Source of the DNA: Aliidiomarina sedimenti
GTDB taxonomy: Bacteria > Pseudomonadota > Gammaproteobacteria > Enterobacterales > Alteromonadaceae
NCBI RefSeq assembly: GCF_003986955.1
Contig: NZ_PIPN01000005.1
Coordinates: 248,001 to 312,000, forward strand
Direction of reading: 5' to 3'
DNA: 64,000 nt
Shown: positions 1 to 64,000 of the stretch, piece by piece
How the letters are laid out: each line of letters opens with the position of its first letter
Numbering within the stretch: position 1 is the first letter of the stretch
Program-made: the position numbers and the translations under genes
The notes under the pieces: generated by a model
Seen by the model: only the letters and a program-made list of their open reading frames with translations
What the model was told of the DNA's origin: nothing
The model's database searches: none

Positions 1-1586
1 ACGTAACCAACTAACTGCAAGTATTCCACGGCCAGGCTATTGATGATGTTTTCATCAGTAGGTACCTGTTTCAGAATACCTTCAGTAACACTCACCAGAG
101 CCTCAGTCGCTGCACGCAGTTGCGCCGCTTCTTTGCTCCAGTTGTCGCCCGCCTCGTTTAAGGTCTTTTCGATATCCGCGAGCAAAGGTTTCAGCAGCTC
201 GCCGCGTGAACCTGCCACTTTACGTCCCAGCAAATCAAGCGCCTGGATCCCGTTCGTACCTTCGTAAATTTGCGCAATACGACAGTCACGTACCCACTGC
301 TCCTGACCCCATTCACGCACATACCCATGGCCACCGAGGATCTGCTGACCATGAATGGTCGCTTCTAATCCGGTATCCGTCATAAAGGCTTTGGCCACAG
401 GAGTCAGCAACGCAACCAGCTTATCCGCTGCTTCACGCTCTTCGGCATGTGGTGCATATTTGGCCCGATCTAACTGTTGCCCGACATAGCTTGAGAACGC
501 CCGACCACCTTCAATGAAAGCTTTCATCGTCAATAGCATACGGCGGATATCGCCATGTACAAGCAAGGTATCAGCACTGGCTGAGGTGTCCTGGGTCGCC
601 TTCGCCCCACGGCCCTGACGGCGGTCTTTGGCATAGTCGAGTGCGGTGCCATAGGAACGCGCTGCTGCGCCAAGTCCCTGAATACCGACACCCAGCCGCT
701 CATAGTTCATCATCGTGAACATCGCAGCCAGACCTCGGTTGGGTTCACCGACCAGCCAGCCTTTAGCGCCGTCAAAGTTCATCACACAGGTTGCTGAACC
801 GTGGATACCCATTTTATGTTCCACTGAACCCGCAGCGACTGCATTGCGCTCACCCAGTGAACCATCCTCATTGACCAGGAACTTAGGCACGATAAAGAGT
901 GAAATACCTTTAGAGCCAGCTGGTGCATCCGGCAACTTAGCCAGCACCAGGTGAATGATATTGTCAGTTAAGTCGTGCTCACCACCGGTGATAAAGATCT
1001 TTGTTCCGCTCAGGGCAAAGCTGCCATCAGCCTGAGGCTCCGCTTTGGTCCGAATAATACCCAAATCGGTTCCGGCGTGAGGTTCGGTCAGGCACATGGT
1101 CCCCGTCCATTCACCTGCCGCCATGCGCGGAATATAGGTTTGCTTAATCTCGTCACTGGCATGGGAATCGAGTGCAATAATGGCACCCGCGGTCAGCCCT
1201 GAATAAAGCGAAAAGGAAATATCCGCCGCACACATCATTTCTTCATACTGTGCGGAAATAACTTTCGGCAGACCCATGCCGCCCAGCTCAGGGTTTGCCG
1301 TCACCCCAACCCAGCCACCTTCGGCCAACTGTCTGAACGCTTCTTTGTAGCCGTCTGGGGTGGTGACCGTAGCATCACGGTAGCTGACACCCTGTTCATC
1401 GGCATTGCGTGCATTGGGTGCTATCAGCCCTTCGGTGACCTTAGCGGCCTCTTCGAGAATGGCGGTTGCCGTGTCGGCGTCCATCATCTCCTGCAATTCA
1501 GGCATAACAGCCCAATCGTCTGCTACCCCAAATACTTCGTGCAGTACGAAATTCATATCCTGTAACGATGCTTTATAGTCGCTCAC
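1..1586 (-). CDS. Acyl-CoA dehydrogenase, FadE-type with C-terminal extension (3' end cut by window edge)
   Basis: It catalyses the FAD-dependent first oxidation step of fatty acid beta-oxidation. About 528 residues are visible; family members with the extra C-terminal domain run to about 590-600, so only the tail is missing. I see the central dehydrogenase core (CLTEPHAGTDLG, then ITGGEHDL) and the motif IYEGTNGIQALDL. The Glu of that motif, near residue 442, is the expected catalytic base. The start is a GTG at 1586-1584 preceded by a strong AGGAGGT at 1597-1591; no ATG is better placed. It is divergent from cca. The upstream region carries two overlapping PsrA-like boxes, so control by fatty-acid status is likely. 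The exact chain-length preference cannot be read from the sequence. Confidence 0.93.
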   Translation of the reverse strand, partial: MSDYKASLQDMNFVLHEVFGVADDWAVMPELQEMMDADTATAILEEAAKVTEGLIAPNARNADEQGVSYRDATVTTPDGYKEAFRQLAEGGWVGVTANPELGGMGLPKVISAQYEEMMCAADISFSLYSGLTAGAIIALDSHASDEIKQTYIPRMAAGEWTGTMCLTEPHAGTDLGIIRTKAEPQADGSFALSGTKIFITGGEHDLTDNIIHLVLAKLPDAPAGSKGISLFIVPKFLVNEDGSLGERNAVAAGSVEHKMGIHGSATCVMNFDGAKGWLVGEPNRGLAAMFTMMNYERLGVGIQGLGAAARSYGTALDYAKDRRQGRGAKATQDTSASADTLLVHGDIRRMLLTMKAFIEGGRAFSSYVGQQLDRAKYAPHAEEREAADKLVALLTPVAKAFMTDTGLEATIHGQQILGGHGYVREWGQEQWVRDCRIAQIYEGTNGIQALDLLGRKVAGSRGELLKPLLADIEKTLNEAGDNWSKEAAQLRAATEALVSVTEGILKQVPTDENIINSLAVEYLQLVGY

Positions 1587-1640
1587 AACTACCTCCTGAC
1601 CAGCTGACACCCCTTACCGACTGATCAGCAAGGCGTTAGG

Positions 1641-1668
1641 AAAACACTAGTTTCAAACGTGTGTTTGA
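1641..1668. promoter_or_regulatory. Two overlapping PsrA-like operator boxes
   Basis: Two copies of the pattern AAAC-N4-GTTT lie head to tail: AAAC at 1642-1645 with GTTTC at 1650-1654, and CAAAC at 1654-1658 with GTTTG at 1663-1667. The second is part of a palindrome with arms TCAAAC and GTTTGA. This matches the known PsrA consensus (C/G)AAAC-N2-4-GTTT(C/G) of Pseudomonas, a repressor of fatty-acid degradation genes. The site lies 55-80 bases upstream of the acyl-CoA dehydrogenase start, where it could overlap its promoter. The regulator itself is not in this window. Confidence 0.6.
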
Positions 1669-1780
1669 TTCAGGCGTATCATTACAAAGCTATTCGCTGC
1701 TTGCAACTTCAAAATGCTGCGATTAAGGTGCTTGCTTAGGATCGACCCGTTGCGAAATATTGACACTTGGAGAATTTGTC

Positions 1781-2905
1781 TTGGAAATCTACCTGGTCGG
1801 CGGCGCTGTCCGCGATGAGTTGCTTGGCCTTGATGTGCACGAACGAGACTATGTGGTGGTTGGTGCGACCCCCGACGAGATGCTGACGCAGGGCTTTACT
1901 CAGGTAGGCAAAGACTTCCCCGTCTTCCTCCATCCTGATTCAAAGGAAGAATACGCACTGGCTCGCACTGAGCGTAAATCAGGCAAAGGCTATACCGGGT
2001 TTGATTGCTATGCAGCGCCTGATGTCACGCTTGAGGATGACCTGCAACGTCGCGATCTGACCATCAACGCCATTGCCAAAGCTGCCGACGGCACGCTGAT
2101 TGACCCTTATCAGGGGCAACTCGATATCCAGCGCCGCACCTTACGCCATGTCTCGGCCGCTTTTAGCGAAGATCCATTGCGTATTCTGCGGCTAGCAAGG
2201 TTTGCCGCCCGTTTCGAACCACTGGGGTTCAGTATTGCTGACGAAACCTGGCAACTGATGCTCAATATGGTGGAGGCGGAGGAACTGGGCCACCTGGCTA
2301 AAGAGCGTATTTGGCAGGAATTGAATCGCAGCCTGCTGGGCCCGTCCCCGGATGTGTTCTGCCGTATTCTGGATGATCTCAATGCCTGGCCTCAGCTGCT
2401 TGGTGTTAATCACTGGCAGCCGGTGAGCTGGACGTCACTCCAGGTTCTGCGCCATTCGTTGCAAAGCGAACCGGACTACACATTGAACATTGCCTACACT
2501 ATTTTTGCTCAGGCCGTACTCCACGAAGCGGTGATAAGCGACGACCGGGAGCTTGCCGCAACCCTGCGTGTTCCTAATGAATGTGCTGAACTAAGCGCAC
2601 TGGCGACCTTGCTAAAGCAAGAACTGGAGCCGACCAGTCTCAGTACAGACTGTGCAAATGCAGTAACCAAAGTCATTCAGCGAGCCGACCCCATTCGGCG
2701 CCCCGAACGCTGGCAGGATCTGTTAACGACACTGGCTCTGCTCGATTGGGGTAGCGCAGACGTCAGGCAGCGACTTAGCGAGGCCGCTGTTGCCTATCAG
2801 ACAGTTAACCCACAAACCCTGATGGAGTTGGGTTTACAGGGGGCTGATCTGGGGCAGGCACTTAAGGAAAAACGCCATGAAGCGGTGTGCCGGGCTCTGC
2901 AATAA
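1781..2905 (+). CDS. cca: CCA tRNA nucleotidyltransferase, short form without HD domain
   Basis: It adds or repairs the 3' CCA end of tRNAs. The protein opens with [16 protein letters not shown] and has the acidic metal-site region HERDYVVVG, then [12 protein letters not shown] and [15 protein letters not shown], all hallmarks of class II nucleotidyltransferases. At 374 residues it is shorter than the 412-residue E. coli enzyme, and I see no HD phosphohydrolase motif in the C-terminal part. The frame is open further upstream to an ATG at 1760, but homologues begin just before [10 protein letters not shown]. The TTG at 1781 has GGAG at 1769-1772, so I chose it. It converges on folK and belongs to a cca-folB-plsY-tsaD neighbourhood known from enterobacteria. 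Confidence 0.93.
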
Positions 2906-2938
2906 AGACATTGGCCAGGGGGTGCAGCAAACCGGAAT

Positions 2939-3451
2939 TCAGCTCCGCTGACTCCAGTCAAAATGAACAGGCCACAAAACCTGAGCGCTGGAGTCGCGCA
3001 ATGACTGCCATAAACTGAGGTAACTAAGCTGGTTTACCGGGTGGCGGTAGTGGGGCACCAGCTCTGCCAGAGGTAACAACACAAAACTATTAAAAAGAAT
3101 TTCCCCACGCGGTAGTTCCGGCTGCTCACTGCCCTTAGCGGGTTGCACGCAGTCATCATACAGCAGCAAGTCGAGATCCAGCGTCCGTGCGGTGTATTTT
3201 TCCGCGTTCAGCGCCCGCCCGTGCTCAACCTCTATATCCTTGAAGAGCTGCTGCAATTGACTGATAGCGAGGTCAGTACGCGCCTGCACAACCAGGTTGA
3301 GGAAGTTATCGCCATCAAAACCAACCGCTTCACTTTCGTACACCGAAGACAATCGTAAAGAAGAAAAATACTGATTCAGGCGACGGACGCCAGCACGGAT
3401 ATTCCGCTGCGGGTCAATATTACTGCCGAGCCCAATAAATATCTCAGTCAC
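2939..3451 (-). CDS. folK: 2-amino-4-hydroxy-6-hydroxymethyldihydropteridine pyrophosphokinase
   Basis: It transfers pyrophosphate from ATP to 6-hydroxymethyl-dihydropterin, the step before dihydropteroate synthase in folate synthesis. The 170-residue protein has the N-terminal LGSNIDPQRNI segment, the signature RTLDLDLLLYDD and a C-terminal FVLLPLAEL stretch, as expected for HPPK. Its start overlaps the end of folB by 8 bases, so the two are co-transcribed and probably translationally coupled. In many gammaproteobacteria folK sits beside pcnB instead. Here it is paired with folB, the preceding enzyme of the pathway. Confidence 0.95.
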   Translation of the reverse strand: MTEIFIGLGSNIDPQRNIRAGVRRLNQYFSSLRLSSVYESEAVGFDGDNFLNLVVQARTDLAISQLQQLFKDIEVEHGRALNAEKYTARTLDLDLLLYDDCVQPAKGSEQPELPRGEILFNSFVLLPLAELVPHYRHPVNQLSYLSLWQSLRDSSAQVLWPVHFDWSQRS

Positions 3452-3803
3452 GCGTTCCCCGTTCTATCTGCACCGCAACCGACACTGCATTTTTAAGTGC
3501 TGTCGGTTTGCTTACTTTAAGCCGCAGCCAGGTCACTGCAAAGGTGGACATCACCATGGATGCCGCTTCTTCGGCGACACGTTCAATCAGTTCATAGGGT
3601 TTGCGCTGCACCAGGGCGGTGAGTTCGTTACTCACAGCTTCATAGTCGAGTGCATCCTGGATGTCATCGCTGAGCCCCGGGCGTCGATTGTCCCAGGCCA
3701 TTTCAATATCCAGCAACAGCGGCTGACGAACTTTCTTTTCCCAATCGTAAATACCTATCGTGGCATCTATTCGTAAACCTTCAATCAGCACCCGGTCGGT
3801 CAT
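3444..3803 (-). CDS. folB: Dihydroneopterin aldolase
   Basis: It cleaves 7,8-dihydroneopterin to 6-hydroxymethyl-dihydropterin and glycolaldehyde in folate synthesis. The 119-residue length is typical. Visible family marks are DRVLIEGLRIDATIGIYDWE at the N-terminus, LDYEAVSNELTALV in the middle, LIERVAEEAA (with the Glu of the active site region) and LRLKVSKPTALKNA near the end. It is the first gene of a folB-folK pair and is divergent from plsY across about 190 bases. That gap holds the promoters of both, but I could not pick a convincing -35/-10 pair. Confidence 0.95.
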   Translation of the reverse strand: MTDRVLIEGLRIDATIGIYDWEKKVRQPLLLDIEMAWDNRRPGLSDDIQDALDYEAVSNELTALVQRKPYELIERVAEEAASMVMSTFAVTWLRLKVSKPTALKNAVSVAVQIERGTRD

Positions 3804-3991
3804 CGTTGTCGTCTCTATGTTGTTCTATTTGCCATCACTGGCAATGAAAATTACAAAATCAGGTAAAGACAGCTGGTCGGATAGCATTTTTCTAACAAAC
3901 CTTTTATTCTTAGCCCCTTAAAACTGAGCCTCTTAAAAAACGAGCAGCCCGAAACCGCCAAATACTACCCTAACTGAAAGGCAAAACCCAA

Positions 3992-4579
3992 ATGTCCGCG
4001 CTTGCACTCCTTATGATTCTTTCAGCCTATCTACTAGGTTCAATCAGTAGCGCGGTTATTATCTGTCGGCTTTTCGAACTCGACGACCCTCGTTTACGCG
4101 GGTCTGGCAACCCCGGCACGACCAATGTCTACCGTCTTGGCGGCTGGACACCGGCGCTGCTGACATTGCTGATGGACGTTTTGAAAGGCATGCTACCCGT
4201 TTGGCTGGCTTATTATTTCGGTCTGGATCCGTTTATTTTAGCCTGGGTCGCTATTGCTGCCTGTCTCGGCCACATCTACCCATTGTATTTCGATTTCAAA
4301 GGCGGCAAAGCGGTTGCAACAGCGCTTGGCGCGATGTTTCCAATTGCCTGGGAAATGGCGCTGCTACTTATCGCAACCTGGCTGTTAATGTTTGGCATGA
4401 CCCGGGTCTCGTCATTGGCCGCTTTAATAACCGTTAGCCTGGCGCCAGTCTATGCTTTCATTATTAAACCACAATACACGGTACCGGCGATTATGCTGGC
4501 AGCGCTGATTATCTGGCGCCATCGCCATAATATCGTCCGGCTTTGCCGCGGTGAAGAAGTTGGCTTCAGGAAGCGTTAA
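3992..4579 (+). CDS. plsY: Acyl-phosphate:glycerol-3-phosphate acyltransferase
   Basis: An inner-membrane enzyme that acylates glycerol-3-phosphate at position 1 using acyl-phosphate, the first committed step of phospholipid synthesis. The 195-residue hydrophobic protein shows the three conserved cytosolic loops of Pls[23 protein letters not shown], and [21 protein letters not shown]. Several membrane segments are evident. Its 3' end overlaps the 3' end of the convergent tsaD gene by 14 bases. The plsY-tsaD-folB arrangement matches the E. coli order. Confidence 0.96.
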
Positions 4580-5591
4580 CGGCAGGTAAGTCCTGCAACG
4601 GCCAGCGCGGCCGGGTGACTACAGCAAGATCTTCAGACTGCCCCGCCTGCAGACGCTGAGCGCCAGCAAACGCAATCATCGCGCCATTGTCAGTGCAGAA
4701 TTCTGCGCGCGGATAAAATACCTCGCCACCAAGTTGGGTGGTTAAATCCGCCAGTTGTCGGCGCAACTCAAGATTGGCACTGACCCCACCAGCTACTACC
4801 AAACGTTTCAAACCTGATTGCTGCAACGCCCGTTTGCATTTAATAGCTAAGGTATCGACCACGGCCTGCTGGAATGCCAGCGCGATGTCCGCCCTGCTCT
4901 GCTCAGTGCCATCACTTTTTTTAATCGCATTGGCGGCAGCAGTTTTCAGTCCGCTGAACGAAAAGTCCAGACCCGGGCGATCTGTCATCGGACGAGGAAA
5001 GACAAACTCCGGGTTAACCTGGCCCTGTTCAGCCAGTTTAGCCAGCCGCGGCCCGCCCGGATAATCCAGCCCCATTAGTTTAGCCGTTTTATCGAACGCT
5101 TCGCCTGCAGCATCGTCGATAGACTCACCCAATAGCTGATACTGGCCAATGCCATCCACACGAACCAGCATGGTATGCCCACCAGACACCAGCAATGCGA
5201 CAAAGGGGAAGGCTGGCTGGTCTACTTCCAGCATCGGGGCAAGCAAGTGCCCTTCCATATGGTGAACCGCTAACGCCGGCACTCCCCAACCGTAAGCCAG
5301 ACTTCGTCCAATGCAGGCACCAACCATTAATGCCCCAACCAGCCCTGGGCCAGCCGTATACGCAACTCCATCAATGTCCTGCGCCTGCAGACCCGCTTTT
5401 GCCAGCGCCCGTTTAATTAACGGCAAGGTCTTGCGAACATGGTCACGCGAGGCCAGTTCCGGTACCACGCCACCATAGTCGGCATGCAGCTTAACCTGAC
5501 TGTACAGTTGGTGCGCCAACAGGCCCCGCTCGGTGTCGTACACCGCAATTCCGGTTTCATCACAGGATGTTTCAATACCCAGCACTCGCAT
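4566..5591 (-). CDS. tsaD: tRNA N6-threonylcarbamoyladenosine transferase
   Basis: The catalytic subunit that places threonylcarbamoyl on A37 of ANN-decoding tRNAs, working with TsaB, TsaE and TsaC. The 341-residue ASKHA-fold protein starts [13 protein letters not shown]. It contains the metal-binding HHMEGH (His111 and His115) and the glycine-rich [10 protein letters not shown] and VVAGGVSAN segments. It lies 75 bases downstream of pilT on the same strand and may be read through from it. In many relatives tsaD is divergent from rpsU-dnaG-rpoD; no rpsU is present here. Confidence 0.97.
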
Positions 5592-5666
5592 TCGCGGCTA
5601 CCTCTGTATGGTTGGATCAGCGCAGGCTGTCATTTGCGCTCTTTCAATAGGCCGCTAGTTTACCGT

Positions 5667-6722
5667 TTAGCGCCGCCCACTGCCAGAGTATCCAGCGATG
5701 TCACGGTCGAGCATCTGCTGAACCAGTGCCTCAGCCACTTCACCGCGCTGCTGCAAACTGATTAGCGCCTGGGGCATGGTTTGCATACCGCTCGCCGCCC
5801 CAGTCTGCATAGCGGAAGCGATCTGACCGATGCGGTCCTCGCGGATCAAGTTTCTGATCGCAGGGGTTACCCGCATAATCTCATAGGCCGCCACCCGCCC
5901 ACCGTCGACCCGTTTCACTAGCAACTGGGAAATAACCGCACGCAGCGATTCGGATAACATGGTCCGCACCATGCCCTTTTCATCCCCCGGAAACACGTCC
6001 ACAATGCGGTCGATGGTCTTCGGCGCCGACGTCGTATGCAAGGTTGCGAATACCAAATGGCCAGTCTCTGCAGCCGTCAGCGCCAGGCGTATGGTCTCCA
6101 GATCGCGCAGCTCACCGACCAGAATGACGTCGGGGTCTTCACGTAATGCGGCCCGCAACGCCACAGCGAAGCTGCTGGTATCACGGTGAACTTCGCGCTG
6201 ATTAACCAGGCTGAGCTTATTCTGGTGCACCAACTCAACCGGGTCTTCAATGGTCAGAATATGCTGTGGGTAGTGGGCGTTGATATAATCAATCATCGCT
6301 GCCAGCGTCGTCGACTTGCCCGAGCCAGTAGGGCCTGTCACCAGCACCAAACCGCGTTGCAGTTGCGCTATCTCCTTTAGCACAGCCGGCGCCTGCAACT
6401 GATCAAGACTTTTAACGCCCCCCGGGATGGCTCGCAAGACGGCCGCTGGGCCCCGTTGCTGACAGAACGCATTGACCCGAAAGCGTGCTCCGTTTGCTAA
6501 CTCATAAGCGAAATCGAGCTCCTGGTCGCGCTTATACTGGGCACGCTGCGCGGCGGTCATTAACTGAGTAAAGGCTAACTCCAGATCGTTGCGCTCAAGC
6601 CCCTCGCCGCCTGCGCTGAGCATGTCGCCATCGACCCGCAACATCGCCTTCGCGCCGACCGACAAGTGCAGATCTGAGGCGCCCTTTGTCAGCGTCTGCG
6701 CCAGTAATCGATGAATATCCAT
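5667..6722 (-). CDS. pilT: Type IV pilus retraction ATPase PilT
   Basis: A hexameric cytoplasmic ATPase that powers pilus retraction in twitching motility. All diagnostic boxes of the PilT/GspE family are present: Walker A GPTGSGKST at about 130-138, the Asp box ILTIEDPVE, Walker B DPDVILVGELRD and the His box TGHLVFATLHT. The 351-residue length and the lack of the N-terminal domain seen in PilB assembly ATPases favour PilT. It is divergent from yggS, the same arrangement as in Pseudomonas and as yggR-yggS in E. coli. No pilU follows; the next gene is tsaD. Confidence 0.94.
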   Translation of the reverse strand: MDIHRLLAQTLTKGASDLHLSVGAKAMLRVDGDMLSAGGEGLERNDLELAFTQLMTAAQRAQYKRDQELDFAYELANGARFRVNAFCQQRGPAAVLRAIPGGVKSLDQLQAPAVLKEIAQLQRGLVLVTGPTGSGKSTTLAAMIDYINAHYPQHILTIEDPVELVHQNKLSLVNQREVHRDTSSFAVALRAALREDPDVILVGELRDLETIRLALTAAETGHLVFATLHTTSAPKTIDRIVDVFPGDEKGMVRTMLSESLRAVISQLLVKRVDGGRVAAYEIMRVTPAIRNLIREDRIGQIASAMQTGAASGMQTMPQALISLQQRGEVAEALVQQMLDRDIAGYSGSGRR

Positions 6723-6896
6723 ATTCGTCGTCTCTTGGTTGTTGAAGTGGTTGTTGGTTACGCCTGTATGGGTGGAGTCTTCGGCGCAGTAAAGGGCATT
6801 CAGAGCCTACATTGCGGTTCAAAAATGAGCCTGAGAAATCGCCGCGTTAATGTTATTATCCTAGTGGAAAGCAATTGATTCGCTAGAGGAAAACCG

Positions 6897-7601
6897 ATGA
6901 CAATGGCTGATTCAGAGGCGATTGCCACAGCGTTAGCAGAGCAGCAGCGACGAGTTCAGACGGCTTGTGAACAGGCCTGCAGAGCGCCGCAGTCAGTGCG
7001 TATTCTGGCGGTGAGTAAAACCAAACCAGCCTCGGCAGTTCGTGCCGCCTATCAGGCGGGGCAGCGGGACTTTGGCGAAAACTATGTCCAGGAAGGGGTC
7101 GATAAAATAGCTGAACTTGCTGACTTATCGGATATCGTCTGGCATTTCATCGGTCCGCTGCAGTCCAATAAAACCAAGCTGGTAGCTGACAATTTTGCCT
7201 GGATGCAAAGCCTCGACCGTCTCAAAATTGCACGCCGGTTAAACGACCAGCGCAGCGATGGCCAAGCACCCTTGCAGGTTCTGATTCAGGTTAATATCGA
7301 TAATGAAGCAAGCAAAGCCGGGATTGCCATCGACGACATCGCCGATTTTGCCGCTCAGCTAGCACAGCTTCCCCGGCTCCGGCTGCGGGGTCTGATGGCT
7401 ATTCCTGCAGCCGATGCCAGCAACGCACAACAACAGCAAAGCTTCAACGCTCTGGCCAACGCATTCAAACAGTTACAAACCCACTATCCTCAGGTCGATA
7501 CGCTATCATTAGGCATGAGCAATGATCTTGAGCCAGCTATTGAGCACGGCTCAACAATGGTTCGTATTGGCACTTCTATTTTCGGTAAACGACAAGCATA
7601 A
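6897..7601 (+). CDS. yggS: YggS/PLPBP family pyridoxal-phosphate homeostasis protein
   Basis: A PLP-binding protein with an alanine-racemase-like TIM barrel but no known catalysis; it buffers PLP and affects amino-acid pools. The 234-residue sequence has the PLP-lysine motif ILAVSKTKPASAVRAAYQAG, then FGENYVQEG, WHFIGPLQSNK and the C-terminal LSLGMSNDLEPAIEHGSTMVRIGTSIFG, all typical. The start ATG follows GAGGAAAA. It leads a run with proC (9-base gap), yggT and a DUF4426 gene, as in many gammaproteobacteria. Confidence 0.96.
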   Translation: MTMADSEAIATALAEQQRRVQTACEQACRAPQSVRILAVSKTKPASAVRAAYQAGQRDFGENYVQEGVDKIAELADLSDIVWHFIGPLQSNKTKLVADNFAWMQSLDRLKIARRLNDQRSDGQAPLQVLIQVNIDNEASKAGIAIDDIADFAAQLAQLPRLRLRGLMAIPAADASNAQQQQSFNALANAFKQLQTHYPQVDTLSLGMSNDLEPAIEHGSTMVRIGTSIFGKRQA

Positions 7602-7610
7602 GGATTTTTC

Positions 7611-8435
7611 ATGGCTAACACCCGTACTATTGCATTTATTGGCGCAGGTAACATGCCACAAAGTATCATTGGCGGTATGGTCCGCGGCGGCTATCCGGCC
7701 AGCTCTATTTTCGCCAGCAACCCGAGCCGTCCAAAGCTCGACATCCTGGAAGAAAAACACGGTATTCAGACCTCCCAGGATAATATTGAGGTTGCCAGTA
7801 AAGCGGACGTCATCGTGTTGTCAGTTAAACCTCAGTTGATGGCTGATGTTTGCGCTCACTTACGCGAGAACTTGCCCAATCTGGCAGAGAAACTGGTGAT
7901 TACTATTGCGGCTGGTATTCGTATCGAAAAGTACCATCAATATTTGGGCGACGATGTTCGTATGATCCGGGTGATGCCAAATACGCCGTCCCTGGTCGGT
8001 GAAGGCGTGTCCGGATTAGCAGCCGACAGCCAGGTCACTGAGAGTGACAAAGACTTCGTCACCGAAGTCTTCGACTACGTCGGCAAAACCATCTGGGTTT
8101 CAGACGAAGATGGTATTGACGTGCTGGGCGCGGTCGCCGGCAGCGGTCCTGCGTATTTCTTTGAATTTATGGCAGGCTTGCAACAGGTGGCCGAAGAACT
8201 TGGTTTCTCTACCGAGGATGCCCGGGCAATGGTTCAGCAGACCGCATTGGGCGCAGCCTCAATGGCCAGCCAAAGTGAACTGTCACTCGTCGACCTGCGC
8301 AAGCAAGTGACCAGTAAAGGCGGTTCCACGGCCAAAGGTGTTGAAGTCTATCAGAACGCGAAGCTCGATAAAATTTCAGCAGATGCAGTCAAAGCGGCCG
8401 TTGCACGCAACCAGGAAATGGCCAAACTGTTTTAA
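7611..8435 (+). CDS. proC: Pyrroline-5-carboxylate reductase
   Basis: It reduces 1-pyrroline-5-carboxylate to proline with NAD(P)H, the last step of proline synthesis. The 274-residue protein starts with a Rossmann motif (IAFIGAGNMPQSIIGGMV). It carries VKPQ, the RVMPNTPSLVGEGVSG segment and the C-terminal signature QTALGAASM followed by LRKQVTSKGGSTAKGVE. The other two enzymes of the pathway, proB and proA, lie 7 kb downstream in the same window, so the whole glutamate-to-proline route is encoded here. Confidence 0.97.
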   Translation: MANTRTIAFIGAGNMPQSIIGGMVRGGYPASSIFASNPSRPKLDILEEKHGIQTSQDNIEVASKADVIVLSVKPQLMADVCAHLRENLPNLAEKLVITIAAGIRIEKYHQYLGDDVRMIRVMPNTPSLVGEGVSGLAADSQVTESDKDFVTEVFDYVGKTIWVSDEDGIDVLGAVAGSGPAYFFEFMAGLQQVAEELGFSTEDARAMVQQTALGAASMASQSELSLVDLRKQVTSKGGSTAKGVEVYQNAKLDKISADAVKAAVARNQEMAKLF

Positions 8436-8498
8436 CAAAGTGGTACAGGTGCGCCGTGCAACCCTAACCAGATATTTAATTCACTACAGGGCTTTACC

Positions 8499-9026
8499 AT
8501 GAACGAAGGCTTACTTTTTTTAATTCAGACGCTATTCACGCTATATATTATGGCGGTTACCATGCGCATCTGGCTGCAACTAGCGCGCGCCGATTACTTC
8601 AATCCATTGAGTCAGTTTGTGGTTAAAATCACCGACCCAATTCTGCGCCCGCTGCATCGGCTGATCCCCTCTCCGGGGCGCCTTGATTTAGCGGCTTTAC
8701 TGCTGGCCCTGGTATTGAGCATGATAGCTATCTATATCCGCGCCAGCATGATGGGCGTAAATGCCGACATCATGGTGTTAATTGTGGCAGGCGTGCAGTT
8801 CTTTATCGGAACCGTGCTCCAGCTGATGTTCTGGATTATCTTTATTCGCGCCATTTTGAGCTGGTTCAGTAGCGGCAGTAATCCGCTGGAACTTGTCATG
8901 CACCAGTTGACTGAACCCGTACTGCGCCCTGTGCGTCGGATTATCCCCCCGATTGGCGGGCTCGATCTGTCGGTGATCGTGGTGCTGCTGGTGATCCAGT
9001 TTCTCCGTATCTGGATCGGTTTCTGA
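8499..9026 (+). CDS. yggT: YggT family integral membrane protein
   Basis: A small inner-membrane protein made of two YggT repeats, each with paired hydrophobic helices. The repeats can be recognised by the parallel phrases ITDPILRPLHRLIPSPGRLDLAAL and LTEPVLRPVRRIIPPIGGLDLSVI, about 90 residues apart. The length (175 aa) is normal. The molecular role is not settled; proposals include osmotic or pH stress and a link to membrane-protein insertion. It follows proC by 63 bases, a conserved context. Confidence 0.92.
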   Translation: MNEGLLFLIQTLFTLYIMAVTMRIWLQLARADYFNPLSQFVVKITDPILRPLHRLIPSPGRLDLAALLLALVLSMIAIYIRASMMGVNADIMVLIVAGVQFFIGTVLQLMFWIIFIRAILSWFSSGSNPLELVMHQLTEPVLRPVRRIIPPIGGLDLSVIVVLLVIQFLRIWIGF

Positions 9027-9075
9027 TCAGGACTCGAGTGAGAGCCGTTAACGTCAAAACAGGAGTAACACAGCG

Positions 9076-9528
9076 ATGAAACAGATTTGGCTAGGCTGTT
9101 TAGTTGTATTGAGCTTATTCAGCACCTCGCTGTATGGGCAACAGGGTGAAGATGATGGGCAGACCTACCAGCGACTGGGTGACTGGGAGGTGCATTACAG
9201 CGCCTTCCCCAGCACCTTTTTGCTGCCTGAAATCGCCACCCGTTATCAGCTGACACGGAGTAACTCGCAGGGGGTTGTGAACATTTCGGTGTTAGATGCA
9301 ACGTCTGAGGAGCGACAGGCGCAGCGTGTTCAGGTGACCGGTTATACGCTAAACGAGCCTGGCCAGCGTCGCAATCTGACCTTTAGTCGCCATGCCGATG
9401 GTGACGCCATCTATTACATTGCCCAGGTTCCTCACGGTCGCGAAGACACCTTACGTTTCTTTGTTACCATCCGTAGCGGCACCGATGAGCAAACACTCAC
9501 CTTTAACCACACTTTCTATCGTCAGTAA
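9076..9528 (+). CDS. DUF4426 domain-containing exported protein
   Basis: A 150-residue protein with an N-terminal signal peptide (MKQIWLGCLVVLSLFSTSLYGQ) and a beta-rich remainder with the phrase RLGDWEVHYSAFPSTFL, which I recognise as typical of DUF4426 proteins. These commonly sit downstream of yggT in marine gammaproteobacteria. The function is unknown. The last codons (CGT CAG TAA) resemble the unit of the 11-base tandem repeat that begins just after the gene. Confidence 0.82.
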   Translation: MKQIWLGCLVVLSLFSTSLYGQQGEDDGQTYQRLGDWEVHYSAFPSTFLLPEIATRYQLTRSNSQGVVNISVLDATSEERQAQRVQVTGYTLNEPGQRRNLTFSRHADGDAIYYIAQVPHGREDTLRFFVTIRSGTDEQTLTFNHTFYRQ

Positions 9529-9540
9529 CGGCGCGCATAC

Positions 9541-9594
9541 CGTGCAGTAAACGCGCAGTTAACGTGTAGTTAACGTGCAGTGAACGCGCATCGG
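9541..9594 (+). repeat. 11-base tandem repeat, about 4.5-5 copies
   Basis: Consecutive 11-base units begin at 9541, 9552, 9563, 9574 and 9585: CGTGCAGTAAA, CGCGCAGTTAA, CGTGTAGTTAA, CGTGCAGTGAA, then a degraded CGCGCATCGG. The consensus is CGYGCAGTTAA. The unit length is close to one helical turn. The repeat fills most of the gap between the DUF4426 stop codon and the convergent antiporter gene. I do not recognise it as a known element. Confidence 0.85.
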
Positions 9595-9612
9595 AAACCA
9601 CAAGCATTGAAT

Positions 9613-9636
9613 GAAGCCCACTAACTCGTGGGCTTC
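9613..9636. terminator. Hairpin between convergent genes, possible bidirectional terminator
   Basis: A perfect 9-base stem, GAAGCCCAC with GTGGGCTTC, and a 6-base loop. The antiporter stop codon (9621-9623) sits at the loop edge. Neither strand has a strong T run after the stem, so termination efficiency is uncertain. Confidence 0.45.
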
Positions 9637-11348
9637 ACACCCACTTTCAGAATATCGCCATTCTCAGCCACATCACGTACGGTCAGCACCAGGTTGCCCA
9701 GGATCACGTTATCCCCTACTACCACACGGCGGCGGAAACGTTTGCGGATCACATCATCAATGCTCTGCTGTAAATCTTCCGGTGTATCACTGGGTAACGC
9801 GTAGAACACCGTTAAGTCCTGCAATTTAACGTCGGCATTTAGCACAAAGTCACCAAAGAAGCTTGATTTGGTGACCCCTTTCGCAGTGCCACTGGATGCA
9901 AGCACATCGGAAATCTTACGCAGGTCGGTTTGTTTCGCCATCACCAGAACAGTATCCCCGGCACTGATAAGCGGGTTTGACAGGCGTCGGATCCAGCTGT
10001 CGTCACGGATCAGGCCAACAAATTCAACCGGCACTGAAATGCTAATTTCATCCCAGTGGTGATCACAGGCCGGAGTGTCGTCTTCAATTTTAAACGCGGC
10101 TACTTCGAGCACGTCATTGCCCGGCACCATATCCAGGGGCATCCGATAATTAGGTTCGGGCTCCGGCGGAACCTCGAGCTTGAGCCAGCGTGCCACCGGC
10201 AAAATACTCCAGCCCTGAACCATCAGCGATACCAGCACCACGAAGAAGGCAATTTCAAAATACAGTTGCTGGTTTTCCAGCCCGGCCATCCAGGGGAACA
10301 ACGCCAGTACAATGGGTACCGCGCCGCGTAAGCCGACCCAGCTGATAAACACCTGGTCGCGCCAGGGAAAGCGGAACGGCAGCAAGCTAACGAACACCGC
10401 CAGCGGACGGGCGACCAGAATTAGCACCGCGGCCAATACCAATGCAGGAATGCCAACTTCGAAGATTGACGATGGAGTCATCAGGATCCCAAGCATCAGG
10501 AACATCACAATCTGACTCAGCCAGGCCAGTCCGTCATGCACGCGCAGAATATGCATCACCTGAGGCAGGCGCGCGTTACCGATCAGATAGCCCATCAAAT
10601 ACACTGCGAGGAAACCACTGCCGCCAAGTTTCGCGGTAATGGCGTAGACCATAATTGCACCGCCGACTGCCAGCAACGGAAAAAACGCGAAGCTTAACGG
10701 CAGTTTACGACAGGCATACACAAACAGACGACCACTGAGATACCCCACTAATGCGCCGACAACCGCTTGCTGTATGACATGCACCACCACCATAGGGCCC
10801 AGTTTGGTATCTGGCGCGGCCAATACGGAAACCAGGGTCACCGTTAGAATAACCGCCATGGGGTCGTTACTACCGGATTCAATTTCGAGGGTCGATGCAA
10901 CCCGCTCTTTAATCCGCAGACCCTGCGACTGGAAAATTGAGAACACCGCGGCGGCGTCTGTAGAACTTAAAATAGCACCCAGCAAAAGCCCTTCGGTCCA
11001 GCTGAGATTGAACAGAAAGGCCGCAGCCAACCCAGTAATAACGCAGGTGATGATAACGCCGACCGAAGCAAGGGTTGCCGCAGGAGCGAGCGCGACACGG
11101 AAGCGTTCTGGGTGGGTGCGCATTCCCCCGTCGAACAGAATAATGACTAAGGCGATGGAACCAATCAGTAGCGCAATATCCGGGTTATCAAACTCGATGC
11201 CTAAAATACCCTGTTCGCCAGCGAGCATGCCAATGACCAGGAACACCAACAACAGCGGTGCCCCGGACCGGGCCGAAACGATACTCGCCAGAATGCTGAC
11301 AACCAGCATGGCCCCGGCGGCAAAGATAATAAGATTAACAACATCCAT
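9621..11348 (-). CDS. nhaP2: Potassium/proton antiporter, NhaP2 (CvrA) type
   Basis: An inner-membrane CPA1-family antiporter that expels K+ (or Na+) in exchange for protons. Of 575 residues, roughly the first 390 form about 12 hydrophobic segments containing the transport core LLLGAILSSTDAAAVFSIF and IESGSNDPMAVIL. The C-terminal cytoplasmic part holds a TrkA-C-like domain (VEFVGLIRDDSWIRRLSNPLISAGDTVLVMAKQ region, about 420-500) and a CorC/HlyC-type end (ILGNLVLTVRDVAENGDI). It lies on the minus strand between the yggT-DUF4426 genes and rdgB, where yggU is found in E. coli. Confidence 0.93.
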   Translation of the reverse strand: MDVVNLIIFAAGAMLVVSILASIVSARSGAPLLLVFLVIGMLAGEQGILGIEFDNPDIALLIGSIALVIILFDGGMRTHPERFRVALAPAATLASVGVIITCVITGLAAAFLFNLSWTEGLLLGAILSSTDAAAVFSIFQSQGLRIKERVASTLEIESGSNDPMAVILTVTLVSVLAAPDTKLGPMVVVHVIQQAVVGALVGYLSGRLFVYACRKLPLSFAFFPLLAVGGAIMVYAITAKLGGSGFLAVYLMGYLIGNARLPQVMHILRVHDGLAWLSQIVMFLMLGILMTPSSIFEVGIPALVLAAVLILVARPLAVFVSLLPFRFPWRDQVFISWVGLRGAVPIVLALFPWMAGLENQQLYFEIAFFVVLVSLMVQGWSILPVARWLKLEVPPEPEPNYRMPLDMVPGNDVLEVAAFKIEDDTPACDHHWDEISISVPVEFVGLIRDDSWIRRLSNPLISAGDTVLVMAKQTDLRKISDVLASSGTAKGVTKSSFFGDFVLNADVKLQDLTVFYALPSDTPEDLQQSIDDVIRKRFRRRVVVGDNVILGNLVLTVRDVAENGDILKVGVKPTS

Positions 11349-11464
11349 GAACAGGTAATCACCCTAGTTAAAATTTCTGCGGAACTTAATTTGCGCCTTA
11401 AAGCATTTTACGTCTAATAACTCATTTTGATATAGCATATTAGCATAATACGCCATAGCTTCCA

Positions 11465-11493
11465 TTTTCGCCGCTGCGCTTTCAGGGTATACT
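11465..11493 (+). promoter_or_regulatory. Candidate promoter of rdgB-hemW
   Basis: A TATACT -10 element at 11488-11493 lies about 40 bases before the rdgB start. The -35 candidate TTTTCG at 11465-11470 (17-base spacer) is poor. I call it from the -10 and its position. Confidence 0.35.
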
Positions 11494-11531
11494 GACCACA
11501 TTTCAGTGTAGCCAATGGGTGAGCCAGCCAT

Positions 11532-12125
11532 ATGACAGCAACTAAATCCATCGTACTTGCCACCAGCAATAAAGGAAAGGTGAAAGAGCTTGATGCCTTG
11601 CTGGCCCCTATGGGGTGGCAGGTCCGGCCGCAAAGCGAGTGGAACTTCAGTGATGTTGAAGAAACCGGTTTAACCTTCGTCGAAAATGCCATTCTCAAAG
11701 CACGCCACGCTTGTGAACAGACAGGGCTTCCGGCTTTAGCGGATGACTCCGGCCTGGCCGTTGATGCGTTAGGCGGAGCGCCGGGTATTTATTCAGCACG
11801 TTTTGCCGGTGTCGGGGCCAGTGACACGGACAACGTCAGCAAATTACTTGAGCAACTGGACGGCGTTGCGTTGCACGCCCGTACCGCTCGTTTCATCTGT
11901 GCACTGGTTTTTATGCAGCATGCAAACGACCCGACCCCTATTATCTGTCAGGGTGAATGGGAAGGACGAATTCTGGATACCCCTGCCGGGGACGGCGGTT
12001 TCGGCTATGACCCGGTATTTTTTGTCGCGGAAAAAGGCTGCAGTGCGGCCGAACTGAGCCCTGAAGACAAGCGTATGCTCAGTCACCGCGGCAAAGCACT
12101 GGCGCAATTGCGCCGTTTATTGTAA
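11532..12125 (+). CDS. rdgB: XTP/dITP pyrophosphatase (RdgB/HAM1)
   Basis: It hydrolyses non-canonical purine nucleoside triphosphates (dITP, XTP) to monophosphates, keeping them out of DNA. The 197-residue protein has the family start VLATSNKGKVKEL, the central GLTFVENAILKARHA and ADDSGLAVDALGGAPGIYSARFAG, and the end MLSHRGKALAQL. The length is normal. hemW follows after 10 bases, so the two form an operon, as in E. coli. Confidence 0.97.
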   Translation: MTATKSIVLATSNKGKVKELDALLAPMGWQVRPQSEWNFSDVEETGLTFVENAILKARHACEQTGLPALADDSGLAVDALGGAPGIYSARFAGVGASDTDNVSKLLEQLDGVALHARTARFICALVFMQHANDPTPIICQGEWEGRILDTPAGDGGFGYDPVFFVAEKGCSAAELSPEDKRMLSHRGKALAQLRRLL

Positions 12126-12135
12126 CCAGGACCTT

Positions 12136-13293
12136 ATGCTTAAACTGCCTCCGCTTAGCCTTTATATCCACATCCCCTGGTGTGTGCAGAAATGCCCGTA
12201 CTGTGATTTCAATTCACACGCCCAACCAGAGGTGATCCCCGAACAAGCCTATATCAATTGCCTGCTTGATGATCTGCGCGCGGACTTGAAATGGGTTCAG
12301 GGCCGACCGTTGCAAAGTATCTTTGTTGGCGGCGGCACGCCTAGCCTGTTCAGTGCAGATGGCATAGCGCGCTTACTGCATGAGGTTGAGGGGTTAATTC
12401 CGTTCGCCGACGATATAGAAATCACCCTTGAAGCAAACCCGGGCACCTTTGAAGCTGAGCGTTTTGCCGGTTTCAGCAAAGGCGGTGTTAACCGGCTCTC
12501 GATTGGTGTGCAGAGCCTGATCGAACAGCATCTAAAACGCTTAGGCAGAATTCATGACCCGGCTCAGGCACGTGCCGCCGCAGAACTGGCGGGTGAACTA
12601 CGTCAGCAAGGTCTGCTCAGTAGTTTTAATCTTGACCTGATGCATGGTCTGCCTGATCAAACCGAAGCCGAGGCAATCAGCGATCTGGACGGCATTATTG
12701 CCCTCCAGCCCCCACACATTTCCTGGTATCAGCTGACCATCGAACCCAATACCCTGTTCGCCAGCCAGCCACCCACACTGCCCGATGACGATACCCTGTG
12801 GGATATATACGAACAGGGCCATCAACGGCTTGCAGCCGCCGGCTACGAGCAGTACGAAGTGAGTGCGTACGGAAAAACCGGCCACCGCGGCCAGCATAAT
12901 CTGAATTACTGGCGCTTCGGTGACTATCTTGGAATCGGCTGCGGGGCCCACGGCAAGGTGACCTTACCCGCAGAAAACCGCATTTTGCGCACTGAAAAGG
13001 TCAAACACCCACGCGGCTACCTTGATTTAAGCCGACCGTATTTATATCGCAGTTGGGATGTGGCAAAAAAAGAGCGCGTGTTCGAGTTCTTTATGAATCA
13101 GTTACGTTTACTCGAACCGGCGTTGAAAAGCAGCTTTGTCGACTACACAGGTTTGTCACTGGAAGACGCTGATCAGGTTCTTAAAAAATCGATTCAACAG
13201 GGTTTACTGACCAATAAAAGCGACCACTGGCAAACAACGCCGCGTGGCCGCCTCTATCTGAACAGCATATTAACCGAACTGGTCGAGGTTTAG
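12136..13293 (+). CDS. hemW: Radical SAM family heme chaperone HemW
   Basis: A radical SAM protein that binds heme and is implicated in delivering it to respiratory enzymes; it is often misnamed as a coproporphyrinogen oxidase. The 385-residue protein has the 4Fe-4S motif CVQKCPYC (Cys16, Cys20, Cys23) after [16 protein letters not shown], and [10 protein letters not shown] near the middle. It lies in one operon with rdgB and overlaps the convergent trmB gene by four bases at the 3' end. Confidence 0.95.
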
Positions 13294-13982
13294 CTCTTTT
13301 TGAACTGCAAGTCCCAAACGCCGTGGCCTAAACGCTGTCCACGCTGTTCAAATTTGGTCAACGGGCGTGAATCCGGCCGCGGAACATAATCACCGTTCGC
13401 TGACAGGTTGTCCCAGCCTTGCTCGCCCTGCATCACTTCAAGCATGTGCTCGGCATAGTTTTCCCAGTCAGTGGCCAGATGCAGAATACCGCCATGTTGC
13501 AGCTTTGCATGCATTAACTGAACGAACTCAGGCCGGATCAAGCGACGCTTATGATGGCGTTTCTTGTGCCAGGGATCGGGGAAGAAGACCTGAATTTTAG
13601 CCAGACTTTCGTCTGCCACGCAGTCCTGCAGAATCTCCACCGCGTCATGCTGAAATATGCGCAGGTTTTCCACACCCTGGGCTTCAGCTTCCATCAGGCA
13701 GGCGCCTACTCCCGGCCCGTGTACTTCAATACCAATGTAGTTACTGTCCGGGTCGGCCTTGGCCATTTCCACCAACGAATGACCCATACCAAAGCCGATC
13801 TCCAGTACCAGCGGTGCGGGGCGACCGAACGCCTTGTCGAAGTCGATGCCGTCAGCCTGGTGCTGTAAACCTTTGCCTGGCCATTGACGTTCCAGCGCGG
13901 CGGCCTGGCCCTTGGTCAGGCGCCCTTCCCGCTTTACAAAGCTACGAATACGGTGGGTAAATTTCTCAGTTTGCTCGTTCAT
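13290..13982 (-). CDS. trmB: tRNA (guanine-N7-)-methyltransferase
   Basis: It methylates G46 in the variable loop of tRNAs using S-adenosylmethionine. The protein has the SAM-binding [15 protein letters not shown], the catalytic-region phrase [17 protein letters not shown] and [13 protein letters not shown], all typical of TrmB. I start it at the ATG 13982 ([16 protein letters not shown], 230 aa), which fits the family length. The frame stays open to a TTG at 14054 only two bases from the mutY start, and that extension has no family resemblance. Confidence 0.95.
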
Positions 13983-14055
13983 GGCGGTTTTTAAACCTGT
14001 TACACTGTTCAAAAGCTCGTCATTATGCGGTTTAGCACGGGAAAAACAAGTCAAG

Positions 14056-15099
14056 ATGCCTCTTACCCCTTTTCAGGTTCACCATATTCGTCAGCAAGTC
14101 ATCAACTGGCAGGCTGAGCACGGTCGCCATGACTTACCCTGGCAACAGGACGTAACGCCGTACCGGGTGCATGTCAGCGAGATCATGTTGCAACAGACCC
14201 AGGTGACTACGGTTATTCCATATTTTCAGCGCTGGATGGCAGACTTCCCAACTTTATCTGCGCTAGCCAACGCCAGTGAAGACGAGGTTATGGCCCACTG
14301 GCAGGGCCTCGGCTACTACTCGCGGGCACGAAACTTACGCAAAGCGGCACAACACCTGATCGAGCAACATGCTGGACACTACCCTGATGACCTTAAGTCA
14401 TTAAACGATATTCCCGGGGTTGGCCGCTATACCGCGGGTGCCATCCGCTCCTTTGCATTTAGCAACTACGGACCCATAGTCGATGGCAATGTAAAACGGC
14501 TCTATGCACGGTTGTTCGCTATTTATGGTGAGCCCAATAGTAGTGCAGTTAATAAAACGATGTGGCAACACGCAGAACTGCTCACTCCGGAGAACCAGAG
14601 TGAGCGCTATAGTCAGGGGGTGCTTGACCTTGGTGCAACACTCTGCAAAAAGAGTAACCCTGAATGCCAGCGCTGTCCGTTGCAGGAAACCTGTTTTGCA
14701 TTCCAACAAAATAAAATTGGTGAACTGCCGTCGGCGAAGAAGCGCAAAACCAAACCAGTCAAAGACGCGCATTTCGCCTGGCTTATTAATGACACCGTGT
14801 CAGCTACTGAATTAATGCTGGAAAAACGGCAGAGCCCTGGAATTTGGGGCGGACTATGGTGTATCCCTCAACTACCGGAGCAACCCTGCACTGCACGTCT
14901 GGTGGGTGAGTTCACTCACGAGTTCAGTCATTACCGCTTACAGGCCAAAGTCTGGGCACACCAACTCAACTCGGTAGCAGAAGCCGCCAACGCGCAGCGG
15001 TTGTACCCGCTGGACCAACTGGACAGCGTTGGGCTACCTACACCGATTCGTAATTTCATCAATGATATGAAAGCATTAAACAAAGATGATACAAACTAA
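14056..15099 (+). CDS. mutY: Adenine DNA glycosylase
   Basis: It removes adenine mispaired with 8-oxoguanine. The helix-hairpin-helix region is [15 protein letters not shown], catalytic residues Glu42 ([10 protein letters not shown]) and Asp143 (IVDGNVKRL) are present, and the 4Fe-4S cysteines are at 197, 204, 207 and 213 (C-X6-C-X2-C-X5-C). A C-terminal NUDIX-like 8-oxoG recognition domain follows. The ATG at 14056 gives 347 residues, close to the E. coli length of 350; the longer open frame upstream overlaps trmB and is not conserved. The trmB-mutY-yggX order is conserved. Confidence 0.97.
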
Positions 15100-15195
15100 C
15101 TATAACCTTGGTTGGCTTCCCTTGCTTTTTTTCACCACAAGCCTCATACCTAGGTTAACTAACTAAAAATACGTATAAGTAGTGGAGACGCCATT

Positions 15196-15471
15196 TTGAC
15201 CCGAACGGTATTTTGCCAGTATCTGCAACGCGATGCTGAAGGTCTGGATTTTCAAATGTATCCAGGTGAGCTTGGACAACGAATTTACCAGCATATATCA
15301 AAAGAGGCCTGGGCCGCCTGGCAGCACAAGCAAACTATGTTAATTAATGAAAAACGCCTGAATATGATGGATGCGGACGCCAGGGCCTACCTGAGCAAAG
15401 AAATGGAAGCTTTTTTATTTGAAGGCAAAGACATCGAGATCGATGGCTATACGCCTCCGGAAGCGAAGTAA
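15196..15471 (+). CDS. yggX: YggX-type Fe(2+)-trafficking protein
   Basis: A small cytoplasmic protein linked to iron handling and protection of Fe-S clusters against oxidants. The 91 residues match the family from [20 protein letters not shown] through [20 protein letters not shown], with the conserved Cys near the N-terminus. The start is a TTG at 15196 with GGAG eight bases upstream (15184-15187). It is directly downstream of mutY, as in E. coli. Confidence 0.95.
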
Positions 15472-15551
15472 AGCTGGGCATAACTTCGTCAAATTTACGT
15501 TAAATTCGTCGAAAAATTATTGACAAGCAATGACTTCCGTGGATGCCGAGC

Positions 15552-15580
15552 TGGTCAGGTAAGGTCAGCTGTGGTACCAT
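15552..15580 (+). promoter_or_regulatory. Weak candidate promoter of proBA
   Basis: TGGTCA at 15552-15557 and TACCAT at 15575-15580 are separated by 17 bases, with a TG just before the -10, 30 bases ahead of proB. Only a partial match to the consensus. Confidence 0.3.
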
Positions 15581-15610
15581 GCGGTCACCTTAAACCAACA
15601 GGGAGTCTCT

Positions 15611-16729
15611 ATGAAAATCCCAAGCTGGCGAAGAGCAGTAATCAAAGTCGGTAGTGCTCTTATTGCGCCAGATGGCAACGGCTGTAGTTCAAAATACCTT
15701 TTAGCAATCGCTCGTTTTATTATTGAAGCGCGTGAACGCGGGCAAGAAGTTGTATTGGTATCCTCTGGCTCAGTCGCCGCAGGCCGACACCACTTCAATA
15801 TTGATCAAAAACCCATTCCCGTCATTGTAAAGAAAGCCATGGCTGCCGTCGGGCAGAACCATGTAATGGAAAGCTGGTCGCGCCTTTTTGATTTTCCATG
15901 CGCCCAGGTTCTGATGACCCATGACGACCTGCGTGAACGCGAACGTTATGTCAGTGTTCGCAACACCATTAATACGCTCCTGGAACACGGCATTTTGCCG
16001 ATTGCCAACGAAAACGATGCGCTGGGAACCGATGACCTGAAGGTCGGTGATAACGACAATTTGGCAGCCATGGTGGCTACCGTAGTTGATGCCGATGCCT
16101 ACTTTATCTGTTCCGATATCAACGGCGTATACGATAAAGACCCGAACAAGCATAAAGATGCAACTTTGATCCCGGTGATCGAAGAAATTGATGAAAGTAT
16201 CTATGCCCTGGCTGGCGGTTCTGCCAGTGCAGTGGGCACCGGCGGCATGCGAACTAAAATCGAAGCCGCTGAGAAGGCCACTACCCACGGTATAGATACT
16301 TACATTGTGAACGGGCGCAAAGGGAGTACCTTTGAAACCTTATTACGCAATGAAAACCCTGGAACCTTGTTGAAAGCAAAAGAAAATCCATTGTCCAACA
16401 AGAAGCACTGGTTGCGCCATACCCTGGTTGCTCAGGGCGAGTTGTTAATCAACTCAGCGGCAGTAGAAAACCTTCGTGTAGAAGGTGGTTGTCTACTAAG
16501 CTCAGATATCGTTGATATTCAGGGCAACTTTGATCGCGGTGATGCAGTGCTGGTGCGTAGCGCCGAAAGTACGGACACCATCGCGAAAGGTATATGCCGC
16601 TACAGTGCGCACGAGCTGATGCATATTAAAGGCCAAACCGACTCGGAAATTGCCGAGCAATACGGTTACAGCCCAATCAGCGAAGTGATTCACCGTGACG
16701 ACCTAATGTTAATGGAGAAGCATTCATGA
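15611..16729 (+). CDS. proB: Glutamate 5-kinase
   Basis: It phosphorylates glutamate to gamma-glutamyl phosphate, the first and normally proline-inhibited step of proline synthesis. The N-terminal amino-acid-kinase domain shows AVIKVGSALI, VLVSSGSVAAG, PIANENDALGTDDLKVGDNDNLAA and GTGGMRTKIEAAEKA. A C-terminal PUA domain (about 280-365) is present with FDRGDAVLV. At 372 residues it is the full two-domain form. The stop overlaps the proA start as ATGA (four shared bases), so translation is coupled. Confidence 0.97.
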   Translation: MKIPSWRRAVIKVGSALIAPDGNGCSSKYLLAIARFIIEARERGQEVVLVSSGSVAAGRHHFNIDQKPIPVIVKKAMAAVGQNHVMESWSRLFDFPCAQVLMTHDDLRERERYVSVRNTINTLLEHGILPIANENDALGTDDLKVGDNDNLAAMVATVVDADAYFICSDINGVYDKDPNKHKDATLIPVIEEIDESIYALAGGSASAVGTGGMRTKIEAAEKATTHGIDTYIVNGRKGSTFETLLRNENPGTLLKAKENPLSNKKHWLRHTLVAQGELLINSAAVENLRVEGGCLLSSDIVDIQGNFDRGDAVLVRSAESTDTIAKGICRYSAHELMHIKGQTDSEIAEQYGYSPISEVIHRDDLMLMEKHS

Positions 16730-17979
16730 GTAACGTTTCAGCAGAACAAATTGCGCAACGTGCAGCGAAAGCAGCACGCGCCGTGGCTAACCTGACCACT
16801 GATGAAAAGAACCAGGTATTGCAGCGTATGGCTGATGCCATCCGCGCTGACAAGGATCTAATCCTTGCCGAAAATAAAAAGGACCTGGAGGCTGGTCACG
16901 AAAAAGGACTCGATGAGTCAATGATGGACCGCCTTGAGCTAAACGATGAACGCATCGAAGGCATGGCTACCGCACTCGAAGAGCTTATCGCCCTGCCCGA
17001 TCCGGTAGGTGAAAGTTACTTACTGGAAGAGCGTCCAAACGGTATGCGCATCGACAAAATGCGTATTCCACTGGGTGTCATCTGCATGATCTATGAAGCC
17101 CGTCCAAATGTAACGGCTGACGCCGGTGCGTTATGCTTTAAATCCGGCAACGCGGTCATTCTGCGTTGTGGTCGTGAAGCACTGGGCAGCTCAAAGGTTA
17201 TCGCTGCAGCCATGCATAAAGCATTGCGTGATTCTGGCTTACCGGAAGACGTGATTACCGTGGTGCCGACCCCGGATCGTCAGCTAATGGCCGATCTACT
17301 GCAGCAAAGCGACTACATTGATCTGGTTATTCCGCGTGGCGGCGAAGGCCTGATTCATTATGTCAGCGATAACTCCAAGATTCCGGTCATTCAGCACTAT
17401 AAAGGGGTCTGCCACTTATACGTCGATAAAGATGCGGATCTGGATAAAGCTCTGGCGTTACTGCTTAACGGCAAAACCCAGCGCACTGGTGTCTGCAATG
17501 CTCTTGAAGGCCTGCTGGTCCATTCGGCAGTGGCTGACAAGTTCTTCCCAATGGCAGCCAAAGCTCTGGCAGAGAAGAACGTAAAAGTGCATGCCTGCAA
17601 CAACTCAATCAAGTACTTTGATGGTGCAGAAGCGATTGCTGACAGCGACTTTGGTGAAGAGTATCTGGCATTAGAAATCGCAGTGCGTGAAGTGCGCGAC
17701 TTTGACCATGCCATTGAGCATATTCAGGAATTCTCCAGCGGCCATACCGACGTTATCTGTACCGAAAATGAAGCCACAGCAAAACGCTTTATTCAGATCG
17801 TCGACTCCGCCGTGACTATGTGGAATACCTCGTCACGCTTCTCAGATGGCGGTCAGTTAGGTTTAGGTGCAGAGATCGGTATTTCGACCTCAAAACTCCA
17901 TGCCTACGGCCCTATGGGTCTGCAGTCACTAACCACCGAAAAATTCGTGGTTACTGGCACCGGGCAAATTCGCGAGTAA
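16726..17979 (+). CDS. proA: Glutamate-5-semialdehyde dehydrogenase
   Basis: It reduces gamma-glutamyl phosphate to glutamate semialdehyde with NADPH, after which the product cyclises for ProC. The 417-residue protein belongs to the aldehyde-dehydrogenase superfamily. It has IPLGVICMIYEARPNVTADAGALCFKSGNA, DLVIPRGGEGLIHYV, the catalytic cysteine region KTQRTGVCNALEGLL and FSDGGQLGLGAEIGISTSKLHAYGPMG. It follows proB with a four-base overlap. A hairpin further downstream probably terminates the operon. Confidence 0.97.
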   Translation: MSNVSAEQIAQRAAKAARAVANLTTDEKNQVLQRMADAIRADKDLILAENKKDLEAGHEKGLDESMMDRLELNDERIEGMATALEELIALPDPVGESYLLEERPNGMRIDKMRIPLGVICMIYEARPNVTADAGALCFKSGNAVILRCGREALGSSKVIAAAMHKALRDSGLPEDVITVVPTPDRQLMADLLQQSDYIDLVIPRGGEGLIHYVSDNSKIPVIQHYKGVCHLYVDKDADLDKALALLLNGKTQRTGVCNALEGLLVHSAVADKFFPMAAKALAEKNVKVHACNNSIKYFDGAEAIADSDFGEEYLALEIAVREVRDFDHAIEHIQEFSSGHTDVICTENEATAKRFIQIVDSAVTMWNTSSRFSDGGQLGLGAEIGISTSKLHAYGPMGLQSLTTEKFVVTGTGQIRE

Positions 17980-18029
17980 GTGTTTTGCCTATTAACTAGG
18001 CATTCGCGCCATGTAACTGGTTGCAAGCC

Positions 18030-18058
18030 TTGACAGAGGGCGTAAAAAAACGTTTAAT
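18030..18058 (+). promoter_or_regulatory. Promoter of tRNA-Phe, stable-RNA type
   Basis: A perfect -35 TTGACA at 18030-18035, a 17-base spacer and TTTAAT at 18053-18058. It is followed by a GC-rich discriminator (ACGCCCT), as in stringently controlled stable-RNA promoters. Transcription would begin near 18065, about 35 bases before the mature tRNA. Confidence 0.8.
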
Positions 18059-18071
18059 ACGCCCTCGTTTT
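18036..18071 (+). terminator. Putative proBA terminator, overlapping the tRNA-Phe promoter
   Basis: GAGGGCGTA (18036-18044) pairs perfectly with TACGCCCTC (18058-18066) across a 13-base loop. The stem is followed by GTTTTT. The left arm is the start of the spacer of the tRNA-Phe promoter, and the right arm runs from the last base of its -10 through its discriminator. Confidence 0.55.
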
Positions 18072-18099
18072 TAGCCCCTAAAGGCTTGAAACCTGGCAT

Positions 18100-18175
18100 G
18101 CCCGGATAGCTCAGTCGGTAGAGCAGAGGATTGAAAATCCTCGTGTCGGTGGTTCGATTCCGCCTCCGGGCACCA
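18100..18175 (+). tRNA. tRNA-Phe (anticodon GAA)
   Basis: A complete 76-base cloverleaf. The acceptor stem GCCCGGA pairs with TCCGGGC, the D arm is GCTC...GAGC, and the anticodon stem GAGGA/TCCTC encloses loop TTGAAAA with anticodon GAA at 18133-18135. The T loop is GGTTCGATTCC, and ACCA is encoded at the 3' end. It is nearly identical to E. coli tRNA-Phe. It has its own promoter upstream and a strong terminator downstream. Confidence 0.99.
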
Positions 18176-18185
18176 TTATTTAAGG

Positions 18186-18214
18186 AAGCCTGTCCATTTG
18201 GACAGGCTTTTTCG
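18186..18214 (+). terminator. Rho-independent terminator of tRNA-Phe
   Basis: The 10-base stem AAGCCTGTCC/GGACAGGCTT with loop ATTT (18196-18199) is followed by a T run (TTTTTC). It lies 10 bases after the tRNA 3' end. Confidence 0.93.
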
Positions 18215-18242
18215 TTTGTGTCCTCGGCGTCATCTTCGATTA

Positions 18243-18264
18243 TGAAATGCATCCATGCATTTCA
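18243..18264. repeat. Perfect 10-base inverted repeat with 2-base spacer
   Basis: TGAAATGCAT (18243-18252), CC, ATGCATTTCA (18255-18264). It lies about 160 bases before the ABC transporter ATPase gene and after the tRNA-Phe terminator. It has no T run on either side, so it looks more like an operator than a terminator. No regulator gene is adjacent. Confidence 0.55.
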
Positions 18265-18422
18265 CCCCCACTCTTTGCTTTGCCCCCTTACAACTGGTTA
18301 CAATTTTTTCACAACTTTCTCTCCCTGCTCAACGCCAAGTAAGGCATAGTTCCCGTTGGTTAAAAATTCGGCTTCGCCCTAACACAACAGCAAAACCATA
18401 ATTTAAACAAAGGGACTCACTC

Positions 18423-19325
18423 ATGCTCAGCATTCGCAATTTATCAAAAACCTATGGCAATCAAGTCAAGGCACTGGACAATGTCAGCCTGGATATTCCA
18501 GCTGGTATGTTCGGCCTTTTAGGCCCGAACGGCGCAGGTAAGTCATCACTGATGCGTACCATCGCCACATTACAGGGCGCTGACAGCGGCGAGATTGTAT
18601 TTGATGGTATCAATGTGGCTGAGCAACCCCAGCAAATTCGTGCCACCCTGGGCTACCTGCCACAGGACTTTAACGTCTATCCGAGAATCAGCGCCTATCA
18701 GTTGCTGGATCATATTGCGGTATTAAAAGGGGTGACAAACAATAAAGAACGCAAAGCGCTGGTCGACCGCTTGCTGGAACAAACCAACCTTCATCAGGTA
18801 CGCAAAAAAGCAGTCGCTACTTTTTCTGGTGGCATGCGCCAGCGCTTTGGGATAGCGCAGGCACTGATTGGTGACCCTAAGTTAATTATTGTTGATGAGC
18901 CTACGGCGGGCCTCGACCCCGAAGAGCGTAATCGTTTTCATAACCTGCTGGCTGATATTGGCCAGCATAAAGTCGTGATCCTCTCGACCCATATTGTTGA
19001 GGACGTCGCTGACCTTTGTCCGCGCATGGCGGTATTGGCTGAGGGTCGAATTCAGTTAGAAGGCGAACCGCAGGTTTTAACCAACGAGTTAAACGGACAA
19101 ATCTGGCGCACCACGGTAGATAAGCAAGACATGGCAACCACCATGGAGAACTTCCCGGTCATCTCCAGTCGTCTTCAGGGCGGGCGTAGTGTGCTTCACG
19201 TGCTGGCCAGTGAGAGTCCCGGTGCAGGCTTCGAAGCTGTGGCCCCAGATCTCGAAGACGTTTATTTTGCTACCTTGCATCGTGTACGTCAGCAAAACTC
19301 AAACACTCAGAGCAACGCTGCTTAA
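18423..19325 (+). CDS. ABC transporter ATP-binding protein
   Basis: The ATPase of an ABC-2-type system. Of 300 residues, about the first 215 form the nucleotide-binding domain: Walker A LLGPNGAGKSS near 35, Q-loop LGYLPQDFNVYP, signature FSGGMRQR, Walker B LIIVDEPTAGLDPEE and switch His in LSTHIVEDV. The rest is a C-terminal extension common in CcmA/DrrA-like subunits. The partner permease starts 31 bases later, so they form a two-gene operon. The substrate is unknown. The extracytoplasmic peptidase domain of the partner suggests a peptide- or envelope-related role. Confidence 0.9.
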   Translation: MLSIRNLSKTYGNQVKALDNVSLDIPAGMFGLLGPNGAGKSSLMRTIATLQGADSGEIVFDGINVAEQPQQIRATLGYLPQDFNVYPRISAYQLLDHIAVLKGVTNNKERKALVDRLLEQTNLHQVRKKAVATFSGGMRQRFGIAQALIGDPKLIIVDEPTAGLDPEERNRFHNLLADIGQHKVVILSTHIVEDVADLCPRMAVLAEGRIQLEGEPQVLTNELNGQIWRTTVDKQDMATTMENFPVISSRLQGGRSVLHVLASESPGAGFEAVAPDLEDVYFATLHRVRQQNSNTQSNAA

Positions 19326-19355
19326 CCGCGCACTAACCGATACGGAGATACAGCT

Positions 19356-22300
19356 ATGTGGTTAAAACTCGTTGCTTCTGAATGGAGCTACTTAAGACGC
19401 CTGCCGTCATTTTATATCGTCAGCGCGTTATTCTTTCTGCTCGCCTTCCTGGCGATGACTATCGATAATGTACAAATTGCCGTCGGCGGGCCGAATATCC
19501 TGCAAAACGGGCCATGGTTCCTGGCCATCGCCATGGTGGTATTCAGCCTGTTTGGCATGTTTGTGGTGGCAAACTTTGTTGGTAACACCGCCACGCGTGA
19601 TGTCAGCTGCCGTATGGACGGTATTATTCTGGCCACCCCAGTGCCTCGTGGCGCCTATTTATGGGGCCGGCTGACTGGGGCATATCTGATCACCATGCTG
19701 GTGTTCTGTGCCATTCCTCTGGGGTTGCTGCTAGGCAGTTTAATGCCGTGGGTCGACGCGGAGCGCTTCGGTCCAACCGTTATCGCCTATTACGTGTGGC
19801 CGGTTGTCGTTCTGGTCGCCCCTAGCCTGCTCTTTTGCGCGGTTTTATTTTACGCATTGGCGATGTTTAGTCGTTCAATGATGGGAATGTATCTCGGCGT
19901 AGTCGCCTTTTTCGTGCTCTATTTGATATCCGGTGGACTACTCAGTGAGCCCGAGCACCGGACTATTGCTGCCTTGGTTGATCCTTTTGCCAGCTCGGCT
20001 TACATGGAGCTGACCCGTTACTGGACTGCGATTGAGCGCAATACCGAGATTGTTAGCTTCGACGGCGTCTTACTCTACAACCGCCTGCTTTGGCTCGGCC
20101 TGGCTGCACTCATCATTGGCGTCTGCCAGTTTACCCTTGATCCCCGCCGGCCACTTACTGGCCGCAGCGCACGCAAACGGCAAAAACAGCTACAACAAAA
20201 TACCGTCTCTGCAGCTTCATTCAGTAGTATCTCTGCAGCGGTCCAACTGGATCTCCCGCAGGTGCAGCAGCAGCGCGGTTTTACCAGCTGGTGGCCACAA
20301 CTGGTGCGACAGACTCGCTTTGAAGTCAGTCAAATCGCCAAAAGTGCACCTTTTATCATTTTGCTGTTGATCACTATGATCATGCTGGGGGCTGCATTAC
20401 TGTTGGAAGCCAACACAGCCTATGGCACCGCGAGCTGGCCGTTTACCCGACTGATGGTGGATGAGGTGATGAATGCAACCTCACTGCTCGCTCTGGTTGT
20501 GGTGACTTACTACAGTGCTGAAAGTGTCTGGCGCGAGCGCCAGAGTGGGATGGGCGATATTGTCGATGCCACTCCGGCCCATAGTTCGGTGTTTTTCCTC
20601 TCCAAACTCGCCGGTCTTTTGGTGGTGCTGGTAGGTTTGTGTCTTGCAGCCGTAGTGGTCACTGTGTTGTATCAGCTGAGTAAAGGCATGGCCTATCTCG
20701 AGTTGGGGCAGTATGCGTTGCGTTTAGGTCTGTGGTACGTGTTACCAATGCTGATGACCGCAGTGCTGGCTATTTTTGTCCAGGTACTGAGCCCGAACAA
20801 GTTTGCCGGTATAGGCATTATGGTGGTGTTCATCATTGTGCAGATGACCCTGAGTTCAATCGGCTTAGAGCACAATATGTATTCCTTCTCCGCATCACCG
20901 GGACACATGTACAGTGATATTAATGGCTATGGCCATTACCTTACGCCGCAACTTTGGTACATGCTCTACTGGGGTGGGTTAACACTGGTGCTTGCCGTCC
21001 TCGCCTACACCTTATGGCGACGCGGGTCCGAGGCCAGCCTGAAAGACCGCAGCCAACGACTGTTAAGTAAACTGGGCTGGTCTGGTGGCGCTATGGTCAG
21101 TGCTGGCTTGCTGGCGTTCGTTATTGCAGGCACAGTGATTGTGCATAACACCCGGGTTCTCAACGAGTTCACCCCATCGAAACAGCGCATGGATCTAAGC
21201 GCTGAATACGAAAAGGAGCTTCGCCCTTACCATGACATGGCAGTGCCTTCGATCACTGCGGTGGAGCTTGAAGTAGAACTCTATCCACAGCAGCGAAGCG
21301 CGGTTGCAGTTGGTGAATACAGTCTGCAGAACCAGACTGAGGAGCCCATCGAACGTCTCTTAGTGCAACTTCCACAGCATGGTTCGCGTGCCAGCAACGC
21401 TGAAATACAGGTTGACGGGGCTCAGGTCGGCAATCTGGATCCACGGTTTAACAGTCAGTGGGTGGAGTTCGACACACCATTTGCCCCTGGCGACCAAACC
21501 CGGATGAGTTTCAGAGTCGAACGCACTAACCAGGGCTTTGTCGACAGTGGCAATGACCTTAGCCTGCTGCACAACGGCACCTTTATTAATAACTACCAGC
21601 TGCTCCCAGCTTTGGGCTATCAGGCCAGTGCCGAATTGCAGGACCGCCACGAACGACGAAAACGGGATCTGCCTGCCCGTCATCCGCTCCCCGATCTGGA
21701 CGATGAAGCGCAAAACAGAATCAATGCCTTTACCGGACATACCCATTACATTGATTTCAATGTGCTGGTCTCTACAGATCTAGGTCAGACTGCGATTGCA
21801 CCCGGGTACTTAACCGAGCAATGGGAGGATGGTGAACGGGCGTATTTCCGCTATGCGATGGACGCGCCAATCCTCAACTTCTTTAACCTGATGTCTGCGG
21901 ATCTGGAGATCACTGAGGACGAGCATAACGGCGTTGCCATTAGCGTGTATCACCATGCCCGTCATGACATGAATGTGCCCCGTATGATTGATGGGGTGAA
22001 GGACTCACTGGATTATTTTAACGCCAATTTCAGTCCTTATCAGCATCGTCAGTTGCGGATCATTGAGTTCCCGTATCGTAGTTTTGCTCAGGCGTTCCCC
22101 AACACGGTGCCGTTTTCGGAAAATATGGGCTTCGCCCTCGATCTGCGGGACGAAGAAAGTATTGATTTCGCCTATTACGTGACCGCCCACGAAGTTGCCC
22201 ACCAATGGTTTGCCCACCAAATCACCCCGGGGAACGTGCAAGGCGGTCAGGTATTAAGTGAAACCTTATCTCAGTACGGCGCCTTAATGGTGATGGAACG

Positions 22301-22970
22301 TACCTATGGTAAAGAGGCGATGCGTCGCTTCCTCAAACGTGAGCTTGACCGTTACCTGTCAGCACGAAGCTTTGATGTGATCGGAGAGTCGCCTCTGTAT
22401 CAGGTAGAAAGCCAGGCTTACATTTATTACCAGAAAGGTTCGTTGGTCATGTATGCACTACGCGACTACCTTGGTGAAGACGCAGTCAATACCGCGCTGC
22501 GTAACCTGATTGATGAGTTCCAGTATGAGCACCAGCCATATCCGAATACGCGGGATTTGATCCGTTTGCTACGTGAACAGGCTACGGACGAACAACAGGT
22601 GCTGATCACCGATATGTTTGAGCGCATCGTGCTCTTTGAGCTGCAAACCACGGACGCTGAACTGACCGAACTCGACAATGGTCGCTGGCAACTTAGCCTG
22701 ACTATTGATGCACAAAAACTGGAAGCGGACTCCATGGGGCAGGAAGAGGCGGTAGATTTCACTCAGAGCTTCGACATTGGAGCACTGCGCACGCACCCGG
22801 ATCAAATCAGCAACGCGGATGACGTTCTGTATTTACAGAAGCACCAAATCTCTCGCGGTGAAAACCAGATCCTGATAGAGCTCGACGAGCGCCCAGCGTT
22901 TGCCGGAATCGATCCCTTCGTCAAGTTGATTAGCCGCGACGTCAGCCAGAACGTGCGCGCGGTGCGTTAA
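19356..22970 (+). CDS. ABC-2 permease fused to M1-family aminopeptidase domain
   Basis: A 1204-residue fusion. Residues about 1-600 hold two hydrophobic blocks, each resembling an ABC-2 permease half (roughly 15-240 and 330-595), joined by a linker. The rest is a non-hydrophobic region ending in a zinc-peptidase domain. I see FSENMGFALDL (substrate-binding GAMEN-like position), HEVAH at 945-949, a candidate third zinc ligand Glu969 in LSETLSQYGAL, and YYQKGSLVMYALRDYLGED with the likely catalytic tyrosine. The second His and the Glu are separated by 19 residues instead of the usual 18 of M1 enzymes. The domain is probably periplasmic. The fusion architecture is known in gammaproteobacterial genomes, but its substrate is not. 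It is co-transcribed with the preceding ATPase and ends at a strong terminator. Confidence 0.9.
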   Translation: MWLKLVASEWSYLRRLPSFYIVSALFFLLAFLAMTIDNVQIAVGGPNILQNGPWFLAIAMVVFSLFGMFVVANFVGNTATRDVSCRMDGIILATPVPRGAYLWGRLTGAYLITMLVFCAIPLGLLLGSLMPWVDAERFGPTVIAYYVWPVVVLVAPSLLFCAVLFYALAMFSRSMMGMYLGVVAFFVLYLISGGLLSEPEHRTIAALVDPFASSAYMELTRYWTAIERNTEIVSFDGVLLYNRLLWLGLAALIIGVCQFTLDPRRPLTGRSARKRQKQLQQNTVSAASFSSISAAVQLDLPQVQQQRGFTSWWPQLVRQTRFEVSQIAKSAPFIILLLITMIMLGAALLLEANTAYGTASWPFTRLMVDEVMNATSLLALVVVTYYSAESVWRERQSGMGDIVDATPAHSSVFFLSKLAGLLVVLVGLCLAAVVVTVLYQLSKGMAYLELGQYALRLGLWYVLPMLMTAVLAIFVQVLSPNKFAGIGIMVVFIIVQMTLSSIGLEHNMYSFSASPGHMYSDINGYGHYLTPQLWYMLYWGGLTLVLAVLAYTLWRRGSEASLKDRSQRLLSKLGWSGGAMVSAGLLAFVIAGTVIVHNTRVLNEFTPSKQRMDLSAEYEKELRPYHDMAVPSITAVELEVELYPQQRSAVAVGEYSLQNQTEEPIERLLVQLPQHGSRASNAEIQVDGAQVGNLDPRFNSQWVEFDTPFAPGDQTRMSFRVERTNQGFVDSGNDLSLLHNGTFINNYQLLPALGYQASAELQDRHERRKRDLPARHPLPDLDDEAQNRINAFTGHTHYIDFNVLVSTDLGQTAIAPGYLTEQWEDGERAYFRYAMDAPILNFFNLMSADLEITEDEHNGVAISVYHHARHDMNVPRMIDGVKDSLDYFNANFSPYQHRQLRIIEFPYRSFAQAFPNTVPFSENMGFALDLRDEESIDFAYYVTAHEVAHQWFAHQITPGNVQGGQVLSETLSQYGALMVMERTYGKEAMRRFLKRELDRYLSARSFDVIGESPLYQVESQAYIYYQKGSLVMYALRDYLGEDAVNTALRNLIDEFQYEHQPYPNTRDLIRLLREQATDEQQVLITDMFERIVLFELQTTDAELTELDNGRWQLSLTIDAQKLEADSMGQEEAVDFTQSFDIGALRTHPDQISNADDVLYLQKHQISRGENQILIELDERPAFAGIDPFVKLISRDVSQNVRAVR

Positions 22971-23013
22971 CAACGTACTTATACAGACCAATTGATCGAG
23001 CCGAAGACTGGTT

Positions 23014-23055
23014 AAAAACACCCTCATCACCAAATAGTGATGAGGGTGTTTTTTT
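23014..23055. terminator. Strong bidirectional terminator
   Basis: The 14-base stem AACACCCTCATCAC (23017-23030) / GTGATGAGGGTGTT (23037-23050) has a 6-base loop. It is flanked by A's on the left and a long T run on the right. It serves the ABC-M1 operon on the plus strand and the gene at 23086-23547 on the minus strand. Confidence 0.93.
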
Positions 23056-23085
23056 ATGCTCACGGCGTCATCGACAACAACGTCG

Positions 23086-23547
23086 TTAGCGTGTGAGGCC
23101 AATATGCTTAAGCTCGACACCTTCAACATCACTGTGTTTAGCGAGAATATCAGCGATACGTAAGTTTAGCTGGTAATGACGCTTGAGGCGCATGACCATT
23201 TTATCGCCTTTAAAACACTCGATTAGCGCATTGGTTTTATTGGCACTTAAAGCAAAAAACGTCACCTTGTCAAAATCGGCCAGCACTTTACCAGTGTCAG
23301 CGTTTATGACGTGTCGGCTATCCAGGTCCAACTGAATAACTTTAGGCTCACGGTTAAAGTAATAATACTGCTGGACGATTGCCACCAGTCCGGCCAGAAT
23401 TGCGGCTAAACCAATCCAGCCGAAGCCCTCAAGAGTACCGGTTTCACGGTAGTCAGAAAGAATAAAAAAAGCCAGGGCGGCAACGACGATAATTGTCATC
23501 CCCATGCCCCGCATCAGTTGTTGTTTACTTTTAGTCAGGGTGATCAT
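23086..23547 (-). CDS. Small membrane protein of unknown function
   Basis: I do not recognise this 153-residue protein. Two hydrophobic helices lie at about 16-32 (IIVVAALAFFIL) and 44-60 (IGLAAILAGLVAIVQ). A soluble C-terminal half follows (KVIQLDLDSRHVINADTGKVLADFDKVTFFAL) that looks like a compact beta-rich domain with a charged end. The layout resembles small PH-like membrane proteins, but I see no diagnostic motif. It converges on the ABC-M1 operon and shares its terminator. Confidence 0.7.
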   Translation of the reverse strand: MITLTKSKQQLMRGMGMTIIVVAALAFFILSDYRETGTLEGFGWIGLAAILAGLVAIVQQYYYFNREPKVIQLDLDSRHVINADTGKVLADFDKVTFFALSANKTNALIECFKGDKMVMRLKRHYQLNLRIADILAKHSDVEGVELKHIGLTR

Positions 23548-23642
23548 CAGTGCACAGACTCCTGCAAATAAGCTGAAATTGCAGCCATTCTATCGAATTC
23601 CCGCTATTGCCGCGACGTTTACGCACTTAAACAGTGACAGGC

Positions 23643-23670
23643 TTGCCTTTATTATTATTGAGGCTATGAT
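23643..23670 (+). promoter_or_regulatory. Promoter in front of a 17-codon ORF
   Basis: TTGCCT (23643-23648), 16-base spacer, TATGAT (23665-23670), a good sigma-70 match. Transcription would start near 23677, just ahead of the short ORF at 23693. Confidence 0.6.
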
Positions 23671-23692
23671 GGCCTCTCTACGCGAGGATTCT

Positions 23693-23746
23693 ATGTTTAA
23701 GTACGATTATTCCATTTTGAGTACCGCCCTCACCTTCCCAAATTAA
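23693..23746 (+). CDS. Possible 17-residue small protein or leader peptide
   Basis: ATG at 23693 with AGGA at 23685-23688 gives MFKYDYSILSTALTFPN, and TAA ends at 23746. The ORF lies between a good promoter and a 9-base hairpin that begins on the very next base (23747). I recognise no family. The composition (Tyr, Phe, Thr, Ser) does not show the run of one amino acid that would mark a classical attenuator. It may be a leader for the gene at 23840, an independent small protein, or chance. Confidence 0.35.
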   Translation: MFKYDYSILSTALTFPN

Positions 23747-23770
23747 GCCGGATGCAGCCTTGCATCCGGC
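23747..23770 (+). other. Hairpin directly after the 17-codon ORF
   Basis: GCCGGATGC (23747-23755) pairs perfectly with GCATCCGGC (23762-23770), with loop AGCCTT. There is no T run after it, so it is not a standard intrinsic terminator. It could be part of a leader structure ahead of the Gre-like gene. Confidence 0.6.
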
Positions 23771-23839
23771 GTCCTTCGGCGCTTGCCGTTTATGAACTTT
23801 TACCTTGATTAAAACTGTTAGTTCGGTTGGAGAAATACC

Positions 23840-24235
23840 GTGCTTGCTCGTATGTTCAGGTATTGCAAAACCTCAATTTGCCCCCGTCACCCTATGTTCA
23901 GCGAAACCAGTCAGCAGGTGTTGCTTGACCCCGTTGCGTTGGCCAGTTTGCTGAACCGGCTGGAACAAAGCAATTCGTCCAACGCCCGCCTTGAACGCAG
24001 GGCCGGAGTTGGAAGCTACCTTACCCTGACCCGATTAGACTGGGTTGAACAACTTGAAATTCAGCTCGTGGAGCCGAGCCTGAGTCAACCTTCGCAGGGA
24101 CGTATCTCATTTTTATCACCACTGGGTTCTGCACTCATCGGTTTACGCCCCGGTCATACCGCCACCATAGACTGTGCAGAAGGTAAGTCGCGCTGGATGA
24201 TTACCGACGTTGCTCAGCGCCGGGGAGACAGTTAG
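23840..24235 (+). CDS. GreA/GreB C-terminal-domain protein (Rnk-like)
   Basis: A 131-residue protein. Residues about 85-125 (ISFLSPLGSALIGLRPGHTATI) match the FKBP-like C-terminal domain of GreA/GreB and Rnk, which binds RNA polymerase near the secondary channel. The N-terminal part (LLDPVALASLLNRLEQSNSSNARLERR) could form a short coiled coil but is too short for a full Gre coiled coil. A role as a regulator that occupies the secondary channel without cleavage activity is an inference. The start is a GTG at 23840 with GGAG at 23829-23832; an in-frame ATG at 23894 has no ribosome binding site. Confidence 0.72.
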   Translation: MLARMFRYCKTSICPRHPMFSETSQQVLLDPVALASLLNRLEQSNSSNARLERRAGVGSYLTLTRLDWVEQLEIQLVEPSLSQPSQGRISFLSPLGSALIGLRPGHTATIDCAEGKSRWMITDVAQRRGDS

Positions 24236-24322
24236 TCGGTTTCAGCTCATTCGAGTAAGGAGGGTGCCGCCTTGAAGTCATTAGATTGACATCAATGGGG
24301 TTATTGTCGAACAGCGACGTAT

Positions 24323-24343
24323 GGGGCCTTCGGGCCCCTTTTT
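24323..24343 (+). terminator. Rho-independent terminator with TTCG tetraloop
   Basis: GGGGCC-TTCG-GGCCCC followed by TTTTT. It lies about 90 bases after the Gre-like gene. The 24236-24322 stretch before it shows no gene. Confidence 0.92.
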
Positions 24344-24447
24344 ATAATTTAATCAGAAACCTAGCGATAGAAAGTTAAGGTGGTGCGGGCGACAAAACTG
24401 AGATTATGGTCTAGATTTAGAGCTGACCAATAACAAGGAGATTTCAG

Positions 24448-24795
24448 ATGAAAAAATCACTGATATATGGCACGACTTTTTTCTTCGGCTCATTAGTTTT
24501 TAATACCGCCTTCACCGCGCCCGCTCATGCGGACATCGTCAGTACTCAGGAAATCGTCACTGAACAGCGTGCGGGAATCAATAAAACCCAACTGACCGAG
24601 CAACTGGAGCGTGCTGATATCCAGGAGCAATTGGTACGCTACGGGGTTGACCCACAAGAAGCCCTGGCCCGTATTGATTCCATGACCGACGCAGAGATTA
24701 TGGAATTAACTGCTGACATGGAAGAGCTGCCAGCAGGTGCAAGTGCAGTAACCGTTATTCTTCTACTCTTTATTATTTGGATTCTTATTCGCTAA
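24448..24795 (+). CDS. PA2779 family protein, exported with C-terminal hydrophobic tail
   Basis: A 115-residue protein of the PA2779 family, function unknown. A signal peptide ends at about residue 28 (AHA before DIV). A helical middle part follows (LTEQLERADIQEQLVRYGVDPQEALARIDSMTDAEI). Residues 94-98 read LPAGA and are followed at once by a hydrophobic stretch (VTVILLLFIIWIL, 101-113) and a final Arg115. This signal-middle-motif-TM-basic layout resembles C-terminal processing or sorting signals. The start has AAGGAGAT just upstream. The stop codon overlaps the likely start of the neighbouring C39-like peptidase gene, a pairing conserved in Pseudomonas (PA2779-PA2778). Confidence 0.85.
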   Translation: MKKSLIYGTTFFFGSLVFNTAFTAPAHADIVSTQEIVTEQRAGINKTQLTEQLERADIQEQLVRYGVDPQEALARIDSMTDAEIMELTADMEELPAGASAVTVILLLFIIWILIR

Positions 24796-25763
24796 TGTTT
24801 TGCAACTTTGCTGTTAGAGCCCCGATGCGCCTGCTGGTGCTTTTCGGGGCTTTATTATTAAGTGCATGCGCCGCCGGGCCGCTGCAGTATGACGAACTGG
24901 TTGAAAGCAATCAGTACACCACTGCGGTCGAACTTCTCGATACCCCCTTTCATCCGCAAGAGGCGTATCAGTGCGGCCCTGCCGCCTTAGCTACCATATT
25001 GCAGGTCAGCGGTGTCGACGACGCAACGCCGGAGCGTCTGGCGGATCAGGTCTACCTGCCAGAGCGTCAGGGAAGCCTGCAAATGGAGTTGTTAGGTGCG
25101 ACCCGCCGTGCCAGCCGTGTTCCTTATGTTATGGCTCCCACCCTGGACGCATTAATGACCGAAGTTTATGCGGGTAACCCGGTTCTGGTATTACAAAACC
25201 TGGGTTTGCCTCGCTGGCCGATGTGGCATTACGCTGTGGTTATTGGCTACGACCCTGAGGACCAGCAAGTCGTCTTGCGCTCCGGTACTACCGAACGTGA
25301 GATCATGTCGTTGCGGCGCTTCGAACGAACCTGGAAAATGGCCGATTACTGGGCACTGGTGGTGACTGAACCAGGAGTATTGCCCGAAAGTGCCGAGCCA
25401 TTGCGTTATTTCGAAGCGGTTGCGCCACTCGAACAACAGCAACGCTGGGACATCGCTATCGAAGCGTATCAGGCAGCGGCTGAAGCCTGGCCTGGCGAAG
25501 CCACCAGCTTTATCGGCTTAGGCAACATTGCCTACCAGCAACAACGCTATGGCGATGCTGAGTTTAACTACTACCAGGCCATCGAGATCAATCCTGAGCA
25601 AGCCGCCACCTACTTCAACCTCGCGTGGGCGTTAGTCCGCCAAAACAAATTCAATGCTGCTCGCTCCGCCGCGAACGAAGCCGCTCAGCTGGCTGCCGAC
25701 GACGAACGCATGCAGCAAGCGCCCGCGCTTATCGAACAAGCGATAGAGGACAGTCAAGGCTAA
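24795..25763 (+). CDS. PA2778 family C39-like cysteine peptidase lipoprotein with TPR domain
   Basis: A lipoprotein with lipobox LSAC (Cys25) after a short hydrophobic signal. Next comes a papain-like C39 domain: Cys60 in AYQCGPAALA and His145 in MWHYAVVIGYD are the expected catalytic pair. The C-terminal third has TPR-like repeats (IAIEAYQAAAEAWPGEATSFIGLGNIAYQQQRYGDAEFNYYQAIEINPEQ). The start used overlaps the stop of the PA2779 gene (TAATG); an ATG at 24825 would leave a more compact lipoprotein signal and is a real alternative. C39 peptidases cut after small residues such as Gly-Gly or Gly-Ala, so the neighbour's LPAGA is a plausible target (inference). Confidence 0.85.
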   Translation: MFCNFAVRAPMRLLVLFGALLLSACAAGPLQYDELVESNQYTTAVELLDTPFHPQEAYQCGPAALATILQVSGVDDATPERLADQVYLPERQGSLQMELLGATRRASRVPYVMAPTLDALMTEVYAGNPVLVLQNLGLPRWPMWHYAVVIGYDPEDQQVVLRSGTTEREIMSLRRFERTWKMADYWALVVTEPGVLPESAEPLRYFEAVAPLEQQQRWDIAIEAYQAAAEAWPGEATSFIGLGNIAYQQQRYGDAEFNYYQAIEINPEQAATYFNLAWALVRQNKFNAARSAANEAAQLAADDERMQQAPALIEQAIEDSQG

Positions 25764-25768
25764 CCCTG

Positions 25769-25797
25769 CACAGCCTGACTGGCGATGGCAGGCTGTG
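25769..25797 (+). other. Hairpin after the PA2778 gene
   Basis: CACAGCCTG pairs with CAGGCTGTG (9 bases, 11-base loop). There is no clear T run, so it is a weak terminator at best. Confidence 0.45.
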
Positions 25798-25895
25798 ATT
25801 AGCAACTTTTCATATATCAAATAGCAATTCGGTTTTTAGGATTTAGCCGCGAAGCCCCTATACTCGGTCCAGATTCATAACCTGGACGACGCATT

Positions 25896-26903
25896 ATGCA
25901 ACAGACCGCTTTACCCGTACTCGATCTTCGTGATTTATACGCGGGTGGTGAGCAAAAGCAGGCCTTTTTATCCGAGCTTGCTGAAGCTGCCCGCACCGTT
26001 GGCTTTTTCTATGTCAAAGGTCATCAGCTTTGTTGCCTGCAGGACGAGGTTATGTCGTTAGGCAAACAATTTTTTGCTCTGCCCGACGCTGAAAAGCTGA
26101 GTGTAGAGATGAAAAACAGCGCCCATTTTCGCGGCTATACCCGTCTGCAGGGCGAGTTAACTCAGGGCAAACCAGATTTACGTGAACAATTCGATATCAT
26201 GGGCGAGGATCAGGCGGTTAAGGTCGCAGATAACGAACCGCAATGGTGGAAACTGATCGGTCCCAACCAGTGGCCCCAGGCGTTACCTGAGATGGAGCAA
26301 ACCCTTCTCGGTTATCAGCAGGCCCTGTCTGACGTCAGCACTGCGCTGTTACGCGCATTCGCCGAAGTGTTAGAGCAGCCAGCAACCACCTTTGACGAGG
26401 GTATTACCCCGCCCTACACCCACATGAAGCTGATTCGCTACCCCGGTAGTGCCGCTCCTGGTGAGCGTCAGGGGGTTGGTGCGCATAAAGACCCGGGCTA
26501 CCTGACCATCGTCACTCAGGACCAGCAGTCAGGCCTTGAAGTACTGAAAGACGACGAAGGCTGGGTCAGCGTACCGCCGCTTGAAGGTGCTGTCGTGATC
26601 AATATCGGTGAACTGCTCGAGCTGGCTTCAGATGGCTATCTGCGTGCGACGTACCATAGAGTACAAAGCCCGGCCGCCGATCAGGTTCGTTATTCCTGCG
26701 CCTTCTTTATGGCGGCTAAACTGGATAGCGAAGTGCCATTGCTAGACCTGCCGGAGCACCTTAAAAAAGATGCCCTGGGTCCTTCCGCCGATCCACAAAA
26801 CCCGCTGTTCTATCAGGTTGGCGACAACGTTCTCAAAGGCCGCCTGCGCTCGCATCCGGATGTGGCTCAGGCCCATTACCATGGTTTTGACCGCGCCTGC
26901 TAA
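25896..26903 (+). CDS. 2-oxoglutarate/Fe(II)-dependent oxygenase, isopenicillin-N-synthase-like
   Basis: A cytoplasmic non-heme iron oxygenase of 335 residues with the two-domain plant-type layout. The N-terminal DIOX_N part reads ALPVLDLRDL...ARTVGFFYVKGH. The C-terminal jelly roll has the iron ligands His197 and Asp199 (GVGAHKDPGYLT) and His254 (ATYHRVQSP), with RYS about ten residues later for 2-oxoglutarate. The substrate cannot be told from sequence. A TATACT -10 lies at 25859-25864. It is followed after 60 bases by a FAD oxidoreductase on the same strand, so the two may act on one metabolite. Confidence 0.88.
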   Translation: MQQTALPVLDLRDLYAGGEQKQAFLSELAEAARTVGFFYVKGHQLCCLQDEVMSLGKQFFALPDAEKLSVEMKNSAHFRGYTRLQGELTQGKPDLREQFDIMGEDQAVKVADNEPQWWKLIGPNQWPQALPEMEQTLLGYQQALSDVSTALLRAFAEVLEQPATTFDEGITPPYTHMKLIRYPGSAAPGERQGVGAHKDPGYLTIVTQDQQSGLEVLKDDEGWVSVPPLEGAVVINIGELLELASDGYLRATYHRVQSPAADQVRYSCAFFMAAKLDSEVPLLDLPEHLKKDALGPSADPQNPLFYQVGDNVLKGRLRSHPDVAQAHYHGFDRAC

Positions 26904-26963
26904 CAGGCAACTCCCGGGCCGCCGTGCAATCTAGTCTACACTCTAGCTATGATCAGCTAGCGG

Positions 26964-28184
26964 ATGACGAGCATGGATTTAAAAAGCGGCCTGCCTTTTT
27001 GGGCGATAAAGAATGGTTTGATGCATCAGTACCCAACGTTGCAGGAGAATCTGAAGACCCAGATTGTCATTATGGGTGGAGGGATTACCGGCGCGCTGCT
27101 GGCTGACCATTTTAGCGAACAAGGGTATCAGGTAGCAGTGGCGGACCGGCGTGAGATTGGCTGGGGTAGCAGTGCGGCGAGCACCGCCTTGCTGCAATAT
27201 GAAATTGACGTCCATATGTGTGATCTGGCAAAGGACTTCGGTGAACATTCAGCCTATCTTGCTTACCAGGGCTGTGCCGATGCAATTACCACATTACGGC
27301 GCCGAACCCGCTCGTTCTCTGATCTCGACTTTGCAATGCAGGATAGTCTCTATTTCGCCAGCCGGGACAAGGACGTTGAAGGCATGCTCGAGGAATATCA
27401 GCTACGCCGCAAGCACGGCTTCGATGCCAAATGGTTAGAGCACGATGAGCTCCAGCGCGCTTTTGGCATAGATGCGCCAGCGGCTATTCTGACCCCACTG
27501 GCCGCCCGTATCGACCCATACAGAACTGCGCATAAATTGCATCAGCGAGTTCTTAAACGCGGCGGAAAGGTTTATGAGCGTACTGAAATCGCGACCTTCA
27601 ATGCTGATGCGTCGGGAGTAAGTATTCTGACCAAAGGCGGGCACCGTATCGATGCGGACCACCTGATCATTGCGTCGGGGTATGAGTCTCAACAATACCT
27701 TACGGAAAAAATAGCAGACAACCGAAGCAGCTATGCCTTTGTAACCGACCCTATATCGAAAGCTGCGCTGGGGCCGCTGGCGGACACCATGGTCTGGGAA
27801 TCTGCCCGTCCTTACCTTTATATGCGTGCGACCGGCGATGGCCGTCTGGTTATTGGTGGTGAAGATGATGATATTGATATTCCGGCGCGGCGGGACACTA
27901 AGGTTGCCAAGAAAGCGAAGAAACTCGCTGATAAACTACAGGCCTTGTTCCCCCGCCTTGAATTCAGTGAGGCTTTTGCCTGGGCCGGAACCTTTGCGGA
28001 AACTAAAGACGGTTTACCTTTCTTCGGCCCCCATCCAAGTCTGGGCCCAAGAATTCACTTCGCCATGGCATACGGAGGCAACGGCATCAGCTATAGCGTG
28101 ATTGGCTGCGACGTACTGCAAGCCTGGATCGAGCAATCAGAACACGATCTGAAAGAGCTCTTCTCGTTTGACCGCAGGGGGTAG
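26964..28184 (+). CDS. FAD-dependent oxidoreductase of the DAO (DadA-like) family
   Basis: A 406-residue flavoprotein related to glycine/D-amino-acid oxidases. The dinucleotide-binding motif is IVIMGGGITGALLADHF, about residues 35-50, preceded by an N-terminal segment (SGLPFWAIKNGLMHQYP) typical of this subgroup. The C-terminal FAD contact region reads TKDGLPFFGPHP and AMAYGGNGISYSVIG. The substrate is unknown; an amine or amino acid is likely. An in-frame ATG nine bases later is an alternative start. It ends before a good hairpin. Confidence 0.85.
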   Translation: MTSMDLKSGLPFWAIKNGLMHQYPTLQENLKTQIVIMGGGITGALLADHFSEQGYQVAVADRREIGWGSSAASTALLQYEIDVHMCDLAKDFGEHSAYLAYQGCADAITTLRRRTRSFSDLDFAMQDSLYFASRDKDVEGMLEEYQLRRKHGFDAKWLEHDELQRAFGIDAPAAILTPLAARIDPYRTAHKLHQRVLKRGGKVYERTEIATFNADASGVSILTKGGHRIDADHLIIASGYESQQYLTEKIADNRSSYAFVTDPISKAALGPLADTMVWESARPYLYMRATGDGRLVIGGEDDDIDIPARRDTKVAKKAKKLADKLQALFPRLEFSEAFAWAGTFAETKDGLPFFGPHPSLGPRIHFAMAYGGNGISYSVIGCDVLQAWIEQSEHDLKELFSFDRRG

Positions 28185-28195
28185 ACTCTTAATCA

Positions 28196-28230
28196 AAAGC
28201 TCCGGCGATAGTGTCTATCACCGGAGCTTT
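28196..28230. terminator. Terminator hairpin, probably bidirectional
   Basis: AAAGCTCCGG-C-GATA pairs with TATC-A-CCGGAGCTTT with a single mismatch and loop GTGTC. On the minus strand it ends in TTTT. It lies between the FAD oxidoreductase and the convergent PLDc_N protein. Confidence 0.75.
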
Positions 28231-28263
28231 ACATATTCCTCAATCAGTCACGGACTCTAACCA

Positions 28264-28455
28264 CTAAACCGTGTTTGCGCCGCCTTTCGGGCCGAGCAAT
28301 AGCCACAGAATGAAGCCAATGAATGGGATCAGGATTAAAATCACAATCCAAAGTACTTTGGTGCCTGTTGATGCGCCGCTTTGGACCGTTTTCACGACGG
28401 CGTAAATTACTAAGATAAGAAGTATCAGGCCTAAAAATCCACTAAACTCTGGCAT
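28264..28455 (-). CDS. PLDc N-terminal-type small membrane protein
   Basis: A 63-residue protein with two hydrophobic helices (LGLILLILVIYAVV and VLWIVILILIPFIGFILWLLLGP). The phrase WIVILILIPFIGFILWLLLG followed by a Gly-Lys end matches the PLDc_N domain found at the start of cardiolipin synthases and also alone in small proteins. The function as a stand-alone protein is unknown. It is separated from the upstream S10 peptidase gene by a terminator, so it probably has its own promoter. Confidence 0.85.
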   Translation of the reverse strand: MPEFSGFLGLILLILVIYAVVKTVQSGASTGTKVLWIVILILIPFIGFILWLLLGPKGGANTV

Positions 28456-28522
28456 CTTGTCACCCTTATATTTAAGAAATAAAGTTTACCTTCAGTTCAC
28501 ATCAATAAGCCTAGTACAAAAT

Positions 28523-28556
28523 GAAAAAACCCCACAAAAAATTGCAGGGTTTTTAC
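28523..28556 (-). terminator. Terminator of the S10 peptidase gene
   Basis: On the minus strand AAAACCC-TG-CAA and TTG-TG-GGGTTTT pair around TTTT with a 2-base internal mismatch. A run of six T's ends the structure. Confidence 0.7.
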
Positions 28557-28571
28557 TAACGAAACAATTGC

Positions 28572-30101
28572 TTAATAGCGCGCTGACTGGTCCTCATCCG
28601 GTAGCGAATGACGAATGAACTCGCGCAAATCTTGGTTCGACAACTGCAAATCTTCGCTGCGCAGATACATCATGTGACCACTGCGGTAGCCTTCGAAAAA
28701 CAGGCGGTCGCGCATCTTGCCACTTGGGTCAAGTTGCCACATGCTGTATTTCGCATCGAAGTAATTGGTTGCACCGTCATAGTAGCCAGACTGCACCAGT
28801 ACATTCATGAACGGGTTCTGCGCCATTGCCTGACGCAACTGACGACCTGTGTTGTTATCACTGCGATCCCAGGGATGCACCGGACCGAACATGTTGTATT
28901 TAATGTCTGTGTGCAGGCCAAGCTCCTCACGCAGATAATAATTAATCGCCGGGGTAAACGAGTGCAACCAAGATGTCAGTTCAGAGTTAAAATCCGGACG
29001 TTCACCGACATCGTTCATATCAATGCCGGTATAACGCGAGTCAAGACGGCCAATGGTCAGGCCTTCATCGCGGAGCAGTTCTTTCCAGAAAAATGCAGTG
29101 TCAATATCCAGATTACTTTGCAGCACTAGCTGCTCAGATAAGCCTGAGTAACGCGCCACCTGGCGTGCCACTTCTTCACGTTCACTCTCGTCTAACCAGG
29201 CGCCTCGCGCCAGTGCAGGCAAATAGGTATCAATCGCGAAGTCTTCCACTTCCGGCAACAGATCGTACAGATCGCCGGACTGGAGATCCTCGTCCAGTTG
29301 CTCATGATACCAGGCCGCCGCTGCGAAATACGGCAGGCGGTTGGCGGCTTTGACCGGTCCGTTGCGTTCCATACCCATGTCGGTGGGTGAAACCAGCACA
29401 ACACCATTGATATACATCCATTGCTGGTTTTGCAGTGCATGGGCAAGACCCGCTACACGAGTGGTGCCGTAGCTTTCGCCAATCAGGAACTTAGGCGAGC
29501 GCCAGCGCTCATAACGGGTGACGAAGGTGTTCATCCATTCTGCCAGGTACTCAACATCAGAATTCACCCCGAAGAACATCTCCCGTTGCTGCTCGCGAGA
29601 CGGCATTTCGCCATCAGGCCCTGGCAAGACACGGCTGTAACCCGTATTGACCGGATTCACAAAGACAATATCGGTGCTATCCAGCACCGAATGGGGGTTA
29701 TCTTTCACACCATAAGGCTGGATAGGGAAGCCTTCATCATCGACGCGCAGTGACTTCGGTCCGGTGTATGCAATATGCATCCAGACCGATGCCGAACCCG
29801 GCCCGCCATTAAAGGAAAACATTAATGGCCGGCGCTCCTGATTGCTCACGCCCTGACGTTCGTAATAGGTATACTGCAGCGTTGCTATCGGGTGGCCTTC
29901 TTCATCCCAAACTGGCAAAAACCCGGCGTACGCTTTGTAGTCAACCCGTTCACCGTTGATCTCTGCGCGATGGTCAGTGACGACGACCGACTCTGCTTCC
30001 AGCGTACGGCGATGGTCGTCTTTGTCGTGAGCCAGGGCACTGAACGCGCTAAGCTGAAGTAGCATCAGCCCGGCAATAGCGCGGCAAAATAATAGTTTCA
30101 T
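28572..30101 (-). CDS. Secreted S10 serine carboxypeptidase
   Basis: A 509-residue exported peptidase. The signal peptide MKLLFCRAIAGLMLLQLSAFSALA is followed by an alpha/beta-hydrolase fold with the S10 oxyanion loop FSFNGGPGSASVWMH, the nucleophile Ser210 in IGESYGTTR, and C-terminal YYDGATNYFDAKYSM and YRSGHMMYLR holding the expected Asp and His. These enzymes remove C-terminal residues from peptides, so it fits a peptide-feeding lifestyle. It lies downstream of rsuA on the same strand with a 127-base gap, and 7-base complementary arms (30108-30114 and 30179-30185) could fold over its ribosome binding site. Confidence 0.93.
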   Translation of the reverse strand: MKLLFCRAIAGLMLLQLSAFSALAHDKDDHRRTLEAESVVVTDHRAEINGERVDYKAYAGFLPVWDEEGHPIATLQYTYYERQGVSNQERRPLMFSFNGGPGSASVWMHIAYTGPKSLRVDDEGFPIQPYGVKDNPHSVLDSTDIVFVNPVNTGYSRVLPGPDGEMPSREQQREMFFGVNSDVEYLAEWMNTFVTRYERWRSPKFLIGESYGTTRVAGLAHALQNQQWMYINGVVLVSPTDMGMERNGPVKAANRLPYFAAAAWYHEQLDEDLQSGDLYDLLPEVEDFAIDTYLPALARGAWLDESEREEVARQVARYSGLSEQLVLQSNLDIDTAFFWKELLRDEGLTIGRLDSRYTGIDMNDVGERPDFNSELTSWLHSFTPAINYYLREELGLHTDIKYNMFGPVHPWDRSDNNTGRQLRQAMAQNPFMNVLVQSGYYDGATNYFDAKYSMWQLDPSGKMRDRLFFEGYRSGHMMYLRSEDLQLSNQDLREFIRHSLPDEDQSARY

Positions 30102-30228
30102 GCTTCTATCTCGTGTTGCAAAAAGAGGTACCCATTAAACGGGTCTTTACGGCAAAGCTCAACCCTGACTCGACGCGAACGAGATAAATGGCTGGCTTTT
30201 CGAGGGAGACCGCCCCCGCATAGAGCAA

Positions 30229-30933
30229 TCAGTCGAACGAGGCGACCTCGTCAGCCGTTAAATGGCGATATTCTCCCGGCGCAAGATCGGGGTCGAGGAC
30301 CAGGCTTCCGACGGATTCACGATGCAGGCCCACCACCTTATTTCCCACCGCAGCGAACATCCGCTTAACCTGATGGTAACGCCCTTCATGCAGAGTCAGG
30401 CGGAACTGGTTTGCATCAATCGCTTCAAGTTGCGCCGCCAGGGTTGGGGTTTCTTCCCCACGCAGCATGACGCCGTTGGCGAACTGAGTCCGTACCCGCT
30501 CAAAATCATCTCCGGTCAGAGGGTCTGCCAGCGTCGCCAGATAGGTTTTAGCGCAGTTCTTTTTGGGCGATGTAATCCGGTGCGACCATTTGCCGTCATC
30601 GGTGAGCAACAATAGTCCGGTGGTATCGACATCTAAACGGCCAACACAGTGAATGGCATCCGGTTTAGGTTCGTCAAGCAACATAAAAACAGAAGGATGA
30701 ACCGGATCTTCAGTGGACGACACCGTCCCTTCTGGCTTATGCAGCATTAAATAGCGCAACCCAATGATCTGCAGGGGCTGACCGAGCCAGCTAACCGAGT
30801 CCTTCTCGGTTACCGCGGTGGCCGCCTTCTTACACATAACCCCATCGATAAATACTTCTTCGGCGCGAATAGCCCGACCCGCTTCTTTGCGGCTTAAACC
30901 AGTCGAAGCTGAAACAAATTTTTCCAGGCGCAT
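30229..30933 (-). CDS. rsuA: 16S rRNA pseudouridine(516) synthase RsuA
   Basis: It converts U516 of 16S rRNA to pseudouridine. The 234-residue protein has an N-terminal S4-type RNA-binding domain (MRLEKFVSASTGLSRKEAGRAI), the phrase YLMLHKPEGTVSSTED, the catalytic-Asp motif VGRLDVDTTGLLLLTDDG and the end phase LHEGRYHQVKRMFAAVGNKV. The length and motifs fit RsuA better than RluB, RluE or RluF, though paralogue choice is the main uncertainty. It is divergent from the photolyase gene. Confidence 0.88.
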   Translation of the reverse strand: MRLEKFVSASTGLSRKEAGRAIRAEEVFIDGVMCKKAATAVTEKDSVSWLGQPLQIIGLRYLMLHKPEGTVSSTEDPVHPSVFMLLDEPKPDAIHCVGRLDVDTTGLLLLTDDGKWSHRITSPKKNCAKTYLATLADPLTGDDFERVRTQFANGVMLRGEETPTLAAQLEAIDANQFRLTLHEGRYHQVKRMFAAVGNKVVGLHRESVGSLVLDPDLAPGEYRHLTADEVASFD

Positions 30934-31028
30934 AGTGTTATTAAACCTCTTGTGACGCTACTGCGTATAGGTGTCTTACTAACGTAAGTACTCAGGTGAG
31001 CACTACAGAAGCTGTCGGGTGATATTGA

Positions 31029-32594
31029 ATGGCATTATTTTACGCGTTAACGGACCTAAACACGACCCGATATAGGGAAATCCGGCTGATTCTTGGGGAT
31101 CAACTGAATGTCAGTCATAGCTGGTTTCATCAGCAGCGCGACGACACCCTCTATGTGATGATGGAAATCCGTCAGGAAACTGACTACGTGCGCCATCATA
31201 AACAAAAGCTGCTGGCCTTTTTTGCTGCCATGCGCGCATTTGCCAATGCGCTGAGTAACCGTCACGAAATACTGTATCTGGCTTTGGACAGCCGACAAAA
31301 CACTCACAGCCTTACTGACAACCTGACCATGATTATTGAGCATATCAAGGCTGAGTCATTTAGCTATCAGGCGCCTGACGAATGGCGGCTGGATGAACTT
31401 CTGCTCCGTTTCAAACCACCACAGGTCAGTGTGCACATGGTCGATAGCGAGCACTTTCTTACCTCGCGCGACGCGCTGCAGCAGCATTTTGACAACGACA
31501 ATGCACTGCTGATGGAAACCTTCTATCGACGGGTACGCCGCCAGTACGGCTACCTGATGGACGGTGACAAACCAGTTGGCGGCAAGTGGAACTATGACCA
31601 TGAAAATCGCAACAAACTGCCCGCAAAGCAGGACATCCCGACCCCGCTCACCTTCGCTAATGATGTCACCGGGTTACTGCAACTGATCGATGATGCCGGC
31701 ATTGAAACCATGGGCAACGCTTCAAAAGAGCTCCTCTGGCCCGTCACCCGGCAGCAGTCACGTCAGCTACTCGACTTTTTCATCCGCCACTGTTTGCCCG
31801 ATTTCGGGCGCTATCAGGACGCTTTAAGCGAGCGCGGCTGGAGCCTGTACCACGCCCGTTTGTCCTTTAGCATGAATAGCAAGATGCTCAGCCCCCGCGA
31901 AGTGGTAGAACGGGCCATCGAAGCCTATCAACACAGTGACGGTGCTATCACACTGGCTCAGATTGAAGGCTTCGTGCGCCAGATTATCGGCTGGCGTGAA
32001 TATGTTCGCGCTATTTACTGGGCTAAAATGCCTGATTACGCCGCCCACAACAAACTTCAGCATCAGCGCAAGCTGCCGGATTTTTACTGGCACGGGCGAA
32101 CCAAAATGGCCTGTATGCAACACGCAGTTGAACAGTCACTCGAGTACGCCTACGCGCATCATATCCAGCGTCTGATGGTCACCGGCAACTTTGCGCTGCT
32201 GGCGGGTGTCCACCCGGATCAGGTGGATGCCTGGTATTTAGGTATCTACATCGATGCCATTGAATGGGTCGAGTTGCCCAATACACGAGGGATGAGTCAG
32301 TTCGCGGATGGTGGTTTACTGGCTACAAAGCCTTATGTGTCGAGTGGGAATTACCTCAATAAAATGGGGCATTACTGCAAAAGCTGCCACTACAACGTCA
32401 ATCAGCGCAGCGGCGAAGATGCCTGCCCCTTTAACCTGCTGTACTGGCATTTTATTGAGCGACATAAAGACAGGCTGCGCCATAACCATCGAATGAGGAT
32501 GATTTACCGCCAATGGGAACAACGCGATGCCAGTGAGCGAGAGGTTATACTAAAGCAAGCCGAACGCTACCTGGCTGACCTCGACAACCTTTGA
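31029..32594 (+). CDS. Iron-sulfur cryptochrome/(6-4) photolyase (FeS-BCP, PhrB type)
   Basis: A light-driven DNA repair or blue-light protein of the FeS-BCP group. The 521-residue protein starts its fold with IRLILGDQLNVSHSWF. The four cluster cysteines are Cys362, Cys450, Cys453 and Cys466; their spacings (88, 3 and 13) match those of Agrobacterium PhrB, which repairs (6-4) photoproducts. The cofactors would be FAD, a lumazine-type antenna and a 4Fe-4S cluster. It is divergent from rsuA and followed by a lipocalin gene, a pairing often seen in light-responsive gene sets of marine bacteria. Confidence 0.93.
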   Translation: MALFYALTDLNTTRYREIRLILGDQLNVSHSWFHQQRDDTLYVMMEIRQETDYVRHHKQKLLAFFAAMRAFANALSNRHEILYLALDSRQNTHSLTDNLTMIIEHIKAESFSYQAPDEWRLDELLLRFKPPQVSVHMVDSEHFLTSRDALQQHFDNDNALLMETFYRRVRRQYGYLMDGDKPVGGKWNYDHENRNKLPAKQDIPTPLTFANDVTGLLQLIDDAGIETMGNASKELLWPVTRQQSRQLLDFFIRHCLPDFGRYQDALSERGWSLYHARLSFSMNSKMLSPREVVERAIEAYQHSDGAITLAQIEGFVRQIIGWREYVRAIYWAKMPDYAAHNKLQHQRKLPDFYWHGRTKMACMQHAVEQSLEYAYAHHIQRLMVTGNFALLAGVHPDQVDAWYLGIYIDAIEWVELPNTRGMSQFADGGLLATKPYVSSGNYLNKMGHYCKSCHYNVNQRSGEDACPFNLLYWHFIERHKDRLRHNHRMRMIYRQWEQRDASEREVILKQAERYLADLDNL

Positions 32595-32614
32595 ACAAGC
32601 CCCTATTGGCTTGT
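32595..32614 (+). terminator. Weak terminator after the photolyase gene
   Basis: ACAAGCC pairs with GGCTTGT around a 6-base loop, followed by ATTTCCC. It has only a short T tract. Confidence 0.4.
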
Positions 32615-32675
32615 ATTTCCCTGGTTCACAGGCCATATTAAGACCACTTAAAACAACAAGCTTTCAGGATCCTCT

Positions 32676-33194
32676 ATGCGTTTTTCCACACTGCTGTTAA
32701 CCGTTGCCACCTTAGGCGTACTCAGTGCCTGTACCGTCGCTAAAACACCAGTCTCGGAGCCCGTTAAAAACCTCGATGCCGGGCGTTATATGGGTACCTG
32801 GTATGAAATCGCACGCATGCCTAACCGGTTCCAGAAGGACTTGCAGCGCGTTACCGCTGAATATCGGTTAAACGAAGACGGCACCTTTGAAGTAACCAAT
32901 CGGGGTTACAACAGCGAACAAGGAGAATGGAGCTCCGTGATAGGTAAAGCAGAACCAATCGACGACATGCCGGCTTCGTTTGCGGTCACCTTTCAGTGGC
33001 CCTTCAGCGGCGGCTATTACATTGCGGAACTGGGCGATGACTATGAGTATGCGGTCATTGTTGGTGACAGCACCGACTATTTTTGGCTGCTTGCACGTGA
33101 ACCGCGCCTGCCGCGCTGGCTAATTGACCAAACGCTGGCCCGCGCGCACGAATGGGGTTATGACATCGACCAAATCATTGAGACTGAGCATTAA
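32676..33194 (+). CDS. blc: Outer-membrane lipocalin lipoprotein (Blc-like)
   Basis: A bacterial lipocalin that binds lysophospholipids or fatty acids at the outer membrane. The 172-residue precursor has lipobox LSAC with Cys19, then the lipocalin signature GRYMGTWYEIARMPNRFQ, the middle NRGYNSEQGEWSSVIGKAEP and the later DYFWLLAREPRLP. The gene follows the photolyase by 81 bases. Its last 20 bases overlap the convergent hydrolase gene. The association with photolyases suggests protection from light or oxidative damage to lipids (inference). Confidence 0.93.
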   Translation: MRFSTLLLTVATLGVLSACTVAKTPVSEPVKNLDAGRYMGTWYEIARMPNRFQKDLQRVTAEYRLNEDGTFEVTNRGYNSEQGEWSSVIGKAEPIDDMPASFAVTFQWPFSGGYYIAELGDDYEYAVIVGDSTDYFWLLAREPRLPRWLIDQTLARAHEWGYDIDQIIETEH

Positions 33195-34137
33195 GCCAGT
33201 CTCTAATCGCGGCCTGAATATCAGGTAAGGGCATCGCCATAACCGGGTGCAAATAAGCTGTTTGCGTAAATTCAATCATCGTAAACTCTCGCCCCTGCGC
33301 CCTCACCTCGTATTCCAGCTCAGCAAAACGACTTAAGGTGTCATGCGTGGAGCCCAGTACCAGAGAGTCATCCGGCAAGTGCTCGACCGCATAGCCCCAG
33401 GTCAATGCAGCCGGGTCCACCTGGCTGTTTTTAACCAGTTTTTGCAGGCCATCGGCATAGCTCTGCGGGGGGATCACCCGCGCAAAGACTGAACTCCGTC
33501 GGTGCATAGCAATCAGGCGTTGTGCCGATGCGTCGAAATCAAGTAATGGTGCCAGTACCATAGCGCCAGCAGGTTGATGAATGCGGCTAAACTCCGCAAC
33601 CGCCAGCGACCCCAATGAAAATCCTAACAGATACACCTCCCGGTCAGTGTAGCGCTCAGCAATAATAGCGGCTAAGTCGCGTGCGCCCTGGACGCCGAAA
33701 TTAAACGGGTCTTGCTCAGTCGGGCTAGCGACGACCAAAGGCTGAACGCCCTGAGAGCGCATAAACAGCGCCATCATTCCCATATGGTCGGCGCGCATAC
33801 CATAACCAGGAAAAATAACGAGCAAGGGTGCGGATGGCGTTAACCCGGAGAACTCAAACGTTTCGTCCAGCTCCAGTTTAGCCTCGTTCATATAAATATC
33901 GGCGCGCAGCTTAAGTTCAGTTAAGGGCTCGCCATTTTCGATCTGTTTTAGCTCCCCCCAGTCTGTTACCCGCACACAAACGTCATCGTCCAGACATAAG
34001 CGACGCTCGGTTTGACCAAAATCAGTAATAACTGCGCCCCTCATGCCAGTATGCGTGGCCATTTGACGCTCTATTAAGCTGCTGCAGGCGGTCAGCCAAC
34101 ACAAACAGATTACAATCAGACATCCCTGTTGCTTCAT
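33175..34137 (-). CDS. Alpha/beta-hydrolase lipoprotein of unknown substrate
   Basis: A 320-residue lipoprotein with lipobox LTAC (Cys18). The alpha/beta-hydrolase core shows LLVIFPGYGMRADHMGMM, the nucleophile elbow GFSLGS with Ser174 and a late YLHPVMAMP that may hold the catalytic His. I do not recognise a closer family. An envelope-anchored esterase or lipase is the safest reading. The gene converges on blc with a 20-base overlap and lies downstream of deaD, separated from it by a terminator. Confidence 0.75.
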   Translation of the reverse strand: MKQQGCLIVICLCWLTACSSLIERQMATHTGMRGAVITDFGQTERRLCLDDDVCVRVTDWGELKQIENGEPLTELKLRADIYMNEAKLELDETFEFSGLTPSAPLLVIFPGYGMRADHMGMMALFMRSQGVQPLVVASPTEQDPFNFGVQGARDLAAIIAERYTDREVYLLGFSLGSLAVAEFSRIHQPAGAMVLAPLLDFDASAQRLIAMHRRSSVFARVIPPQSYADGLQKLVKNSQVDPAALTWGYAVEHLPDDSLVLGSTHDTLSRFAELEYEVRAQGREFTMIEFTQTAYLHPVMAMPLPDIQAAIRDWLNAQSQ

Positions 34138-34198
34138 CAGCCCTTCCTCTGTAAGTGCACCTGCCAGTCAGGCAGGTTCATTATTTGTCAGCAGACAC

Positions 34199-34221
34199 AA
34201 AAAAGCCACCCGAAGGTGGCT
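34199..34221 (-). terminator. Rho-independent terminator of deaD
   Basis: On the minus strand AGCCACC-TTCG-GGTGGCT is followed by a T run. It sits 32 bases after the deaD stop. Confidence 0.93.
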
Positions 34222-34252
34222 CTTAGCGTTAAACCAGGGCTTGGGCCTTAGT

Positions 34253-35971
34253 TTAGACTTTCATCATACCTGACGGCTGCTGACGAATGCGCGCACGTTG
34301 TAGTTTAGCAACGATAGCGGCTGGTAAGCCTTTAGGCAGCTCAACAAAGCTGTGCTCACCGTGCAACTTAATGTTACCAATCATGCGGCTGTCCATATTG
34401 CCTTCGTTCGCAATCGCACCAACGATATCGCCTGGACGAGCACCGTGGTCTTTACCAACGTTTAAGCGATAGGTATCGAACTCAATGTTCATATCACGGC
34501 CTTTACCAGGACGAGCTGCTGCACCGGCTGCGCGAGGGCTTTTGCTACCGCGCTCACCGCCACGCTCGAAGCGTTCGTTGCGGCCTTTGCTCTGACGCGG
34601 GTTACGGTCATTGCGGTCACCACGCGTATCACGCGCTTCACGACGAGGTTTAGGGTCGTCTTTAACGAACAATGGACGCGTCTGCTGTTGTTCGAACAAC
34701 AAGGCCGCAGCCAGGTCCTTCATGTCAACGCCGCCGTCATTGGCCATTTGTTCAACCAGTTCACGCATAGTGTCCAGGTCCTGATTAGCAACCACGTCAG
34801 CTAAACGCTTCTGACAGGCTTCTAAACGGTACGCGGTCATTTCGCGCGCTGTTGGCACTTCCATCATTTCGATGGTGCCTTTGGTTTCGCGCTCATAACG
34901 ACGTAAAAGGTGCATTTCACGTGGACGGGCAAACAAGATAGCCTCGCCAGAGCGGCCTGCACGACCGGTACGACCGATACGGTGAACATACGACTCTGCG
35001 TCGTTCGGCAGGTCATAGTTAATAACATGGCTTACACCCGGGACATCAAGACCACGGGCAACCACATCGGTTGCTACCAGAACGCGCACGGTACCTGCTT
35101 TCAACTGAGACACAGTGGCCTCGCGTTGCGCCTGGTTCATGTCACCGTTCAGGCCAGCAGCCTTAAAGCCTTTGCTTTGCAGGTGATCCGACAGGGTAAT
35201 AGTATCCTGACGGGTACGCACAAAGATCAGCGCCAGATTGTAATCGGTGGTTTCAAGAATACGCTCAAGCGCAGTGTTCTTGTTCAGTACCGTCACTTTC
35301 CAGGCTTTCTGGGTAATATTCGCTTTGTGTTCCTGGGTTTTCTCGATCGCGACATGGACCGAATCGGTCAGGAATTTTTGCGCAATTTTACGAATTTGCT
35401 GTGGCATGGTGGCTGAGAACAATGCACGCTGTGCATCTTTCGGCACGCTTTCCATGATGAACTCGATGTCTTCAACGAAGCCCATGTTGAGCATTTCGTC
35501 GGCTTCATCGAGCACGCTCATTTTCAGCTTGCTCAGGTCCAGAGTGCCTTTATTGATGTGGTCCATCAAACGGCCCGGGGTACCCACAACAACCTGTGCG
35601 CCACCTTTAAGAAGTTTAATTTGCGGACCATAGGCTGCGCCACCGTAAACGGTTGCAACAGTTAAGCCACGCATAAATTTGCCCATTTGCTCGATTGATT
35701 CAGCAACCTGAATCGCCAGCTCACGAGTCGGTGCGACAACCAGAAGCTGTGCGCCACGAACTGTGGTGTCGATATTGGCAAGTGCAGGCAAACCAAAAGC
35801 TGCCGTTTTACCGGTACCAGTTTGCGCTTCACCTAACACGTCACGCCCTTCAAGCAATGGACCAATGGCACGTTGCTGGATAGGCGTTGGCGTATCATAA
35901 CCTAGCTCGGTAATACCGCGCAGGATCGGTTCAGGTAACTCAAGAGCAGAGAAAGTAGTAAATTCAGACAT
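34253..35971 (-). CDS. deaD: DEAD-box ATP-dependent RNA helicase DeaD/CsdA
   Basis: An RNA helicase acting in cold adaptation, ribosome assembly and RNA decay. The 572-residue protein has the Q motif region (TPIQQRAIGPLL), motif I AQTGTGKTAAF, motif Ia PTRELAIQ, motif II VLDEADEML, motif III SATMP, and VI HRIGRTGRAGR. It then has a basic Arg/Asp-rich stretch (about 430-490) and a C-terminal DbpA-like RNA-binding domain (RLNVGKDHGARPGDIVGAIANEG). Length and layout match CsdA rather than RhlE or SrmB. A promoter 200 bases upstream implies a long untranslated leader, as known for csdA in E. coli. Confidence 0.95.
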   Translation of the reverse strand: MSEFTTFSALELPEPILRGITELGYDTPTPIQQRAIGPLLEGRDVLGEAQTGTGKTAAFGLPALANIDTTVRGAQLLVVAPTRELAIQVAESIEQMGKFMRGLTVATVYGGAAYGPQIKLLKGGAQVVVGTPGRLMDHINKGTLDLSKLKMSVLDEADEMLNMGFVEDIEFIMESVPKDAQRALFSATMPQQIRKIAQKFLTDSVHVAIEKTQEHKANITQKAWKVTVLNKNTALERILETTDYNLALIFVRTRQDTITLSDHLQSKGFKAAGLNGDMNQAQREATVSQLKAGTVRVLVATDVVARGLDVPGVSHVINYDLPNDAESYVHRIGRTGRAGRSGEAILFARPREMHLLRRYERETKGTIEMMEVPTAREMTAYRLEACQKRLADVVANQDLDTMRELVEQMANDGGVDMKDLAAALLFEQQQTRPLFVKDDPKPRREARDTRGDRNDRNPRQSKGRNERFERGGERGSKSPRAAGAAARPGKGRDMNIEFDTYRLNVGKDHGARPGDIVGAIANEGNMDSRMIGNIKLHGEHSFVELPKGLPAAIVAKLQRARIRQQPSGMMKV

Positions 35972-36178
35972 ATATTTTTTTCACACTATTCAACGCTACA
36001 ACAAACGACAACCCTGTTGCAGACTCACGATATGTAGGGGCATCGCCCGGCACTTATGGTTGGAGCTTGGAACGCGGAATAGTATTTCGCGGCAAGCCAA
36101 CTGGATAGGCGTAGTCACCCCATGACAATTCAAGGATAACCGGCACTTCACAGCAGGCATTTACCTTGAGGAGGCGTA

Positions 36179-36206
36179 ACTATACTTGGATTACGGCAAC
36201 ATGCAA
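36179..36206 (-). promoter_or_regulatory. Promoter of deaD with long leader
   Basis: On the minus strand TTGCAT (36206-36201), a 16-base spacer and TATAGT (36184-36179). Transcription from near 36172 gives a leader of about 200 bases before the deaD start. Together with the region up to 36271 this 300-base gap holds no gene. Confidence 0.65.
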
Positions 36207-36271
36207 TAGCAACGCGCAAATAGTGAACAATTTTAACAATTGGCGGGCCTTTTCGACCTCAAACGGCTAGT

Positions 36272-37843
36272 TTATCGCCAATCCGCCATCTGCAGATAAA
36301 GTTTAGCGGCGAAGCCTTTACTGTTCTTTAGTTCAATAAAGTGACCCTGCTCATCTTCTTTCAGCTCGCTTCCGCGCTTATCGCTCCATTGCTGGTCGGC
36401 AAAAATATAGCGCATTCGCCAGCCGCCCGGCTGCAAGGTAATCTTCAGCGTTATGGTTTGACGGAATAAATGCTCCGCGGGTGCCCGTCGCGATAACACT
36501 GAGCCTCCGTTGAGACGGAAATCCGTGCCTTCAACATTCAGCTCCAGGTTCATGACCATGGTAGTACCCACTTCAATTCGTTTCGAATCAAGAAAGACAC
36601 TGGCTAACACCGGGTATCGCGGCCGCTTAAGCCCTGCCTTGTGTGGATTTAATAATTCATCAAAACTACGAAAGACGGCTGAATGGTGGTCAATTCGCCG
36701 GCTCGATAACGGCACCGGGTCGTCCCCTCTTGGGGTCAGGGTGCATTCAAACAAGTACGATCCGCGTATCGTCGCTCCGTCGTCGTAGGCACGTTGCAAC
36801 GGTGGCGATAAGGGTAACACAGCGGGCTGCATGGTAATTCGAAGACGGTAATCACCAAACAAAAACCGCACCAGATTATCGTAGCCTATTTTCGAGTTCA
36901 CCATTCCATAAGGGCCACTGTGACTGGTATAGGTATGCACCCGTGGCGCGTCTTCAATATACGCATTGTCCATGGTCACCAGACCATCACTGGCTTTATC
37001 GATAACCAGCCGGGTCAGGTTGTAGTCATGGGGGTTAGTACCAACTAAACAGAAGAAGCGTTCATTAGGAAAGGCACCATTCAGCGAATTTACCCGTCCA
37101 TTGCGTGGTTTCAATTTAAGATACCCTGCCATTTCGGCGCGGTTAAAATTATGCGCATCCCACAGTGAAAAAAATCGGGGTACATTCAGCCCCATCACCT
37201 CGATGCCGTTATGTGGGGTGCCATAGGTGAACACCTTATCGACCAGCCGCCGACTTTGCTCAGGGTCTGCCTCCTCGTTCTGCAACAGACAGCGGCATAT
37301 CAGTCCACCCATCGAGTGCGCAACCAGATAGACCTTAAATTCAGCACGCGCCTGGGTATCGTCACCACAGGTAAAGTCGCGCACTCTTGCAATTAGCTTT
37401 GATAAACGGACTGCCGCCGCTTCAATAGAGGGTCGCTGACTGCGCCCCATAGCATCTGAGTCAGTCGATCCATTCCCTTGTTCATGCTCCTCTTCATAGT
37501 AACGATGAATAATGATCGAACGTCTCGGCAGGCGCTTGTCCGCGTCAGGAAAATCGACTGGCCCGCCCGGCTCCGCCAGGTTAATACCGTCGGCGTAAGA
37601 GTCCTGATAACCATACTCTTTCATCAACCGGATCAACGGTGATTCGAAAATATAGTGACGAAACGAGCGGTCATATTGCTGCCGGGCCCGCGTCGAACCA
37701 AGGTTAAACCCCATATAAGGCGTATGCACCGTTGCTTCCATGGCGTTTTCAGTCATCGCGTAACCGCGTACGTAGATAATTGGATGAAAGGGATCGGTTG
37801 GTTCCGGGGCTGTTTTATTTACCGAAGGTTTGAGTCCGGGCAT
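36272..37843 (-). CDS. PGAP1-like alpha/beta hydrolase
   Basis: A 523-residue protein with no signal peptide. HPIIYVRGYAM at about 20-30 is a lipase-type oxyanion region, VYLVAHSMGGLICR holds the nucleophile Ser177, and FTYGTPHNGIEV follows, the pattern of PGAP1/lipase-like esterases. The C-terminal 180 residues (YRLRITMQPAVLPLSPPLQ and on) have a beta-rich look and no family I recognise. The substrate is unknown. It is divergent from the GST gene at 37950; its neighbour downstream on the strand is the deaD promoter region. Confidence 0.75.
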   Translation of the reverse strand: MPGLKPSVNKTAPEPTDPFHPIIYVRGYAMTENAMEATVHTPYMGFNLGSTRARQQYDRSFRHYIFESPLIRLMKEYGYQDSYADGINLAEPGGPVDFPDADKRLPRRSIIIHRYYEEEHEQGNGSTDSDAMGRSQRPSIEAAAVRLSKLIARVRDFTCGDDTQARAEFKVYLVAHSMGGLICRCLLQNEEADPEQSRRLVDKVFTYGTPHNGIEVMGLNVPRFFSLWDAHNFNRAEMAGYLKLKPRNGRVNSLNGAFPNERFFCLVGTNPHDYNLTRLVIDKASDGLVTMDNAYIEDAPRVHTYTSHSGPYGMVNSKIGYDNLVRFLFGDYRLRITMQPAVLPLSPPLQRAYDDGATIRGSYLFECTLTPRGDDPVPLSSRRIDHHSAVFRSFDELLNPHKAGLKRPRYPVLASVFLDSKRIEVGTTMVMNLELNVEGTDFRLNGGSVLSRRAPAEHLFRQTITLKITLQPGGWRMRYIFADQQWSDKRGSELKEDEQGHFIELKNSKGFAAKLYLQMADWR

Positions 37844-37949
37844 ATGGCACCTGATGCACTACAAGTAGTCAATAAATAACCAGTATAGACAGTTTCCCCC
37901 CGCTGTTGGCATACTTAAGGTCCCACTTGGGTTAACTGAGAGAAAAGGT

Positions 37950-38507
37950 ATGAAACTACACGGCAGCTTTACCTCCCCGTTCGTGCGCCACTGCCGCATA
38001 GCCCTGTTGCAACAGGGCATGGATTTTGAGTTTATTGAAACTGATTACGCGCAGAGTGCAGAGGGATCACCTGCCATGCGGGTTCCTTATCTGCAAGATG
38101 GTGATCTGGTGCTGCATGACTCGTCAAGCATCTTAAAACACATCCGCCAGCGTAATGAGCAGGGGTTCTGCCAAAGTATTGAAGAGTTCGACCTTTACCT
38201 CTTGGTCACCACGGCGTTGGATAGCACTATTAACCTGTTCCTGTTGGAAAAAAGCGGCGTCGATATTGCCACCAATAGCTACACCCAGCGCCAGGCACAA
38301 CGCATTCAGCAGTGTCTGCAGGCACTGAATAGCAAAGCGGAACAAGGGCTGGAATGGAATGATGCAGGAATACGACTCGCCTGCTTTATTGACTGGGCGC
38401 TATACCGCCAGCGACTGGACTTATCCAGTTTCCCGGCGCTGCTTCGCTGGCTCGAAGACGCCAGACAAAGCCGCGAGTTCGAAGTCACTACCCCACCCGC
38501 CGCGTAG
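37950..38507 (+). CDS. Glutathione S-transferase family protein
   Basis: A 185-residue cytosolic protein with a thioredoxin-like GST N-domain: KLHGSFTSPFVRHCRIALLQQGMDFEFIE, then RVPYLQDGDLVLHDSSSILKHI containing the cis-Pro and Ser-rich glutathione site. The helical C-domain is somewhat short. The substrate is unknown. It stands alone between two divergent or independent genes. Confidence 0.85.
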   Translation: MKLHGSFTSPFVRHCRIALLQQGMDFEFIETDYAQSAEGSPAMRVPYLQDGDLVLHDSSSILKHIRQRNEQGFCQSIEEFDLYLLVTTALDSTINLFLLEKSGVDIATNSYTQRQAQRIQQCLQALNSKAEQGLEWNDAGIRLACFIDWALYRQRLDLSSFPALLRWLEDARQSREFEVTTPPAA

Positions 38508-38572
38508 ATAACCGTCAACAATTGTTCAGCAGATTAGCCTTAAGTCTAACATCCTGCTATCTGGTTAAAGGG

Positions 38573-38594
38573 TATGCTGAGGTTTAGCATAAAC
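38573..38594. promoter_or_regulatory. Nested palindromes upstream of prpE
   Basis: TATGCTGA (38573-38580) and TTAGCATA (38584-38591) form a near-perfect palindrome. It overlaps a second one, GTTTA-GCA-TAAAC (38582-38594). They lie 40-60 bases before prpE and could be an operator. No known regulator motif is matched. Confidence 0.4.
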
Positions 38595-38633
38595 ATTCAG
38601 CAACCCCTTTTTATCAGCTAGCAGGAGGCCTCT

Positions 38634-40523
38634 TTGTCCTATCAAAACGAATATTCAGCCGCACGTGATAACCCGCAAGCCTTCTGGCTCGAAAAAGCCA
38701 ATAAACTGGCATGGTTCAGAACACCAACACAAGCGTTTGACCCTTCGTCTAACAGCTGGTTTAGTGACGGTCAGATCAATATTTGTCACGCTACATTAGA
38801 CCACCATATTGAAGAAGGTCGCGGAAACCAGGCTGCGTTCTATTATGATTCCCCTGTAACTGGCAATAAAGACACCATTACCTACCAGCAATTATTCGAT
38901 GAGGTCCGCCATTTTGCCGGGGTACTGCGCGACCAGGGAGTTCAGCGCGGTGACCGGGTGGTCATCTATATGCCAATGATCCCGCAGGCCGCTATTGCGA
39001 TGCTCGCCGTCGCCAGACTTGGCGCTGTGCATTCTGTAGTCTTCGGTGGCTTCGCTGCACATGAACTTGCTGTGCGAATTGAGGACGCCACGCCTAAGGT
39101 GGTTATCAGTGCCTCACATGGCATCGAAGTCAGCCGCCTGATTGAATACAAGCCTTTGCTCGATAAAGCCCTGGAAAAGTCCAGCCATCAACCCGACTGC
39201 TGTATTATTTTCAACCGGACCAATGTTCCCGCCGAAAAACAAGTGAACTACGCCCTGCTGGACGGGCGCGATTATGACTGGGTCGAACTGATGAAAACCA
39301 GCAGCCCGGCGGATGCGGTAGCGGTGAACAGTGATGACCCGCTTTATATCCTGTATACCTCAGGCACCACCGGAAAACCGAAAGGTGTCGTTCGTGATCA
39401 CGGTGGTTACGCCACAGCACTGCATTACAGCATGGGTGCGGTATACAATTGCACAGCAGGCGATACTATATTTACCGCCTCCGATGTGGGCTGGGTGGTT
39501 GGCCATTCATTTATCGTTTACGGCCCACTGCTTGCCGGGTGCAGTAGTGTTCTCTATGAAGGTAAGCCCGTTTTTACCCCGAATGCAGGCGCCTTTTGGC
39601 GTATTTGCGAGGACTATCGGGTAAAGGCCCTATTTGCCGCCCCCACTGCGTTTCGCGCGAAACGTAAAGAGGACCCCGAAGGTCAACAGATAGAAAGCTA
39701 CGACCTCAGCGAACTCGAAACTATTTTCATGGCTGGAGAACGATTAGACCCGGCGACCTACGAATGGACCAGAGAGAAAACCAACAAACCTGTCGTCGAC
39801 CACTGGTGGCAAACTGAAACTGGTTGGCCGGTGTGTGCCAATCTGATGGGTGTTGAAGCGCTCACTGTGAAACCTGGCTCGGCGACAGTGCCGGTTCCAG
39901 GCTATCAGGTCTGTATTCTGGACGACGGTGGTCAGCCGGTAGCCAACGGCGAGCAAGGCAATATTGCCATCCGCCTCCCGCTGCCCCCAGGCTGTCTGAC
40001 CACTATCTGGCAAAACCCTGCGCGCTATGAAAGCGGCTACCTGCGCCAGTTCCCGGGCTATTACGCGACTGGCGACGGGGGTTACATTGACGACGACGGT
40101 TACCTGTTTATTATGGGCCGCACCGATGATGTGATAAATGTGGCCGGTCACCGGCTGTCGACCGGTGAAATTGAAGAGGTTGTTGCAAGCCACTCCGCGG
40201 TCGCCGAATGCTGTGTAGTTGGGGCACAGGATCAACTCAAAGGGCAGTTGCCGGTGGCACTGGTTATTGTAAAGAATGGCGCAACAATCAGCCCGCAGCA
40301 ACTGCAGGATGAGCTGGTTGCACTGGTGCGCAAACAAATCGGAGCCCTGGCCTGTTTAAAAACAGTCGTCACAGTAGCGCGTTTACCGAAAACACGTTCG
40401 GGCAAAATTCTGCGCAAGATAGTGCGTAATATCGTCGATGGTGACAGCTACCAGGTGCCCTCTACCATTGATGACGCAGAAAGCCTAGATGATATCCAGC
40501 AAGCGTTCAGGCAGGTTACTTAA
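38634..40523 (+). CDS. prpE: Propionyl-CoA synthetase (PrpE-like acyl-CoA ligase)
   Basis: It activates propionate (or acetate) to its CoA ester via an acyl-adenylate. The 629-residue protein matches PrpE in length and in segments GVQRGDRVVIYMPMIPQAAIAMLAVARLGAVHSVVFGGFA, the adenylate loop YTSGTTGKPKGVVRDHGGYA, DHWWQTETGWP, ATGDGGY, GRTDDVINVAGHRLSTGEIE and the catalytic Lys in TRSGKILRK. The start is a TTG at 38634 with a strong AGGAGG just upstream. No prpB, prpC or prpD methylcitrate genes are next to it. Its last 8 bases overlap the convergent lipoprotein gene. Confidence 0.88.
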   Translation: MSYQNEYSAARDNPQAFWLEKANKLAWFRTPTQAFDPSSNSWFSDGQINICHATLDHHIEEGRGNQAAFYYDSPVTGNKDTITYQQLFDEVRHFAGVLRDQGVQRGDRVVIYMPMIPQAAIAMLAVARLGAVHSVVFGGFAAHELAVRIEDATPKVVISASHGIEVSRLIEYKPLLDKALEKSSHQPDCCIIFNRTNVPAEKQVNYALLDGRDYDWVELMKTSSPADAVAVNSDDPLYILYTSGTTGKPKGVVRDHGGYATALHYSMGAVYNCTAGDTIFTASDVGWVVGHSFIVYGPLLAGCSSVLYEGKPVFTPNAGAFWRICEDYRVKALFAAPTAFRAKRKEDPEGQQIESYDLSELETIFMAGERLDPATYEWTREKTNKPVVDHWWQTETGWPVCANLMGVEALTVKPGSATVPVPGYQVCILDDGGQPVANGEQGNIAIRLPLPPGCLTTIWQNPARYESGYLRQFPGYYATGDGGYIDDDGYLFIMGRTDDVINVAGHRLSTGEIEEVVASHSAVAECCVVGAQDQLKGQLPVALVIVKNGATISPQQLQDELVALVRKQIGALACLKTVVTVARLPKTRSGKILRKIVRNIVDGDSYQVPSTIDDAESLDDIQQAFRQVT

Positions 40524-42066
40524 GCCTGAATTGGAGCCGTTGCTCTGCCTCTGGCTCCTGCGCAATAGTAAAGGCGACTAGCTTTAGCTGCTGTGGAACC
40601 TGGTCGCGGAAGCTTAAGCGAATGCGCACCGGGTATTCACCATACTGAATCACGTTGAGCTTGCTGCGTTCGTTGTCGCTCAACCAATCGGCGCCGTCGT
40701 CAATAGCAAGCGAGTGCAGCACACCGCTTTCAGCGCCATAGACCTGAACACCAAATAGCTGGTGTGGTGTTGGATACAAATACAGATCGAATTCACCTGC
40801 GTTGTCGGTGGCTTGCAAACGAGCCCGGGCATCACCGTGAGTTATCTCAGTGGTCCCCTGGGTAGGCACGTCTATCGGCATCAGTTGCAGCCGTTGCGGG
40901 AACCACTGCATGGTAGCCTCGATGCGGTCAACCTGGGCCAGCCCTGACTGAATACCGTCCCAACCCAGCGGGAATGCCTCTGCATAGCTAATTAATGGGC
41001 CATCTGTGCGCTTATAGCTGAACGGCCTTAACGCCTGAAACTTAAGTTCCAATGCGTCGCCCTGCGCGTTAAAAGCCTCTATCTCCGTGAAATTAAACTG
41101 GCCTGCTTCTTCAGCTTCATTCAGAAGGTGCTCGTATTCAAGCGTAATCCGATCCCCGTTTACCTCCACAGTCCCCGTAGAATTCGGGAAGATCTGCTGC
41201 GTCGTAGCATCGATTAAATGCTCAAGGTTCCCGGGCAGGCGGGTATAGTCAATATCCATGCCTTCCTGGTTGTTGTATTGCAACAGTTCAGCATAGGGCC
41301 AGTCAGCTGCCGTTAACGACATCACGGAGCGAACTTCATGCTTATCACCATCTGCCGTGAGCTCGCGTTTGATCACGACACCAGCACGATCTAACCACCC
41401 GGTTTCACGCTCCACCAGCATTCGGCCATAGAGTTGTGTTGAGTCATCAGTATCACTTTCAATGGTGAAGAGTACATGGTTGTCATACAACGCTGTGACC
41501 CGCAATGTGAAGCCGTCCAGCCCGCTGTTAGTGTCATCTTCAACATCGCGAGTGGCCCCGGGTTTAAACTGCATACCACTCACCAGACCCGGCTGAGTCA
41601 GAACTTCCTGCAGCCGGTCCAGACTGCCCGTTAACGAACGTCGCGCGTCGGTGTAGCTGCTGCTAAGCGGGCTGGTTAGGTGGCCGTCATCCAGACTGAC
41701 CTGCAGCATGCTACCGTCAGCCAATGCTTCGAGTAATGCAGCATCCTGGTCGTTCATCGCCCCAATAACGCTGCCAAAGCTATAGCCTGAATCTGCCTGA
41801 GTATGCAGATAATCGGGCTGCACGGCTAAATTGACCCTATTCGAGCCAGAGTCAGTTACCTGGTAACTTCGTAGCTCAGTCTTTTGTATACGCTCACTAT
41901 AATCCTCACCACCGGCATCAAGGCGGGTCACCTCAGTGCTGGAAACAAGCTGATAGCGGCGATGTTCGCCCGGTTCAGGCTGAAAATTTGAGACCTTGGC
42001 CTGTTCGCTGGAACACGCGGACAAAACGAATAGAAGAGAGGCCAGAACGGCTAAACGAGGAGTCAT
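40516..42066 (-). CDS. Lipoprotein of unknown function
   Basis: I do not recognise this 516-residue protein. It has a clear lipoprotein signal (MTPRLAVLASLLFVLSAC, Cys18) and a long acidic, beta-rich remainder without transmembrane segments. Repeated phrases such as GEHRRYQLVSSTEVTRLDAGG and LYDNHVLFTIESDTDDSTQLYGRMLVERETGWLDRAGVVIKREL suggest beta-sheet domains of the kind that bind lipids or polymers, but this is only an impression. The gene converges on prpE (8-base overlap) and lies 103 bases downstream of the glutamate dehydrogenase gene. Confidence 0.7.
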   Translation of the reverse strand: MTPRLAVLASLLFVLSACSSEQAKVSNFQPEPGEHRRYQLVSSTEVTRLDAGGEDYSERIQKTELRSYQVTDSGSNRVNLAVQPDYLHTQADSGYSFGSVIGAMNDQDAALLEALADGSMLQVSLDDGHLTSPLSSSYTDARRSLTGSLDRLQEVLTQPGLVSGMQFKPGATRDVEDDTNSGLDGFTLRVTALYDNHVLFTIESDTDDSTQLYGRMLVERETGWLDRAGVVIKRELTADGDKHEVRSVMSLTAADWPYAELLQYNNQEGMDIDYTRLPGNLEHLIDATTQQIFPNSTGTVEVNGDRITLEYEHLLNEAEEAGQFNFTEIEAFNAQGDALELKFQALRPFSYKRTDGPLISYAEAFPLGWDGIQSGLAQVDRIEATMQWFPQRLQLMPIDVPTQGTTEITHGDARARLQATDNAGEFDLYLYPTPHQLFGVQVYGAESGVLHSLAIDDGADWLSDNERSKLNVIQYGEYPVRIRLSFRDQVPQQLKLVAFTIAQEPEAEQRLQFRLK

Positions 42067-42120
42067 CCCTGGATCCTGATACGAAAGTTAAAAAACCATG
42101 CTAACCAGCATGCTATGGAA

Positions 42121-42157
42121 TGACAAGCGACCGCCCCGGAAAGGACGCCGCTTGTCA
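42121..42157 (-). other. Hairpin after the glutamate dehydrogenase gene
   Basis: TGACAAGCG (42121-42129) pairs with CGCTTGTCA (42149-42157) across 19 bases. There is no T run, so it is a possible but weak terminator. Confidence 0.4.
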
Positions 42158-42169
42158 GATAAGTCACAG

Positions 42170-43462
42170 TTAGCAGTCACCGTTAAAGAAACGCTGCGAA
42201 CCACGATGGTCCATGGCTTCCGTTATGCGTCGAATGCCCTGCATATAGGTGGCAGTGCGCAGGGTAACCTTTTCATCTTTGGCGACTTTAAAAATCAAAT
42301 CAGCCTGCTGGTTAATGCGCTCACGCAGTCGCTGGTTCACCACCTCAGCGGTCCAGTAATCGCCAGTTCGGTTTTGGATCCACTCAAAATAACTGACGAT
42401 AACCCCGCCGGTATTAGCCAGAACATCCGGAATAACCGTGACACCGGCCTGTTCAAGCTTGCTATCCGCTTTCGACGTCACCGGACCATTGGCGATTTCC
42501 AGAATGACTTTCGCGCTAACCTGCTTCGCATTGTTGTCATCGATGGCATTTTCCAACGCTGCCAGCACCAGAATATCAACATCGAGCCCGAGCACCGCAT
42601 CGCGCTCCAGCGTGTCGCCTTTATTTTTGCTACCGCTGCTAAAAGGTTTCAGCTGACCCTGTTGCTTGGCGTTGTAAACGGCGTCAATATCCAGCCCTTC
42701 CGCGCTGTATACGGTGCGTTGAGAGTCTGATACCGCCACCACGTTGTAGCCCTGATCAGCTGCAGCACGGGCAAAATGGTAACCGGCGTTACCAAACCCC
42801 TGCACCGCAACCTTTAGCTTCTTCGCTTTTTGCTTGTTGCGATCAGCCCAAATATTGAGCACTTCCAGCGCCCCTTCACCGGTCGCTTCCACACGTCCCT
42901 GCGATCCGCCAAGCCCAAGTGGCTTACCTGTAATGACGGCGGGCAGTTGGCGGCGGGCAATCGATGCAAATTCATCATCCATCCAGCCCATCACTGTGGC
43001 ATCGGTATTGACGTCGGGTGCCGGAATGTCGACATCGGGACCAACCACATCAAACACCGCGCGCATATAGCCCCGTGACAACCGCTCCAGCTCCATCCGC
43101 GAAAGTTCCTTAGGGTTGCATTGAACGCCCCCTTTCCCTCCGCCATACGGAAGGTCGACCGCCGCGCACTTAATTGCCATCCAGAAACTCAGTGCAGTGA
43201 CTTCATCTGCATTTACATTCGGGTGAAAGCGAATGCCACCTTTGGCCGGGCCCCGGGTCACGTCATATTGCACGCGCCAGCCCTGAAATACTTTCAGCGA
43301 ACCATTATCCATCCGCACAGGAATTGAGAATTGCAGCGAGCGACGCGGGTGTGCCAGTCGCTGGCGGGCGTCGTCTGACACATCAAGCCGCTGGTAAATA
43401 TCCTGCAGGCGGCTTTGTGCGTCTTTAAGAACTTCCGGAGTGCTTACATCATTTTCAGCCAT
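42170..43462 (-). CDS. Glu/Leu/Phe/Val-type glutamate dehydrogenase
   Basis: It interconverts glutamate and 2-oxoglutarate plus ammonia. The 430-residue size and the motifs RGPAKGGIRFHPNVN, the catalytic-Lys loop LPYGGGKGGVQCNP, DIPAPDVNTD and the Rossmann start VAVQGFGNAGYHFA put it in the small hexameric GDH group. Cofactor preference is not certain; the Asp in VVAVSDSQ at the end of the second strand hints at NAD. In a peptide-using cell it would deaminate glutamate and feed 2-oxoglutarate to the TCA cycle. AAGGAT precedes the start. Confidence 0.9.
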   Translation of the reverse strand: MAENDVSTPEVLKDAQSRLQDIYQRLDVSDDARQRLAHPRRSLQFSIPVRMDNGSLKVFQGWRVQYDVTRGPAKGGIRFHPNVNADEVTALSFWMAIKCAAVDLPYGGGKGGVQCNPKELSRMELERLSRGYMRAVFDVVGPDVDIPAPDVNTDATVMGWMDDEFASIARRQLPAVITGKPLGLGGSQGRVEATGEGALEVLNIWADRNKQKAKKLKVAVQGFGNAGYHFARAAADQGYNVVAVSDSQRTVYSAEGLDIDAVYNAKQQGQLKPFSSGSKNKGDTLERDAVLGLDVDILVLAALENAIDDNNAKQVSAKVILEIANGPVTSKADSKLEQAGVTVIPDVLANTGGVIVSYFEWIQNRTGDYWTAEVVNQRLRERINQQADLIFKVAKDEKVTLRTATYMQGIRRITEAMDHRGSQRFFNGDC

Positions 43463-43543
43463 AGATTAAATATCCTTCCCTCATTCATTCGTTTGCTTTT
43501 TGAATCAACTCGTTTAGGTATAGCCGAAAAAGTCAGTTTTTGA

Positions 43544-45685
<2,142 letters not shown>

Positions 45686-45729
45686 CTAGCTTAAAAAGCG
45701 ACGCTTACTTTCAATAAACAGGTGACAAC

Positions 45730-46248
45730 TTGAGCAACAAACCGATGAGCATTTTGCTGGCCTTTGTTATCGCCGTGCTAGTGGCTGCTGTACTTGGGAC
45801 CATATTCCAAACTCAGCTGAATCTGGCTGCGACCGGCAACTTTGGACCACCGATTAGTTTTCCTATGCGACTAAGCAACACCTGGCATGATTTACGCTAC
45901 TTTGGCCCGCTCTATCTGGCTATTATTACCTGCACCTTTCTGGTCTCTTTTAGTATTGCCGAACTCGTCGCCCGCCTCTTTCCAGGCCAGCGTATCGTCT
46001 GGCTAACCCTGGCCGCCGTAGCTGGGCTATGGGTCTGCTTTCAGGTCATTGATGCCCTGGCGCCAATGCCAACATTTATCGCCGCAACCCGCGGCAGCGG
46101 AGGGACCCTAATCATGCTGCTCGCGGCTGCTATTGGAGCCGTCACCTACACCTTACTCAGCAGCCCACTTAACGCGCCTGAAGACCAGCCCCGGGATGCT
46201 GAGAATAAGGATACTGAGACCAATGATACTGAAGACAAAAAGGCCTAA
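45730..46248 (+). CDS. Membrane protein of unknown function, first gene of PQQ/aldehyde dehydrogenase operon
   Basis: A 172-residue protein with four hydrophobic segments (about 8-25, 57-80, 88-107 and 122-142) and a charged Asp/Glu/Lys-rich tail (QPRDAENKDTETNDTEDKKA). I do not recognise a named family. The start is a TTG at 45730. The PQQ-type dehydrogenase gene begins two bases after its stop, so the two are tightly coupled. It may anchor the exported dehydrogenase or pass its electrons on, but no cofactor motif is visible. Confidence 0.72.
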   Translation: MSNKPMSILLAFVIAVLVAAVLGTIFQTQLNLAATGNFGPPISFPMRLSNTWHDLRYFGPLYLAIITCTFLVSFSIAELVARLFPGQRIVWLTLAAVAGLWVCFQVIDALAPMPTFIAATRGSGGTLIMLLAAAIGAVTYTLLSSPLNAPEDQPRDAENKDTETNDTEDKKA

Positions 46249-46249
46249 T

Positions 46250-47371
46250 ATGCGCACTATGTTGCAACCGTTCCGACTGTCTCTGATGGCCGCATTGCTG
46301 GTCAGCGCCTCGCCGGCATTTGCCGACTACACCACTACTGTTATCAGTGATGAACTTGAATACCCCTGGGGGATGGAGATGTTACCGGATGGACGAATTC
46401 TGGTGACTGAGCAAACCGGTGCACTGCGGATCATCAATGCAGAGGGTGAACTGGTCGAAGAGCCCATAGCCAATGTGCCTGAAGCCTGGGTTGAAGGCCA
46501 TGGCGGTTTGTTCGACGTCAAACTGGCGCCTGACTTTGCTGATAGCAACCGTATTTACCTGAGCTATGCCTGTGGCACCCGAAAAAATAGCAGCACCTGT
46601 CTGGCCCGGGCTGTATTCGCCGACGATACCCTGAACCAGGTCGAAGAGATTTTTCGTTCGTCGCCAGGCCGTGAAGGCAGTGCCCATTATGGCGGTCGTT
46701 TCACATTTTTAGCAGATAACACCCTGGTGCTGGGGCTCGGAGATGGGTTTGATTACCGGGAACAGGCGCAGAATCCAGAAAATCACATTGGCAGCGTCGT
46801 CCGACTTAATATGGATGGAAGTATCCCGGCCGACAACCCCTTTGTCGGACTCGCACATGCCGCCCCTGGAACCTATTCGTATGGTCATCGAAACGTGCAG
46901 GGGATCGTTTATGATCCGCAAAGCGACCGCCTTTATACCAACGAACACGGCCCGAAAGGCGGTGACGAACTTAACCTGATGCGCGCAGGCGCGAACTACG
47001 GCTGGCCGCTGATTACCGGTGGGATCGACTACAATAACGCCCGCATCACTCCGTACCAGCAACTCCCGGGGATGACATCGCCATTGCTCGAGTGGACCCC
47101 ATCGATTGCCCCATCCGGGATGACGCTCTACCGCGGAGACGCCTTTGGCGACTGGCGCGGGGATTTTTTTGTTTCGGCGTTAGCAGCAAAAAAAGTGCAG
47201 CGCGTGCGGCTGGCAGGCAACCGGGTCATTGAGCAGGAAGATCTGTTTACTGAGCTGGATCGTAGAATTCGTTATGTCTACACCGGTGCTGATGGCTATC
47301 TATATCTGCTTACCGACCATCAGAACGGTGAATTAATTCGTGTGACCCCACAAGGAGAACACCATGAGTAA
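46250..47371 (+). CDS. PQQ-dependent sugar dehydrogenase, soluble aldose type
   Basis: A periplasmic six-bladed beta-propeller dehydrogenase, 373 residues with signal peptide (SLMAALLVSASPAFA). Conserved segments are LEYPWGMEMLPDGRILVTEQTGALRI, the catalytic-His region GHGGLFDVKLAPDF, GHRNVQGIVYD and TNEHGPKGGDELNLMRAGANYGWP, as in E. coli YliI and soluble glucose dehydrogenases. It would oxidise aldoses to lactones with PQQ. No pqq biosynthesis genes are in the window. The frame is open further upstream, but the ATG at 46250 just after the preceding stop gives the signal peptide. It overlaps the next gene by 8 bases. Confidence 0.9.
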   Translation: MRTMLQPFRLSLMAALLVSASPAFADYTTTVISDELEYPWGMEMLPDGRILVTEQTGALRIINAEGELVEEPIANVPEAWVEGHGGLFDVKLAPDFADSNRIYLSYACGTRKNSSTCLARAVFADDTLNQVEEIFRSSPGREGSAHYGGRFTFLADNTLVLGLGDGFDYREQAQNPENHIGSVVRLNMDGSIPADNPFVGLAHAAPGTYSYGHRNVQGIVYDPQSDRLYTNEHGPKGGDELNLMRAGANYGWPLITGGIDYNNARITPYQQLPGMTSPLLEWTPSIAPSGMTLYRGDAFGDWRGDFFVSALAAKKVQRVRLAGNRVIEQEDLFTELDRRIRYVYTGADGYLYLLTDHQNGELIRVTPQGEHHE

Positions 47372-48818
47372 ATTATCCCGCGACGAGCTTTTATCGAAGG
47401 CCATGTACATTAATGGCAACTGGCTGCAAGGCGACGCAACCTTTGACGTCAGCAACCCGGCATCTGGTGAAGTAGTCGGCCAGGTAGCGAGCGCCAGCCA
47501 GAAAAACGTTGAACAGGCAATTGACGCCGCACATAAAGCACTGCAAAGCTGGCGTCGCTGCACCGCTGAACAGCGCGGCAAAAAGCTCCGTCAATGGTAC
47601 GACGCTATTATGGAACACCAGCAGCCGCTGGCTGAAATTATGACGCTGGAGCAAGGCAAACCCGTCGCCGAAGCAGCTGGCGAAATAGCCTATGGCGCCA
47701 GCTTCGTCGAATGGTTTGCAGAAGAGGCGCGGCGCGTCCGTGGTGATATTCTGCCGTTATTAAGCGAAGGTCAGCAAACACGGGTCATTAAGCAGCCCGT
47801 TGGTGTGGTCGGCTGCATAACCCCGTGGAACTTTCCAAATGCAATGATTACCCGCAAAGTAGCGCCAGCTTTGGCAGCTGGTTGCACCGTCGTGGTTAAG
47901 CCACCCAGTCTGACGCCGCTTTCTGCGCTGGCGCTTGCGGTGCTGGCTGAGAAAGTTGGGATCCCGCCAGGGGTGATTAATATTGTTCCCACTGACGATG
48001 CGAAAATGTTCAGCGAAACACTGTGCAGCAATGAAAAAGTGCGCAAATTATCCTTCACCGGGTCAACCAAAGTCGGTCAGAACCTGATGCGACTGTGCGC
48101 TGAAAACGTGATGAAAGTATCGTTGGAACTCGGTGGTAATGCGCCTTTTATCGTGTTTGACGATGCCGACCTGGATGTCGCTGTGGAGCAGTTTATAGCC
48201 TGTAAATTTCGCAATGCCGGGCAAACCTGTATCAGCGCGAACCGGGTGTTAGTTCAGAAGGACATTCACGATGCATTCGTCGGGAAGCTGTCCGCCGCAA
48301 TGAAGGAACTGAAAATAGGCGATGGTATGCAAGACGGCGTCGATATGGGGCCGCTGATTAACCAGGACGCCGTGGAGAAAGCGCAGGAACTGGTCAGGGA
48401 TGCCCTGGAACAGGGCGCTTCCTGCGAGCTTGAGGGCGGTCAGCGTACGGATATCGGAGCCCTGTTTTACGCTCCCGAACTCCTGACGGGCATTCGCAAT
48501 GATATGAAAATTGCCAATACAGAAATTTTTGCGCCGGTGGTTGCAGTGCAGCGTTTCGACACTGAAGACGACGGCATTCAACTCGCCAACGATACCGAGT
48601 ACGGATTAGCGGCCTATTTCTGTGCCTCCTCCGTGCAGCGCATTCACCGTGTCAGTGAAGCGCTTGAGGCTGGTTTGGTCGGTATCAACGCCGGTGCGAT
48701 TTCCAATGCGCTGCACCCTTTTGGAGGCATGAAGCAATCAGGTATTGGCCGTGAAGGCTCACATTATGGTATTGATGAATACCTGGAAATTAAAACCTTA
48801 ATACAAGGTAATCTATGA
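47364..48818 (+). CDS. Succinate-semialdehyde-dehydrogenase-like aldehyde dehydrogenase
   Basis: An NAD(P)-dependent aldehyde dehydrogenase of 484 residues. It shows the N-terminal YINGNWL, TPWNFPNAMITRKVAPALAAGC, FTGSTKVGQ, the general base Glu255 in LELGGNAPF and the nucleophile Cys289 in GQTCISANR. Similarity of the phrases LEQGKPVAEAAGEIAYGASFVEWFAEEARR places it with GabD-type succinate-semialdehyde dehydrogenases. The actual substrate here is uncertain, because its operon partners handle sugars and aldehydes rather than GABA. It overlaps both neighbours (8 and 4 bases). Confidence 0.88.
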   Translation: MSKLSRDELLSKAMYINGNWLQGDATFDVSNPASGEVVGQVASASQKNVEQAIDAAHKALQSWRRCTAEQRGKKLRQWYDAIMEHQQPLAEIMTLEQGKPVAEAAGEIAYGASFVEWFAEEARRVRGDILPLLSEGQQTRVIKQPVGVVGCITPWNFPNAMITRKVAPALAAGCTVVVKPPSLTPLSALALAVLAEKVGIPPGVINIVPTDDAKMFSETLCSNEKVRKLSFTGSTKVGQNLMRLCAENVMKVSLELGGNAPFIVFDDADLDVAVEQFIACKFRNAGQTCISANRVLVQKDIHDAFVGKLSAAMKELKIGDGMQDGVDMGPLINQDAVEKAQELVRDALEQGASCELEGGQRTDIGALFYAPELLTGIRNDMKIANTEIFAPVVAVQRFDTEDDGIQLANDTEYGLAAYFCASSVQRIHRVSEALEAGLVGINAGAISNALHPFGGMKQSGIGREGSHYGIDEYLEIKTLIQGNL

Positions 48819-50173
48819 CAGCAATAGAACAGCTCCGCGCCACCTTCTCACGCGGGGTGACCCGTTCAATGGACTGGCGTTTTAGTCAGTTAGAGGGCAT
48901 TGAGCGCTTTTTAACAGAGCAGACGGACGTGCTTAGCGCCGCGCTAAAAGCCGATCTAGGTAAAAGTAATGCGGAGGCCTGGACTACTGAGATTGGCTTC
49001 ACCCTTAAGGATGTTCAGTATACCCGCAAGCACCTCAGAAAATGGCTCAAACCACGCAGGGTATCGACCCCTTTGGTGGCGCGGCCCGGACACAGCAAAA
49101 TAACCCTCGAGCCCTTAGGGGTGGTGCTCATTTTCGGAGCCTGGAACTATCCGCTGCAGTTGAGCCTGAGCCCGTTAATTGCGGCCCTGGCCGCGGGTAA
49201 CTGTGCGCTGTTAAAGCCTTCTGAAGTAAGCCCTGCAACCAGTAAAGTCCTGGCTGATGTACTACCCGGCTATCTCGACAGCAATGCGGTTGAGGTGCTG
49301 GAGGGGGATGCCGATGTGGCAACTGAGCTGCTCAAACAGCGCTTCGACCATATCTTTTACACTGGCGGCGGCACGGTTGGTAAAATAGTCATGCGTGCTG
49401 CCGCTGAGCACCTCACCCCAGTCACGCTTGAACTGGGGGGAAAGAGTCCGGTTCTGGTCAGTCGTTATTGCGATATAAAAACCACCGCTCGCAGAATAGC
49501 CTGGGGCAAATGGCTTAATGCAGGGCAAACCTGTATTGCACCTGACTACGTGCTGGTTGATGCCAGCGTTAAAGAACAGCTGGTTGCTGAGTTACTCAAT
49601 GCCATTCAGTCGTTCTACGGCGACGAACCGCAACGCAGCAAGGACTACGGGCGGATAGTCAATGACCGTCATTTCAACCGCTTACTTGGTCTGTTAGATG
49701 AACACAACGTCATTAACCATAAAGATTATGATCGCCGCGAACGTTTTATGGCACCCATGCTGGTTGACGATCCGCCAGCGCACAGTGCGCTTATGCAGGA
49801 AGAGATCTTTGGCCCCCTGCTGCCGATCTGCGCGGTTGACAATCTCGACCGGGCCATCGCTAAAATTCAGAATGGCAGCAAGCCGCTGGCCTGTTACGCC
49901 TTTACCCATGATAAAAATGAACAACAACGAATTGAACAGCATATAAGCTGCGGCACGCTTTGTTTTAATGACACCCTGGTGTTTATGCTCAATCCGGAGT
50001 TGCCTTTTGGTGGCGTCGGTAACAGCGGCATGGGGCGATACCATGGAGAGTACGGGGTGCAAACCTTTTCCCACCAGAAGCCGGTGATGACGCGTCGTTT
50101 CATGCTTGACGTCGCACTGCGTTATCCTCCGTTTAACAAACAAAAGCTGAGCTGGCTGAAAAAGCTGATGTAA
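48815..50173 (+). CDS. Class 3 aldehyde dehydrogenase (fatty/coniferyl aldehyde type)
   Basis: A 452-residue ALDH of the shorter class 3 type. It has LEPLGVVLIFGAWNYPLQLSLSPLIAALAAGN, FYTGGGTVGKIVM, the general base Glu206 in LELGGKSP, the nucleophile Cys240 in GQTCIAPDY and the C-terminal FTHDKNEQQRIEQHISCGTLCFND with NSGMGRYHGEYGVQTFSH. This class oxidises medium and long-chain or aromatic aldehydes. It is the last gene of the four-gene operon and starts inside the stop of the previous ALDH (ATGA overlap). Confidence 0.88.
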   Translation: MTAIEQLRATFSRGVTRSMDWRFSQLEGIERFLTEQTDVLSAALKADLGKSNAEAWTTEIGFTLKDVQYTRKHLRKWLKPRRVSTPLVARPGHSKITLEPLGVVLIFGAWNYPLQLSLSPLIAALAAGNCALLKPSEVSPATSKVLADVLPGYLDSNAVEVLEGDADVATELLKQRFDHIFYTGGGTVGKIVMRAAAEHLTPVTLELGGKSPVLVSRYCDIKTTARRIAWGKWLNAGQTCIAPDYVLVDASVKEQLVAELLNAIQSFYGDEPQRSKDYGRIVNDRHFNRLLGLLDEHNVINHKDYDRRERFMAPMLVDDPPAHSALMQEEIFGPLLPICAVDNLDRAIAKIQNGSKPLACYAFTHDKNEQQRIEQHISCGTLCFNDTLVFMLNPELPFGGVGNSGMGRYHGEYGVQTFSHQKPVMTRRFMLDVALRYPPFNKQKLSWLKKLM

Positions 50174-50262
50174 TAGCCTTGAAGTTAGATCGACTGCCCT
50201 TATTTAAACTAAGACAGTAGACAGATCCCTTAGAATGGACCACCAAACGAGAAGGTACTTAG

Positions 50263-51114
50263 GTGCAAGCACAGAATATTATTGATATTAACGAACAAAA
50301 CGCACAGCAGGTGCTGATCCAGGGCTCGCAAGAGAAAGTCGTTCTTATCGACTTCTGGGCGGACTGGTGCGAGCCATGTAAGCAGCTGACTCCTGTGCTG
50401 GAAAAAATCGCCGCGGATTACCCCCATGATCTGATTCTTGCCAAAATCAACTGTGAAGAGCAGCAGGCGATTGCCGCTCAGTTTGGTGTGCAAAGCCTGC
50501 CTACTTTGGTCGTTTTCAAAGATGGTCAGCCCGTCGACGGGTTGAGCGGAGCACAGCCGGAATCGGCGATTCGTCAAATGCTGGCCAATTACCTGCCCCA
50601 ACCGCAGGACGAAGCACTGGCGTTAGCCAAGCAGGCACTTGGTGAAGAAAATTTTGAAGTGGCCTACGAACAGGCGAAGCAGGCATTTGATTTGGCCCCC
50701 GACGATGCTGCTGCGCGGCTTATTCTGGCTGACGCAGCCGCCAGCATTGGCCATACTGAGCAGGCAAAAGAGCTGTTAAAAGCGCTAACCATTGCCGATC
50801 AGGATTCTTACTACCAACAGATCCTGGCTAAAATCAAACTCGCCGAAGACGCCGCTGACAGTCCTGAAGTGAAGGCGCTTGAAGACGAACTCGCGACGCA
50901 ACCGGATAATCTCGAGCTGCAGCTTAAGTTGGCAGTTCAATACCATCAGGTTCGCCGTCATGGCGAGGCACTGGATTTATTATTCAAGGTGCTGCAAACC
51001 GATATGAACTTTGCCGACGCGAAGAAAACGACCCTCGATGTCATTAATAATTTACCGGCCGGTGATCCTCTGGCCGCGAGCGCGCGTAGAAAATTGTACA
51101 GCATGCTTTATTAG
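50263..51114 (+). CDS. cnoX: Thioredoxin-TPR co-chaperone CnoX (YbbN) with intact CXXC
   Basis: A chaperone-redox protein that protects oxidised proteins and hands them to GroEL. Of 283 residues, 1-110 form a thioredoxin domain (VVLIDFWADWCEPCKQLTPVL) and the remainder is TPR-like (ALAKQALGEENFEVAYEQAKQAFDLAPDDAAARLILADAA). Cys36 and Cys39 form a full CXXC, whereas the E. coli protein lacks it, so this version may also be a reductase. The start is GTG at 50263 after AGAAGG. A TTAGAAT -10-like element lies about 30 bases upstream. Confidence 0.9.
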   Translation: MQAQNIIDINEQNAQQVLIQGSQEKVVLIDFWADWCEPCKQLTPVLEKIAADYPHDLILAKINCEEQQAIAAQFGVQSLPTLVVFKDGQPVDGLSGAQPESAIRQMLANYLPQPQDEALALAKQALGEENFEVAYEQAKQAFDLAPDDAAARLILADAAASIGHTEQAKELLKALTIADQDSYYQQILAKIKLAEDAADSPEVKALEDELATQPDNLELQLKLAVQYHQVRRHGEALDLLFKVLQTDMNFADAKKTTLDVINNLPAGDPLAASARRKLYSMLY

Positions 51115-51138
51115 CTGCTGTCGCTAGCAACGAGTTTA

Positions 51139-51166
51139 GGCCGGCTCCCTCAGCCGGTCTTTTTTT
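51139..51166 (+). terminator. Rho-independent terminator of cnoX
   Basis: An 8-pair stem GGCCGGCT / AGCCGGTC (one G-T pair) with loop CCCTC, followed by seven T's. Confidence 0.92.
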
Positions 51167-51200
51167 GTCTAAAATTCGCCGATAACGTCGCTATACGCGA

Positions 51201-51228
51201 AAAGCCAGATCTTTGCAGACCTGGCTTT
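51201..51228 (-). terminator. Terminator of the PepSY-like gene
   Basis: AAAGCCAG-A-TCT pairs with AGA-C-CTGGCTTT with one mismatch and loop TTGC. On the minus strand it ends in TTTT, 36 bases after the stop. Confidence 0.75.
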
Positions 51229-51263
51229 GAATGTGTTTTTTACAGATTGAGAATCAGTAGCGG

Positions 51264-51695
51264 CTACGACAGCTCATCCAACTGCAGTTTAATATCAACT
51301 TCGCTGCCATCTTCGTCATAGCCTTCAACCTCTACTTCACCATCTGAGCTGACGGCAATTTCATCGAAGCGGTGAATACCGCCTTCCTTGCCGTGTTCCA
51401 TCGCTTTTTGCAGTTGCGACAAGTCCAGACCCCAGGCCTCACGCGAATAGCGTTCATGCTCTTCCTGATGCACATCGCCATCAGCGTTAAAGACTACTTC
51501 GCTATGCATGCCGTCACGGGCAAAACCTTCCACTTCAACGCGGTCACCTGATTTCCATTCAACTTCTGTGACATGGCTAAAACCATAATCATCCAGCCAA
51601 TCATTAACCTTACCATGATCATCTGCCAGTACCGGGGCCGATACCATCAGTCCCAGGGCGACTGCACCTGCAAGTATGCTTTTTGCTTTCATCAT
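51264..51695 (-). CDS. Exported acidic PepSY-like protein with internal repeat
   Basis: A 143-residue precursor with signal peptide (ILAGAVALGLMVSAPVLA before DDHG) and a very acidic mature part. Two related units are visible: VEVEGFARDGMHSEVVFNADGD at about 53-74 and VEVEGYDEDGSEVDIKLQLDE at about 121-141. The E-V-E-G-Y-D-x-D-G-x-E-V pattern is typical of PepSY domains. The role is unknown; PepSY proteins often inhibit peptidases or bind ligands in the envelope. AGAGGA precedes two adjacent ATG codons, so the start may be 51695 or 51692. Confidence 0.78.
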   Translation of the reverse strand: MMKAKSILAGAVALGLMVSAPVLADDHGKVNDWLDDYGFSHVTEVEWKSGDRVEVEGFARDGMHSEVVFNADGDVHQEEHERYSREAWGLDLSQLQKAMEHGKEGGIHRFDEIAVSSDGEVEVEGYDEDGSEVDIKLQLDELS

Positions 51696-51868
51696 ATCGT
51701 CCTCTGCTTAAAGTAGGTTTCAAACTTTCCAGATAAGTATAGGCACCCCACAGCACCCAGGATGTAAACCTTTAGCAAAGGTCAACCCGAAATCGTTGCG
51801 CAGGATCATGAAAACTAACCCAAAAGTAGGATAGGCTGCGATACAAACTAAAACCATCAGGGGGCGTT

Positions 51869-53359
51869 GTGGGTAAGTTTTTTCATGGGTTAACCTTTAA
51901 ATTATTAGTCTTGGTCGTCATTGTAGGCTCGGTGCCGTTATCCATTCTGGGTGGTTTTACATTTTTTATGACCAAAGCCAATATGGAACAAAGCCTTGAG
52001 CAGCAACTAATGTTCGCTGCCGAAGACGCCGCAACACGAGCCCGTCAACTGGTCCAGGTATCACCCGACGCACTTGCTACTGCTGACAGCCGTGCTCGTC
52101 TGACTGAACAAATGCAGTTAGCCAGCCTGGGTCAGCAAGGGCGCATCCGCCTTATCGAAACCAGCAATGCTGAGATCCCTGACTATCATGCCGTCGCCAG
52201 CGTGCCTCTGGGCTCTGCTGCTCAACTGAATCAATGGAAGGTACAGGCGTTGTTGCCGGAAGATGCTCTGTACGCACCCGTCAGGCAACTCAACCTGGTG
52301 ATGTGGACACTCTGGGTAATTGCATTTATTACCGCACTCTCGATTGGTTATGCGTTCGCGCGCAGACTGTTACGCCCTTTGCATGCCCTCCTCGAGCGCC
52401 TGACCAATATAGCCAGCGGTGACGCTGATCTGACACAGCACCTGGAAGTCAGCGGTGAGGATGAATTCGCCCAGGTCGCCGCCGCATTCAATCGTTTTAT
52501 TGCCAATCTGCGCAGCGTCGTTGGCGAGCTGGCCAGTACCTCACAAACCCTTGCCAGTCAGGCGCAGCAAAGCATGCACAATGCAGAGCAATCACAGCAG
52601 GCACTGACCCGCCAGCATAATCAGGTCGATATGGTCGCCACCGCAATGAATGAAATGACCACGACGGTTCATGAAGTAGCCCAGAACACTCAGGAAGCAT
52701 CGCATAGCGCCAATGCAGCAATCAGTGCCACCGATGAAGGGCACGACGTGGTCGATGCCACCATCCGCTCAATTGGAAACCTCGCCAACGAAGTTGAGCA
52801 GGCGGCGAAAGTTATCACCGCGCTGAAAGAAGAAAGTGTCAGTATCAGCGGCATCCTCGATGCCATTCGAAGTATTGCAGATCAAACCAACCTGCTGGCC
52901 CTGAATGCCGCTATTGAGGCGGCCCGTGCAGGTGAAGCCGGGCGTGGTTTTGCCGTGGTCGCCGACGAAGTTCGCACGCTCGCGATTCGGGTGTCTGAGG
53001 CGACCGACGAAATCCACAGTATGATCACCAAACTACAGAAAAGCTCTGATGATGCGGTGGCCGTCATGGACCGCGGTCAGGAGCAGGCAGCGCAAAGCGT
53101 CAGCGATGCAGAGCAAACCGGATTGGCATTGCAGCGCATTCGTGAGGCGATTTATCAGATTAACGATATGAATGCGCAGGTCGCGGCCGCCTCTGAAGAG
53201 CAAAGCACTGTCGCCGAGGACATCAACCGCAATGTGGTGACAATTTCTGAACTCGCTTACGAAACAGCGACACAATCGAATGAAGTCGCCACAGCGAGTG
53301 AACAACTGAACCAGTTGGCGGAGACGCTGCAGGCTATCGTCCGTCGCTTCAAATATTAA
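51869..53359 (+). CDS. Methyl-accepting chemotaxis protein
   Basis: A membrane chemoreceptor of 496 residues. TM1 is at about 10-32 ([22 protein letters not shown]) and a short periplasmic domain of about 110 residues follows without a recognisable ligand fold. TM2 is at about 142-162 ([21 protein letters not shown]), then a HAMP region ([26 protein letters not shown]) and a long coiled-coil signalling domain. The hairpin tip reads [37 protein letters not shown]. No pentapeptide tether for CheR is visible at the C-terminus. The start is GTG at 51869 after GGGGG. The ligand is unknown. Confidence 0.93.
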
Positions 53360-53404
53360 AGCGGAATTTGACTTCCACTAATCGCTGTGGATAATAACGC
53401 CCGA

Positions 53405-53513
53405 CCCTCAGGGGAGTAGTCGCTTCTGGCCCCCAGCCAGAAGGTGCATGTCAACATAATTGGCTGAAAACGAGCCATGGTATGCACGGCAGTAGCTTGA
53501 CGAGACCTGTGGT
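53405..53513 (+). ncRNA. yybP-ykoY manganese riboswitch
   Basis: The conserved GGGGAGTAG (53411-53419) and the closing ACGAGACCTG (53500-53509) form the P1 strands: CAGG 53409-53412 pairs with CCTG 53506-53509, with CC/GG outside a T-T mismatch. Inside are a hairpin TTCTGGC/GCCAGAA (53424-53442) and a longer arm closed by GTGCAT/ATGCAC (53444-53487) with inner TGGCT/AGCCA. The conserved loop GTCAACAT is at 53450-53457. This is the RF00080 layout. The regulated gene is a TMEM165/GDT1 protein, a family of manganese exporters, which agrees with Mn(II) sensing. Confidence 0.92.
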
Positions 53514-53552
53514 GGAACTGTACAGACAGGCGGATGCCTGGCTGTGCCTGTA

Positions 53553-53598
53553 GCCGGGCAGCGCAGTAACACCACATGGAAACGACACGCTGCCCGGC
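53553..53598 (+). promoter_or_regulatory. Expression-platform hairpin of the manganese riboswitch
   Basis: GCCGGGCAGCG (53553-53563) pairs perfectly with CGCTGCCCGGC (53588-53598) across 24 bases. It ends 12 bases before the start codon at 53611 and has no T run, so control of translation is more likely than of termination. An alternative pairing of ACAGGC (53525-53530) with GCCTGT (53546-53551) competes nearby. Confidence 0.6.
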
Positions 53599-53610
53599 CG
53601 GATTCTTATC

Positions 53611-54264
53611 ATGGATGCTTTTTTCTTATCTATCATCACGGTTGGTATTGCTGAAGTCGGCGACCGCTCCCTGTTTCTGGCATTATTATTTGGCTTGCGC
53701 TACCAGCGGCCCTGGCCGGTGTTTGCCGGGATGGCTATCGGTCTGTTCCTCAATCAGGTCGTATCAGCCTTGTTTGGGATCTGGTTATTTAGCTTTCTTC
53801 AGGCTGACTGGCAAGGCTGGCTAGTGGGTATTGCTTTCCTGGTGATGGCGGTGTGGGTGCTAATACCTGAAGACGACGAGGTCAAAACTGATCTTAAAAC
53901 ACGTCACCTGGTGTTCGCTGCAGCCGTGGGTTTCTTCTTACTTGAGATGGCAGATAAAACGCAGCTGGTGGTGATTACGCTGGCTGGCAGCTACCAGGCA
54001 TTCTGGCCTGTGGTGCTGGGTTCCACCATCGGCATTCTTGCAGTCACCACGCCCGCACTCTGGCTTGGTTACCGGTTTGCCAATAAATTGCCGCTGCAAA
54101 CCATGAAATGGGTTGCCTGCGCACTGTTCCTTGTTTTAGGTCTGCTGGTATTGCTGCAGGCAGCCGGAGTCACCGGTGACACCAGTTGGTTTAACTTTGA
54201 TGCATGGTTACCTGACCACCCTGCCCTGGATTCTCCACCGTCAGCCTCGCTGTCAGTCCATTAG
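53611..54264 (+). CDS. TMEM165/GDT1 family (UPF0016) manganese exporter
   Basis: A 217-residue inner-membrane protein with about six helices in two related halves. Each half has the family E-x-G-D-(K/R)-(T/S) type motif: AEVGDRSLFLALL at about 14-26 and LEMADKTQLVVITLAG at about 111-126. In bacteria this family exports Mn2+. The yybP-ykoY riboswitch in its leader strongly supports that role. It converges with the diguanylate cyclase gene with a four-base overlap. Confidence 0.93.
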   Translation: MDAFFLSIITVGIAEVGDRSLFLALLFGLRYQRPWPVFAGMAIGLFLNQVVSALFGIWLFSFLQADWQGWLVGIAFLVMAVWVLIPEDDEVKTDLKTRHLVFAAAVGFFLLEMADKTQLVVITLAGSYQAFWPVVLGSTIGILAVTTPALWLGYRFANKLPLQTMKWVACALFLVLGLLVLLQAAGVTGDTSWFNFDAWLPDHPALDSPPSASLSVH

Positions 54265-55616
54265 CACGCTGCCAGCACCACCTGATTACGCCCCTGATTT
54301 TTAGCCTGGTACAGAGCATCATCCGATGCTCTGAGCAGTTTCTGGTAATCCGGATGGCCATCAAACACACTAACCCCAATACTCACCGAAACCGATACCT
54401 CTTCGTCACGCGCAATTCGAAACGGCTCGGCCGCCACCAGAGCGCAGAGCTCTTTCGACTTTTTCATCGCCTGCTCATGGTTTACATCCACCAATACGAT
54501 CAAAAACTCTTCTCCGCCCATCCGGAAAACGTAGTCCCCAGCCCTGCTATGGTTCATTAACAACGCCGCTACCTGTTGCAGGATCATGTCTCCGGCTTCA
54601 TGCCCATAGCGGTCATTGACCGGTTTAAAATGGTCAATATCAACGGTGAGTACGGCAAAGGATTCTTTGCTTTTTTGCGCCGTCGCCACCTGCTTGCTCA
54701 TGACCACGGGTAGAAACTTGCGGTTCAGTAACCGGGTTAGTGCGTCACGCCCGGCCTCGAGCGCGTCATTCTGATCAAACAGGTATTCAATATGAAAGGC
54801 AATACTCTTACAGTTTTCCCGCAACTCGCGCAGTAACGCCATCGGGTCCTGAGCTGCCGTCGCCAGGTCACCAAGCACAGGGACGATTTCAGTATCAATA
54901 TGTTTCATTGCTTGCTGAATCATTATGGTTTCACGCATGCCTTCAAAAGCATGGGCACCTTTATGACGAAACCAAAGGCCAAACTCAGACCCCTGAATGC
55001 GTGGCAACTGAGCCTGGGAAACGCCCATCGCTTTTTCAAACATAAACTGGTTTTCCCAATCCAGAAGCGCCGCTCGTTGCCGCTGCTTCTCGCTCGCTAC
55101 GTTCTCAGCCACTGAGAACAGCCGATAGGCTTCTTCTGCTCTGGCATTGCGTTCGTGGGAGTGACAGTATGCGTGACTCATGATTTCTATGGCGACATCG
55201 ATGAGCTCCGCCACATAATGTCGCGCACCCGGCTCGTTCAGCCGTTCACCTAACTGGTTCTTCAATGCACGTGCACCGCGCATTACTAAGTGCACCGGGA
55301 TGCCAATCCGGGCATGAACCTCCCCCACATGATGCTGCACATCGACGGCTTCAATGACCGAGGTTGGGGTCTCTGCGGTTGAAAAAAGGTTTTCTATCCA
55401 TTTCTGCATGGAACCATGCAAGCGGGTGCGAACGTCCTCATGAGTGAGGTACTGACTGCTATCATTGTCACTTAGCATTTGCTGATAAAAATACGAGGCG
55501 AGCTCGCTTTTATACTGACAGGCAACCTGATTGGCATAACTGCGTGTCTGCTGGTCGTAGTGTTCAAGTAGCGCTTGCCACTGGTTAGCCTGTCGCTGTG
55601 CACAAAAGGTTTTCAT
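54261..55616 (-). CDS. dosC: Oxygen-sensing globin-coupled diguanylate cyclase DosC
   Basis: It makes c-di-GMP in response to O2. Of 451 residues, about 1-155 form a sensor globin aligned with E. coli DosC: the proximal heme ligand His101 (GEVHARIGIPV), the distal Tyr44 and Leu66 are all kept. A helical middle domain follows. The GGDEF domain starts near 290 (DALTRLLNRKFLPVVM) with active site GGEEF at 367-371 and the inhibitory RxxD site RAGD at 358-361, so it should be active and product-inhibited. In E. coli dosC is paired with the phosphodiesterase dosP; no such gene is near here. Confidence 0.93.
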   Translation of the reverse strand: MKTFCAQRQANQWQALLEHYDQQTRSYANQVACQYKSELASYFYQQMLSDNDSSQYLTHEDVRTRLHGSMQKWIENLFSTAETPTSVIEAVDVQHHVGEVHARIGIPVHLVMRGARALKNQLGERLNEPGARHYVAELIDVAIEIMSHAYCHSHERNARAEEAYRLFSVAENVASEKQRQRAALLDWENQFMFEKAMGVSQAQLPRIQGSEFGLWFRHKGAHAFEGMRETIMIQQAMKHIDTEIVPVLGDLATAAQDPMALLRELRENCKSIAFHIEYLFDQNDALEAGRDALTRLLNRKFLPVVMSKQVATAQKSKESFAVLTVDIDHFKPVNDRYGHEAGDMILQQVAALLMNHSRAGDYVFRMGGEEFLIVLVDVNHEQAMKKSKELCALVAAEPFRIARDEEVSVSVSIGVSVFDGHPDYQKLLRASDDALYQAKNQGRNQVVLAAC

Positions 55617-55692
55617 ACTGCAGTCCCCCGATTGGTTTACCGCAGTATAGGTAGGATTGAATTAGGCGATGTTGATCTACACCAAGGCTTCT

Positions 55693-55899
55693 TTACTGAA
55701 CAGGTTCTACCTGTCTTGACGGATCAACAGCATCTTCACCCAGTGCCAGCCGCTCCAGACACTCGGCCCGTTCACGGTCATCATCAATGAGCTGACACTC
55801 CGCCATCCGCGCATCGCGCTCTGCATCACTCATATCAGTCGACGAGCATGCGACCATAACAGCGCAGGCTGCCAGTAAAGCAAAAATCCGAATTCCCAT
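55693..55899 (-). CDS. Small lipoprotein of unknown function
   Basis: A 68-residue precursor with a signal peptide ending in lipobox MVAC (Cys18). The mature part of about 50 residues is acidic and has two further cysteines (AECQLIDDDRERAECLERL) that could form a disulfide. A ribosome binding site (AGAGAGG) is in place. I know no named family. It is divergent from zapE. Confidence 0.72.
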   Translation of the reverse strand: MGIRIFALLAACAVMVACSSTDMSDAERDARMAECQLIDDDRERAECLERLALGEDAVDPSRQVEPVQ

Positions 55900-55978
55900 T
55901 GCATGCCTCTCTTCTTCTAATCTAATAAAGAAAACTCAAGTTGTTCATTAGCTTAGCAGAAAGCGTTAGAATGCCCCA

Positions 55979-57040
55979 ATGAATGCAGACAGCCTTACAT
56001 TAGACCCCGCGCAGGAACAGGTAGCACAGCGCCTTAACCATCTGCGCCAGCGTCTGGAACAACAGCAGGAATGCGAGCGGGGCCTTTATATTGAAGGGCC
56101 TGTTGGTCGTGGTAAAAGCATGCTGATGAACCAGTTTTACCAAAAGCTGCAGTGCCCCGCTAAGATCCGTTTGCATTATCATCATTTTATGCGCCGGGTT
56201 CATCAGGCTCTGCAACAGCATGCGGGTAAAGAAAACCCGTTGCGCCATGTAGCTATCGACTGGGCAGCCAACTATCGGGTTCTTTGCCTCGATGAGTTCA
56301 TGGTTGAGGATATTGCCGATGCGATGCTACTTGGAACCTTGTGGACGCATCTGTTTGCACTCGATGTGATCCTGGTGACCACATCGAACACCGCCCCTGA
56401 CCAGCTGTATCGCAATGGCTTACAACGGGACCGGTTCCTCCCCGCTATTGAGCAAATCAAACTGCATTGTGAAGTGGTGCATCTGGACGGTGGTAGCGAC
56501 TATCGATTGTCAGAACAGACAGAGAATCCCCCCTACTACTGGCTGCAGCAAAGCGAGCAGGCCTTTCGTCAGCATGTCGAGAACCTTGCTGCTGAACTGT
56601 CGGCCCCGCACACGCTGGAGGTACTCGGCCGGCCGCTTGAATGCCGTGGCAGCAACGAAGCAGTGGCTCTTTTTGATTTTGCAGATTTATGTGACGGGCC
56701 GCGCAGTCAGCGCGATTATATGGAATTAGCCAGCCGCTATCGGGCGATTGCGGTAAATCAGCTGCCAGCTTTCAGTTACCAGGCTGAAAAAGCGATTGTT
56801 CACGGCGTCGAGGAATCGTACCAGCGCGAGCATCAGGAAACCCACTTCAGCAAACGGGACAACGAGGCCCGCCGCTTTATTGCACTGGTTGATGAGTGCT
56901 ACGACCGCCAGTGCCTGCTCTTGATCAATGCTGAAAAAATGCCGGCTGAACTCTATCAGGCCAAACAGCTGGCAGTACCCTTTGCACGCTGCAGCTCAAG
57001 ACTGTACGAGATGCAACGCTGGCCTCTTACGCTTTCTTAA
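55979..57040 (+). CDS. zapE: Cell division protein ZapE (AFG1-like ATPase)
   Basis: A P-loop ATPase that acts on the FtsZ ring late in division. The 353-residue protein has Walker [24 protein letters not shown]-like YHHFMRRVH, Walker [21 protein letters not shown] and [24 protein letters not shown], all typical of the AFG1/ZapE family. The length is close to that of E. coli ZapE (375). Its 3' end overlaps the convergent yjdM gene by 14 bases. Confidence 0.94.
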
Positions 57041-57368
57041 CGAACTCTGACTTCAGTTTCATCGGCCCGATACCGTCAATTTTACAATCGATATCATGGT
57101 CGCCATCAACCAAACGTATATTTTTCACTTTAGTCCCTACTTTGACCACCAGTGACGATCCCTTGACTTTCAGATCCTTGATCACAGTCACGGTATCGCC
57201 ATCCTGCAGCGGATTACCATTGGCATCACGAATGCCCGCACTCTGCTCAGAGGTGTCCGCTTCAGCAAGCGTTGACCATTCATGGGCACATTCCGGACAG
57301 ACCAGCATATTGCCATCTTCATAGGTATATTCAGAGCCACATTGAGGGCAATTCGGTAAGCTACTCAT
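57027..57368 (-). CDS. yjdM: YjdM (PhnA) zinc-ribbon protein
   Basis: A 113-residue protein with an N-terminal zinc ribbon (CPQC at 8-11 and CPEC at about 24-27) and the C-terminal PhnA domain ([61 protein letters not shown]). The old name PhnA came from a supposed link to phosphonates, but the protein is now regarded as of unknown function. It converges on zapE. Confidence 0.93.
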
Positions 57369-57548
57369 GAGCGCGCCTTATTCGTTTGCGAAGTCGGAAA
57401 GACGCAGGATCATGCCAGACGGCTTGATGGAAGTCTATATTCGACACGGGCCCCGCATAACAATATGCATAACTATAATAAAGGTCGGCCCACAAATGCT
57501 ATATACTGGTTTGCAAATTCTTAATCTGGGCAGGAACTTAGTAGTAAC

Positions 57549-58736
57549 ATGACGGACGCCACAGAACGCACAATTGCCACCCCCATTCGAGGTTTTGCCT
57601 GGATGCTTGCCGCGCTGGTTGCGCTCGGTCCGCTGGCCATTGACGCTTACCTGCCGGCTATCCCGAGCATGGCCAACGACTTAAACACCTCTTTGCATCA
57701 GATTGAAATTACCCTCAGCCTTTTCCTGCTTGGCTTCGCTGCAGGTCAGCTCTTTGGTGGGCCGCTGTCAGATAAACACGGCCGACGTCTGACAATTCTG
57801 ATTGGCCTGACGCTGTTCATGCTGGGTAGCCTGCTCACCGCAATAGGCTGGCGCATTGAGCTACTCTGGGTGGGCCGGTTATTACAGGCCTTTGGCGGCG
57901 GCATGGGGGTGGTTAATACCATGGCCATGGTACGTGACCGCTATTCCGGACGTGAGAGCGCGCAGGTGCTGTCGCAAATTGTTACCATCCTGATGATAGC
58001 CCCTCTGGCAGCACCTTTTATTGGCAGTTTCCTGCTTCTATTCGCCGATTGGCGTGCCATTTTTATGTTTCTGTTTGCGTATGCTGCCGTCTTGCTTCTG
58101 GTACTCAGACTCAATCTTCCGGAAACCAGGCTCGCTCAGCACGTCACTATTATCAGTCCGTTACGGCGTTACCTGGCTGTGCTCAAGAGCCGCCCCGCAC
58201 TGGCATTCCTATTTTCGACCGCTATGGCAAACGCGGGTATGTTTGCATTCATTACCGGCTCGCCCGGTGTGTACATGGGCCACTACGGAGCCAGTGAAGC
58301 GCTCTACCCGTTCCTCTTCGGCGCTAATATTCTGACACTTACCATCAGTAACCAGATCAATATTCGTTTGTTACGTCATTTTGACGCCCGACTTATTCTG
58401 CGTGCCGCTCAATACGGCCAGTTACTGATTGGTGCTACGATGCTGGCGGCGTTGCTATGGCTGCCATTAACCTTGTTTACCCTGGTGCCTCTGGTGATGC
58501 TATTTGTGGGTATGCAAGGCTTTATCGTTGCCAACGGCATGTCCAGTGCAACTGATTTTTTCCCGCACAGTGCGGCGACCGCAACCGCATTAATCAGTGC
58601 CAGCGGCTTTACCCTGGGAGCAATCTCTGGCGCTCTGGTCGGCTTTTTTGGCGATGGTTCACCGCTCGCCATGGTCTCAATTATGGCAATTTGCCCGTTA
58701 CTCGGCATTGTCTTGCGCAGCCTGTTACAACGCTAA
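57549..58736 (+). CDS. Bcr/CflA-type MFS drug efflux transporter
   Basis: A 395-residue major facilitator with 12 expected membrane helices. The DHA1 features are visible: GPLAIDAYLPAIPSMANDL at the first helix, and motif A GPLSDKHGRRLTILIG between helices 2 and 3. A late GSPGVYMGHYG follows, typical of Bcr/CflA. It would export small drugs with proton exchange; the substrate is unknown. The 180-base gap upstream is AT-rich with TATAAT-like elements near 57476, but I could not fix a promoter. Confidence 0.9.
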   Translation: MTDATERTIATPIRGFAWMLAALVALGPLAIDAYLPAIPSMANDLNTSLHQIEITLSLFLLGFAAGQLFGGPLSDKHGRRLTILIGLTLFMLGSLLTAIGWRIELLWVGRLLQAFGGGMGVVNTMAMVRDRYSGRESAQVLSQIVTILMIAPLAAPFIGSFLLLFADWRAIFMFLFAYAAVLLLVLRLNLPETRLAQHVTIISPLRRYLAVLKSRPALAFLFSTAMANAGMFAFITGSPGVYMGHYGASEALYPFLFGANILTLTISNQINIRLLRHFDARLILRAAQYGQLLIGATMLAALLWLPLTLFTLVPLVMLFVGMQGFIVANGMSSATDFFPHSAATATALISASGFTLGAISGALVGFFGDGSPLAMVSIMAICPLLGIVLRSLLQR

Positions 58737-58808
58737 ACCCTCTCGTTAGCAACAGTACTGAATGTTAGCACCAGTTTACACTGCACACCGCAGGACCACG
58801 GCTATTTA

Positions 58809-58834
58809 ACTGCTCGGATTTGCCGCCGAGCAGT
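58809..58834. other. Hairpin between the MFS and NSS transporter genes
   Basis: ACTGCTCGG (58809-58817) pairs perfectly with CCGAGCAGT (58826-58834) across 8 bases. There is no T run on either strand; it may be a weak terminator or part of the leader of the next gene. Confidence 0.5.
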
Positions 58835-58891
58835 AAAACCTGATATAACCGATGCCACTTCTGCAAACTATAACGAAAATAAAGGGGTGTT

Positions 58892-60310
58892 ATGAACGCC
58901 GAACGTGAGCATTTTAGCTCGAAACTTGGGTTTATTCTGGCCGCAGCTGGTTCCGCCGTGGGCATCGGTAATATTGTCGGTTTCCCGGTGGCAGCAACCA
59001 AGGGTGGTGGTGGCGCATTTCTGGTCATTTATGCCTTGTTTGTGGTGTTCATTTGTCTGCCGATCATGCTGGCCGAAATGAACCTTGGCCGTAAAACACA
59101 GCTTGATCCTCAGGGTGCCTATCCGAGTATTGCCGGGAGCAAAAGCAACTGGCGTTTCGCAGGTTGGCTGGCCGTGCTAACCCCCTTTATGATCGGCATC
59201 TTCTACATGGTTATTACCGTGTGGATTCTCGGCTACTTCCTTAACACTGTATTCGGTAACCTCGACCAGCTGGCAAACCCGGACTATTTCGGCACCTTCG
59301 TTAATTCCTACTCCATATTTGCCTATCTGGTTTTAGTGGCAGCCCTGGTTCACTTTATTCTGGTCGGCGGGGTACGCGGTGGTATCGAGCGCGCCGCCCG
59401 TTTACTGATGCCTGCTTTATTCGTGATGCTGATTGCGCTGGTCATTTTTGTACTCACACTCGACAATGCCTTAACCGGGGTGAAGTTCTTTCTTGTTCCT
59501 GACTTTTCTCAGGTGAATGGCAGCGTCATTAGTGGAGCCCTGTCCCAGGCATTCTTTTCGCTGTCGCTTGGCATGGGTATTTTAATCACTTACGGCTCCT
59601 ACTTCCGTCAGCGCGATGACCTGGTTGGGTCAGCAAAACTAGTCGCAATCACCGACTCACTGGTCGCCTTTATTGCCGGCTTAATGGTACTTCCGGCTAT
59701 ATTCGTATTTGACCCGAGCACTAATCCGGAAAGCCTCAGTGACTCGTCCGTCGCCATGATCTTCACCTTCCTGCCGCAGATATTTCTCGCCCTGCAGGAA
59801 ACCATCGGCTATGTCGGCGCCAGCATTGTTGCCGGGCTGTTCTTTCTGTTGGTGTTTTTTGCTGCTATCACCTCGTTGGTTTCAATTATCGAGGTGCCTA
59901 CAGCGACCATTACCCGCAAGTACAACGTGTCGCGCAAGCGCGCGCTCGGTGTGCTTGCACTCACCATGGGCACCCTGACGCTGATTGCGATTGCCTCGTT
60001 TGGCATGCTCAATGTGTTCACTGAACTGTTCACCTATGGTGGCAAGTCCAAGTCTTTCTTTGATTTCATCTATGATGTTTTTTATGACACTGTGCTACCA
60101 CTGAACGGGCTCCTGATCTGTTTATTCGTAGTCTGGCGTTGGAAGCGACCGGATTTTCACGAGGCTCTGGCAGAAGGCAACGCAAGCTATCGCAGCAGCT
60201 TGCTTCGTAAGTACATCAGCTTTTCGCTGACAACCTTCATTCCAGTTATTCTGGCCGTCGTCTTTATTAACACCGTGGCGTCGATTTTCTTCGCCAGCCC
60301 GCTTTTTTAA
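58892..60310 (+). CDS. Sodium-dependent transporter, NSS/SNF family
   Basis: A Na+-coupled symporter of the LeuT fold, 472 residues and about 12 helices. The Na+ and substrate region of helix 1 is FILAAAGSAVGIGNIVGFPVAATKGGGGAFLVIY. Later segments include SLGMGILITYGSYF (helix 6) and FFLLVFFAAITSLVSIIEV (helix 8). Bacterial members take up amino acids. AAGG precedes the start. It stands alone and fits a cell fed on amino acids. Confidence 0.92.
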   Translation: MNAEREHFSSKLGFILAAAGSAVGIGNIVGFPVAATKGGGGAFLVIYALFVVFICLPIMLAEMNLGRKTQLDPQGAYPSIAGSKSNWRFAGWLAVLTPFMIGIFYMVITVWILGYFLNTVFGNLDQLANPDYFGTFVNSYSIFAYLVLVAALVHFILVGGVRGGIERAARLLMPALFVMLIALVIFVLTLDNALTGVKFFLVPDFSQVNGSVISGALSQAFFSLSLGMGILITYGSYFRQRDDLVGSAKLVAITDSLVAFIAGLMVLPAIFVFDPSTNPESLSDSSVAMIFTFLPQIFLALQETIGYVGASIVAGLFFLLVFFAAITSLVSIIEVPTATITRKYNVSRKRALGVLALTMGTLTLIAIASFGMLNVFTELFTYGGKSKSFFDFIYDVFYDTVLPLNGLLICLFVVWRWKRPDFHEALAEGNASYRSSLLRKYISFSLTTFIPVILAVVFINTVASIFFASPLF

Positions 60311-60355
60311 ACGGCTAGGTTTGCTAGCCGCTACTTCAGGACAGACAGGTAGCTG

Positions 60356-62329
60356 ATGCAACTTTACCAGGCTATCGAACAGCTCTTGCAGCAGGCCGCG
60401 TCAAATCATTGGCGCGGCCTGCTGGTATTGCAAGGCGACTCCACAGCACCCCCGTATCAGGTTCAATGGCCGCAACCAGCGCTTTGTATGGGTGGTGACT
60501 ACCCGGTGCCGTTAAAGAGCTACCGCGCCTACCTCGGACGCGCGTATTCCTGTGTGGTACTCGACTTTCGCCAGCAGCAACACGCAGACGCGCTGGCAGC
60601 ATTGGCCGGAACCTTGGTCGCTGGCGGTCTGCTCGTGCTGCAGGTCGATCAACAGCTAAGCCAGTTTCTAAAGCACCTGTTGCAGCGCCAACCCGCTGGC
60701 CTGTACATCAAACAGCAGCTGCAACCCAGTGAGACGATTGAGCTACGTGGGCTGCCTTTGCCTTCGCTCGACATTCAACCTGGCACCCAGTTGAGTGCGG
60801 AGCAAACTGAGGTGCTCAATGAATTACTCGAACACCAGCGCACCTACCCGGACCAGCCAGCGTTAATTAGTGCGCCCCGTGGCCGTGGGAAGTCAACGGT
60901 GCTGGGCGCATTAGCCCGTCACCTGCTCGAAGCAAATCACCCTGTCATTATTTCGGCACCGTCAAGACACCAGGCAAACGTAGTTCTGCGCCATGGTCAT
61001 TTACCCATCACTGAAACCACCGCTCCACCTCGTTTCGTGGCCCCCGACGCCTTGCTCGCTGATAATGCTGAACCCTGTCAGGGCACCCTGCTGCTGGACG
61101 AAGCCGCCAACCTTCCCCGGCATATGCTGGAGAAGCTTCTGCAGCGTTATCCCGGGGTTATTATGGCGACCACCACCCAGGGTTATGAATGCTGTGGCCG
61201 GGGCTTCCTGATCCAGTTTCAGAAAACCCTCCAGCAACGCTTTACCCATGCTCGACAGCTGACCCTGACTGAGCCATTTCGCTATGCTAGAGGCTGCCCG
61301 CTTGAAGAATGGCTGGAACAACGATTGTTGCTGCAAAATGGCGAGAACGCACACTTTCCCGGGCCTACGTATAGCGAGCAGGCACTGAAATACATCCACT
61401 CCCGAGCCGCTGCACTGAATGAAGCGGAGTTAGCAACCTGCTTTAGCCTGCTGATGGACGCGCATTATCAAACCAGTGCAAACGATCTGAAGCTGTTGCT
61501 GGATGACGATAAGCAAAGCCTGTTACTGCAATACTCTGGTGAGCAGCTGACTGGAGTCGCCTGGCTGGCTGAGGAGGGCTGTTTAACTAGCGGACTTGCC
61601 GATGACATTGTAGCCGGACGGCGTCGTCCTCCAGGCTCGCTGCTGCCGCAGCTATTAGCGCGCCATCTGCGGGATCCTTCAATCGCAAGCGCACGTATGC
61701 TGCGGGTGGTTCGCATAGCGGTCCGGCCTTCACTGCAACAGCAAGGACTTGGCAGCGCCCTGCTTGGTCACGTTGATCGGCTTGCTGACGAGGCTGGGAC
61801 GGCTCTTATTGGTACCAGCTTTGGTGCCAGCGCAGAACTGGTGCGTTTCTGGAACCACAACGGCTATCAAAGTGTTCGTCTGGGAACTCGCCCGGATACA
61901 GTGTCAGGCCGCTACGCCTGTGTTTGTGTGAAAGCCTCTGACCGCAGGTTGGCGCCCTCCATTGCCCAGTGGGCAGCCTTTTTTCAGCATGAATTACCCG
62001 GCTATGCTCAGCTACTAAAGCTCAGCGACGAATTGCAACTGCAGTTGGGCTCCTCCGCAACGACTTCGTTTACGCCGTATCAGGCGTCATATCAAACGCT
62101 AGTTCATCAGCGTCTGCTTGATTTCGCTAACGGCCAGTTTGATTTCCCCTCATTGCAGCCAACATTGTTGGTCAATCCCGAATGGCTGGAGGCCAGCCAT
62201 TTATTAGCCTGTGCCGCCGCGAACCAGGCGCTGCCGGAGGCAATACAGGAACAATATGCAATTCACGGACGTAAAGATTTGCTTAAGGCACTGCGACAGA
62301 TTTGTTTCGAGTTGAGTGTAAAGATATAG
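60356..62329 (+). CDS. tmcA: tRNA(Met) cytidine acetyltransferase
   Basis: It acetylates the wobble cytidine C34 of elongator tRNA-Met, using ATP or GTP hydrolysis and acetyl-CoA. Domains in order are an N-terminal DUF1726-like part, a RecD-like helicase module with Walker A APRGRGKSTVLGAL near 175-188 and Walker B GTLLLDEAANLP, a GNAT domain with VRIAVRPSLQQQGLGSALLGHV near 445-470, and a C-terminal tRNA-binding part. The length (657) is close to E. coli TmcA (671). Confidence 0.94.
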   Translation: MQLYQAIEQLLQQAASNHWRGLLVLQGDSTAPPYQVQWPQPALCMGGDYPVPLKSYRAYLGRAYSCVVLDFRQQQHADALAALAGTLVAGGLLVLQVDQQLSQFLKHLLQRQPAGLYIKQQLQPSETIELRGLPLPSLDIQPGTQLSAEQTEVLNELLEHQRTYPDQPALISAPRGRGKSTVLGALARHLLEANHPVIISAPSRHQANVVLRHGHLPITETTAPPRFVAPDALLADNAEPCQGTLLLDEAANLPRHMLEKLLQRYPGVIMATTTQGYECCGRGFLIQFQKTLQQRFTHARQLTLTEPFRYARGCPLEEWLEQRLLLQNGENAHFPGPTYSEQALKYIHSRAAALNEAELATCFSLLMDAHYQTSANDLKLLLDDDKQSLLLQYSGEQLTGVAWLAEEGCLTSGLADDIVAGRRRPPGSLLPQLLARHLRDPSIASARMLRVVRIAVRPSLQQQGLGSALLGHVDRLADEAGTALIGTSFGASAELVRFWNHNGYQSVRLGTRPDTVSGRYACVCVKASDRRLAPSIAQWAAFFQHELPGYAQLLKLSDELQLQLGSSATTSFTPYQASYQTLVHQRLLDFANGQFDFPSLQPTLLVNPEWLEASHLLACAAANQALPEAIQEQYAIHGRKDLLKALRQICFELSVKI

Positions 62330-62370
62330 TAATGCGTTAATGTTCCCCGCGCCCAATAGGTAAGTAGCTA

Positions 62371-64000
62371 ATGAATAAGTTGTTGTTTTCTATGGTTACC
62401 ATTATGACGGTCAGTGCTGCGCTAACCGCCTGCACCACGACCGAACAAGCCCCCAGTGAGCACGCCGATGAGGAACTGAACTATCCAGTCTCCCCCCGCA
62501 GCGACCAGGTGACCGATTATCACGGCAACAGTGTGCAGGACCCATATCGCTGGCTGGAAGATCTGAACTCTCAAACCACGCAACAATGGGTAACAGCGCA
62601 AAACCGGGTCACGCTTCCTTACCTGGCCGACCTTGAGCAACGGGACGCACTCAAGACCCGCCTGACTCAGGTATGGAACTACGAACGCAGCAGCACCCCG
62701 TTTCGTCATGGTCGCTTCTATTTCCATTTTCAGAACAACGGCCTTCAGGACCAGTCTGTTCTGTATGTTCGTGAGGGCTTAAATGGCGCACCTCGTCCCT
62801 TGCTCGACCCAAATCAGCTGAGCGATGACGGCACGGTGTCGCTGACCCGGGTCATGGTCAGCCCGAACGCGCAATACCTGGCCTACGCCATTTCTGATGG
62901 CGGTTCTGACTGGGTTGAGTTTCGGGTACGTGACATACAAAGTGGTGAAGACCTGGCTGACCGTCTGACCGGGATCAAATTCTCTAATGTCAGCTGGCTG
63001 CCGGATGGGTCGGGCTTTTACTACAGCCGCTACCCGGAAACGCCTGCCGGTGAAGTTGATGACTCACGTTCCGTTGCGATTTACTTCCACCGTATCGGCA
63101 GTGCGCAGCGCAATGACCGCCGTATCTATGACCTGAGTCAGTACCCGAGCTGGAACCCTTACCCGGAAGTAACCCGCGACGGTCGTTTTCTGATTGCTAC
63201 TATCACTGATGGCTTTAGCAGCAATGCTGTACACATTCTTGATTTAACCAACCGGGACGCACGCTGGCGGCGTATTATTGATTACTGGGATGGCTTGTAC
63301 GAATTTATCGACAGCGATGCCAACCTGCTATTTTTCCGTACCACCGCAGGAGCCGAAAATGGACGCGTCATCGCGGTTGATGTTAATCGACCGCAGCCTC
63401 AGCACTGGCAAGAACTCATTGCAGAGCGCGATGCGACCTTGCGTGAAGTACGGTACGTCGGCGGGAAGTTTTTCGCCCATTACCTGGAAGACGCGCACTC
63501 GCAGATTGAAATTTTCAACGCCTATGGCCGCCATGAAGACAGTATCGAGTTGCCGGGTATCGGGTCCGTCGACAGCATAACCGGGCAGGCATCACACCTC
63601 GAAACATTTTTCACGTACACCAGTTTTACTGAGCCAGGCGTCACCCTGCGCTACGATATTGATCAGCAGCAGGTGGAAGAAATCGACCGCGCCCAATCAC
63701 CGGCAGATCTGAGCAATTACCAGACCCGCCAGGTTTGGTATGAAAGTGATGATGGTACCGCAGTCTCAATGTTTATCGTTCACCGGCATGATATTGAGCT
63801 GGATTCTGCGAATCCTGCTTTATTGTACGGCTACGGTGGCTTTAATGTTGCGTTAACCCCCTCCTACAATCCGGCTCATACGGTATGGCTGGAGCAAGGT
63901 GGAGTCCTGGCGATTCCCAATCTTCGCGGCGGCGGGGAGTACGGTGCCAACTGGCATCAAGCAGGTACTAAACTAAACAAACAGAATGTATTTGACGACT
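62371..64000 (+). CDS. Prolyl oligopeptidase family (S9A) lipoprotein, 3' end cut by window edge
   Basis: A serine peptidase that cuts short peptides, typically after proline. 543 residues are visible. The N-terminus is a lipoprotein signal (MNKLLFSMVTIMTVSAALTAC, Cys21), then the family phrase DQVTDYHGNSVQDPYRWLEDLNS opens the beta-propeller. The sequence ends in LLYGYGGFNVALTPSYNP, LRGGGEYGANWHQAGT and KQNVFDD, just before the catalytic Ser expected beyond the edge. The start ATG at 62371 follows AGGTAAG. With proABC and other peptidases nearby it fits peptide and proline-rich protein use. Confidence 0.93.
   Translation, partial: MNKLLFSMVTIMTVSAALTACTTTEQAPSEHADEELNYPVSPRSDQVTDYHGNSVQDPYRWLEDLNSQTTQQWVTAQNRVTLPYLADLEQRDALKTRLTQVWNYERSSTPFRHGRFYFHFQNNGLQDQSVLYVREGLNGAPRPLLDPNQLSDDGTVSLTRVMVSPNAQYLAYAISDGGSDWVEFRVRDIQSGEDLADRLTGIKFSNVSWLPDGSGFYYSRYPETPAGEVDDSRSVAIYFHRIGSAQRNDRRIYDLSQYPSWNPYPEVTRDGRFLIATITDGFSSNAVHILDLTNRDARWRRIIDYWDGLYEFIDSDANLLFFRTTAGAENGRVIAVDVNRPQPQHWQELIAERDATLREVRYVGGKFFAHYLEDAHSQIEIFNAYGRHEDSIELPGIGSVDSITGQASHLETFFTYTSFTEPGVTLRYDIDQQQVEEIDRAQSPADLSNYQTRQVWYESDDGTAVSMFIVHRHDIELDSANPALLYGYGGFNVALTPSYNPAHTVWLEQGGVLAIPNLRGGGEYGANWHQAGTKLNKQNVFDD

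Follow-up and report, generated by a model that had tools for sequence, protein, structure and literature searches.

What common task might keep the gene of a small exported protein beside that of a peptidase-like lipoprotein, when neither family has an assigned function? The question is raised by positions 24448–25763 of the window (the whole 64,000-nucleotide stretch of DNA analysed here), where genes of the PA2779 and PA2778 families, named after genes of Pseudomonas aeruginosa, stand in tandem. In the literature searched, which left most subscription journals outside it, we found passing mentions only and no functional study of PA2778 or PA2779: PA2779 adjoins bswR (passage in PMC3985676), and the PA2778 start codon is lost in clone CHA (passage in PMC3697988). 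A preliminary description of the locus had proposed that PA2778 frees or anchors PA2779 by cutting it at an LPAG site. The present analysis leads us to a narrower proposal, namely that PA2778 is a double-glycine-type cysteine peptidase and PA2779 its dedicated substrate, cut at PAG[GAS] so that the helical domain is separated from its anchor. We put the probability of this reading at roughly 0.6.

Results

The two genes and their products

The upstream ORF (24448–24795, + strand, as are all features of the pair) encodes a small exported protein of 115 residues that scores 92.6 bits against PA2779_fam (NF033919, cut-off 40) and 93.1 against Pfam DUF6627 (cut-off 27); the NF033919 profile extends 14 positions past its match in the window protein. 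Residues 1–28 (24448–24531) were recognised by eye as a putative signal peptide ending in AHA, the Ala28 of which is kept in 134 of the 146 pairs described below. The mature N-terminal domain of about 65 residues (residues 29–94, 24532–24729) is supported by a fused model of the homologue L064, in which it is predicted to form helices with block pLDDT values of 77–89 over its first 60 residues. Behind it come the PAGA motif (residues 95–98, 24730–24741), which conservation in the 146 pairs marks as the candidate PAG[GAS] cleavage site, and a C-terminal hydrophobic helix with the terminal Arg115 (24742–24792), assigned from hydropathy in the same pairs. The C-terminal end reads ...EELPAGASAVTVILLLFIIWILIR. 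ORF and sequence match the earlier picture of an exported protein ending in LPAGA, a hydrophobic helix and a terminal Arg.

The downstream gene (24795–25763, from ORF and profiles) has a possible ATG at 24795 that overlaps the PA2779 stop codon (TAATG) and an alternative, later ATG at 24825, so that the start may be the latter. Residues are numbered here from a TTG at 24777, in which Cys60 as counted from ATG 24795 becomes Cys66. The product scores 318.7 bits against C39_PA2778_fam (NF033920, cut-off 150) and 32.2 against Pfam Peptidase_C39_2 (PF13529, gathering cut-off 24), and several TPR models exceed their Pfam gathering scores; Peptidase_C39 itself (PF03412) was not reached, at 19.9 against a cut-off of 22. 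The protein comprises a lipobox with Cys at residue 31 (24867–24869; Cys in 65/65 full rows), a C39-like peptidase domain (24918–25382; Pfam, structure model, structural and profile alignment) and a TPR domain (25386–25760; Pfam, structure model, structural alignment). Among named records, that of Aliidiomarina soli lies nearest to the window; its PA2778 is 99% identical across the whole mature protein.

Two further features lie upstream. In a 1204-residue ORF (19356–22970), membrane segments resembling those of permeases appear, by eye, to be fused with a region like that of zinc peptidases (HEVAHQ), and a small protein with a GreA/GreB C-terminal domain (23840–24235) is followed by a terminator-like site at 24323–24338.

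The pair is kept and lost as a unit

Family members came from three sources: 274 scanned genomes belonging to the window's class, the 80 best among 562 confirmed PA2778 relatives in GTDB genomes, and close relatives. They yielded 146 non-redundant, adjacent same-strand pairs, of which the class scan contributed 63, GTDB genome contigs 73 and relatives 10, after the removal of duplicates, hits below 60 or below 200 bits, pairs on opposite strands (L164) and pairs with gaps of at least 700 bases (L088 among them). One match, L135, was dropped as a false PA2779. The PA2778 alignment A1 held 64 of 67 rows, without the partial L113 and L137 and the Cys-less L136, and alignment A5 held 60 of these 64; the frame-broken PA2778 of G185 (L130) was omitted.

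PA2779 exceeded the cut-off in 67 of the 274 genomes and PA2778 in 64, all of which also carry PA2779. The three genomes with PA2779 only are G011, G210 (gene at contig end) and G185 (PA2778 frame-broken). Among the loci of the best 80 of 562 PA2778 relatives, PA2779 was found in 80/80 and stood just upstream on the same strand in 79; at L164 (180–2888), PA2778 lies in an unusually long ORF (180–2462, +), with PA2779 downstream on the opposite strand. Both genes were present in 15 of 38 closer relatives, neither exceeded the cut-off in 22, and one (G276) retained a deletion remnant of both; for the window's own genus (n = 17) the corresponding numbers were 12, 4 and 1. We considered G276, a member of this genus, as an instance of PA2779 kept without PA2778 and rejected it, because its locus (L245, 6412–7246) is a remnant of both genes: its PA2779 has ...LPARV at the C-terminus, and PA2778 has lost the C39 domain and survives only as fragments of the TPRs. 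This remnant therefore supports co-loss, not an independent role for PA2779. The two genes are kept and lost together.

Gene numbers are not always equal. Two PA2779 genes accompany a single PA2778 in seven of the 274 genomes (G035, G082, G126, G127, G160, G181 and G239), and five PA2779 copies stand in 12.4-kb loci without PA2778, carrying PAGG (L068, L097, L119, L126) or TAGA (L129). No third gene came near the pair's frequency among the ORF clusters of 157 loci; the next clusters covered 34 loci (the single row inspected, an ORF, is antisense to PA2779) and 27 loci (mixed), the rest at most 11. Genomes carrying the labels Neisseriaceae, Gallionellaceae, Desulfobulbaceae, Nitrospirota and Binatia, mostly MAGs, have the pair as well. 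With respect to mobile or defensive contexts, no PADLOC match was obtained at E 0.01, the small protein had no PHROGs match that would indicate a phage origin, and the C39 domain gave one weak endolysin match in PHROGs (E 0.0032) and, as the query of a plasmid search, two records among 72,556.

A conserved PAG[GAS] motif precedes the hydrophobic helix

In the 146 pairs, which were selected with HMMs built from the family and including the motif, P95 is kept in 141, A96 in 144 and G97 in 143. These are three of the six most conserved PA2779 columns, and only R75 and G66, each 146/146, carry more information than A96. The residue after G97 is Gly in 70, Ala in 48 and Ser in 21 (139 together), with Glu in 6 and Gln in 1. 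Since the residue before the proline, Leu94, is Leu in just 89 of 146 (Met in 21, Ala in 16), the motif is better written PAG[GAS] than LPxG. Of the LPxG(G/A) signature asked about earlier as a possible invariant ahead of the helix, the Pro-Ala-Gly core and the small residue behind it are conserved, but the leucine is not. PAAS (as LPAAS) replaces PAG[GAS] in two species of one genus (L128, L130), one of them with a frame-broken PA2778, an exception that counts against the proposed cut.

A hydrophobic stretch of 15 residues follows the motif in 146/146 proteins, the lowest best Kyte-Doolittle mean being 2.09. Beyond this point the family divides into short, middle and long forms. The window protein is of the short type, and its bare terminal Arg, seen in 20 of 23 short tails (at most 22 residues after G97), is a feature of that subgroup; most family members have an additional tail beyond the helix. 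A Lys or Arg falls within the last six residues in 125 of 146. The tail of the long forms ends with a conserved TDxLGxTDxFPF-like sequence, which exceeds what a throw-away anchor needs and so counts against cleavage; it suggests that the C-terminal part of the long forms has a role of its own. A second PA2779 copy at L193 (2718–3122) has a differing, charged tail after the helix (MPAGG... to DDRDKALRY).

PA2778 has a C39 fold with Ser in place of the triad Asp

An AlphaFold2 model of mature PA2778 was predicted with a mean pLDDT of 96.8. The best structural matches of its modelled C39 domain were 3erv (Z 16.9), the LahT protease with leader 6mpz (Z 15.7) and ComA 3k8u (Z 15.4), spanning model residues 18–171 or less; the 6mpz alignment covers 135 residues at an rmsd of 2.3. 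The nucleophile Cys66 (24972–24974) is present in 145 of 146 rows, the remaining row (L176) being a cut-short ORF, and the catalytic His151 (25227–25229) in 146/146, so the expectation that orthologues retain Cys and His was borne out. Gln61 (24957–24959), the counterpart of a Gln suggested for the oxyanion hole, is found in 143/146. The third residue of the triad, Asp in LahT according to a passage of PMC6363468, corresponds to Ser169 (25281–25283) by profile alignment to ComA and 3erv, and this position is Ser in 138, Thr in 6, Gly in 1 and Ala in 1 of 146 rows. We term PA2778 C39-like because the fold, Cys, His and Gln are present but the triad Asp is missing. The replacement of Asp by Ser or Thr in 144/146 counts against cleavage.

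A simple pattern found a lipobox in 138 of 146 PA2778 rows, none of the 138 with Asp at +2; PA2778, a lipoprotein, probably sits on the outer membrane, facing the periplasm. Profiles, lipobox and model agree with the preliminary description in making the coupled neighbour an envelope lipoprotein with a C39-like domain and TPRs. One complete PA2778 without the Cys was seen (L136, 5735–6862; QGAP for QCGP); it is an unpaired paralogue with no PA2779 within its 12.8-kb locus, and an intact pair is present elsewhere in its genome.

Two C-terminal profiles point to PA2779 loci

The end of PA2779 had been likened to C-terminal sorting signals, and two profiles of it were searched for further carriers. 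Profile A2, from 31 of 103 long-class rows, was run against 185 genomes, and profile A3, from 13 of 20 short-class rows, against 38; A3 omits seven rows, six lacking a final Arg and L138, which nearly duplicates the window. Every one of the 52 places matched by A2, and 15 of the 16 matched by A3, is a PA2779 locus. The odd A3 match (G289:C44) is weak, partial and inside a 238-residue ORF, and was judged chance-like. No other protein in these genomes was thus found by A2 or A3 to carry the signal, in searches that strongly diverged signals could escape. The idea of a general tag did not hold up; because the two profiles found the signal on no other protein beyond this match, the arrangement looks like a dedicated pair and not like a general sorting system.

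Terminator-like hairpins are enriched between the two genes

A putative attenuator or terminator, a hairpin followed by a U-rich stretch, lies at the junction of the genes (24815–24854); the surrounding sequence (24790–24870) folds with an MFE of −34.1 kcal/mol (z −4.3). Across the family, junctions are much more structured than gene bodies: z < −2 was reached in 53 and 65 of 145 junction windows, while each of four control windows gave between 6 and 10 of 146. A terminator-like pattern (stem, loop of 3–10, T-run) occurs at 42 of 146 junctions against 3.4 expected from shuffles and 0–8 in five control windows; the hairpin of the window itself is not among the 42 and was not listed either by a promoter and terminator scan of 24000–26000. 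This enrichment is newly observed here. It suggests that many transcripts stop after PA2779 and that the small protein outnumbers the enzyme, since the terminator-like hairpin sits between their genes. A substrate more plentiful than its enzyme is what one expects where a protease processes a client, and is less to be expected in a fixed complex. In Pseudomonas stutzeri DSM4166, a PA2779-family gene is one of 39 whose transcripts ranked within the top 3% in each of four samples (passage in PMC10155442).

Contacts between the two proteins

Mean-field DCA of the 146 pairs gave a best inter-protein score of 1.14. In five of six shuffled pairings the highest score was lower, while the sixth reached 1.42; since shuffling destroys the common ancestry of partners too, true pairings should score slightly higher even if the proteins do not touch. 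Top-ranking DCA pairs are not concentrated at the motif or the catalytic residues, and among the top 25 none joins P95, A96 or G97 to a catalytic residue; Leu94 with Ala70, which lies four residues after the Cys, ranks 14th. In the fused PA2779–PA2778 model of L064, an artificial read-through predicted from a shallow alignment of 17 rows, residues 67–71, among them the PAGG motif, have pLDDT below 50 and the motif is unplaced.

Discussion

We propose the following course of events. PA2779 would be exported by Sec and lose its signal peptide. Its C-terminal helix would then keep it in the inner membrane, the tail lying on the cytoplasmic side, a topology that fits the Lys or Arg near its C-terminal end. 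The TPRs or the C39 groove of PA2778 may grip the helical domain and let the exposed PAG[GAS] linker reach into the active site, where Cys66 and His151 would cut PAG|x or PAG[GAS]| close against the membrane. Gly followed by Gly, Ala or Ser fits the specificity of C39 enzymes, which is for GG and sometimes GA (passage in PMC5557850). Glu or Gln after PAG in 7 of 146 proteins would be odd for a classical P1 residue and more natural if PA2778 cuts immediately behind the conserved Gly, as it may. The helical domain, with a new end of Gly or Gly-Gly/Ala/Ser, would be parted from its anchor and then either released or passed to an amine acceptor. Owing to the terminator-like hairpin, PA2779 would be made in excess. 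The original suggestion that PA2778 frees or anchors PA2779 by cutting at LPAG gains from the PAG[GAS] motif, the retained Cys and His, co-retention, the fold, the extra PA2779 copies and the junction hairpins, and loses by the variable Leu and the change of Asp to Ser; the cutting itself we infer. What the present analysis refines is the motif, now PAG[GAS], the dedicated nature of the substrate, the third triad position, where Ser replaces Asp, and the attenuator-like hairpin at the junction.

Several of these observations could be read differently. PA2779 might be left uncut as a membrane-anchored partner or regulator, with PAG as a helix-breaking hinge and PA2778 acting elsewhere; strict pairing and a conserved tail would also suit a complex, the fused model gave no docking support for cleavage and covariation was not clear. 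We nevertheless think this unlikely, because the junction hairpins, and the second PA2779 gene in seven genomes, speak against 1:1 stoichiometry in a complex, and a plain hinge needs no Gly-then-Gly/Ala/Ser pattern in nearly all rows. The replaced third triad residue could also mean that PA2778 is no longer a peptidase and that its C39-like domain binds PA2779 as a chaperone, comparable to the inactive C39-like domain that some type 1 secretion transporters carry (passage in PMC5557850). Such strict retention of Cys (145/146), Gln (143/146) and His (146/146) is hardly to be expected without catalysis, however, and the sole complete Cys-less copy is the unpaired paralogue at L136, which makes a chaperone role very improbable.

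Two other readings keep the cut and change its purpose. The order of a leader-like helix, Gly-[GAS] and a hydrophobic peptide mimics double-glycine precursors, so that the C-terminal hydrophobic peptide might be the product and the helical domain its leader, in a bacteriocin-like maturation that would be periplasmic; the conserved tail of the long forms would agree with this. Yet it is the helical domain that is family-wide, whereas the C-terminal part differs between the short, middle and long forms, and clustering and inspection by eye found no regular immunity- or transport-like neighbour in the 157 loci, which leaves this alternative a slim chance. It is also conceivable, if quite unlikely, that PA2778 is a transpeptidase that joins the new C-terminal Gly of PA2779 to an amine of the envelope (lipid, peptidoglycan or protein), a sortase-like or Atg8-like conjugation on a C39 fold in which the triad Asp has turned into Ser. 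If cleavage by PA2778 is correct, two families without an assigned function gain a joint and testable job, a periplasmic C39-type peptidase gains a defined candidate substrate, and a C-terminal double-glycine processing route emerges that is distinct from rhombosortase.

The proposed pair has likenesses in several known systems. LahT, ComA and PCAT1 (6mpz, 3k8u, 8vp5) share with PA2778 the fold, the Cys, His and Gln, and a Gly-[Gly/Ala/Ser] site after a helix of the partner. They are, however, domains of ABC transporters that remove N-terminal leaders and have the Asp, whereas PA2778 is an envelope lipoprotein without it and would part an N-terminal domain from a C-terminal membrane helix. Atg4 is a cysteine protease that exposes the C-terminal Gly of the small protein Atg8, much as is proposed for PA2778 and PA2779. 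Processing of Atg8 by a cysteine protease is mentioned in the relevant passage of PMC6219818. The Atg4/Atg8 system is eukaryotic and proceeds to conjugation with phosphatidylethanolamine, whereas for PA2778/PA2779 conjugation is only a candidate reading.

FapD of the Pseudomonas Fap amyloid system is, by the passages of PMC5557850 and PMC6173800 that concern it, a periplasmic C39 peptidase exported by Sec; FapC secretion requires its Cys38, and those passages leave its substrate open. As described there, FapD and PA2778 are alike in being exported C39-type cysteine peptidases outside an ABC transporter, and FapD, the Cys of which is needed for function, is a precedent that favours cleavage by PA2778. 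The two, likened here by description, differ in that FapD belongs to the fapABCDEF operon, while PA2778, a lipoprotein with TPRs, has a single dedicated partner and Ser for Asp. GlyGly-CTERM proteins, in the excerpts of PMC6219818 and PMC3237569, resemble PA2779 in their C-terminal glycine motif, hydrophobic helix and basic end and in a proposed cut beside the helix; according to the former they are cut by the intramembrane protease rhombosortase, and in VesB the new C-terminal Gly is linked to a glycerophosphoethanolamine-containing group. A GlyGly-CTERM-like system places one signal on several unrelated proteins, whereas the profile searches tied the PA2779 signal to a single family; rhombosortase, as portrayed in these excerpts, is an intramembrane serine protease with many substrates, and PA2778 would be a soluble-domain cysteine peptidase with a single substrate family. 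PA2778/PA2779 thus resembles both FapD and GlyGly-CTERM/rhombosortase and is to be filed under neither.
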